DNA of 36,598 nucleotides from Candidatus Magasanikiibacteriota bacterium (GTDB lineage Bacteria; Patescibacteriota; Patescibacteriia; Magasanikbacterales; GWA2-37-8): NCBI GenBank assembly GCA_009694865.1, contig SICD01000007.1, forward strand, positions 1 through 36,598, given 5' to 3'. How positions within the stretch are numbered: the stretch's first letter is position 1; each line of letters opens with the position of its first letter. The position numbers were made by a program, and so were the translations under genes. Shown one piece after another: positions 1 through 36,598 of this stretch. The notes under the pieces are model-generated. The model saw only the letters and a program-made list of their open reading frames with translations. It did no database searches and had not been told where the DNA came from.

Positions 1-148
1 GCTCTTGGATGTTGTGCCATTTGGAGTGACCGGACATACGTAATTGAATAGCACACAGACTTAACGGATCTAACGAATTTGCACGGATCCAACTATATAC
101 TATCAAATATGAGCACTTATTTCAACCGGAAAACCGCTTAATTCCTAA

Positions 149-177
149 TTGACAAATCACGGGTGGCGCGATACTAT
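149..177 (+). promoter_or_regulatory. sigma70-type promoter of the SNF2 helicase gene
   Basis: TTGACA at 149-154, a 17-base spacer and TACTAT at 172-177. Start would be near 184, leaving about 17 leader bases before the ATG at 201 with no Shine-Dalgarno site. Nothing else is recognisable in bases 1-148. Confidence 0.7.
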
Positions 178-200
178 CTAGCTTAGATTAAGCATAAATT

Positions 201-3200
201 ATGCAATATTCTTTAGATAAAACAACCCTAAAAAATCATATTGCTGACCCTGAATGGTTTTTGCGTGGGGAGAATTATTGGCAGCCCGGACGGGTGCGAA
301 CGGTAACGGTGAACGAGGGAAGTATTACGGGCACGGTCTCTGGCTCGACGCGCCAGCCATATCGCGTTAATATTATTTTACACAAACAAGGAAACATTTC
401 TTCGGCCTGCAGCTGCCCCTTGGGTGACGCGTGTAAACACGTGGCGGCGCTGGGACTCGCGGCATTAGAGAAGTATGGTGATGTTCTTAAACCAACCGCG
501 GAGATAGAACGATTGGAACAGCCAGAATATATTTACGATGATGAATATGAGCGTCCCAAGTATACTATAATTAAACCCGTGGCGCGGATGCTACCAGTGA
601 AAGAAAAAACAGCGGTCTCATTATTTGACCTGACTCCTGAAATGACCGCGATCGATCGCCCCGTGAGCGCGTGGAAAAAAATTACGCAAGAAATAACAGC
701 CAACAGCGGCGCGGCAAGGTTGACGGCGCAAGAACGGCTAGAAATTGTGGTGCGTTTGGAGCGCGTGCCAGAATACTCTTGGGATCCAATGGGCAAGACG
801 GACATTGTGACACAAGTGCGACCGCGCACCTTGAATATAGCAAGCGGCATCCGGTCGATGTCAAATTTTAGTTGGAAGCAATGTCGCTACGAAAATGCTT
901 ACCAACTGCAAACACTCACACCGGCCGCCAGACAATTCATCCGCCAATTGTTTGTCGCGCTCTACGGCACCGACACTTCCTCTTCCGACGTGGCCGTGTG
1001 GGCAACTATTAAAAATGAGCGCGCGGCCGATGTTTGGTCGATACTAAAACAGCATGGCCGGGCCGGAGTTAATGTTGTGTACCAAGACGAAACCGGTGAT
1101 GTTTTGACCACGGTGAGCGCGGCGCCGCTGGAGGCCGCGATTGCAATTACTGATCGAGCGGACGGCGTTACGCTCAGTCGTCAATTTTCTCGGGCGGGTG
1201 TTCCGTCCGCGGCGCCGGCAATTGTGCTCGGTGATCCGCCCGTGTTCGCGCTGTTGCCGGAAGTAACGGGCACAGCTAGATGCTGTGTACTCGCTGGCAT
1301 CATTGACCACAATGCCTGGGCCACGACCGCGACTGTGGCTACTCCGCTCGTGGTTAAAACTAAAAATATTACTGAGCTATGTCAACAATATTTGCCAAAC
1401 TGGATGCGTTGGTGCGCGATTAATAATGTTTCACAAAAATTAACACTGCCGACACTCGGCACACCACAAGCGCGCCTGGCTATTACGCGCGCGGACGAAC
1501 AAGCGATTGAACTTGCTTGGCAGTGGGACTACGCGGGGAACAACATTCACTGGCGACACCCGGGAGAAATTTTAGTTGACCCGAACGGCCACACCATTAT
1601 TCGCGATTTGGAACGTGAAGCCGCGTTGGAGCGAGATTTCCTCCCGCTGACTGCTCCGTGGAAAGAACTGACGAACACTGACGGCCCAGGAATTGCCCCC
1701 ACGGCCCAACTCCATAAAATAGCAGCCGCGCGTTTTTTGGAGAGTGGGGTGGCGAGCGCGCGTGAAGCTGGGGTAACGGTTACCTTGGCGAGCGATGTGC
1801 CAGCCTTGGCACTCTCGACCGTGGAACCAACGGCCGCCATGCGCGTAACCAAAGAAGGTGATGATCCGGATTGGTTTAATTTGCGGGTAGAGATTACGGT
1901 GGAGAACGAACGGATCGCCCTGCCGGTAATTATTACCGCGCTCGCGTCCGGAGAAGATTGTTTGTTTTTGCCGTCGGGAAAATATATTACTCTCGCGACG
2001 CCTTTTTTTGAAAAATTTAAAACGTTACTCCGACAAGCGGCCAAACTCCCTGACCCGGTAACGGGCGAACTGAGCCTTAGCCGTTTTCAAGCGGGCTGGT
2101 TTGAGGAATTTAAAACACTCGGCATTATTGAGCGCCAAGCGCGGGGCTGGGCCGAATCAATGGAGCAGTTAAAAACCAACGCGAATTTACCGGGCACGCA
2201 AACTCCGCCGCATTTTTTAGCAACCCTGCGGCCTTACCAAGAAGACGGTTTTCGCTGGTTGCATTTTTTGCGCGCGCGGCATTTGGGCGGCGTGTTGGCC
2301 GATGATATGGGACTGGGTAAAACCATTCAGAGCATCGCTCTACTGGTAGCGGCGGCGAACGAGCCATCAACTGCCAAAAAGCCGGTGCGGCCCTTTTTAA
2401 TTATTGCCCCCACGAGCGTGGTAGAAAATTGGGACGCGGAGTTGGAACGATTCGCCCCCCATCTGACCCGAGTGATTTTACGCGCCGGCGACCGAACGAA
2501 AGATCATGAGGCGATTGCGACGGCCGCGGTGGTGGTTACTTCCTATGCCATTTTACAACGTGATGCCGACGAACTACAACACCAGCGCTGGGACACGATT
2601 ATTTTAGACGAGGCGCAGAGCGTTAAGAATTTTCAATCCAAGGGGTACGGCGTGGTTAGAAAATTGCGCGCCGACTGCCGCCTCGCGCTTACCGGTACGC
2701 CGCTGGAAAATAATTTGATGGAGTTGTGGTCGCTTTTTTCCATTTGTTGCCCCGGACTATTCCCCGATCCGGAACGCTTCCGCGAAGTCTACAGCCGACG
2801 CATTGAAAAAGAGAACCACACTGACACCCTCAAACAATTGCGCGCTCGCCTGCGTCCGTTTATTTTGCGACGAAATAAGGATGTCGTACAAGCGGAATTA
2901 CCCCAAAAAACCGAACAGGTACTTACCCTCGACATGGAACCGCCCCAGCGTAAAATATATGATTTATTTTTGGAAAAAGAACGCCAGCGAGTGCTGGGGT
3001 TACTTTCGGAAGGCGGCCTGAAAGCGCATCGTTTTGAAATTTTGACAGCATTGTTGCGCTTGCGGCAACTTTGTTTACACCCCGGGCTGGTCGACGCCAA
3101 ATACGCCCAAATCCCGTCCGTTAAAATTGATACCATTGTGGAACAGCTCCAAACTATTGTGGCCGAAAAACACAAGGTGCTGGTTTTTAGCCAATTTACT

Positions 3201-3626
3201 TCTTTTCTCGCCCTCCTCCGAAAAGCCTTGGCCGCCGCCAAAATTCCGATCCAATATTTAGATGGCGCCACGCGTAATCGCAAGGATATTGTACAATCGT
3301 TTCAGAGTGACAGCGGAGCGCCAGTATTTTTAATTAGTTTAAAAGCTGGTGGCGTTGGTTTAAACTTAACCGCGGCCGATTATTGTTTTATTGCCGACCC
3401 GTGGTGGAACCCCACCGTAGAAGACCAAGCCATCGCGCGCTCCCACCGCCTGGGCCAAACGCGGCCGGTGGTGGTGTATAAATGCATTATTAAAAATTCT
3501 ATTGAAGAGAAAATTCTTAAATTGCAGGAGAAGAAACGCCAACTTTTCCACAATGTACTGGATGACGGCGCTGTGTTTGGGACGCTGATTACGGAAGAGG
3601 ATATTCGGGGAATTTTTGAGTGCTAA
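201..3626 (+). CDS. SWIM zinc-finger SNF2/SWI2-family helicase
   Basis: A 1141-residue ATP-dependent DNA translocase/remodeller of the SNF2 superfamily II type, presumably cytoplasmic and DNA-bound. An N-terminal SWIM zinc motif is visible as C70, C72, C78 and H80 (CxC...CxH). A long middle region (about 100-660) has no motif I recognise. The helicase core fills the C-terminus: motif I DDMGLGKT at 701-708, motif II DEAQ at 803-806, then the second RecA lobe with GGVGLNL and the motif VI region IARSHRLGQ. This architecture is the usual bacterial SWIM-SNF2 protein; its role (transcription recycling or repair) is not settled by sequence. The start is supported by the promoter 24 bases upstream. 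The next gene is convergent, so this is probably monocistronic. Confidence 0.93.
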   Translation: MQYSLDKTTLKNHIADPEWFLRGENYWQPGRVRTVTVNEGSITGTVSGSTRQPYRVNIILHKQGNISSACSCPLGDACKHVAALGLAALEKYGDVLKPTAEIERLEQPEYIYDDEYERPKYTIIKPVARMLPVKEKTAVSLFDLTPEMTAIDRPVSAWKKITQEITANSGAARLTAQERLEIVVRLERVPEYSWDPMGKTDIVTQVRPRTLNIASGIRSMSNFSWKQCRYENAYQLQTLTPAARQFIRQLFVALYGTDTSSSDVAVWATIKNERAADVWSILKQHGRAGVNVVYQDETGDVLTTVSAAPLEAAIAITDRADGVTLSRQFSRAGVPSAAPAIVLGDPPVFALLPEVTGTARCCVLAGIIDHNAWATTATVATPLVVKTKNITELCQQYLPNWMRWCAINNVSQKLTLPTLGTPQARLAITRADEQAIELAWQWDYAGNNIHWRHPGEILVDPNGHTIIRDLEREAALERDFLPLTAPWKELTNTDGPGIAPTAQLHKIAAARFLESGVASAREAGVTVTLASDVPALALSTVEPTAAMRVTKEGDDPDWFNLRVEITVENERIALPVIITALASGEDCLFLPSGKYITLATPFFEKFKTLLRQAAKLPDPVTGELSLSRFQAGWFEEFKTLGIIERQARGWAESMEQLKTNANLPGTQTPPHFLATLRPYQEDGFRWLHFLRARHLGGVLADDMGLGKTIQSIALLVAAANEPSTAKKPVRPFLIIAPTSVVENWDAELERFAPHLTRVILRAGDRTKDHEAIATAAVVVTSYAILQRDADELQHQRWDTIILDEAQSVKNFQSKGYGVVRKLRADCRLALTGTPLENNLMELWSLFSICCPGLFPDPERFREVYSRRIEKENHTDTLKQLRARLRPFILRRNKDVVQAELPQKTEQVLTLDMEPPQRKIYDLFLEKERQRVLGLLSEGGLKAHRFEILTALLRLRQLCLHPGLVDAKYAQIPSVKIDTIVEQLQTIVAEKHKVLVFSQFTSFLALLRKALAAAKIPIQYLDGATRNRKDIVQSFQSDSGAPVFLISLKAGGVGLNLTAADYCFIADPWWNPTVEDQAIARSHRLGQTRPVVVYKCIIKNSIEEKILKLQEKKRQLFHNVLDDGAVFGTLITEEDIRGIFEC

Positions 3627-3689
3627 TTTTGTATCGAAAGTACATTCTTATTCATGTACACATTGGCGAAAAGCTGTGAGGTGAGGTTG

Positions 3690-3775
3690 CCGAGTGGGAG
3701 ACCGACGCGAGACCTCTCTGCCCGTTCTCTCACCCCCCTCGGGGGGCCTACGGTCTGCGGAGGCGAGAAGGAATC
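3690..3775. repeat. GC-rich palindromic repeat between convergent genes
   Basis: It carries a perfect CCCCCC/GGGGGG hairpin with flanking pyrimidine-rich and purine-rich arms, like the CTCTCC-type repeats elsewhere in the window. It lies between the convergent helicase and ATPase genes, where it could act as a transcriptional barrier, though neither side has a proper T-run. Confidence 0.5.
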
Positions 3776-3790
3776 ATCGCGCCGCCCCCG

Positions 3791-4933
3791 CTAAATTAAT
3801 AGTTGCCGGATCGTTTCAAAATCATTCAACGAAACAATCTGCCAGGTGGCCGCGGGATACGCTTTGGTAAATGCCGACGGCGGAGTATAGCGCGCGGGCT
3901 TCGTGAGCTTAAATTCAAACGCTTTGATGTGCCCGCCTGATTCTTGAATAAGATCAATCTCGCCATCGGTATGCGTGCGCCAAAAATAAAAATTAGCGCG
4001 CGACGCGGAAAGGGAATTCTTTTTGATCATTTCTGAGATAATATAATTTTCAAATAGGGCGCCGCTATCGCTACGCATGACCAGTGTGTTGAAATTGTTA
4101 ATAAGCGCGTTTCTGATGCCACAATCATAAAAATAAATTTTTACTTTACGGCTAATTTCATTCCGTAAATTACGACTAAACCCGCGCAGTCGAAACAGCA
4201 CAAACGATTTTTCTAACAAATCTAAATATCGTTCTATGGTTTTATAATTTAATTTAACACGCTGGCCCAATTCATGATACGACACCTCTTGCCCTAATTG
4301 CAAAGCCACGGCAATTAATAATTCTCTTACCTTGTGGCTATTTTTTATAAGATCAAAAGTTAATATATCCTTGTATAAATAATTATCAGCCAGCGCGGAC
4401 AACTCTTTCGTTTTTTCTTCCGCGGTAATTAAATTATAAATTTTAGGATATGTCCCATACAACAAACAATCGTTCATCGTTGCCGGTAAATCAATTGGCG
4501 CGATGGATTGAGCAATTTCCGAAAAAGAAAATGGATGCAATTGAAATTGAAGGTGGCGGCCGGTGAGCGGTTCGGAAATTTTATTAGCCAAATCAAATGA
4601 AGCCGACCCGGTCGCGATGACTCGGATGTGCGGCAGGTGATCATAAATGATTTTGAGTATCAGACCGGGGTTGGTGAGCGTCTGCATTTCATCGAAAATA
4701 ACCAAGCCGCTCTTGCCAAACAACCGCTGTAGGGCCAGAGCGTCTGGTATCAGTTGGTCTTGAATCCGTTGTTGGTCACAGGCAAGCATGGTGATATTCC
4801 CCACCGTGGACTCAGGGTAGAGGTTGTTAAGTAACGTAGTTTTGCCAACCTGCCGAGCCCCATAAAGAACGATAATTTTGGCTGATTCAAGCGAATTTTT
4901 AAGTAAAGACTCGATTTGTCTGTTAATATACAT
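3791..4933 (-). CDS. AAA ATPase with DUF4143 C-terminal domain
   Basis: A 380-residue protein of the AAA_14/DUF4143 family, common in bacteria and archaea, with poorly known function (often suspected DNA- or toxin-antitoxin-related). Walker A is GARQVGKT at 25-32 and Walker B is LVIFDEMQ near 95. A sensor-like ATGSASFDL segment follows. A winged-helix-like stretch (about 205-250) precedes the DUF4143 region, which ends in a PD-(D/E)XK-like pattern: GEIDLI followed by EFKLTK. Length is normal for the family. It has its own consensus promoter and a 17-base palindrome in the leader, so it may be separately regulated. No Shine-Dalgarno site. Confidence 0.9.
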   Translation of the reverse strand: MYINRQIESLLKNSLESAKIIVLYGARQVGKTTLLNNLYPESTVGNITMLACDQQRIQDQLIPDALALQRLFGKSGLVIFDEMQTLTNPGLILKIIYDHLPHIRVIATGSASFDLANKISEPLTGRHLQFQLHPFSFSEIAQSIAPIDLPATMNDCLLYGTYPKIYNLITAEEKTKELSALADNYLYKDILTFDLIKNSHKVRELLIAVALQLGQEVSYHELGQRVKLNYKTIERYLDLLEKSFVLFRLRGFSRNLRNEISRKVKIYFYDCGIRNALINNFNTLVMRSDSGALFENYIISEMIKKNSLSASRANFYFWRTHTDGEIDLIQESGGHIKAFEFKLTKPARYTPPSAFTKAYPAATWQIVSLNDFETIRQLLI

Positions 4934-4938
4934 AATAT

Positions 4939-4955
4939 TAGTATTAAGAATACTA
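4939..4955. promoter_or_regulatory. operator-like palindrome in the ATPase gene leader
   Basis: TAGTATT-AAG-AATACTA is a perfect 7-base inverted repeat with a 3-base centre, between the -10 box and the start codon and covering the expected transcription start. It could be a repressor site or a small 5' hairpin. Confidence 0.45.
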
Positions 4956-4957
4956 TT

Positions 4958-4985
4958 ATTATATACTAAAAATAGGATTTGTCAA
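4958..4985 (-). promoter_or_regulatory. consensus sigma70-type promoter of the ATPase gene
   Basis: On the minus strand: TTGACA (4980-4985), 16-base spacer, TATAAT (4958-4963). Both hexamers match consensus perfectly. The leader before the ATG at 4933 is only about 18 bases. Confidence 0.8.
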
Positions 4986-5080
4986 GAGGTGTTTGCTAAA
5001 ATCGCGCTTGAATATAGTTGTGAACAGACTATTGATTCAAAAATATTTTTCCATCAACAATTTTATATCCTTCTAACCGA

Positions 5081-6220
5081 CTATTCTCCCCCATCCATTT
5101 CAAAAAATCCACCCGTCGCTGGCCGCTCATTAACTGCACTTGCGATTTTACTCCAAAAAAGGGAATAAAAAATGGGCGCGCCATTATATATTTCCATTTC
5201 CTGGACGACGTGTGGGTGGTGGCCTATGACGGCGGTAGCCCCGTTGTCGATGAGCCAATACGCCAGGTCACGCTGTTTTTTATTGGATATTCTTTTATAT
5301 TCCTCGCCCCAGTGAATATTGACGATGACATAACGAGCTTTGGATTTGGCATCGAGAAGTGTTTGTTCCACTTTTTTAAGGTCGAGTTCGTGGTAAGTGT
5401 TGTGAAGGCCGATGTGGGCGATGTTTTCTAGTAACACAACCGACGACCCCTCTGCGTCTCCCCTTCGTAAGGGGAGATCAGGTGACCCCTCCTTACGAAG
5501 GAGGGGGGCGGGGGTGGTTTCGCCGGCGATCCACGTCAATTCCGACCCCTCCTTTAACTCATCTCCAAAATACCCAAAACCAGCTTTACGAAGGGTGTCT
5601 CGCGTGAAAGTACTGTTGACTCGCTCCATATCATAAGCATGGTTGTTGGCCAGGCTAAAGCCGTGGAAACCGTAGGCCTTAAGCTGTGCTGCCAGTTTTG
5701 GATCAAAACGGAAGGCGATGGACTTGGATGTTTTAACGCGGCTGGGAGCAAAGGGGCCTTCGAGATTGGCAATGAGCGTGTCGGCCGCGCCGAACATTCT
5801 TTTGCTACAGTCACTTTTCATTCCGAGCGCAGTCGAGGAATCTCGCGATATCGTCGTTGACGAGATCCCTCCACTCCCCGCTACGGCGGGTCGGTCGGGA
5901 TGACAATTAACGTTGGCAAAAATATAATTGAGACCGCTGGTGCCCATGTTTTTGGCAACGTTGCGGTCGAGCATAATATCGCCAAAAAACTGGAGCGCGA
6001 TGGTGGAGGTGTTGGCAAATTTAGCGGTTTGAATATCACGCGCAAATGCCTCGTAGGGGGTGGCTGGCAAGACAGGGACGGACATCGTAACAGACGGTGG
6101 AGACGTGATTAATCGCGTCTCGACACTGGCCGAGGTGTTGTGATTCCACAAAACAGCGGCGGCGCTGACTATTGCGACTGTCGTAAAAATAATTAAAAAA
6201 GCCTGTATTGGTTTACGCAT
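5081..6220 (-). CDS. CapA-like metallophosphatase-fold protein, anchored
   Basis: A 379-residue member of the CapA/PGA_cap family (poly-gamma-glutamate capsule biosynthesis type; calcineurin-like fold). Residues 6-25 form one hydrophobic anchor, so the catalytic part is probably outside the membrane. Family motifs are clear: GDIMLDR (80-86), NLEG (152-155), LANNHAYD (190-197), NIHWGEEY (301-308) and GHHPHVVQ (333-340). Two segments do not belong to the fold and come from genomic repeats: about 105-139 and 235-259. The family motif that normally follows FYSL (GNF...) is missing; the protein ends in an unrelated tail after residue 354. Another frame continues at a 6-base A run (5155-5160), so a frameshift is possible. 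The start codon lies inside a terminator-like hairpin, 44 bases after the sod gene. Confidence 0.85.
   Translation of the reverse strand: MRKPIQAFLIIFTTVAIVSAAAVLWNHNTSASVETRLITSPPSVTMSVPVLPATPYEAFARDIQTAKFANTSTIALQFFGDIMLDRNVAKNMGTSGLNYIFANVNCHPDRPAVAGSGGISSTTISRDSSTALGMKSDCSKRMFGAADTLIANLEGPFAPSRVKTSKSIAFRFDPKLAAQLKAYGFHGFSLANNHAYDMERVNSTFTRDTLRKAGFGYFGDELKEGSELTWIAGETTPAPLLRKEGSPDLPLRRGDAEGSSVVLLENIAHIGLHNTYHELDLKKVEQTLLDAKSKARYVIVNIHWGEEYKRISNKKQRDLAYWLIDNGATAVIGHHPHVVQEMEIYNGAPIFYSLFWSKIASAVNERPATGGFFEMDGGE
5446..5517. repeat. CTCTCC-family palindromic repeat inside the CapA-like gene
   Basis: Two nested hairpins, CCCCTTCGTAAGGGG and CCTCCTTACGAAGGAGG, in a pyrimidine/purine frame. It is read in frame as residues 235-259 (TPAPLLRKEG...PLRRGD), a low-complexity Arg/Pro stretch with no counterpart in the fold. 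Confidence 0.75.
5818..5903. repeat. TCATTCCGAG-family palindromic repeat inside the CapA-like gene
   Basis: Outer arms TCATTCCGA and TCGGGATGA are inverted; inner arms AATCTCG and CGAGAT pair. The same arms recur at 20247, 23884, 30545, 30724 and 32299. It is read in frame as about residues 105-139 of the CapA-like protein. Confidence 0.8.
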
Positions 6221-6226
6221 ACAGGC
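6195..6226 (-). terminator. terminator-like hairpin over the CapA-like start codon
   Basis: On the minus strand GCCTGTAT, a 10-base loop, ATACAGGC, then TTTTTT. The left arm contains the ATG at 6220. It could end sod transcription and also cover the start site of the next gene, a possible coupled off-switch. The effect is inferred. Confidence 0.5.
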
Positions 6227-6264
6227 CTAGTTTAGCTGAAAATGAGAGGGAAGACAAGGTGTAC

Positions 6265-6855
6265 TTATATTAACCTCGCCTCAACCACGCCCCAATCCAC
6301 CGCCTTCATAAAAGATTCAATATAATCGGCGCGTTTGGTGCCATAATCCAATATAAAGGCGTGTTCAAACACATCCATAACGAGAATGGGTGTGCAACCG
6401 GCGAAATGGCCAACGTCGTGTTCGTTGATCCAGACGTTGAAGAGACGATCAGCTTCTTTATCGAGATACAAAATAGCCCAACCAATACCGCGCATACTAC
6501 CTACCGCTTTAAAATCTTTTTCCCAAGCCTCATACGAACCCCATTCTTTAATCATCTTTTCTTCTAACGCCGAACCGGCGTGCCCCGAGGCAGCTCCGCT
6601 GCTTTTCGGGGACATATTACCGAAGTAAAGTTCGTGCAGGCGCATGCCGTTCCACTCCCAACCAAACCGGCGGTTGAGTTCGGCAAACTCGGGTGTAGCA
6701 AATTTTCCATCCTTTTCTAAAGCCACCACAATATCGTTTAATTTATTCACGTTGGTAACATACCCTTGGTACAAGGTAAAGTGATTTTTTAAAAGTTGAT
6801 CGCTGAAGCCGGGGGTGCCGAGAAGGTGGTCGAAGGATTTTGGTTGGTAGGACAT
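6265..6855 (-). CDS. sod: Fe/Mn superoxide dismutase
   Basis: A 196-residue iron/manganese superoxide dismutase that dismutates superoxide in the cytoplasm. The four expected metal ligands can be assigned: H25, H74 (in RLHELYFGN), D161 and H165 (in MDVFEHAF). The usual HH pair after the first ligand is replaced by LYQ, giving a divergent family branch. I cannot tell Fe from Mn. Residues 82-93 (PKSSGAASGHAG) are encoded by a small perfect-stem hairpin and probably form an extra surface loop. No Shine-Dalgarno site. The downstream CapA-like gene is 44 bases away on the same strand. Confidence 0.93.
   Translation of the reverse strand: MSYQPKSFDHLLGTPGFSDQLLKNHFTLYQGYVTNVNKLNDIVVALEKDGKFATPEFAELNRRFGWEWNGMRLHELYFGNMSPKSSGAASGHAGSALEEKMIKEWGSYEAWEKDFKAVGSMRGIGWAILYLDKEADRLFNVWINEHDVGHFAGCTPILVMDVFEHAFILDYGTKRADYIESFMKAVDWGVVEARLI
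6567..6615. repeat. hairpin-forming insertion in the sod gene
   Basis: CCCCGAGGCAGC and GCTGCTTTTCGGGG form a stem (CCCCGA/TCGGGG plus GCAGC/GCTGC) around a 3-base loop. It encodes the Ser/Gly/Ala-rich loop at about residues 82-93. It may be a third short repeat family; only one copy was seen here. Confidence 0.45.
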
Positions 6856-6894
6856 AGAGCAATAAATTAAAACTAAAAATTTAAGATTGCAACA

Positions 6895-7038
6895 TTACTG
6901 TCTGTTTATAATAAAAACAAATACCACAACAAAGCAAATGAATAATACTCCAGAAATTATGAGGAGAACCTTATTTTGACGAATGGCGCCTACAATTAAA
7001 GTAATAATTACAGCAAGAAGAATGTAAACAGCCAACAT
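6895..7038 (-). CDS. small two-helix membrane protein (47 aa)
   Basis: A 47-residue ORF starting ATG at 7038 and ending TAA at 6895-6897. It has two hydrophobic stretches (residues 2-19 and 24-44) separated by a short polar turn, RQNK, and ends in NRQ. This is the pattern of a two-helix membrane peptide and unlikely by chance. I do not recognise the family. It lies upstream of sod on the same strand with about 40 bases between. The rest of 6856-7225 holds repeats. Confidence 0.55.
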   Translation of the reverse strand: MLAVYILLAVIITLIVGAIRQNKVLLIISGVLFICFVVVFVFIINRQ

Positions 7039-7108
7039 AGATTGCACGTATTAAACTAAATTTTAAAATTTTTTATTTTAAGTCTATTCTGCGATACCAC
7101 TCTATATG

Positions 7109-7172
7109 TCTCTCCCCAAATACCCCTCTCTGCGTCTCTCCCCAAATACCCCTCTCTGCGTCTCTCCCCTAA
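7109..7172. repeat. tandem 26-base CTCTCC repeat
   Basis: Two identical 26-base units (7109-7134 and 7135-7160) and a partial third ending in a CCCCTAAATGGGG hairpin. It is an expanded member of the CTCTCC palindromic family. Confidence 0.75.
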
Positions 7173-7212
7173 ATGGGGAGAGAACAATCGACGACACCGC
7201 CGTCCAACGTTT

Positions 7213-7253
7213 CCCTCCCCTTACATTAGGGGGAGGACGGAGGAGGGGGTAGG
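7213..7253. repeat. CTCTCC-family hairpin forming the DUF559 gene end
   Basis: CCCTCCCC-TTACATTA-GGGGGAGG hairpin with purine-rich flank. It supplies the last codons and stop of the DUF559 gene (from 7226). Confidence 0.6.
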
Positions 7254-7645
7254 CGTGGCGTTTGTTTTAACTCCTCACCCCGCTCCTGACACGCTCGCTT
7301 GATCTCATTGAGTACGGGTTCGATATCTCCATACACCTCTTCATTCGTAAATCGAATTACTTTATAACCTTGTATCTCGAACAGGCGTTCTTTAATTTTA
7401 TCTTTCGCTTGTGTTTTTTCACTATCGTGCGTCCAACCATCCACTTCAATAATCAATTTAATTTCTTCACTACAGAAATCGGCCACTTTATTGTCAATGC
7501 TGAACTGTCGGCGAAATTTGTATCCTAATTGCTTACGTCGCAGATGTTGCCAAAGTATTTCTTCGGCTTTAGTAACATTGGCACGCAAGAATTGGCGAAT
7601 ATCTTTTAGGTGATGAGCGTTTTTGTAGGTGTACTTTGCAGGCAT
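7226..7645 (-). CDS. DUF559 (Vsr/endonuclease-like) protein
   Basis: A 139-residue DUF559 protein, the stand-alone relative of very-short-patch-repair endonucleases with a PD-(D/E)XK fold. Visible features: LWQHLRRKQLGYKFRRQ, then D56 (VADF) and E67-V-D69 (IIEVDGWTHD), then GYKVIRFTNEEV. The pattern matches this family, whose members are widespread but mostly uncharacterised; nuclease activity is inferred. The core ends near residue 120. The tail (TPRLPPPPSSP) is translated from a palindromic repeat that also provides the stop. No Shine-Dalgarno site. Confidence 0.87.
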   Translation of the reverse strand: MPAKYTYKNAHHLKDIRQFLRANVTKAEEILWQHLRRKQLGYKFRRQFSIDNKVADFCSEEIKLIIEVDGWTHDSEKTQAKDKIKERLFEIQGYKVIRFTNEEVYGDIEPVLNEIKRACQERGEELKQTPRLPPPPSSP

Positions 7646-7669
7646 ACCATTACGAACGTTGGCGATTAT

Positions 7670-7836
7670 ACCCCCTCTTCCGTTCTCCCCCTAAGAGAGG
7701 GGAGAAAGCGAACGAACCCCCGTAACCCCCTCTTCCGTTCTCCCCCTAAGAGAGGGGAGAAAAATGACGATGGGTGGGTGGCGTCACGATTTGCTCTCTC
7801 CCCTACATTAGGGGAGAGACGCAGAGAGGGGTATCG
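7670..7836. repeat. CTCTCC repeat cluster with 38-base direct repeats
   Basis: Identical 38-base units at 7670-7707 and 7725-7762 (period 55), each with a CTCCCC/GGGGAG hairpin. A third, diverged hairpin at 7794-7836 has the arms CTCTCTCCCCTA and TAGGGGAGAGA. Confidence 0.75.
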
Positions 7837-7847
7837 TCATTCGAATG

Positions 7848-8516
7848 TTATTTTACAAACTCCAAACTCTTCATCACCCTATCAAACGCCTCGAGTTGTT
7901 CTTTTTCTGATATTGGTTTCGGTTTAATCGCGTCTTTGAGAAAATCGGTGATGTAACTTACATCAACCAACAATATTTCTTTAGGATTTTTTTGCAATTC
8001 TACGTGCAGATAATTAGTGCCTTCTATGCCCGTAACATAGCTATAACCGAGAACGCCGCCATATGATACTTTCTTCATGTCATAAAAATCTCTGAGTTCG
8101 TCGGTCTTGCCTTGCATGAGGTTATCTACGTCTTGGGCATTTTCCGGATGTTCTTCTTTGGCCGAATTAAGACTTTGTTCAATGGTTCCTGATTTTACAC
8201 TAAAAATTATTTTAAAAGGATGTTTATATTCACCATCGGGCGTACCTTTGTAGTTTTCAACGACGTAGTATGGGCTGGTTAACAAAACCCCTGCCCGAGC
8301 TTCCACGCCTATTTTAATTTCCTCTAGCGTAAATAACGCTGTAGGATATTTAAATCTTATCTTGAGAATTTTGTTTTCGTAAACAGTAGAGGTTGGCGAT
8401 AATGAGAGTGTCGGAGTGATCTCACGCTGGGCGGTTTGCCAAAAATAAACAAACCAGACAACAATTCCTAAAGCTACGGCTAAACCGCTGATTAAAATAT
8501 GTTGAGTTGCTCTCAT
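7848..8516 (-). CDS. membrane-anchored protein of unknown function (222 aa)
   Basis: Residues 7-27 are one hydrophobic helix, followed by a Thr/Ser/Pro linker and an extracytoplasmic-looking domain of about 170 residues. The domain has alternating beta-like segments (KILKIRFKYP, FKIIFSVKSG, GVLGYSYVTGI, YLHVELQKNP, ILLVDVSYI). The opening YENKILKIRFKYP recalls PsbP-like or lipoprotein domains with F-x-F-x-YP starts common in Patescibacteria, but I would not name it. A 6-base inverted repeat lies just upstream (8527-8540). No Shine-Dalgarno site. Confidence 0.75.
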   Translation of the reverse strand: MRATQHILISGLAVALGIVVWFVYFWQTAQREITPTLSLSPTSTVYENKILKIRFKYPTALFTLEEIKIGVEARAGVLLTSPYYVVENYKGTPDGEYKHPFKIIFSVKSGTIEQSLNSAKEEHPENAQDVDNLMQGKTDELRDFYDMKKVSYGGVLGYSYVTGIEGTNYLHVELQKNPKEILLVDVSYITDFLKDAIKPKPISEKEQLEAFDRVMKSLEFVK

Positions 8517-8661
8517 AGAGACTGTTATTTTAATAACAACTAATTCTTATTAAAATGACAGAGGACGCGAAGCACTTCCTCCGCCAATGTGCCTCACGTC
8601 CGAATTTTTACCTCCTTGGGGTACGAGCGCCCCCCTGGTTGTTGGGGTGAAACGAGACCAG

Positions 8662-9033
8662 CTAGTACCCGCTGGCCCACACCTCGATGGTGGCGATGGG
8701 CAAATCCACGGAACGCCCCGGATCTTCGGAGAAGACAAAGGACGGCTCCTCATCGCTCTCCAAGTGGGCGAGGATGCTCATGAAGATCGTCTTGAACTCC
8801 TGGTGCAGGCCGCGCATCCAGCGGCGGGCGGTGAAGCGGATGATGCCGGGCGCCGACGAGTCCCGCTGGCAGGTGGCGTACGCCGAGGCGCACATGCTCT
8901 CCAACAGTCGAATCTTGCGCGCCCTGGTCGTGCCTTTCACGGCGGTCGTGAGGTGCACGAAGACCGTGGTGTGGTCGCGGAACGGGGCGCGTTCCGGCGC
9001 GATGCAGGCTTCCATCTTCATGTTTCTCGCCAT
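8662..9033 (-). CDS. GC-rich orphan protein (123 aa)
   Basis: Not recognised. The minus-strand frame is preferred because it has AGGAG seven bases before the ATG at 9033 and a good promoter at 9071-9099. The region is far richer in G+C than its neighbours (45 of 60 bases at 8821-8880). The protein is mixed, with several Arg, two spaced Cys (MCASAYATC) and an acidic stretch before its end; no signal peptide or membrane helix. One of four GC-rich, SD-led small-gene units in this window. Overlapping plus-strand frames are open but lack start signals. No T-tailed terminator was found after it. Confidence 0.65.
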   Translation of the reverse strand: MARNMKMEACIAPERAPFRDHTTVFVHLTTAVKGTTRARKIRLLESMCASAYATCQRDSSAPGIIRFTARRWMRGLHQEFKTIFMSILAHLESDEEPSFVFSEDPGRSVDLPIATIEVWASGY

Positions 9034-9046
9034 GGCTCAGCTCCTT

Positions 9047-9066
9047 GTGGATACTCCAGTATCCAC
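9047..9066. promoter_or_regulatory. 20-base inverted repeat just before the SD of the GC-rich gene
   Basis: GTGGATACT-CC-AGTATCCAC on the plus strand. It sits between the -10 box and the Shine-Dalgarno site of the gene at 8662-9033 and overlaps the likely transcription start region, so it could be an operator or a protective 5' hairpin. Confidence 0.5.
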
Positions 9067-9070
9067 ACCA

Positions 9071-9099
9071 ATATAACCACATTTTGTTTATAATGTAAA
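9071..9099 (-). promoter_or_regulatory. sigma70-type promoter of the GC-rich gene 8662-9033
   Basis: Minus strand: TTTACA (9094-9099), 17-base spacer, TTATAT (9071-9076). Confidence 0.65.
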
Positions 9100-9114
9100 G
9101 GATTCGTCTACCCG

Positions 9115-9699
9115 TTATTCATGAACCAACCATCGAAATACATTCATTCCAGCAACCGAACCAATAATAGGAGCGACTACATAACTCCAAGAAAAAGAGC
9201 CGATGCCGAGTGCTACGGCTGGGTTAAGGACAGCATTCGATCCGAGGGCGGCCAACGAAAGTCCCAAAAGCAAAGAGCCGCCAATGACGACGCCGTGAAC
9301 GTCAGTTGGAACCTTACCTAAGACTACGGCGGCAATGCCAAGGGTGAAAAAGGCCGTGCCAATGAATTCCGCAAAAATGACGCGCGCGGTATTAGCTACT
9401 GAGAGCGTTGTTTCCCAACCTAAATAGCGCCCGAGGTAAAGCGCCACGCCAGCGCCAATAAATTGAGCAAAAATATATTTGATTGCTTCTGGAGTTTTTA
9501 TTTTTCCTATGGACCAAATACCAACCGTGACGGCCGGGTTGATGTGCGCGCCGGAGATTGAGCCAATAACGTAAACCATGAGGCCGAGCGTCAAGCCAGC
9601 CAAAAGCGGGGTTGACACGGGGAACGTGCCGTGGAGCGAGGCGATAACGACAAACGATAATAGAAACGTACCGAGTCCTTCGGCAAAATATTTTTTCAT
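9115..9699 (-). CDS. aquaporin / MIP-family channel
   Basis: A 194-residue six-helix channel of the major intrinsic protein family, passing water or small neutral solutes across the cytoplasmic membrane. Both half-helix signatures are present: NPA at 54-56 (GAHINPAVT) and NPA at 159-161 (VLNPAVALG). The second NPA is followed by Val-Ala, whereas nearly all aquaporins have Arg there (NPAR), the arginine of the selectivity filter; selectivity may therefore differ. The frame is open upstream to a TTG at 9732, but that codon lies in the -10 box, so I place the start at ATG 9699. Confidence 0.9.
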   Translation of the reverse strand: MKKYFAEGLGTFLLSFVVIASLHGTFPVSTPLLAGLTLGLMVYVIGSISGAHINPAVTVGIWSIGKIKTPEAIKYIFAQFIGAGVALYLGRYLGWETTLSVANTARVIFAEFIGTAFFTLGIAAVVLGKVPTDVHGVVIGGSLLLGLSLAALGSNAVLNPAVALGIGSFSWSYVVAPIIGSVAGMNVFRWLVHE

Positions 9700-9731
9700 A
9701 TTAATAATAATTACACAAATTATACTTTTCA

Positions 9732-9760
9732 AGTATATAAAAAACTCATACTAATGTCAA
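9732..9760 (-). promoter_or_regulatory. strong sigma70-type promoter of the aquaporin gene
   Basis: Minus strand: TTGACA (9755-9760), 17-base spacer, TATACT (9732-9737). It starts 7 bases after the stop of the 1857-residue gene, so the channel gene is independently transcribed. Confidence 0.75.
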
Positions 9761-9767
9761 CAAAATT

Positions 9768-12700
9768 TTACCCGCTCTTTTGCATCTGCCGCGCCTCAAG
9801 ATAAGTAATGACCGCGGCCAAGGCCCGCTGTTCGTCCGGCATAAGATCGTTGTGGATGAGATCGAGGAGGGTGTGCAATTTTTGAAAAACGTCGGCAGGC
9901 GGGGCCGGACTTTCTTTACTAATACGAGCAATAAAATCCTCCATCAATTCCATTAACTTGCCGCCGGCGCGCTCACTGCCTTTAATAACGGCGCGGGGTT
10001 GTTCGCGTTTAATTTCACTGGCGAGGAAATGGTGGAGGCTAATTTTTTCTGTGGCCGAGGTAAGATCGACGTCGCTAAACTTTTGAGAGGAATACAACAG
10101 AGCGTGCAAAACAGTTTCCACCACGTGCACGTGGGAGCCTTTGACGCCATATTTGAGCACCAAGTTAACGTGCCGCTCTAATTCGCCGTTGGCGAGCGCG
10201 CTGATGGCAGTCACATCTTTACTATCCAGAATTTTTTGAATTTCGGCCAATCGTTTCCCCGATTCGCGCGCCAGTACCTCTTCAATTTTTTCCACCTCTT
10301 CTTCCCGTTCGGCCAGGGATGGTTGTTGGATTGATTGCAGTTTAATTTGTTCTTCTTCCGTAACGCCGCTGGGGGTGCCATCCACGGCAATGAGGCGGGA
10401 TTTGTTGTCCGCGCCAGGGAAAGCGGCATAGGCAATGCCGTGCGCCTCGGCGGTGGTAATGGAAGTATCTTTAGGCAAGAATCCACTCGCTACGCCGGAA
10501 ACCAACCCCACTTCGCGCAGGAGCGCGGCGGTAAGCTCGGCAAAATCCGCGCAAACGCCGGCGTATTTTTTCTGGCGGAGTTGTTTTGCTAATTCCGGTT
10601 TTCTGGTTCGCAATTCTTTGAGCCGCCGCTCCATAAAACTCAATTTTTCCGAAATGCTTTGACCCCATTTTTGACCTTGCACTTCGCCGTTGTCAAAATC
10701 ATAATAGCTAATATTGCGCACAAATTTTTGAATCCTCAACACTTGTGTTTTGGGGTCCTGATCGCGAATTGAATCCGTGAATAACAATAACTCTTCCGGC
10801 AGTTCGGCAATTTTTTCCGTAGCGCTGGCGCCATGCTCCGCCACAAAATCTTTTTTGTAGCGGGCGTATTCTTTGGTAGAAATATTAGGCATAGTCGCCG
10901 GTAATTCCGAGCGACTTTGCGAATACACAATTGAGGTGAGGCCGAGCTTATCTACATCAACAGCAACAAGTACTTGTCCTAAAGAATTAACGCTTATTTT
11001 GCTCTCACCCTCTGTTGACGAGCCCCTCACCCTACCCTCTCCTGTGAGGAGAGGTGGCGAAACGTCTCCTCTCCTCACAGGAGAGGGCGGGGTGAGGAGT
11101 CGCGCATTCGCCAACGCCACTTCCTCGCCATTCGCTGTAATGCCCTTGACCCGCTCCGTTAACACTTTGGCACCAAGCATTACCGGCAAGTTAATTTCCG
11201 TGAGGCCGCCAATGGCAGGGAGTTTAAAGGTATATTCTTTCACTGGTTCGTCCAGCTCGGGCGCTACGGCAAAAGGCACGGTTTCCCAGGCGTTGGTTGG
11301 CCGATTATATTTGGCATATACTTGCGTAACAATAAATTCATTCACCATTTCACGCAGTTCCAAAACTTCCGCGCCTTTTTTTAGCGGGTCGCCATCAACT
11401 AACTGATTGCTATCACGGCGTCGTAAATAATGCTGGGGAATGGCGTCGTAAACTGCTCCAGCGCCATACCCGCCGGTTTCGCCGTACGCACGGCGCGGAA
11501 ATTTATTCCGCGGAATTTCTGGGAACAGTTCATACACTAGGCGCTCAATGGTCGCCGGGTCGAGGTTGTCTTTTTTGGCGGAAAAACTGTTAACAAATAG
11601 TTTCGGTTGCTCGGCAATTAAATTGGAAATTGTTTTCGCGACCACGGGCGAATGAGAAAGAAATTCCCGCGTCCGATCTTTCCATGTTTTATTAACTTCT
11701 GCCGGCAAATATTTATTTTTATATCCCGCGATATCCTCCGACGTGTTATGGTTATCGTCGTTAAAGCCATAAATGACATTTAGCAAATCCAACTTCCTCT
11801 GCTCCGCCGCGTTTAAGCTTATTTCTTTTTCTTCCTGGGGTGATTTGTCTCGACCGCGGTCGGAGATCCCGCTCGCCGCGGGACCGTTGTCCAACTTATA
11901 ACTAAACGTCCGTAATTTCCCATCAACAACACCCGAAATAACCACATACCCATTTTCCGCGGCCACAACTTTTATTTCGTCAAAACGAATTGGACAAAAT
12001 ACCGACTTAGTTTGATTGCAAACATACCAGCCACCATACACCCCTAACACATAATATGTTTCACCATTTATATTGAAAATATTATCAACATAGTTTGTCT
12101 CTTTTTTTGATCTTCCATCAGGAAATACTACTGTGGAAAGACCCCCATTTAATCCAAGATAGGCCACGCCGTCGCCAACTTTAGTAAAATGTTCTACGTC
12201 ATCCCACTCCTCACAATCGCTACCATCCGGGTAAACAACAACCAATTTTCCATTTTCTTTTTGCGCTTTATACGCCAGGCCGTCGGGCAAGGCTACAGCA
12301 TCAAAAACTTTTGGATATTCCTGGCTTACAAAACTATTTGGGTAATCTACTACCCATTGCTCTTTATTGTTTAAAGACTTTTTATGGCCGATTGCTCCGC
12401 CCGAAATATTTTCTAACTTCTCGGTTGAATGAAAATAAACGAACCCTTCTACGACGCTTTTCGCATCTTTTAAAACGTAATGGTTGTTGGCTACTTTCGC
12501 CCAAAAAACCACTCTGTCCCCAATTTTAATCGGGTTGCCAACCTCTAAAAATTCTTCTTGGAAAAGCCTTTCATTATCGCAGATTATACTGAAAGTTTTA
12601 TTTTTGTTTTGTACGACAAAATAATGTTCACCATCAATGTTCAACAATTCTCGAAACCTGTCAATGTTTTCGCGAGGAGGTGCTTCGACAATAACTTTAT

Positions 12701-15341
12701 TACCTTCTGCGTTTGGTAAAATAGTAACAAGTTTTTCTTCGGTAGTGCCGTCTGGACGGTACTGCTCGGCACGCAAAGAGAGACCATCATTAAAAGCGAC
12801 AAGGTCACCAACATTACTAGAAAATTTCCCTGGCACAACATACGTTTCATTGTGGATAACAACAAATAGCTGTCTTAAAGATTGCTTCCAATATGCCACC
12901 CCATCCTTAAACGGCACTACTCCTCGAGGTTCCGCGGATTTACTTAAATCAATTTCCGGCTTTTCCACAAAATCTTTCCATTCTAACTTGCTGGACTCTG
13001 GTTCTTCTTTCTCCGGCTCGGCTGACTTCGTCTCCCCAATTTTTTTCGTATAACTCACCAATGTATCCCCCACCATACCCGCGACCATAAAATAGCCATT
13101 TTGTTCTTGCAGAATTTCGATAGTGTCGAAACCATCTTTAATTTCAGAAAACAGCTCTCTATCTTCATGCACATAGAATTTACCATTACCCATGCGGGCG
13201 GCAAAATACACCCCCTTGTTAACCAGGGCAACTTTAACAATTTCACCGAAACCAACGACTCCAGCCTGTTTATTTACTCCGTCGGAAAAATCCAAACTTT
13301 CACCAAACCCACTACTACTATGAATAATTACACCACGATCACAACGATAAATAGCTTTAATTTCTTCAAAAGCATCACTTTCTTCGCCGTTAGGAAATAC
13401 GACTACTTGTTTATTGTCGTCTAATATAGCTAAAAATGCCAGACCGCCATCGACGGCGATTGGTGACCATGCTTCTTTATAGCGGGTTAATGTTTGAGGC
13501 GGAGCGGTGTTTACCTTGTCTTTTGGGTACACAATGTTCCACCTTTGTTTGTCTTCATCGCCTTCTTTCACAAAACTCTTCGTAGCGATGGTCTCGCCAA
13601 CCTCCATAACTATATCACTATCAAAGCAAAACAAGGGATCAATAATATTTTCTTCCAAACCATTCTCGTGCACTATATAAAATTCACCATACACAAATGT
13701 TCGTTTTGCCCAAAAAACAATTTCGCCATTAATTTTAATTGGGTTGCCAATTTCAGCGTATTCTTTGCTCGTGTGATGGCCCGGATACATTACGACGCAT
13801 TTTCCAGAGCCTTTTTTTCTGGCCTTAACAACAATTTTTCCATCAATATCAATAAGATGTTCTTCATCAAACATACCGTTGATGATGATTTCCTCTTCGC
13901 CATCCACCAGCACTTGACGGCCATCTTCTCGCCGATATCCAATAAAAGCCAAACGACCATTACTGCTTATCATTTCGGTGATGGTGTAATAGTCTTTAAG
14001 AATGTTTAACGTATCCTTCAAAAAACACAATTCGTTATAGCCATCTTCGTTATAATGTCTACCAACAATAAAATCTTTGTTTTGAATAAAATTATCGTAG
14101 CAGTCTTTTTCACGCAGCTGAACTTCTCTCCTCACAAAACCGCTTTCCACCATTTTCTCTTTCTTTTCCACATAAACTGGCTTTTTCTCTTTCTCGGACT
14201 CACCTTTTTTATACCGCACCACATACTTATGCGTTGCCTCATCCACAATAATTTCTATGTTCTCAACTGGGTAGCCCCCGGCTTTCAATTTCTCTAAAAT
14301 TTCTTTTTTTAAATCTTTCGTGGCCAAGGATTTTTGGATATTATAAATTTCACCCATCATGGTGGGGCGGTGGCGTTTCATTCGGCGGCGGAGCGTTTCG
14401 TCATCCGCGTCAATGTCGAGCTTTTTAAACATGGCCACCAGTTCCTCTTCTGGCACCATATTCGCGAAATAGAGGGTGTCGATTTCGGCCGGTGTGAGGT
14501 GCTTTTTAAGATATTTGGCTTCGGTCTTGGTAAATTCAATTGACACGCCCGAGCCAGCCCTCACCCTCCGTCCCTCTCCCGTGGGGCGAGGGGAATCGTC
14601 GTCTCCTCGCCTCCGCAGAGGAGAGGGCAGGGAGAGGTCTCGTTCACTTCGCAATTTCTCCGCCACGGTTTTACGCGCGAACGAGCCGTAGATACTGTTG
14701 TTAAAAAATGGTTCTACTTTATTTAGCAACTGCTCGCCGATTTGCTCGCCGGAGAGTTCGGCGCTAGCCACTTTTTTACCACCCACTTCTGGGGTGGTAA
14801 TTTTGGTACGCGAGTCAACGTCTTTAATTTCTCGCACTTGGTGGCGAGCGATGAAAGGGAGGTAGTAGGTGTCTATTTCTTTGGCGAGTTGTTTGATAAG
14901 CGGGTTTTTAAATTTAAATTTCCACCGTGACGGATCCTTATTAACATCTTCGAACGCTAACTGATACGCGTCAAAAAAATTGTTACCCATTTCTTGGTTT
15001 GGAGGGTCCATGTAATTTCCATTAGCCCTCATTTTACTCTCCACAGTCTTGAGAAACAGCTTGTGATTACGTGCGTAACCAGGATACGCAAAACTATTTA
15101 ATAATTCTCCTGGTTCCAACTTCAAACGGCGAGCCAATTCTATGCCATCTTCGGTGCTATGTTGTAATAAAAAAGTTAGCAGGTGTTGTTGTTCTAAATT
15201 GTTTAAATGATCGTACTCTTGCTCAATTTTTACAAACAACGCCTCCCGCCCTTGATGCGTTTCTTGCCAATCAAAATTCGCGCCGCGGGTTTTCTCGGGC
15301 GTTTTGGGGGGTTGGGTATGTTGGCGGGGGCGGTCGGGCAT
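9768..15341 (-). CDS. giant propeller-repeat protein with transglutaminase-like domain
   Basis: 1857 residues. The first 380 or so are mostly helical and charged, with no signal peptide or membrane helix. About 400-770 and 790-1152 are two related beta-rich halves built of short strands such as GNPIKI..VFWAK, VVVFPNG/VVVYPDG and NGY..-SG, resembling WG-type or propeller blades; matching motifs recur at an offset of about 380-405 residues. The C-terminal part holds a transglutaminase-like papain-fold domain with a visible triad: C1597 (GVCADFAE), H1634 (AEAHGIAY) and D1654 (AVDGTPSG). It then ends in a helical tail. Two segments, near 234-265 and 1412-1445, are translated palindromic repeats. 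Large proteins of this kind are known from Patescibacteria; their substrate is unknown. No Shine-Dalgarno site; no clear promoter. Confidence 0.88.
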   Translation of the reverse strand: MPDRPRQHTQPPKTPEKTRGANFDWQETHQGREALFVKIEQEYDHLNNLEQQHLLTFLLQHSTEDGIELARRLKLEPGELLNSFAYPGYARNHKLFLKTVESKMRANGNYMDPPNQEMGNNFFDAYQLAFEDVNKDPSRWKFKFKNPLIKQLAKEIDTYYLPFIARHQVREIKDVDSRTKITTPEVGGKKVASAELSGEQIGEQLLNKVEPFFNNSIYGSFARKTVAEKLRSERDLSLPSPLRRRGDDDSPRPTGEGRRVRAGSGVSIEFTKTEAKYLKKHLTPAEIDTLYFANMVPEEELVAMFKKLDIDADDETLRRRMKRHRPTMMGEIYNIQKSLATKDLKKEILEKLKAGGYPVENIEIIVDEATHKYVVRYKKGESEKEKKPVYVEKKEKMVESGFVRREVQLREKDCYDNFIQNKDFIVGRHYNEDGYNELCFLKDTLNILKDYYTITEMISSNGRLAFIGYRREDGRQVLVDGEEEIIINGMFDEEHLIDIDGKIVVKARKKGSGKCVVMYPGHHTSKEYAEIGNPIKINGEIVFWAKRTFVYGEFYIVHENGLEENIIDPLFCFDSDIVMEVGETIATKSFVKEGDEDKQRWNIVYPKDKVNTAPPQTLTRYKEAWSPIAVDGGLAFLAILDDNKQVVVFPNGEESDAFEEIKAIYRCDRGVIIHSSSGFGESLDFSDGVNKQAGVVGFGEIVKVALVNKGVYFAARMGNGKFYVHEDRELFSEIKDGFDTIEILQEQNGYFMVAGMVGDTLVSYTKKIGETKSAEPEKEEPESSKLEWKDFVEKPEIDLSKSAEPRGVVPFKDGVAYWKQSLRQLFVVIHNETYVVPGKFSSNVGDLVAFNDGLSLRAEQYRPDGTTEEKLVTILPNAEGNKVIVEAPPRENIDRFRELLNIDGEHYFVVQNKNKTFSIICDNERLFQEEFLEVGNPIKIGDRVVFWAKVANNHYVLKDAKSVVEGFVYFHSTEKLENISGGAIGHKKSLNNKEQWVVDYPNSFVSQEYPKVFDAVALPDGLAYKAQKENGKLVVVYPDGSDCEEWDDVEHFTKVGDGVAYLGLNGGLSTVVFPDGRSKKETNYVDNIFNINGETYYVLGVYGGWYVCNQTKSVFCPIRFDEIKVVAAENGYVVISGVVDGKLRTFSYKLDNGPAASGISDRGRDKSPQEEKEISLNAAEQRKLDLLNVIYGFNDDNHNTSEDIAGYKNKYLPAEVNKTWKDRTREFLSHSPVVAKTISNLIAEQPKLFVNSFSAKKDNLDPATIERLVYELFPEIPRNKFPRRAYGETGGYGAGAVYDAIPQHYLRRRDSNQLVDGDPLKKGAEVLELREMVNEFIVTQVYAKYNRPTNAWETVPFAVAPELDEPVKEYTFKLPAIGGLTEINLPVMLGAKVLTERVKGITANGEEVALANARLLTPPSPVRRGDVSPPLLTGEGRVRGSSTEGESKISVNSLGQVLVAVDVDKLGLTSIVYSQSRSELPATMPNISTKEYARYKKDFVAEHGASATEKIAELPEELLLFTDSIRDQDPKTQVLRIQKFVRNISYYDFDNGEVQGQKWGQSISEKLSFMERRLKELRTRKPELAKQLRQKKYAGVCADFAELTAALLREVGLVSGVASGFLPKDTSITTAEAHGIAYAAFPGADNKSRLIAVDGTPSGVTEEEQIKLQSIQQPSLAEREEEVEKIEEVLARESGKRLAEIQKILDSKDVTAISALANGELERHVNLVLKYGVKGSHVHVVETVLHALLYSSQKFSDVDLTSATEKISLHHFLASEIKREQPRAVIKGSERAGGKLMELMEDFIARISKESPAPPADVFQKLHTLLDLIHNDLMPDEQRALAAVITYLEARQMQKSG
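11021..11099. repeat. CTCTCC repeat in frame in the giant gene (copy 2)
   Basis: Nested arms CCTCTCCTGTGAGGAGAGG and TCTCCTCTCC...GGAGAGG with CCCTCACC/GGTGAGG flanks. Read in frame as Pro/Arg/Gly-rich residues around 1412-1445. Confidence 0.75.
14556..14640. repeat. CTCTCC repeat in frame in the giant gene (copy 1)
   Basis: CCCTCACCCTCCGTCCCTCTCCC followed by GGGGCGAGGGG, then the inverse arm TCCTCGCCTCCGCAGAGGAG. Read as LPSPLRRRG...PTGEGRRVRAG at about residues 234-265. Confidence 0.75.
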
Positions 15342-15368
15342 AGGAAAATTGGTGAAGCGTGGTTCGAT

Positions 15369-15479
15369 AATTCCCCGCTTGGGCGGGGCAGGCCACAGCC
15401 AGGGGTGGGTGAGACCATTGCGTGACCAACGATTGGCTCAACGACCTCACCCACCCCTACCCCGCCCAAGCGGGGAATT
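15369..15479. repeat. 111-base inverted repeat upstream of the giant gene
   Basis: The arms AATTCCCCGCTTGGGCGGGG and AGGGGTGGGTGAG on the left match CTCACCCACCCCT and CCCCGCCCAAGCGGGGAATT on the right. Part of the 322-base gap between the giant gene and rpoC, which otherwise holds a smaller repeat and the rpoC terminator. Confidence 0.75.
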
Positions 15480-15535
15480 GCCAAAGCGAGTTTCGTCACC
15501 GAGCGATGGTAATTCAAAGCACCGTTGCACAACGA

Positions 15536-15577
15536 TTCCCCTCTCCCTAGGGAGAGGGACGAAGGGTGAGGGCTGGT
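15536..15577. repeat. CTCTCC-family palindromic repeat
   Basis: CCCCTCTCCCTAGGGAGAGGG hairpin followed by GAAGGGTGAGGG, the commonest form of this family in the window. Confidence 0.65.
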
Positions 15578-15620
15578 TCGGCGGTAGTAATCTACCATCT
15601 TTTTAGATAAAAGAAAAGCA

Positions 15621-15656
15621 AAAAAAGACGTCGCGTTTGATGCGGCGTCTTTTTTA
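15621..15656. terminator. bidirectional intrinsic terminator after rpoC
   Basis: AAAAAAGACGTCGC-GTTTGAT-GCGGCGTCTTTTTT: GC-rich stem with A-run and T-run on both sides, placed immediately after the rpoC stop. It closes the rpoBC transcript. Confidence 0.85.
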
Positions 15657-15663
15657 ATCCGTA

Positions 15664-18600
15664 TTATTGTTTGTAACCGGTGCCGGCGGGAATGAGGCGG
15701 CCGATGATGACGTTTTCTTTGAGACCTTCGAGATAATCGATTTTGCCAGTGGAGGCGGTGTTAATGAGAATGCGGGCGGTTTCTTGGAACGACGCGGCGG
15801 AGAGGAAGCTTTGGGTAGACAGCGCGACTTTGCTGATGCCAAGAAGTAATTCCCGCGCGGTGGCCAATTTGCCGCCGTCTTTTTTAACCGGGCGGTTAGA
15901 AAAATCCAGTTGTGATTTTTCGACAATTTCGCCGGGGAGAAGATCGGTATCGCCGGCATCTTCCACATACACGCGGCTAAACATTTGGCGAATAACCAGT
16001 TCCACGTGTTTGTCGTTAACTTTCTGGCCTTGGGAGGAATAAATATTTTGCACTTCCTGCAAAATATAGCGCTGAACGGCGGCCCGGTCCCGCAACTCAA
16101 ATAGTTCTTGAAGGTGAATACTGCCGTCAGTTAGCTGTTGACCTTTCGTAACCACGTCATCGGTTTTAACCAAAAGTTTATAGCCGAGCGGAATAATATA
16201 TTCCTGAATACGAGGACCTTCGTAAACGAGCGTAACCGTATTTTTGACAATGTTAACCTGACCCTCGTACTTGGCTTTAATTTCTTCTCCGCTGGTGCCG
16301 CGCACAACTAGTGTTTCGTCTTTGGCAACGTGAGCGCCCTCTTTCACCATAATTTCATCCTCGGCTTTGCATTTAATTTTCATTTCGTCCATGCCTTCAA
16401 ATTTAATTTTAATTATTTTTTGCCCCCGCCGGCCTTCAAAAATCTTTTTTCCAGAAGGCGAAGTAACAATTTTGCCATCCGCGTTTTCTATTTCCACCGT
16501 GCCCGCTACTTCCGAGAGAACAGCTTGATGTTTGGGGGTACGCACTTCAAATAATTCTTCTACGCGCGGCAAACCTTGGGTAATATCGCCACCGGCGACG
16601 CCACCAGTGTGGAAGGTGCGTAGCGTGAGCTGGGTACCGGGTTCACCGATGCTCTGGGCCGCGACAATACCGACGGCGGTGCCAAATTCCACCGGCTTGT
16701 TGCTGGATAAATCAAAACCATAACATTTGCGGCAAACCCCCTTAGACATTCGACAGTGTAAAATGGTGCGCACGTGGACCAACGTGACGCCTTTCCCTTC
16801 AATCAAACGAGCGGCTTGGTCATCAATGGCTTCGCCAGCTTTTACGATAATTTTGCCATCGGCCTCAACATTGGCCAACACATACCGACCCCACACTCGA
16901 TCGGCTAATTTTTCACCCATAATTTTGGATTGCTCTTCGGTAAAAATTTCACCAATATTCTCACCGCAATCTTCTTGGGACACAATCACATCTTGCGACA
17001 CATCTACCAAGCGACGGGTAAGATAACCGGCGTTGGCGGTACGCAGGGCTGTATCGGACAGACCTTTGCGGGTACCGTGCGAGGAGATAAAGAATTCCAA
17101 CACATTAAACCCTTCTTTGTAATTGCCTTTAATGGGGAGTTCAATAATGTCACCGGAGGGCGAAACCACCAAACCCTTCATACCCATAACTTGGCCGAGT
17201 TGACCGTAGGTACCGCGCGCGCCCGAATCGATCATGGCATACACCGGACCATTTTTATCGAGAATGGTTTTGTTGTTGGCCATAATTTTTTCTTTCGTTT
17301 CGGTCCAGATCTCTATAATTTTGGCGTGACGTTCGCCTTGGGTTAATAAACCATCGCGAAACTGCTCTTCCATTTGTTGAATTTGAGCGTCACCCTCGGC
17401 AATGAGCCCGGGCTTTTCTTTAATTTCTGGGAAATCGTTCATACCTAAGGAGTAGCCGGACTTGGTAACATAGCGATAACCCAAATTCTTAAGTTCATCT
17501 AGAAAGACGGCGGTGATTTCCTGTCCATAGAGTTCCAGACACCAGCGAATGGTGCTAGCGAGTTTTTTAACGCCAATGGTTTCGTTGAGGAAGGGAAGTT
17601 TGCCGGGGATCACTTCGTTAAATAAGATGCGACCGATGGAAGTTTCCACGATGTGATTCTGACCTTCGGGAAATTTATCCATTGAAGTGAAGCGAACCTT
17701 GATACGCTCATGGAGGGTAATAACACGAACTTTGTAGGCCAGCTTGGCCTCTTTTTCGTTCGAGAAAAAACGCTTTACTTCAGCCGTGTCGGTGGGATTG
17801 TATTTGGTAAGATAAAAACAGCCAAGCGCAATATCTTGCTTAGGCGTAATAACCGGCTGGCCGGTGGCGGGCTTTAACAGATTTTTTTCCGCGGCCATTA
17901 AATTCTCGGCTTCGGCGCGAGCTTCGGCTGTGAGCGGCAAGTGCACGGCCATTTGGTCGCCATCAAAGTCCGCGTTAAAGGCGGTACAAACTAACGGGTG
18001 TAGTTGAATGGCCTTGCCTTCTACCAGGCGGGGGTGAAAGGCCTGGATGCCGAGACGGTGCAAAGTAGGCGCGCGGTTAAGAAGGACGCGTGTGGTTTTG
18101 GTCAGTTCTTCCAAAATGTCCCACACCTCGTCGGCTTCGGATTCAATAAATCGGCTGGCGCTGCGAACGTTGTGAGCCAATTCACGGCGAATAATTTCCC
18201 CCATTATGAAAGGCTTGAATAATTCCAAAGCCATGCGCTTGGGGAGACCACATTCATCAATATTAAGCTGGGGGCCAACGACAATAACGGAGCGGCCAGA
18301 ATAGTCCACGCGTTTACCGAGTAGATTTTGGCGGAAGCGACCTTGCTTGCCTTTAAGGATGTCAGCGAGGGAGCGTAGTTGGCGTTTTTGGCCGGTGGAG
18401 GCGGTAACGGTTTTGGAATGACGGGCGCTGTTGTCGATGAGGGCATCCACCGCTTCCTGCAACATGCGTTTTTCGTTGCGGCAAATTACTTCGGGAGCGT
18501 CGAGCTCCAAAAGACGACGCAGACGGTTATTGCGATTGATAACGCGGCGATACAAATCATTCAAATCGGAGGTGGCAAAACGGCCGCCATCGAGCGCGAC

Positions 18601-19536
18601 CATAGGGCGCAGGTCGGGGGGGATGACGGGAATATTTTTAAGAATCATCCACTCGGGGCGAATTTTGTTGACCAACAAACTTTTGAGGAGTTTTTTGCGA
18701 CGGATAATGCGCTCTAGCTTGGTGCCTTTAACGTGCAGTTGTTCCTCGTTTAATTTATTAACCGTTTCTTCCAAGTTAATGCGAGAGAGTAGATTATAAA
18801 TACCTTCGGCGCCAATGGAGGCCTCAAAAAGATGGCCGTAACGCAGTGACAATTCCTGATAACGATTTTCGGAAATAATGTGCATGACTTGGAGTTCCTT
18901 GAGTTCTTTTTCCGCGGCCCCAAAATCTTGCTCTAAAGCTTTTTTCTTACGTTCGGTTTCTTCCTGAATTTTTTCTAAAGCGCTGGCCGTGGCCTTGGCA
19001 TCTTGGGCCTTCTGGACAGCTTGCGTATGTTCATTTTCAATTTGTTTTTTCTTGCTTTTAAATTCTTGGCGCAAAAGTTCGGAGGTTTGTTTTTTACCGT
19101 CTTCGTCTACTTTAGTAATAACAAACGCGGCAAAATAGATAACTTTCTCCAGCGCCTGCGCGCCCAAATCCAGAATAAGCCCAACTTTAGACGGCACCGA
19201 ACGCAAAAACCAAATGTGCGAAGCGGGAGCGACGAGTTCAATGTGGCCCATGCGTTCGCGGCGAACCAGCGAGTGCGTGACTTCCACGCCGCACTTATCA
19301 CACACAATGCCTTTGTAACGAATTTTTTTATATTTGCCGCAATAACATTCCCAGTCTTTGGTGGGGCCGAAAATTTCTTCGGCAAAAAGACCGCCTTTTT
19401 CCGGTTTTTGGGTGCGGTAGTTAATGGTTTCGGGCTTACTGACTTCGCCGTAGCTCCAGCCACGAATAACTTCGGGGCTGGCGAGCTTAAGGCGAATAGC
19501 GTCGAAGTTCATGGAGTGCATTTGGTCGCGAGGCAT
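15664..19536 (-). CDS. rpoC: DNA-directed RNA polymerase beta' subunit
   Basis: 1290 residues. Together with beta it forms the catalytic core of RNA polymerase. The N-terminal zinc site is C64, C66, C79, C82; the catalytic [12 protein letters not shown] is at 521-532, whose three Asp bind Mg. The second zinc site is visible in [17 protein letters not shown]. The trigger-loop/bridge-helix regions and the C-terminus ([10 protein letters not shown]) are intact. Residues about 130-215 form a long charged coiled coil, larger than the matching region of E. coli. No Shine-Dalgarno site; the first ATG at 19536 is the simplest start, with M6 and M9 as alternatives. It is downstream of rpoB on the same strand but separated from it by a foreign-looking small gene and repeats. 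Confidence 0.98.
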
Positions 19537-19542
19537 AAGGGA

Positions 19543-19616
19543 GTTTATTAGTTTATTGGTTTATTGGTTTATTGGTGGTGGTATCCCCCCCTCGAGGGGG
19601 TGGTAGTGGGGGTGTG
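19543..19616. repeat. tandem TTTATTGG octamers next to a GC-rich hairpin
   Basis: Four imperfect copies of an eight-base unit (19543-19576), then the hairpin CCCCCTCGAGGGGG with G-rich tail. It fills the gap between rpoC and the small membrane gene. Confidence 0.65.
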
Positions 19617-19651
19617 AGGCCCCAAACGTCGCGTTTACTGACTTAACTGGA

Positions 19652-20215
19652 TCATTTGTTATTTACTATTTGTGGATATTTTTTCCTGAACGCATCTGAA
19701 AACTCACATTCCCCCATACAATCTGGCTTCCAATAATCGTACTCGCCTTCTCTTTTTCCAAACATAAACCCTTCGCTCATGCCGTCTCTAAATATCGCAT
19801 CAACTCCGTACCATTCTCCAATATTCTCTGGTATTGTGATGAGAAGAGAAATTAAATTAATTTGTTTCTCATTATAATAGTCCATGTATGGACTAATTAA
19901 TTTTTTCTCTAAATTTATTTTCTCTAATCTCCCCTGTTCAGTATTAAATAATAAGCCTGGTCTGGCATACACTACTACTGGCAGCTTAATACTATCTGAC
20001 GTATTCAAAGTTTTTGTAGATACTGGTTGTGTCGTTACTTTCAGGCCAATATTTTCCTGCTTAAGTTGATCGATTTGTTGTTCTAATTTTTGTTCCCTAA
20101 CATTATAATCGGCTCGTTGCCAAAAATAAACGCCCCCGCCTGCTATGCAGACAGCAATGGTAGTTGTTAGGCAAATCTTCCACACAACTTTAGAGTTTGA
20201 GATGCTTTGTTCCAT
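19652..20215 (-). CDS. membrane-anchored protein inserted between rpoB and rpoC (187 aa)
   Basis: Residues 11-29 form one hydrophobic helix, followed by a coiled-coil-like segment (REQKLEQQIDQLKQENIGLK, about 36-55). An extracytoplasmic domain follows with two closely spaced Cys (PDCMGEC, near 166-171), possibly a disulphide or metal site. I do not recognise the family. It lies in the rpoBC interval on the same strand and may be cotranscribed, but its function is probably unrelated. No Shine-Dalgarno site. Confidence 0.75.
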   Translation of the reverse strand: MEQSISNSKVVWKICLTTTIAVCIAGGGVYFWQRADYNVREQKLEQQIDQLKQENIGLKVTTQPVSTKTLNTSDSIKLPVVVYARPGLLFNTEQGRLEKINLEKKLISPYMDYYNEKQINLISLLITIPENIGEWYGVDAIFRDGMSEGFMFGKREGEYDYWKPDCMGECEFSDAFRKKYPQIVNNK

Positions 20216-20246
20216 AATTTTGAGTGTCCTAAATTTTTGCGAACCG

Positions 20247-20341
20247 GACAGAGATTCCTCCTTCGTCGTCGGAATGACAGTTGAGTGACCGGCGACGCAT
20301 AGGGCTTACACCCCCCGTGAGCCCCCCTCGAGGGGGGATTG
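20247..20341. repeat. half TCATTCCGAG repeat and GC-rich hairpin after rpoB
   Basis: 20247-20280 is an exact 34-base inverse copy of 23884-23917 on the other side of rpoB. 20309-20341 carries CCCCCCTCGAGGGGGG. Both lie in the 180-base gap between rpoB and the small membrane gene. Confidence 0.8.
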
Positions 20342-20395
20342 CCGCCACCTCGCCTTTTCGCACTTTCGCAATTTTCGCATTTCGCACATTATTAT

Positions 20396-23300
20396 CTATT
20401 TCTGACTTGGCATCTCAACCGTCTGTTCCCCAGACTCAAGACGACGCTGCTTTTCTTCTTCCGCTTTTATTTCTTCGGCCGGGCGATATTCGCCGGATTC
20501 GCTCTTACGGAGTAGTTCCACGTCGAGCCCCAGGCCTTTCAACTCACGGACTAACACATTAAATGATTCGGGGATATTTACTTTGTTGACCGGTTCACCC
20601 TTGATGATAGCCTCGTAAGCTTTGGAGCGACCTTGCACATCATCGGATTTGATAGTGAGCATTTCTTGGAGCGTGTGCGCGGCGCCATAGGCTTCCAGCG
20701 CCCACACTTCCATTTCTCCAAAACGCTGGCCGCCAAACTGGGCTTTACCCCCCAAAGGCTGTTGAGTAATAAGCGAGTACGGGCCAATGGAGCGCTGGTG
20801 GATTTTATCTTCCACCATGTGGTTCAATTTCAACATGTAATTATAGCCGATGGTAGTTTTATGATCAAACGGTTCGCCGGTGCGACCATCAAACAGCTGT
20901 ACCTGACCGCTTAAGGGCAAACCGGCTTTGGCAAGTTCGCCTTTAATTTGATCTTCATTAATACCGTTTAAGACCGGAGTGGCCACGCGGTACTGGAGAG
21001 CGTTAGCGGCGAGGCCCAGATGCGTTTCAAGCAGTTGCCCCAAGTTCATACGCGAAATTACTCCTAAAGGAGAAAGAATTATATCAACCGGTGTACCGTC
21101 TTCTAGAAATGGCAAATCGGATACTGGTACCACGCGGGAAACCACCCCCTTATTACCGTGGCGACCAGCCATTTTGTCGCCTACCTGAATTTTGCGCAAA
21201 TCGGCCACCGTAACCTGCACTTGCTTAATAACGCCCGGTTCGAGTTTATCGCCATTTTCGGCGGAGAAAATTTTAACGTCAATAACTTTGCCATGTTCGC
21301 CATGTTCTAAATAAAGCGATGAGTCGCGCACATCGCGCGCTTTGTCGCCGAATATGGCGCGAAGCAAACGCTCTTCCGCCGAGAGTTCGGTTTCGCCTTT
21401 GGGGGTAATTTTACCCGCCAAAATATCGCCGCTTTTTACTTCGGCGCCAATGCGAATAATGCCTTCGCTGTCCAGATTCTTTAATTTTTCTTCACTGACA
21501 TTCGGGATATCGGAAGTTATGACTTCTGGACCAAGCTTGGTTTCGCAGACATCAATGGTGTAGTCTTCAATGTGAATGGAGCTGTAACGATCTTTTTGCA
21601 CAATGCGCTCCGACAGAATGACCGCGTCTTCATAATTAAACCCATCCCACACCATGTAGGCGACCAGAACATTTTGGCCAAGCGCCAATTCACCATCCCG
21701 AATCGCGGGACCATCGGACAGCGGGTCACCGCGCTTTACTTTTTGCCCCACATCAACGGTGGGGTGCTGGTTAATACAGGTGGAGGCATTAGAGCGGTTA
21801 AATTTGTTGAGAGTGTATTTGTGTTCGGTGCCTTTTTTGGTCGTGAGGGTAATTTGGCCTCCGTCCATGGCGGTAATTTCACCGTCTTCGGGCGCGACCA
21901 CCATTTGCCCAGAATAATGCGCGGCGGCTTTTTCCAGACCAGTTCCCACAATGGGCGGCTGGGGCGAAATACAGGGCACGGCTTGGCGCTGCATGTTGGT
22001 ACCCATGAGGGCGCGCGTCGCGTCGTCGTGTTCTAAAAAAGGAATGCAGGAGGTTGCGATGGAAACAATTTGATTGGAATCGACGTCTACGTATTCTAAA
22101 TCAACTGTGGTTGAAACACCGGGGTTCCCGTGGACACGGGCGGGGACGCGCTCATCTTTAAAATAACCCCGTTCATCTACCGCCACGTTCGCCGTGGTGG
22201 TAATAACCCTTTCTTCTTTAAAAGAATTGAGATACAAAACTTCGTTAGTGACACGTGGTTTTACCGGAATAGCGAGAAGCTGGCTTTTGGCTAATTTTTT
22301 AGCAACCTCGGCGGTAATCGCGGTGCCATCAGCCAGGCCTTCCACTACACCGCGGAGAATTTCACCGGCGGTGAGTTTAGGATCGTTGGCCACTTCGCGG
22401 AGCACTTTGCGATAGGGGGTTTCAATAAAACCAAATTCATTAATACGCGCGAAACTAGACAGGTGGTTGACCAAACCAATGTTTGGACCTTCCGGGGTGG
22501 CAATGGGGCAAATGCGGCCGTAGTGGGTGGTGTGCACGTCGCGCACTTCAAACCCGGCGCGATCGCGGGATAGTCCACCCGGACCTAAGGCCGAGAGGCG
22601 ACGTTTGTGCTCCAATTCGGCGAGCGGGTTGGTTTGATCCATGAATTGACTAAGCTGGGAGCTCATGAAAAATTCACGAATCGCGCTAGTTACCGGCCGA
22701 GCGTTAATGAGTTTGTTGGGGGTGAGCTGTTCTACTTCATAGGTACTCATGCGATCCTTAATAATGCGCTCCATGCGCGCCAAGCCCACCCGGAAACGAT
22801 TTTGCGTCAATTCTCCTACCGCGCGCACGCGACGGTTGCCCAGGTGATCCACGTCATCGGGCTCATCTTGAGAAATGTTAAGACGCACTACTTCTTTAAG
22901 TACTAATAATAATTTTTCAGCGGACAAAACTCGATTTTCTTTTTTGTCGTAATCTTCGGCCATGTAACCGAGATCAAATTTGGTATTAAATTTATACACA
23001 CCCACGCGACCCAAATCGTAACGATCAAAATTAAAGAACATGGCATAAATAAGACTTTTGGCATTGTCGGCCGTGGCCAAATCACCGGGACGAATACGCT
23101 TATAAACTTCAATCAGACCTTCGTCGATGGTTTTGGCCAAATCTTTTTTAATAGTCGCGTCAACATAATCGATGTGCGGGTGGTTGTTAACGGCTTTAAA
23201 GCTAGCAAGAATTTGCTCGTCGTTTTCGTAGCCAAAAGCACGCAACAGCGAGGTGGCGGCGATTTTACGTTTTCTGTCAACTTTAATCCAAATAACGCCA

Positions 23301-23827
23301 TTTTGGTCGGTTTCAATTTCAATCCACGCGCCGCGGTTGGGGATAATTTTGGCTCCGTAGTAGCGCCGACCGCGCACATTTTCCGCGGTAAAAAAAGCGC
23401 CAGCCGAACGAATGAGCTGGGAAACCACCACGCGTTCAATACCATTCACTACAAAAGTTCCCCGTTCCGTCATGGCCGGAACATCGCCTAAATAAATTTC
23501 TTGGGTTTTGCTGGACTTGGTTTTGTTGTTTACCAAGCGGGCGTTGACGCGCAGGGGAGATTCAAAGGTTATGTTGCGTTGTCGGCAGGTGACTTCGTCA
23601 AAACGCGGTTCATCCAAATAGTATTCTTCCAGATGCAGTTCTAAATCGCGGCCGCTAAAATCGGTAATGGGAGAAACTTCTTCAAATAATTCTTTGATGC
23701 CAAATTTTAAAAACCAATCGTAAGAATTTTTTTGAATTTCAATTAAGTCGGGCGTTGGCGCGGGGGGGCGACCGGTAAAAAATACCCGTTCGGTACTGGT
23801 GGGTTTTTGTTGCTTGAATGTTGGCAT
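20396..23827 (-). CDS. rpoB: DNA-directed RNA polymerase beta subunit
   Basis: 1143 residues from the ATG at 23827 (MPTFKQQKP). The frame extends 21 codons further upstream, but that stretch overlaps a palindromic repeat and has no family similarity, so the shorter start is chosen. The rifampicin region reads SSQLSQFMDQTNPLAELEHKRRLSALGPGGLSRDRAG-like, with the usual sensitive residues Q, D, H and S in place. Other beta signatures: TPEGPNIGLVNHL, GRHGNKGV, HMVEDKIHQRS and GGKAQFGGQRFGEMEVWALEAYGA. The length is on the short side, as in other reduced genomes. Expression starts at a strong promoter about 350 bases upstream and passes a terminator-like leader, which suggests attenuation. No Shine-Dalgarno site. 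Confidence 0.98.
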   Translation of the reverse strand: MPTFKQQKPTSTERVFFTGRPPAPTPDLIEIQKNSYDWFLKFGIKELFEEVSPITDFSGRDLELHLEEYYLDEPRFDEVTCRQRNITFESPLRVNARLVNNKTKSSKTQEIYLGDVPAMTERGTFVVNGIERVVVSQLIRSAGAFFTAENVRGRRYYGAKIIPNRGAWIEIETDQNGVIWIKVDRKRKIAATSLLRAFGYENDEQILASFKAVNNHPHIDYVDATIKKDLAKTIDEGLIEVYKRIRPGDLATADNAKSLIYAMFFNFDRYDLGRVGVYKFNTKFDLGYMAEDYDKKENRVLSAEKLLLVLKEVVRLNISQDEPDDVDHLGNRRVRAVGELTQNRFRVGLARMERIIKDRMSTYEVEQLTPNKLINARPVTSAIREFFMSSQLSQFMDQTNPLAELEHKRRLSALGPGGLSRDRAGFEVRDVHTTHYGRICPIATPEGPNIGLVNHLSSFARINEFGFIETPYRKVLREVANDPKLTAGEILRGVVEGLADGTAITAEVAKKLAKSQLLAIPVKPRVTNEVLYLNSFKEERVITTTANVAVDERGYFKDERVPARVHGNPGVSTTVDLEYVDVDSNQIVSIATSCIPFLEHDDATRALMGTNMQRQAVPCISPQPPIVGTGLEKAAAHYSGQMVVAPEDGEITAMDGGQITLTTKKGTEHKYTLNKFNRSNASTCINQHPTVDVGQKVKRGDPLSDGPAIRDGELALGQNVLVAYMVWDGFNYEDAVILSERIVQKDRYSSIHIEDYTIDVCETKLGPEVITSDIPNVSEEKLKNLDSEGIIRIGAEVKSGDILAGKITPKGETELSAEERLLRAIFGDKARDVRDSSLYLEHGEHGKVIDVKIFSAENGDKLEPGVIKQVQVTVADLRKIQVGDKMAGRHGNKGVVSRVVPVSDLPFLEDGTPVDIILSPLGVISRMNLGQLLETHLGLAANALQYRVATPVLNGINEDQIKGELAKAGLPLSGQVQLFDGRTGEPFDHKTTIGYNYMLKLNHMVEDKIHQRSIGPYSLITQQPLGGKAQFGGQRFGEMEVWALEAYGAAHTLQEMLTIKSDDVQGRSKAYEAIIKGEPVNKVNIPESFNVLVRELKGLGLDVELLRKSESGEYRPAEEIKAEEEKQRRLESGEQTVEMPSQK

Positions 23828-23883
23828 AAAAACGTTAGGTGAAAGTAAAAAGGTGTAAAGGTGAAAGGGTGGTGGACAGCTGG

Positions 23884-23984
23884 CTGTCATTCCGACGACG
23901 AAGGAGGAATCTCTGTCTCAATTCGCCGATTGTTGTACGGGACAGAGATCCCTCGTCGGCCGCGAGGCCTCGCTCGGGATGACA
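23884..23984. repeat. full TCATTCCGAG-family repeat in the rpoB leader
   Basis: Outer arms TGTCATTCCGA and CGGGATGACA; inner arms AATCTCTGTC and GACAGAGAT. On the minus strand it would fold as a large hairpin between the leader terminator and the rpoB start. Confidence 0.8.
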
Positions 23985-24004
23985 ACCTCCAGTAGTTATA
24001 AAAC

Positions 24005-24033
24005 AAAAAAATCCCGGCAACAAAGTGTTCGGG
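24005..24033 (-). terminator. intrinsic terminator/attenuator in the rpoB leader
   Basis: Minus strand CCCGAACA-CTT-TGTT-G-CCGGG then ATTTTTTT. It lies about 180 bases before the rpoB ATG, so it would stop transcripts unless bypassed. Confidence 0.65.
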
Positions 24034-24173
24034 TTAAAAATAATTATTTTTCAGCGAAGCAAAGCGAGGTGGACAGCAATTGGGGCATGAAATTGTTGTT
24101 ACCCCTACCGAGAGCCTCGTTTTAGTTTAAATTAGCTAAAACAGAGCACGCCAGTAGTACGAAGTTTAGACGT
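24005..24173 (-). ncRNA. structured rpoBC leader RNA with pseudoknot (candidate)
   Basis: The 170 bases from the promoter to the terminator contain no ORF worth naming. A CGAGG/CCTCG stem (24115-24119 with 24065-24069) encloses an H-type pseudoknot: GGGG (24102-24105) pairs CCCC (24082-24085), and CAATT (24091-24095) pairs AATTG (24077-24081), extendable by ACA/TGT across one mismatch. A GTTTTAG/CTAAAAC hairpin lies upstream. The leader ends in a T-tailed hairpin. Such layout is typical of ligand- or protein-sensing attenuators, but I do not recognise a known class. Confidence 0.55.
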
Positions 24174-24179
24174 GGCATT

Positions 24180-24208
24180 ATGATACCTTAAAAAAATCAG
24201 TCTGTCAA
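24180..24208 (-). promoter_or_regulatory. strong sigma70-type promoter of rpoBC
   Basis: Minus strand: TTGACA (24203-24208), 17-base spacer, TATCAT (24180-24185). Start expected near 24173. Confidence 0.8.
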
Positions 24209-24301
24209 ACCAGAACGTGGGGACAAGCGATTGTCAAGTGGTGGCTGAATTTTGGCTAACACTAGATAAAATCTGTTACGCTATCAAGTTTGTAAATAAA
24301 C

Positions 24302-24310
24302 TTATCCACA
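24302..24310 (+). promoter_or_regulatory. single consensus DnaA box
   Basis: TTATCCACA, a perfect match to TTATNCACA, in the AT-rich divergent gap between the rpoB promoter and the first GC-rich unit. Only one box was seen, so this is not taken as an origin. Confidence 0.3.
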
Positions 24311-24370
24311 ATTGGAATTTATTTTACCAAATAATTTTTTTACTTGCGGCCATTGAAAAACACGTGCCGC

Positions 24371-24399
24371 TTGACAAATTGACTAATTAGTTGTAAACT
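24371..24399 (+). promoter_or_regulatory. sigma70-type promoter of the GC-rich two-gene unit
   Basis: TTGACA (24371-24376), 17-base spacer, TAAACT (24394-24399). The leader is about 140 bases. Confidence 0.7.
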
Positions 24400-24450
24400 T
24401 AAGCACTCTGAGTTTTTTGATGTTCTTTTTAAAGGCTTTCGGAGTGGTAC

Positions 24451-24489
24451 GGGGTAGAAAATTCGCTAAAATTAGCGCTTTTTCTCCCC
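24451..24489 (+). promoter_or_regulatory. long 5' UTR hairpin before the GC-rich unit
   Basis: GGGG, AGAAAA and CGCTAA on the left pair with TTAGCG, TTTTCT and CCCC on the right. The inner hairpin is followed by CTTTTT, so it could also act as an attenuator. A second hairpin, GTCGCT-ATC-AGCGAC, follows at 24502-24516. Confidence 0.5.
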
Positions 24490-24546
24490 CTTGCCACCCA
24501 AGTCGCTATCAGCGACCCCACCCATTGTTGACTTTTTGGAGCTACC

Positions 24547-24930
24547 ATGAGACCAGAGACCCTGTTACGCATCATCACCCGCAAGGGATGTGTCAATTGT
24601 TGCTACATCCTGATGGTGGGCGACAAAATCGTGCTGGCTCCGTTCGCGAGCCCGGTCGATGGTCTGACCTCACTCGACAGCGCCGTCGAGGGGAATTACC
24701 TCGACGGGGCATACAGCCTCCCGCTCACGGACATGATCGCGGATCTCGCTAGCGGGCGCTCGAGCGTGCTGTCGCCGCCGACCATCGAGTTGATGGGCTC
24801 CCCCCACCCGTGCACGGTGGTGGCCGAGAAGCGCGTCCGCATCGCCATCATGCCGACGACCCCGCGCATCAACGCGATTGCCTGGATCGCCCTGCCCGAG
24901 TGCACGAACAGGATGCGGGCGATGGCCTAG
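24547..24930 (+). CDS. GC-rich orphan protein with Cys motif (127 aa), paralogue A
   Basis: Not recognised. GGAG precedes the ATG by six bases, a real Shine-Dalgarno site. G+C is very high (43 of 60 bases at 24721-24780). The N-terminal part has GCVNCCYILMVG followed by a PF and a GL, a pattern shared with the protein at 25357-25662 (QCGYCRVLMVG...PF...GL). This suggests paralogues with a small Cys-containing fold. The C-terminus has VRIAIMPTTP...IAWIALPEC, also loosely alike. No signal peptide. The spaced Cys could bind metal; inferred. Followed by a 46-residue ORF 36 bases later. Confidence 0.72.
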   Translation: MRPETLLRIITRKGCVNCCYILMVGDKIVLAPFASPVDGLTSLDSAVEGNYLDGAYSLPLTDMIADLASGRSSVLSPPTIELMGSPHPCTVVAEKRVRIAIMPTTPRINAIAWIALPECTNRMRAMA

Positions 24931-24966
24931 ACAACCCCCGCCAAACGCGGGAGAAAGAAGACGGCC

Positions 24967-25107
24967 ATGAACTTCATGACCCGCTTCGGACGAGACAACG
25001 GGCTCGTCGTCCGGCAGGCGCTGGCGACGCTCGCCTACCCGTTCTACTGGGTCGGCGCGAATATCGTCGCATACGTCATCGTCGCTTGCCCCCGCCGTCG
25101 CGACTGA
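24967..25107 (+). CDS. small GC-rich membrane peptide (46 aa)
   Basis: ATG at 24967, TGA at 25105-25107. Basic N-terminus (TRFGRDNG), a hydrophobic span at about residues 17-41 containing FYWVGANIVAYVIV, then CPRRRD. It looks like a single-helix membrane peptide. Its composition matches the gene 36 bases upstream, and both lie between one promoter and one terminator. A weak GGGAG sits about 15 bases before the start. Confidence 0.55.
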   Translation: MNFMTRFGRDNGLVVRQALATLAYPFYWVGANIVAYVIVACPRRRD

Positions 25108-25166
25108 CGCCCCCCCCATCACCCTCAACAAAAGAAAGGCGGGTGGTGTGGCATAGTTCTTTATTC

Positions 25167-25233
25167 AGCAGTTCGCCTCATCATCCCATTCGTTATCATC
25201 AAATTATGATAATGAGCGGGATGGCGAACTGCT
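25167..25233. repeat. long imperfect hairpin in the 3' UTR of the GC-rich unit
   Basis: Arms AGCAGTTCGCC, ATCCC and TTATCAT pair with ATGATAA, GGGAT and GGCGAACTGCT, with one five-base bulge and a six-base loop. It lies between the last stop and the terminator. Confidence 0.6.
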
Positions 25234-25244
25234 TCATAAAATTT

Positions 25245-25274
25245 CCTCCGACACAACGTCGGAGGATTTTTTTT
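25245..25274 (+). terminator. intrinsic terminator of the GC-rich two-gene unit
   Basis: CCTCCGAC-ACAAC-GTCGGAGG followed by ATTTTTTTT. Confidence 0.85.
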
Positions 25275-25285
25275 CCGCAACAGGA

Positions 25286-25314
25286 TTGACAAAAGTTAAA
25301 AAAAGTTTTAGAGT
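25286..25314 (+). promoter_or_regulatory. sigma70-type promoter of GC-rich gene B
   Basis: TTGACA (25286-25291), 17-base spacer, TAGAGT (25309-25314), 12 bases after the preceding terminator. Confidence 0.7.
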
Positions 25315-25356
25315 GCATGCAAACAACGACCCTTAAATGGGTACGTGAGGTGAAGA

Positions 25357-25662
25357 ATGGATGACATCGGCATTGTCCCCTGCCCCTGGTGCCAGTGCGG
25401 CTACTGCCGCGTTCTCATGGTGGGCAATCTGTTCATCGGCCCGCCCTTCCACACACTCGCTGGAGGTCTCGAAACCTACGAGGGACTCCTGGAAGCCCAC
25501 GGTCGGATCACGATCTCGGATGAGGAGCTCAAGCAGCTCCGCGACCAGATTCAGGCCGAAGATTACGCCCAGCCGGCGACCACGACCCCGCCCGCCAACG
25601 TCACGATCTTCGTGAGCCCCATCCGCAAGGTCATCGTCTGGGGGCCGCGACTGGTGTCGTGA
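25357..25662 (+). CDS. GC-rich orphan protein with CxxC motifs (101 aa), paralogue B
   Basis: Not recognised. GAGGTGA precedes the ATG by six bases counted from GAGG. Its N-terminus has CPWCQCGYC, a dense Cys cluster that could bind zinc or iron-sulphur, then VLMVG, PF and GL in the same order as the protein at 24547-24930. A charged helix (DEELKQLRDQIQAED) and a Thr/Pro linker lead to a short beta-like end (VTIFVSPIRKVIVWG). High G+C (36 of 60 bases at 25501-25560). It has its own promoter and terminator. Confidence 0.72.
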   Translation: MDDIGIVPCPWCQCGYCRVLMVGNLFIGPPFHTLAGGLETYEGLLEAHGRITISDEELKQLRDQIQAEDYAQPATTTPPANVTIFVSPIRKVIVWGPRLVS

Positions 25663-25750
25663 GAGTTGTTGTTTATCCCATCTCGGGATCCACGCGTCCC
25701 GTTCTGGGACTCAAGGAGGGGTGCCCTTCGCGACACCTTCGCGACACCCT

Positions 25751-25789
25751 AAAAACAGTCCCGAATACTCGGGACTGTTTTTATTTTTT
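25751..25789 (+). terminator. strong intrinsic terminator of GC-rich gene B
   Basis: AAAAACAGTCCCGA-ATAC-TCGGGACTGTTTTT then ATTTTTT: a 14-base perfect stem, usable in both directions. Confidence 0.9.
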
Positions 25790-25797
25790 ATCAACAC

Positions 25798-25826
25798 TTG
25801 ACAAGTTCAATTCCCACCTCTACAAT
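25798..25826 (+). promoter_or_regulatory. sigma70-type promoter of the candidate RNA
   Basis: TTGACA (25798-25803), 17-base spacer, TACAAT (25821-25826). Confidence 0.75.
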
Positions 25827-25832
25827 GGAAAG

Positions 25833-26050
25833 CGAATTAAAAAATATTTTTTCTTCGACTACACTGCGAAAGAGTTGATGTTTTAACCGAACAGAATGCT
25901 AAAAAACATTTCTCTCTTTTACCACTAAAACATCTTCGATGTTTTTTGGTAACGTTTTCTAGCTTCGGCTCGTTAGCTAAAACATGCAGGTCTTCTCGCA
26001 GTGTAGTCGGTGAAAAAGAACAAAAATTCGCCCCTCCCGGCGAATTTTTT
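25833..26050 (+). ncRNA. candidate structured small RNA (about 218 nt)
   Basis: Lies between a good promoter and a strong terminator, with no SD-led or otherwise convincing ORF. The ends are tied by a perfect 14-base stem (CGACTACACTGCGA at 25856-25869 with 25996-26009). Inside, ATGTTTTA (25878-25885) pairs TAAAACAT (25978-25985). A hairpin at 25919-25952 joins TTACCA/TGGTAA and AAAACATC/GATGTTTT around TTC. The AAAACAT/ATGTTTT element occurs about five times, so alternative folds are possible. It does not look like tmRNA, RNase P RNA, SRP RNA or a 6S RNA I could recognise. ftsK follows but has its own -10 region. Confidence 0.65.
26024..26050 (+). terminator. intrinsic terminator of the candidate RNA
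   Basis: AAATTCGCC-CCTCCC-GGCGAATTT with six T residues at 26045-26050. Confidence 0.85.
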
Positions 26051-26140
26051 GAATGTCAAATCAAGCTCAAAATCCAAATCACAGGTTTGTATTTTGGTCA
26101 TTGGAATTTTATTTGGCATTTGACATTGGGATTTTGGATT
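26051..26140. repeat. AT-rich interleaved inverted repeat before ftsK
   Basis: AATGTCAAAT and AAAATCCAAAT on the left are matched by ATTTGACATT and ATTTTGGATTT on the right, in the order a-b-a'-b', so the arms cannot all nest. The unit resembles a dispersed AT-rich element rather than a gene. Confidence 0.6.
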
Positions 26141-26146
26141 TTTTTA

Positions 26147-26155
26147 TGCTATACT
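26147..26155 (+). promoter_or_regulatory. extended -10 promoter of ftsK
   Basis: TGCTATACT (TG-N-TATACT). A weak -35, TTGGGA, lies 18 bases upstream. The leader to the ATG is about 58 bases. Confidence 0.5.
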
Positions 26156-26219
26156 AATTACAATTACTTCTCACGCCAGTGATGATTGTTTTCGGTTAGA
26201 TTATTAATATCAAATTTTC

Positions 26220-28532
26220 ATGCCCTACCCTCGTTACCCGCGTCGGCGCCGCAAAGTTACTTGGTACGAACGCGTTAACCCCAACCCGGAAATTAACCAG
26301 GGAGTTTTAGCGGTGATTCTTTTAATTGTTGGAGTTTTGAGCATTTTAAGTTTTTTTGGGGCGGCGGGCGTGGCCGGCCAATTTATTGACTCTTTGCTCG
26401 CGCTGGTTTTTGGGCAGGTACGCTATTTGTTTCCGCTTATTTTAATTGTTAATGCGATTCTTCTTATCAAAGATTTGGAATATGAATACCGATCTACTCA
26501 TCTTTTGGGAGCGACCTTGTTTTTTTTAAGTTGTAACGGCCTGATTCACTTGGGGAAACCGGTTACTGAAATGGTCAGTGCGGCTATGCAGGGCAACGGC
26601 GGCGGCTTAGCGGGCCTTATTTTGGCCTGGCCTCTCATAACCTATATTGGCTACTGGGGCGCGTTTGTAATTCTGGTGGGACTGTTTATTTTAGCGACTA
26701 TTTTTTTATTCAACACCTCGCTCGCGACCATTGTTAACCTCCACAAAAAATTCTTTCTGGCACTGGGCTTTTTGGGGAATACCCTTATCGCGCTAGTTAA
26801 TTCTTTCCAAAAAAAGCGCGCGGCTAAATTAACTATTCGCGGCGATTACCAAACAGGTCGGCCCGATACTGGTGAAACAATGCCGGAATCAGACAGCGAT
26901 AATGCTGACACCGATGAAGAGACCCGCGTTTTTGAACATAAGACAATGGCGCGCCAGGAAGCGTCTGAAGAGGAAGAGGGCGCTGAAGCGGTCGTGGAAG
27001 ATACTCTACCCGATGGTGAGATTATGAAGATAAAACCCGCTCCGATAGTGTACCGCGCTTTGCCGAGCTTGGATCTTTTGCACACCTCAAAAAGCAAACC
27101 CAGCGCCGGTGATATTAAAGGTAACGCCCAAGTAATTAAAGACACCCTACGAAATTTTGGTATTGAAGTAGATATGGGCGAGATACGAGTAGGCCCTACG
27201 GTAACGCAATATTCACTTAAGCCATCGGCGGGAATCAAGCTCACGCGCATTACGGGCTTGGCTAATGACTTGGCGCTCTCTTTAGCCGCCCACCCCATTC
27301 GTATTGAAGCGCCCATTCCGGGACAATCGTTGGTTGGCATTGAAGTGCCTAACCAAAAAGTGGCTACAGTAACCTTGCGCGAACTATTAGAGAGCCCTGA
27401 ATTTAAAGTGCGCGAACATAATATGATGATCGCGATTGGTAAAGACGTGGCGGGCAAAGTATGGTTCGCAGGGCTACCCAAAATGCCCCACTTGCTTATT
27501 GCCGGCACCACTGGTTCGGGCAAAACCGTGTGTATTAATACCGTGATTTTAAGCCTTCTTTTTCAAAATACCCCCGAGACGCTCCGTATGATAATGGTGG
27601 ATCCTAAACGAGTGGAGCTGACACTATATAATGGTATTCCCCATTTGCTCACACCAGTGATTACCGACGCGCTGAAAACGGTGAACGCCTTAAAGTGGAC
27701 GATTGGCGAGATGGATCGGCGTTTTGACGTGCTTTCGGCGGCGGGCAAACGCGATATCGCGTCTTATAATAAAACCGCGGCGGAAAAATTGCCCTACATT
27801 GTGTTTGTAATCGACGAATTGGCAGATCTTATGGCAATGGCCGGCAACGAAGTGGAGGCGGGCATTATCCGCATCGCGCAAATGGCGCGCGCGGTTGGCA
27901 TTCATTTAATTGTGGCTACGCAACGGCCGAGCGTGGAAGTGATTACCGGTCTTATGAAGGCTAATATTCCGGCACGCATTGCTTTTTCAGTAGCTTCCAT
28001 TGTGGATTCGCGCACTATTTTAGATTGCCAAGGAGCCGACAAACTGCTGGGGCGCGGCGACATGTTGTTTTTAACCGCGGAGCTATCTAAACCTAAACGC
28101 CTCCAAGGCGCGTATATTTCGGAAGAAGAAATGAAAAATGTGGTTGAATATTTAAAAGGCGACGAACCGCCCAGTTACGATGAATCCATTGTTTCCAAGT
28201 CGAACGAACGAAGTGGCACCATAAATATGTTTGGCGGACCCAGCGATGATCATGACCCGCTGTTTGATGAAGCCAAGCGAGTGGTGATAGAATCGGGTAA
28301 GGCTAGCGCCTCGTTACTCCAGCGCCGCATGAAGGTGGGTTATGCTAGGGCCGCTCGGCTCTTGGATGAATTGGAAGAGAGTGGTATAGTAGGGCCGGCT
28401 GATGGCGCTAAACCGCGAGAATTATTCACCGAACATTTGCGCCCCTCGGAAGAAGAAATTCCCGCCGATGAACAGACGATGGACGCGGGAGGGACGGTGT
28501 TTGATGAAACGCCAGAAGAAAAACCAGAATAA
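26220..28532 (+). CDS. ftsK: FtsK/SpoIIIE DNA translocase
   Basis: 770 residues. It pumps DNA at the division septum to resolve chromosomes. The N-terminus has about four membrane helices (roughly 24-170), then an acidic linker rich in Glu/Asp (about 215-265). The motor follows: alpha/beta domain, Walker A GTTGSGKT at 429-436 and Walker B VFVIDELADLM. The ATQRPSVEVITG segment is also present. The C-terminal winged-helix gamma domain (DEAKRVVIESGKAS...RRMKVGYARAARLLDELE) reads orienting DNA sequences. Complete and of normal bacterial length. No Shine-Dalgarno site. The RodZ-like gene starts 6 bases after its stop. Confidence 0.97.
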   Translation: MPYPRYPRRRRKVTWYERVNPNPEINQGVLAVILLIVGVLSILSFFGAAGVAGQFIDSLLALVFGQVRYLFPLILIVNAILLIKDLEYEYRSTHLLGATLFFLSCNGLIHLGKPVTEMVSAAMQGNGGGLAGLILAWPLITYIGYWGAFVILVGLFILATIFLFNTSLATIVNLHKKFFLALGFLGNTLIALVNSFQKKRAAKLTIRGDYQTGRPDTGETMPESDSDNADTDEETRVFEHKTMARQEASEEEEGAEAVVEDTLPDGEIMKIKPAPIVYRALPSLDLLHTSKSKPSAGDIKGNAQVIKDTLRNFGIEVDMGEIRVGPTVTQYSLKPSAGIKLTRITGLANDLALSLAAHPIRIEAPIPGQSLVGIEVPNQKVATVTLRELLESPEFKVREHNMMIAIGKDVAGKVWFAGLPKMPHLLIAGTTGSGKTVCINTVILSLLFQNTPETLRMIMVDPKRVELTLYNGIPHLLTPVITDALKTVNALKWTIGEMDRRFDVLSAAGKRDIASYNKTAAEKLPYIVFVIDELADLMAMAGNEVEAGIIRIAQMARAVGIHLIVATQRPSVEVITGLMKANIPARIAFSVASIVDSRTILDCQGADKLLGRGDMLFLTAELSKPKRLQGAYISEEEMKNVVEYLKGDEPPSYDESIVSKSNERSGTINMFGGPSDDHDPLFDEAKRVVIESGKASASLLQRRMKVGYARAARLLDELEESGIVGPADGAKPRELFTEHLRPSEEEIPADEQTMDAGGTVFDETPEEKPE

Positions 28533-28538
28533 ATTTTT

Positions 28539-29258
28539 ATGTCGGTTTTTTGTTACAAAAATTTGCCACCGGCGGTGCGTTTAGGAGAACGACTGCGGCA
28601 GCGCCGGGAAGACCAAGGGCTAACTATTGAGTCGGCGAGCTTAAAAACACGTTTGCCGCAAAAATTTCTAACCGCCATGGAGAGTGGCGCATTTTACGAT
28701 TTGCCAAAAGCCAAAGCCTATCGCTTGGCCTATATAAAAGAATACGCCGAGGTGCTGGGGCTGGACCGCGATGGAATAGTCCGTCAAATGATTAAAGAAG
28801 CTGGTCTTGAAGATGCCCCTCAAATTCACCCGACAATCGGCCCGCGTTATTTCCCCTTCGCCTCCCTCATGGGCGCGGCCCGAACTATTTGCGGCATCGG
28901 CGGCATTGTTCTATTGGCGGGATATTTGGCCTGGCAGGTGGCCGGCATTGTTCAGCCCCCACATCTTTTGGTATTTTCACCGGACGAAGGAACGATCGTG
29001 AACGACCGGAGCATCATAATACAAGGCACTGCCACGGGGGCGGCTCGTCTTACTGTGAATGAGCAAAATATTATGGTGAACGAACAAGGCATTTTTATAA
29101 CAAATCTTGATTTGACACCCGGGGTTAACACCATTACCATTTCGGCTAGTAAAAAGTATGGAAAAACCACCACCATTGTGCGCCATATTGTCGTTCGCCC
29201 TGGCAAAGGTTTGGTGGGCTTGAATATAAATTCAAATAATGATAAGGTGGGGTTGTAA
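28539..29258 (+). CDS. RodZ-like helix-turn-helix membrane protein
   Basis: 239 residues. An N-terminal HTH_25/RodZ-type domain (about 14-72, RLGERLRQRREDQGLTIESAS...FLTAMESG) is followed by one membrane helix (about 112-136, GIGGIVLLAGYLAW). The outer part is a short Ig-like or PEGA-like beta domain (about 145-218, FSPDEGTIV...TVNE...GVNTITISAS). RodZ links the cytoskeleton protein MreB to cell-wall growth; whether this protein does so is inferred. It starts 6 bases after ftsK, so the two are cotranscribed; recA follows. Confidence 0.88.
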   Translation: MSVFCYKNLPPAVRLGERLRQRREDQGLTIESASLKTRLPQKFLTAMESGAFYDLPKAKAYRLAYIKEYAEVLGLDRDGIVRQMIKEAGLEDAPQIHPTIGPRYFPFASLMGAARTICGIGGIVLLAGYLAWQVAGIVQPPHLLVFSPDEGTIVNDRSIIIQGTATGAARLTVNEQNIMVNEQGIFITNLDLTPGVNTITISASKKYGKTTTIVRHIVVRPGKGLVGLNINSNNDKVGL

Positions 29259-29331
29259 TGAAGGTGAAAGTTAAAAAGTTGAAAGTTTATAAAGTCAGGT
29301 GACTTTGAACTTTGAACTTTATAACTTTGAA
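29258..29331. repeat. AAGTT/AACTT heptamer repeat between the RodZ-like gene and recA
   Basis: Repeats of AAAGTTGAAAGTTTATAAAGT on the left are inverted as ACTTTGAACTTTGAACTTTATA on the right around CAGGTGAC. It ends 9 bases before the recA ATG and leaves no room for a Shine-Dalgarno site. Confidence 0.65.
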
Positions 29332-29340
29332 CTAATACTT

Positions 29341-30429
29341 ATGCCCAAAATATCGGAGGAGGTACAGCAGAAGTTAAAGGCCGCCGAGAGCGCAATTGAC
29401 CAAATTAAAACCCGCTTTGGAGAGGGCGCTATTATGCGGTTTGGGGAATCTAAAGCCATGCAGGTAGACGCGGTTTCAACGGGCTGTTTGTCGGTAGATA
29501 TTGCTCTGGGCGTGGGCGGCGTACCACGCGGCCGCGTGATTGAAATTTATGGTCCGGAGGCCAGCGGTAAAACCACGCTGGCCCAGCACATTGTGGCGGA
29601 AGTGCAGAAGTTAGGGGGCATCGCGGCATTTATTGACGCGGAACACGCGCTCGATCCCGACTATGCTAAAAAAATTGGTGTAAAAATTGACGAACTTTTA
29701 ATTTCACAACCAGACACGGGTGAACAAGCCCTAGAAATTTTGGAAACACTCGTGCGCTCGAACGCGGTGGACGTGGTGGTGGTGGATTCGGTGGCCGCAC
29801 TCGTGCCCAAAGCCGAAATTGAAGGTGACATGGGGGACAGTCACATGGGTTTACAAGCGCGTTTAATGAGCCAAGCATTGCGAAAGCTCACCGGAGTGGT
29901 AAGTAAATCCAAAACCATTGTTATTTTCATCAACCAGACCCGCATGAAAATTGGCATTGTGTTTGGCAACCCCGAGACGACGACTGGTGGTATGGCTTTA
30001 AAATTTTATTCGTCAGTCCGAATTGAAATTCGTCGCGCGGCGCAAATTAAGCAAGCCGAAAAAATTATTGGCAACCGCGTAAAAGTAAAAGTGGTAAAAA
30101 ATAAAGTGGCCGCGCCATTTCGCACTTGTGAATTTGACATTATGTACAACGAGGGCATTTCGGTTTCGGGCGATGTCCTCGACACGGGTGTGGTGTATAA
30201 AGTGATTGATAAAAAAGGCAACTCCTATACTTTTATAACTGGCGGAGAGGAAATAAAACTTGGGGTGGGTCGCGAAGCGGTGAAACGCTATTTAAAAGAA
30301 AATCCAAAATTACTCAAAAAAATTCAGGAGCAGGTGTGGGAAGTGGTTAAAAAAGGTGAGCCGCCGGAAGAGGAGATGCCCGCCGGAGGTGCCGAGGGAG
30401 ATGAAGTGCCGCCGCCGTTGGCAGAATAA
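29341..30429 (+). CDS. recA: recombinase RecA
   Basis: 362 residues. It forms filaments on single-stranded DNA, drives strand exchange and triggers SOS-type responses. Walker A is GPEASGKT at 71-78; [44 protein letters not shown] and the loop INQTRMKIG...GNPETTTGG are all present. The frame opens 14 codons earlier, but those codons translate the upstream repeat, so ATG 29341 ([10 protein letters not shown]) is the start. The C-terminal tail is acidic and Pro-rich, as usual. Followed by a strong terminator. Confidence 0.98.
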
Positions 30430-30446
30430 AAAAATATTTGGTGTAG

Positions 30447-30478
30447 GGGCGTCCCGCATTCGTGGGGCGCCCTTTTTT
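30447..30478 (+). terminator. intrinsic terminator of recA
   Basis: GGGCGTCCC-GCATTCGT-GGGGCGCCC followed by TTTTTT. Confidence 0.85.
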
Positions 30479-30544
30479 CTTTTTCATTACTATATATCCA
30501 CCCCTTAGCAACTATTCCGTTCTTTCCAACAACGCACTATCACT

Positions 30545-30628
30545 TGTCATCCTGAGTCGGAGCGAAGGATCCCTCTCACCGTCATTTTGGCCAAGTGAAA
30601 GGGATTCTTCGTTTCACTCAGAATGACA
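30545..30628. repeat. TCATTCCGAG-family repeat (first of an inverted pair)
   Basis: Arms TGTCATCCTGAG and CTCAGAATGACA with inner GGATCCCT and GGGATTC. The next copy at 30724 is its inverse. The 470 bases between recA and the lipoprotein gene hold only the terminator, these repeats, a promoter and one hairpin. Confidence 0.8.
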
Positions 30629-30658
30629 ATTGGAAAGAACTGAATAGCACAACGAACA

Positions 30659-30687
30659 TTGACCCACACATCAATTAACGCTATACT
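30659..30687 (+). promoter_or_regulatory. sigma70-type promoter between inverted repeats
   Basis: TTGACC (30659-30664), 17-base spacer, TATACT (30682-30687). It would transcribe the second repeat and then the copper-cluster lipoprotein gene. Confidence 0.65.
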
Positions 30688-30723
30688 TTCTTTCACAATG
30701 AACTCATACAGGGTTTCGCCAAT

Positions 30724-30805
30724 TGTCATTCTGAGTGAAACGAAGAATCTAGTTCGGCAAGCCATTTTGAGCGACCTAGATCCTTCGCTCTGACTCAGGA
30801 TGACA
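30724..30805. repeat. TCATTCCGAG-family repeat (second of an inverted pair)
   Basis: Near-perfect inverse of 30545-30628, giving a composite palindrome of about 260 bases. Confidence 0.8.
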
Positions 30806-30833
30806 GGCCAAAAATTTTTGTCAATTTTTGGCC
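30806..30833. promoter_or_regulatory. hairpin GGCCAAAAAT/ATTTTTGGCC before the lipoprotein gene
   Basis: Ten-base perfect arms around an eight-base loop, 67 bases before the lipoprotein ATG. It may be an operator or an RNA hairpin in the leader. Confidence 0.45.
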
Positions 30834-30899
30834 ACGTTGAGCCAACGGTGGTGATAACACTAAATGAGTTCAATCCTATTCGTTTTATTTAAGCCTCCT

Positions 30900-31778
30900 A
30901 TGAAAAAACACTTCTTTACATCATTGCCGCTTTTCCTCCTCGTGCTCGGGGCAGGCTGTGCTACAACCACTCCCCATCCTCCTCTAGAACACGCCGTGTA
31001 TGGCGAAGGCAGCGAACACATAACGATCGCCTCCGGCGCGGTGTTGGCGGGGTCGCGTGTGGCGTTGGTAAAAAACAACAACTTACAGCCCGGCCTGGTT
31101 AATTTTAAATTTAAGTTGTATGGAATGCGAAGGCAGGAATTAACGGCTGATGATTTAAAAATTGAGCATGAAAAAAAAATGCACTTTATTCTGGCGCGCA
31201 ATGACGCGACAAATTTTCAGCATCTTCACCCGGAATATTTAAATAATTCCTGGAGCGTTACCACAACGATTGCGGTGGCGGGGCAATATGAGTTGTATGT
31301 GGACATTGCGCCAGTCACGGAGCCGGCGGTAGTGTGGCGCGTGCCGGTACTCATTGGCGGACCAACCGCTAACGCCATTCCACCTACCCCAAACGCTGAT
31401 CATAGCGATGTAGACGGCGATACCCATGCCAAGCTTGTGATAGAAGAACCACTGATGACGAACAAAGAAACCTTGTTGACGTTTGTGGTCACAAAAAATA
31501 AGCAACCAGCTATAATTGATCCCTACCTCGGGGCGTATGGCCATGTGGTGCTGTTGCGCCACAGCCACCCGGACGATTTTTTTCACGTCCACCCCCTTAC
31601 CGAACAAAAACCATTGAACGGCGAAGTGCAATTTTCCGCCCTTTTCCCCTCGGCCGGACGCTACACTATTTTTGCTCAGCTCAACATTGACGGCGTGGTA
31701 AAAACCTTTCCGATTACAGTTGATGTTGGGGATTCTGACCGGCCAGCGGCAACAGAATCGGAGCATATGGTGCGCTAA
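30900..31778 (+). CDS. probable copper-cluster lipoprotein with two HxHP domains
   Basis: 292 residues from ATG 30900; an upstream in-frame ATG at 30864 would precede the signal peptide and is rejected. A signal sequence (LFLLVLGAGC, Cys20) suggests a lipoprotein on the outer face of the membrane. Two similar beta-sandwich-like domains follow, each with a His motif: FQHLHP (106-111) and FFHVHP (227-232). The first also has KMHFILARND, the second HVVLLRHSHP. These domains are seen near copper transporters, so metal binding is plausible but inferred. First gene of the cluster ending in CopA. Confidence 0.8.
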   Translation: MKKHFFTSLPLFLLVLGAGCATTTPHPPLEHAVYGEGSEHITIASGAVLAGSRVALVKNNNLQPGLVNFKFKLYGMRRQELTADDLKIEHEKKMHFILARNDATNFQHLHPEYLNNSWSVTTTIAVAGQYELYVDIAPVTEPAVVWRVPVLIGGPTANAIPPTPNADHSDVDGDTHAKLVIEEPLMTNKETLLTFVVTKNKQPAIIDPYLGAYGHVVLLRHSHPDDFFHVHPLTEQKPLNGEVQFSALFPSAGRYTIFAQLNIDGVVKTFPITVDVGDSDRPAATESEHMVR

Positions 31779-31821
31779 ATGTTGTTTGCGGGCTGATCTT
31801 TCTAAGCTAATCTTTCTAATC

Positions 31822-31850
31822 TTGATCTATTTCTAGTAACGTACTATACT
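31822..31850 (+). promoter_or_regulatory. sigma70-type promoter giving a nearly leaderless mRNA
   Basis: TTGATC (31822-31827), 17-base spacer, TATACT (31845-31850). The ATG at 31860 is only 9 bases past the -10 box. Confidence 0.65.
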
Positions 31851-31859
31851 ACTTTTAGT

Positions 31860-32273
31860 ATGAAGCGATCTTTTGCGAAACAACTTTCCCAAGTCACCGC
31901 CATTCTGCTCACAACCATTTTTATAATGGTAAGTGTTTTTGGTTTATTCTGCCTTGGCATGAGCCTGGAACAAGGAATGAGTATGAGCGATTGCCCGCTT
32001 ATGGGGGCAACATCGGCGATGTGCCCCATGAAAATTTTGGACCACATTAGCATATGGCAAAAATTATTTACGGCAATTACTCCGTCACTGACGTTACTGG
32101 CGATTGCGCTTAGCGCGGTATTCTCTTGCTGGCAGTTACTGTTTGATCATGATCCGCCTGACATTGCCCTGCGATTAAAAAAATATCAGAAAACACACCT
32201 CGGATTTAGATTATATAATTTTTTGCTTCATATTTTTGCACGAGGAATTGTGCAACCAAAACTTTTTGCCTAG
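31860..32273 (+). CDS. Met/Cys-rich two-helix membrane protein
   Basis: 137 residues with two membrane helices (about 12-33 and 72-95). The loop between them, facing outward if the basic N-terminus is inside, is full of soft-metal ligands: MSLEQGMSMSDCPLM and SAMCPM, including C45 and C55 and repeated Met. This pattern fits copper(I) binding, in keeping with its neighbours. I do not recognise a named family. The C-terminal tail is basic and cytoplasmic. Its mRNA is probably leaderless. Confidence 0.72.
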   Translation: MKRSFAKQLSQVTAILLTTIFIMVSVFGLFCLGMSLEQGMSMSDCPLMGATSAMCPMKILDHISIWQKLFTAITPSLTLLAIALSAVFSCWQLLFDHDPPDIALRLKKYQKTHLGFRLYNFLLHIFARGIVQPKLFA

Positions 32274-32298
32274 TGATTTTACGATTGGGAAGAGCGTC

Positions 32299-32388
32299 TG
32301 TCATCCCGAGCGAGGCTTCATAGCCGACGAGGGATCTCTGTCCGTCGTTTGGTGAGCCAGAGATTCCTCACATTCGTTCGGAATGACA
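32299..32388. repeat. TCATTCCGAG-family palindromic repeat
   Basis: Arms TGTCATCCCGAGCGA and TCGGAATGACA; inner GGGATCTCTG and CAGAGATTCC. It lies in the 160-base gap before the TauE/SafE gene. Confidence 0.8.
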
Positions 32389-32433
32389 ACGACGTACTTG
32401 TGCCATCATTTTTTTCACTAGGTTTTTTATTTT

Positions 32434-33594
32434 ATGACTTCTCAACAAAATCAAAATTGTGAACTCCCCATCGCGCGGCGACCATCACTTCTTAAGTTGA
32501 TTGGGTTGTTTGCGCTGGTCCTGATCCTGGGGAAACTACTCTCAGCTCTTGGCCTCTTCCACACCAGTTTTACGTTTGGCGCTGGCATGAGCTTGGGGGC
32601 GATTTTTGTGATTGGGCTCGTGGCAGCCAGTTCATCGTGCATTGCGGTGACGGGTGGACTTTTGCTCTCGAGCGCGGCAAAATTTAATGAACGATTCCAG
32701 TCCACCAAAAAATTCGGGCGGATGCGACCGGTGCTCTTATTTATTGTTGGGCGGGTTGTTGGTTATGCTGTGCTCGGCGGAGTGTTGGGAATGGTTGGTG
32801 GTTTCTTGACGCCGTCGCCACTCATCACCGGACTGATTACACTCGCGGCGGCCAATTATATGTTTATCATGGGGCTCGACATGCTCGGCCTGGCGCCAAA
32901 CTGGCTTAAGTCAAGAATGATTCACTGGCCAAAATGGCTGGGGCGACGCGTTTTCAAACTGGAAACTAAAGAACATGCGTTGGCACCGTTCTTTTTAGGT
33001 GCCGGGACGTTTTTCTTGCCGTGTGGGTTTACGCAAGCCCTCCAACTTTACACTTTGACGACGGGAAGTTTTTGGACTGGCGCCGCGAGCTTGGGAGTAT
33101 TCGCGCTCGGGACCGCGCCGGCACTCTTTACCCTGGGCTTAGCATCGAACGCGCTTAAAGGCAAAGCGGGAAAATTCTTCTTCCAATTCTCGGGAGCGCT
33201 GGTTGTGGTCTTGGGCTTATGGAATATGCAAAATGGACTGACGATTCTGGGGTACCCGCTAAATTTTGGCGGATCAACCACCCGGGCAGCTGTGACGAGC
33301 GACCAGAATGTGACGATTGCGGGCAATACTCAAGTGGTTAAAATGAAAGTTGACACGTCGAGTGGCGGCTATCTCCCGAGCCATTTTACCGTTAAAGCTG
33401 GCATACCCGTGCGGTGGGAGGTGGACGCGACCCAAGCGGCCGGTTGCGCGAGCGTGTTGGCGTCACGCCAACTAAAATTGCAAAAATTTTTAACGCCCGG
33501 GTTAAATGTTATTGAATTTACCCCAACCGGACAGGGCGAAATCGCCTTTAATTGTTCTATGGGAATGTATCGAGGATCATTTACCGTACTTTAA
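32434..33594 (+). CDS. TauE/SafE-type membrane protein fused to a cupredoxin domain
   Basis: 386 residues. The first 275 or so form about six to seven membrane helices of the COG2836/UreH-like TauE/SafE group, with two membrane Cys in DsbD-like settings: C69 (SSSCIAV) and C197 (FLPCGFTQ). Residues about 300-386 form a cupredoxin-like beta domain with C338 (AAGCAS), C374, M376 and M378 (NCSMGM), a likely copper site. The family often sits beside CopA-type pumps and is linked to copper or thiol handling. The CopA gene follows 11 bases later, so the two are cotranscribed. Confidence 0.87.
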
Positions 33595-33605
33595 ACTCGT
33601 TATAT

Positions 33606-35897
33606 ATGAAAAAACAATTCAACATCAAAGGTATGCACTGTGCCTCGTGCGTTCTCAAAATTGAAGAGGCTCTCAAAGATGTGCCGGGGGTTGTGAAGGC
33701 AAACGTAAATCTTGCGACAGAACAAGGAACGATAGACTGCGACCCAAGCGTGACTGAGAAACAAATTGAAACGGCGGTGGCGGGTGCGGGGTACCAAGCC
33801 TCCATTGTGACAGCGGGGCATGGCGGTGAGACGCACAATCACATGCGCGCCGAAAAAAAACAAGAATTGCGCGAGCTGAAAACTAAAGTAATAATAAGCC
33901 TGGCTCTGGGAGCACTGATTCTCTGGGGCAGTTTTCCGGGACTTATGGAAACCGCGCCAGGCATTCTGAAAAACTTCTGGGTTCAGCTCGCGCTCGCCAC
34001 GCCAGCGCAATTTTGGATCGGCTGGATTTTTTATCGCGCCGCGCTCTCGGCTCTAAAACACAAAACAACCAACATGGACACACTGGTCGCGATGGGGACC
34101 ACAGTGGCGTACGGATATTCTGTAGTGGTAACGGCGTTTCCAAATGTCGTCAAAAGCATTGGCCTTGACCCAATGCCGTATTTTGACACTTCCGTGATTA
34201 TTATCGCGCTGATTTTGCTGGGCCGCTATTTTGAGGCCAAAGCCAAAGCGGGCACATCACAAGCCATTCAAAAACTGCTCGGACTCCAAGCGAAAACAGC
34301 CAAAGTTATTCGTGAAGGAAAAGAAATTGATCTGCCTATTGAACAAGTGATCGTTGGCGACGAAATTCGCGTGCGGCCGGGGGAAAAAATTCCGGTGGAT
34401 GGCGTTATTGTTTCCGGCGAATCGGCCATTGATGAATCAATGGTGACCGGCGAAAGCATGCCGACCGATAAAAAATCCGGCGATACCGTAATTGGCGCGA
34501 CGATGAACAAAACTGGTTCGTTCACGTTTCAAGCGACGAAAGTGGGGAGTGAAACGATGTTGGCGCAAATAATTAAACTCGTGACTGATGCGCAGGGCAG
34601 TAAAGCGCCCATACAACGACTAGCGGATAAAGTTTCCTCGGTGTTTGTGCCGATTGTACTCGCGCTCGCCGTCGTAACGTTCGTGGTGTGGTACTGGTTT
34701 GGGCCCTCGCCGACGTTTTTGTACGCGATGTTGAACACGGTTGCGGTACTCATCATCGCCTGCCCTTGCGCCATGGGTCTCGCCACGCCCACCGCGATTA
34801 TGGTTGGCACCGGCATTGGCGCCGAGCACGGAATTTTAATTAAAGACGCGGCGGCGCTCGAGGTAGCCGGCAAAGTAAATATAATTGTGTTTGATAAAAC
34901 CGGAACGATTACAAAAGGCGCTCCTACAGTTACTGACGTTGTCGCGCCTGTCATCCTGAGCGAGCCGCGCGCGGAGAAGGATCCCTTGACTCCTGAACAG
35001 AAAATTTTACAAATTGCGGCGTCGCTGGAGCACAGCTCGGAACATTCTTTGGCGGAAGCGATTGTCAAAAAAGCCAAGGAAGAAAAAATCGCATTGCTGC
35101 CGGTAAAAAATTTCCAAGCGGTGGCCGGAAAAGGAATCGTTGGAGAGATAAACGGTAAAACAATTATCGTTGGTAATAGAAAACTTTTGAACGATCGCGC
35201 TGTAACCATCCAGTCGCCTAACCAATTGGCCATTGAACAACTAGAGCAGAGCGGAAAAACTGTGATGTTGGTGGCCGTAGACAATATGCTGAGCGGCCTG
35301 ATCGCCGTCTCTGATACTATAAAAGAGTCTGCGGTTGCAGGAATTACCGCCCTCAAAAAAATGGGAATCACGCCCGTACTTTTAACTGGCGATCACAAAA
35401 TTGCCGCTGAAGCAATCGCGAAACAAGTGGGGATTGAGAAAGTATACGCGGAAGTTTTGCCGCAAGAGAAAGAAAAAATAATCAAACAGTTACAAAATAA
35501 TTCGCTTACAACCTACCGCCTAAAGCCTAAAGCCTTCGTCGTGGCGATGGTTGGCGACGGCATAAACGACGCGCCCGCTCTGGCGGTAGCGGACGTGGGT
35601 ATTGCTATGGGCACGGGTACGGATGTGGCAATTGAGGCGGCGGATATTACCCTTGTGAACAAAGATTTGCGCTCGGTAGCCATGGCGATTACGCTCTCTA
35701 AAAAAACCATGCGAACTATTAGATTGAATTTAGTATGGGCTTTCGGGTATAATATCATTCTGATCCCGGTGGCCATGGGAGTGCTGTATCCGTTCTTCAA
35801 AATTTTGCTCAACCCTATTTTTGCCTCGGTGGCCATGGCTACTAGTTCTATCTCGGTGGTGGTAAATTCATTATTGCTCAAACGGCGGAAAATTTAA
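33606..35897 (+). CDS. copA: copper-translocating P1B-type ATPase
   Basis: 763 residues from ATG 33606, which starts the metal-binding domain (GMHCASC, C12 and C15). Eight membrane helices, TGES (281-284), CPC metal site (386-388), DKTGT with phosphorylated D430, TGDH (594-597) and GDGINDAP are all present. This is a Cu(I) efflux pump of the CopA type. The usual SEHP motif reads SEHS (478-481). Two segments are repeat-derived: about 449-461 (a half TCATTCCGAG repeat) and about 633-643 (a heptamer repeat). Both fall in the soluble nucleotide-binding/phosphorylation part. No Shine-Dalgarno site. Confidence 0.95.
34949..34990. repeat. half TCATTCCGAG repeat in frame in copA
   Basis: TGTCATCCTGAGCGAG...GAAGGATCCCTTGA matches the left halves at 30545 and 32299. 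Read as [13 protein letters not shown] at about residues 449-461. Confidence 0.7.
35502..35535. repeat. CCTAAAG heptamer repeat in frame in copA
   Basis: TTACAACCTACCGCCTAAAG is followed by CCTAAAGCC. Read as [11 protein letters not shown], where other CopA pumps run straight into [10 protein letters not shown]. Confidence 0.5.
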
Positions 35898-35919
35898 TGG
35901 TGTCCGCTCCTCTCGGCGT

Positions 35920-36022
35920 TTCCCCTCTCCCCGCGGGAGAGGGACGGAGGGTGAGGGCAAATTCCACAGCGTCTGCCAACGAACCAGACCTCACCCCGCG
36001 CCCCTCTCCTCGAGGAGAGGGA
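35920..36022. repeat. CTCTCC-family palindromic repeat after copA
   Basis: CCCCTCTCCCCGCGGGAGAGGG and CCCCTCTCCTCGAGGAGAGGG hairpins flank a spacer with GGGTGAGGG and CCTCACCCC arms. Confidence 0.75.
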
Positions 36023-36042
36023 AACCGAGTGAAACAATAAAC

Positions 36043-36066
36043 AAAAAAACATCTTTTTGAGATGTT
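36043..36066 (-). terminator. intrinsic terminator of the GC-rich gene 36134-36454
   Basis: Minus strand AACATCT-CAAAA-AGATGTT followed by TTTTT. Confidence 0.75.
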
Positions 36067-36133
36067 GAGCGCCGCCCACCAAGACCGTTCACCTTGCGGC
36101 GACGATCTGGCGGGCGGGCTGTGACGAACTCGA

Positions 36134-36454
36134 TCAGGTGCTGGTGTAGGTGATAGTCGCCTTGTAGACGCCCCTGAGCATGTGCTTCACCTCGACGGCG
36201 AAGCGCTCGCCGCTCATGGACAACGCGTCAGCGATCGTCTGCAAGCTCTTCTGGTACGCGACGACGTACTCTTTGGGCCTGGATTCGTGGGGGTCGCCTG
36301 ATTCGATCATGAGCTGGGCGGGCAATCCGAGACGGGCGTAGTTGATCACGTCGCTGATCACTTCGACTTTTTCCGCGATGTTTGTGATGGAGCTGGTGCA
36401 ATCAAAAACCATCGGCTTGCTTTTCCCAGCGAGACTCAGGGCGACGTCAATCAT
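36134..36454 (-). CDS. GC-rich orphan protein (106 aa)
   Basis: Not recognised. The start at 36454 (MIDVALSL) is chosen because AGGAG lies six bases before it; the frame is open 14 codons further without start signals. It seems a small alternating alpha/beta soluble protein, ending in a beta-like KATITYTST. No Cys pair, signal or membrane helix. G+C is high (37 of 60 bases at 36241-36300). It has its own promoter and terminator, like the GC-rich units at 24.5-25.8 kb. Confidence 0.7.
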   Translation of the reverse strand: MIDVALSLAGKSKPMVFDCTSSITNIAEKVEVISDVINYARLGLPAQLMIESGDPHESRPKEYVVAYQKSLQTIADALSMSGERFAVEVKHMLRGVYKATITYTST

Positions 36455-36520
36455 GAGGTTCTCCTGTGAGTTCGAACAATGTCCCTCCACCCCCAACCTT
36501 AGGGAGCAAGAGAACGTTTA

Positions 36521-36549
36521 ATCCTATCATTTCTAATAACTATTGTCAA
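36521..36549 (-). promoter_or_regulatory. sigma70-type promoter of the GC-rich gene 36134-36454
   Basis: Minus strand: TTGACA (36544-36549), 17-base spacer, TAGGAT (36521-36526). Confidence 0.7.
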
Positions 36550-36553
36550 TACT

Positions 36554-36598
36554 ATGGACCAAAATCAAAAACAACCCCGTGAAAAAACTCGCGAGGAT
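36554..36598 (+). CDS. possible start of a further gene, cut by the window
   Basis: ATG at 36554 opens 15 codons with no stop (MDQNQKQPREKTRED). The sequence is hydrophilic and too short to identify. No Shine-Dalgarno site, as is common here. The first bases lie directly behind the divergent promoter at 36521-36549. Confidence 0.3.
   Translation, partial: MDQNQKQPREKTRED

Follow-up and report, generated by a model that had tools for sequence, protein, structure and literature searches.

A conserved, rod-shaped candidate non-coding RNA with a predicted open CU tract in Candidatus Magasanikbacteria

The locus and its predicted fold

The window, by which is meant the whole stretch of 36,598 nucleotides that was analysed, carries a predicted gene for a small structured RNA between rpoB and ftsK. 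The features considered here are the following.

20396..23890, minus strand: rpoB, the divergent neighbour on the other side of the RNA gene
25798..25826, plus strand: promoter of the RNA gene, TTGACA-17-TACAAT, matching the consensus at 11/12 positions
25833..26050, plus strand: RNA gene, predicted transcript of about 218 nt, both ends inferred
25848..26017, plus strand: long interrupted rod of the minimum free energy (MFE) structure
25864..25868, plus strand: conserved CTGCG, pairing with CGCAG at 25997-26001
25910..25918, plus strand: CU tract (TTCTCTCTT region), predicted unpaired; no other single-stranded element is conserved as well
25919..25952, plus strand: apical hairpin of 14 pairs, from the fold; its sequence is variable among relatives
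26022..26050, plus strand: intrinsic terminator hairpin and T-run, from the fold and homologous loci
26126..26155, plus strand: promoter-like site of ftsK, TTGGGA-18-TATACT with TG, 9/12
26220..28532, plus strand: the neighbour ftsK, with domains FtsK_4TM, FtsK_alpha, FtsK_SpoIIIE, and FtsK_gamma

The promoter consists of a −35 box TTGACA (25798-25803) and a −10 box TACAAT (25821-25826) separated by a 17-nt spacer. The start of the transcript is inferred at about 7 nt past the −10 box and its end at the T-run of the terminator, whose stem of 11 pairs (26022-26032 with 26039-26049) immediately precedes that run. Open reading frames (ORFs) inside the RNA are all short, the longest in the window copy having 10 codons, and comparison of the homologous loci revealed no ORF common to the copies of relatives. 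The promoter-like site of ftsK lies downstream of the RNA terminator and is separate from the RNA promoter; TATACT or TATAAT occurs at the equivalent place in three other loci (L005, L008, and L107).

Just 5′ of the RNA promoter, a strong terminator-like hairpin of 15 pairs with a T-run is present at 25750-25783 and would insulate the RNA gene from upstream transcription. The adjoining segment 24500-25750 has a GC content of 0.54-0.62, as compared to 0.36-0.49 in the surrounding sequence, and contains an ORF (25357-25659) in which no Pfam domain was found. The distance from rpoB to the RNA is about 1.9 kb here and about 0.7 kb in relatives. By these three features, the segment is probably an insertion.

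The predicted structure is a long rod closed by the pairing of 25848-25873 with 25991-26017, and covariation (described below) spans this helix, helix 1. Within it lies a perfect stem of 14 bp (25856-25869/25996-26009), followed by an inner stem of 8 bp (25878-25885 with 25978-25985). The apical hairpin is formed by 6 + 8 pairs (25919-25924/25947-25952 and 25927-25934/25938-25945) and corresponds to helix 4 of the covariation analysis, where double changes are observed at every pair. In the CTGCG/CGCAG helix the pairs U-A, G-C, C-G, and G-C are invariant in 24/24 family copies. The CU tract of the window copy occupies an asymmetric internal loop on the 5′ side of the apical hairpin; its predicted unpaired probability is ≥0.9 throughout, and its alignment columns are near-invariant. 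The MFE is −78.6 kcal/mol, as compared to −40.9 ± 4.3 kcal/mol for dinucleotide shuffles (z −8.8; 0/200 as good). Being a rod, the element folds strongly on the reverse strand as well; the covariance model scores 172.5 bits on the plus strand of the window and 48.8 on the minus strand.

A preliminary description, made without database searches, had proposed a consensus promoter and a strong terminator bracketing about 218 bases with no convincing ORF, tied by a perfect 14-base stem with an 8-base inner stem and a 14-pair inner hairpin, and all of these elements were confirmed. It had also counted five copies of AAAACAT/ATGTTTT, which is correct (AAAACAT three times and ATGTTTT twice in 25798-26050). 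The alternative folds that these repeats were suggested to permit have no support from relatives, in which the rod is retained but the repetition of AAAACAT is not.

Conservation, distribution, and neighbourhood

A BLAST search of 95 related genomes gave convincing homologs only within the same family. Sixteen of these homologs share one rod fold, and in their alignment the UGCG/CGCA helix is invariant and the unpaired CUCUCUC nearly so. With a covariance model, one copy was found in each of 24/25 family genomes at 89-172 bits, the only member without a convincing copy being G002. The same model with strict filters detected no convincing copy in 61 genomes from other families of the same order.

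The compensatory base changes in the RNA exceed chance. In the 16 sequences, 92.4% of cells are paired and double changes occur at 29/50 pairs; in the 24 sequences, the corresponding values are 93.4% and 26/40. None of 500 control shuffles was as good, and paired cells drop to 40-50% when the structures are slid along the alignment. A promoter matching at ≥10/12 positions precedes 29 of the 31 homologous copies, as compared to 5.5% of shuffles, and a terminator was recognisable by a crude scan in 18/31 homologous loci. Taken as sequences, the copies resemble independent genes, with a promoter and a terminator at these frequencies and with no long or common ORF, though no transcript has been shown. 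The locus is thus very likely a real conserved noncoding RNA gene, with the reservation that its transcription is inferred only from the conserved promoter and terminator.

Outside the family, more diverged copies were recognised in six or more other families of the same class, which we take to be ABY1. The scores are 38.7 bits (E 1.5e-6) for G091 (f14), 64.8 bits (E 5.8e-13) for G409 and 39.3 bits for G463 (both f146), 36.7 bits for G392 (f166), and 25.5 bits for G478 (f173). Three further copies, in G437 (f146), G092 (f15), and G638 (f192), came from a pattern search or visual inspection, and anatomy is the basis of their assignment. Assignments outside the family thus rest on weaker scores plus anatomy, and those in f15 and f192 on anatomy alone. 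Weak R3 matches at L108-L116 and L178-L180 were rejected as copies, being low-scoring and mostly short or partial; inspection of the L178-L180 sequences showed that they lack the anatomy. What is shown is therefore a family-wide, single-copy, rod-shaped RNA of about 180-220 nt in Candidatus Magasanikbacteria, with more diverged forms in other families; its noncoding transcript is inferred.

In the family, ftsK follows the RNA in about half of the copies, and rpoB often flanks these copies on the opposite side. Among the diverged copies, those of G091, G092, G392, and G409 also have ftsK as their immediate downstream neighbour, an arrangement shared with the window that supports common descent. 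The copy of G478 is upstream of rpoB. Other family copies have different neighbours, such as cobalamin adenosyltransferase or HNH endonuclease, and the RNA is therefore not dependent on ftsK. The copy of G018 adjoins a reverse transcriptase gene (PF00078; L038:301-1458), a proximity that is probably incidental.

The position of the CU tract differs among families. It is 5′ of the apical hairpin in the family and in f146, and 3′ of it in f14, f15, f166, f173, and f192 (G091, G092, G392, G478, and G638). In the copy of G091, part of the tract is paired in the predicted MFE structure. Since CUCUCUC is kept on either side of the apical hairpin, selection seems to act on a tract, predicted to be open, at the top of the rod rather than on one exact fold.

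Known RNA families and rival explanations

At gathering score, Rfam 15 gave no match in the window, and permissive filters gave only low-scoring, chance-level matches, all under the cut-offs. Ten homologous loci searched against Rfam yielded tRNAs only, and the G409 copy yielded nothing at E ≤ 1. With respect to Rfam, the RNA family is new, having no homolog among 4227 families, but its mechanism may prove to be of a known type. The preliminary description had found no match to a known RNA class, which holds for Rfam at gathering score. The covariation check in relatives that it had suggested was run, and the strong covariation supports its reading of a structured small RNA in what looks like an independent unit, the transcription of which is inferred. 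The reported location upstream of ftsK holds for the window, but this position looks ancestral and not a sign of cis control, because many copies have other neighbours and a −10 box specific to ftsK follows the RNA terminator.

Identity with 6S RNA was tested because the Rfam 6S family is undetected in these genomes: RF00013 matched 0/27 genomes at E ≤ 1, including that of the window. Of 287 Patescibacteria genomes, it matched 22 at E ≤ 0.1 and only 3 above the cut-off; matches in the wider phylum are full-length, mostly sub-threshold, and have 6S anatomy. A 6S core model built from these matches, R2, found 6S in 56/86 genomes of the order at E ≤ 1, most with far better E-values. The R2 loci differ from the locus studied here, which R2 does not pick. 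Four R2 copies inspected in the family fold as 6S and have T-run terminators. For the window genome, R2 returned nothing better than a weak, partial match, so the 6S of this genome was not found. The Rfam 6S model under-detects 6S in Patescibacteria (loci L065-L068, L070-L076, and L077-L106, e.g., L093, L095, L100, and L104). The proposal that the RNA is the 6S of its lineage is rejected, given the separate 6S found in many of the same genomes by the Patescibacteria model. Identity with the signal recognition particle (SRP) RNA is likewise rejected, as there is neither a match nor an SRP-like apex. RF00169, the bacterial small SRP RNA, matched 0/19 genomes of the order, including that of the window, and controls matched in 12/14; in this order the SRP RNA may have been lost, be of another type, or be very diverged.

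A possible alternative is a trans-acting small RNA (sRNA), in which the CU tract would pair with purine-rich, Shine-Dalgarno-like stretches of mRNAs and block their translation, as LhrC does. An unpaired CU-rich tract is a typical sRNA seed in low-GC bacteria, and the RNA is predicted to expose one, a feature of CU-rich-loop sRNAs; in several homologs the tract reads UCUCUCUCCUC, which is nearer to an anti-Shine-Dalgarno sequence. Listeria LhrC binds lapB mRNA over the Shine-Dalgarno by three CU-rich sites (PMC4132741). However, in 15 family genomes the complement of the 9-nt tract, AAGAGAGAG, is no more frequent than its reversed control. Among the complement sites inspected, none on the sense strand immediately precedes a start codon, and related proteins account for only two pairs of sites. 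Before 315 gene starts, GAGAG was counted once and AGAGAG never, as compared to 2 and 1 in the control zone; AGGAG is enriched there (13 vs 2). Moreover, conservation covers the whole rod and not the tract alone. An anti-Shine-Dalgarno role is therefore disfavoured. Base-pairing is not excluded, because a short seed of 6-7 nt would escape the 9-nt target test. An internal pairing between the tract and the closing stem's purine-rich 3′ strand was judged by eye to be inconsistent across families and was discarded.

The other rivals are weaker. The RNA might be a second 6S-like RNA that binds RNA polymerase, its rod imitating open DNA with the CU tract as one strand of the bubble. This is suggested by the size of about 180-220 nt, by the rod shape, by the unpaired bubble that separates the long closing stem from the apical hairpin, and by the position adjoining rpoB in many genomes (upstream of it in G478). 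Bacillus subtilis is an example of a bacterium with a second 6S. The idea is nevertheless unlikely, since the Rfam 6S model does not match, R2 locates a distinct 6S elsewhere in many of these genomes, and the RNA has a one-sided bubble and lacks both the CCACC motif and the 3′ bubble hairpin. A cis-acting leader regulating ftsK could account for the position directly 5′ of this gene, seen in roughly half of the family copies as well as in G091, G092, G392, and G409, but other genes follow the RNA in the rest of the family, the RNA has its own terminator, and the −10 box of ftsK comes after it; this explanation is very improbable. A structured repeat or mobile-element relic without RNA function is all but ruled out. 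Near-palindromic rods can be mobile-element ends, and the model scores the opposite strand too, but the single copy per genome, the vertical conservation, the promoter on one side, the covariation, and the score difference between the strands (172.5 vs 48.8 bits) all speak against it.

A putative protein-binding role and comparison with known systems

A protein-bound RNA with the CU tract as landing site is inferred to be preferable to an anti-Shine-Dalgarno sRNA. A bound protein is suggested by the base pairs that stay invariant within the stems (UGCG/CGCA and others), and it fits better with the occurrence of conserved bases in both the tract and the helices. No protein partner has been shown, and the reading remains tentative, being slightly more apt to prove wrong than right. 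In this hypothesis, the RNA would act in trans, the conserved rod serving as a scaffold that holds the single-stranded CUCUCUC open beside the apical hairpin. The tract would be the binding site of a pyrimidine-specific RNA-binding protein, which the RNA may titrate or tether. Rho, S1, and cold-shock proteins prefer pyrimidines, and Rho prefers YC dinucleotides, of which UCUCUCUC is a run. These three are put forward as candidate partners without binding data, and their presence in these genomes is assumed. A bolder reading, regarded as unlikely, would make the RNA an undescribed class ancestral to the whole class of Patescibacteria, namely, a housekeeping ribonucleoprotein that sequesters a global RNA-binding protein, e.g., the termination factor Rho, via CUCUCUC. 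If true, a global RNA-binding protein would be sequestered in genomes of about one million bases.

The RNA gene likely does something important, because it is kept in the small genomes of 24/25 family members and is recognisable in other families. Patescibacteria (Candidate Phyla Radiation) represent a large share of bacterial diversity; the literature searched yielded no paper on their structured RNAs or on an RNA of this kind. With the covariance model and the CUCUCUC signature, the RNA can be tested for directly in metatranscriptomes.

Among known systems, 6S RNA (RF00013) is similar in size, in the rod with its long closing stem, internal single-stranded region, and apical hairpin, and in having its own promoter and terminator. 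The RNA differs from the 6S of Patescibacteria in the missing CCACC motif and 3′ bubble hairpin and in the one-sidedness of its bubble; it has no Rfam match and coexists with a true 6S in many genomes. The bacterial SRP RNA (RF00169) is likewise a housekeeping-type hairpin RNA, whereas the apical hairpin of the RNA is variable and lacks a conserved SRP-type tetraloop. With Listeria LhrC, RNAIII, RsaE, and FsrA, the RNA shares independent transcription, predicted here, and an exposed CU-rich single strand; no homology to LhrC-type sRNAs and no target signal at start codons were seen. LhrC itself is a short sRNA that folds into several hairpins, carries UCCC motifs, and has mRNA targets (PMC4132741), whereas the RNA described here is one long rod carrying CUCUCUC.
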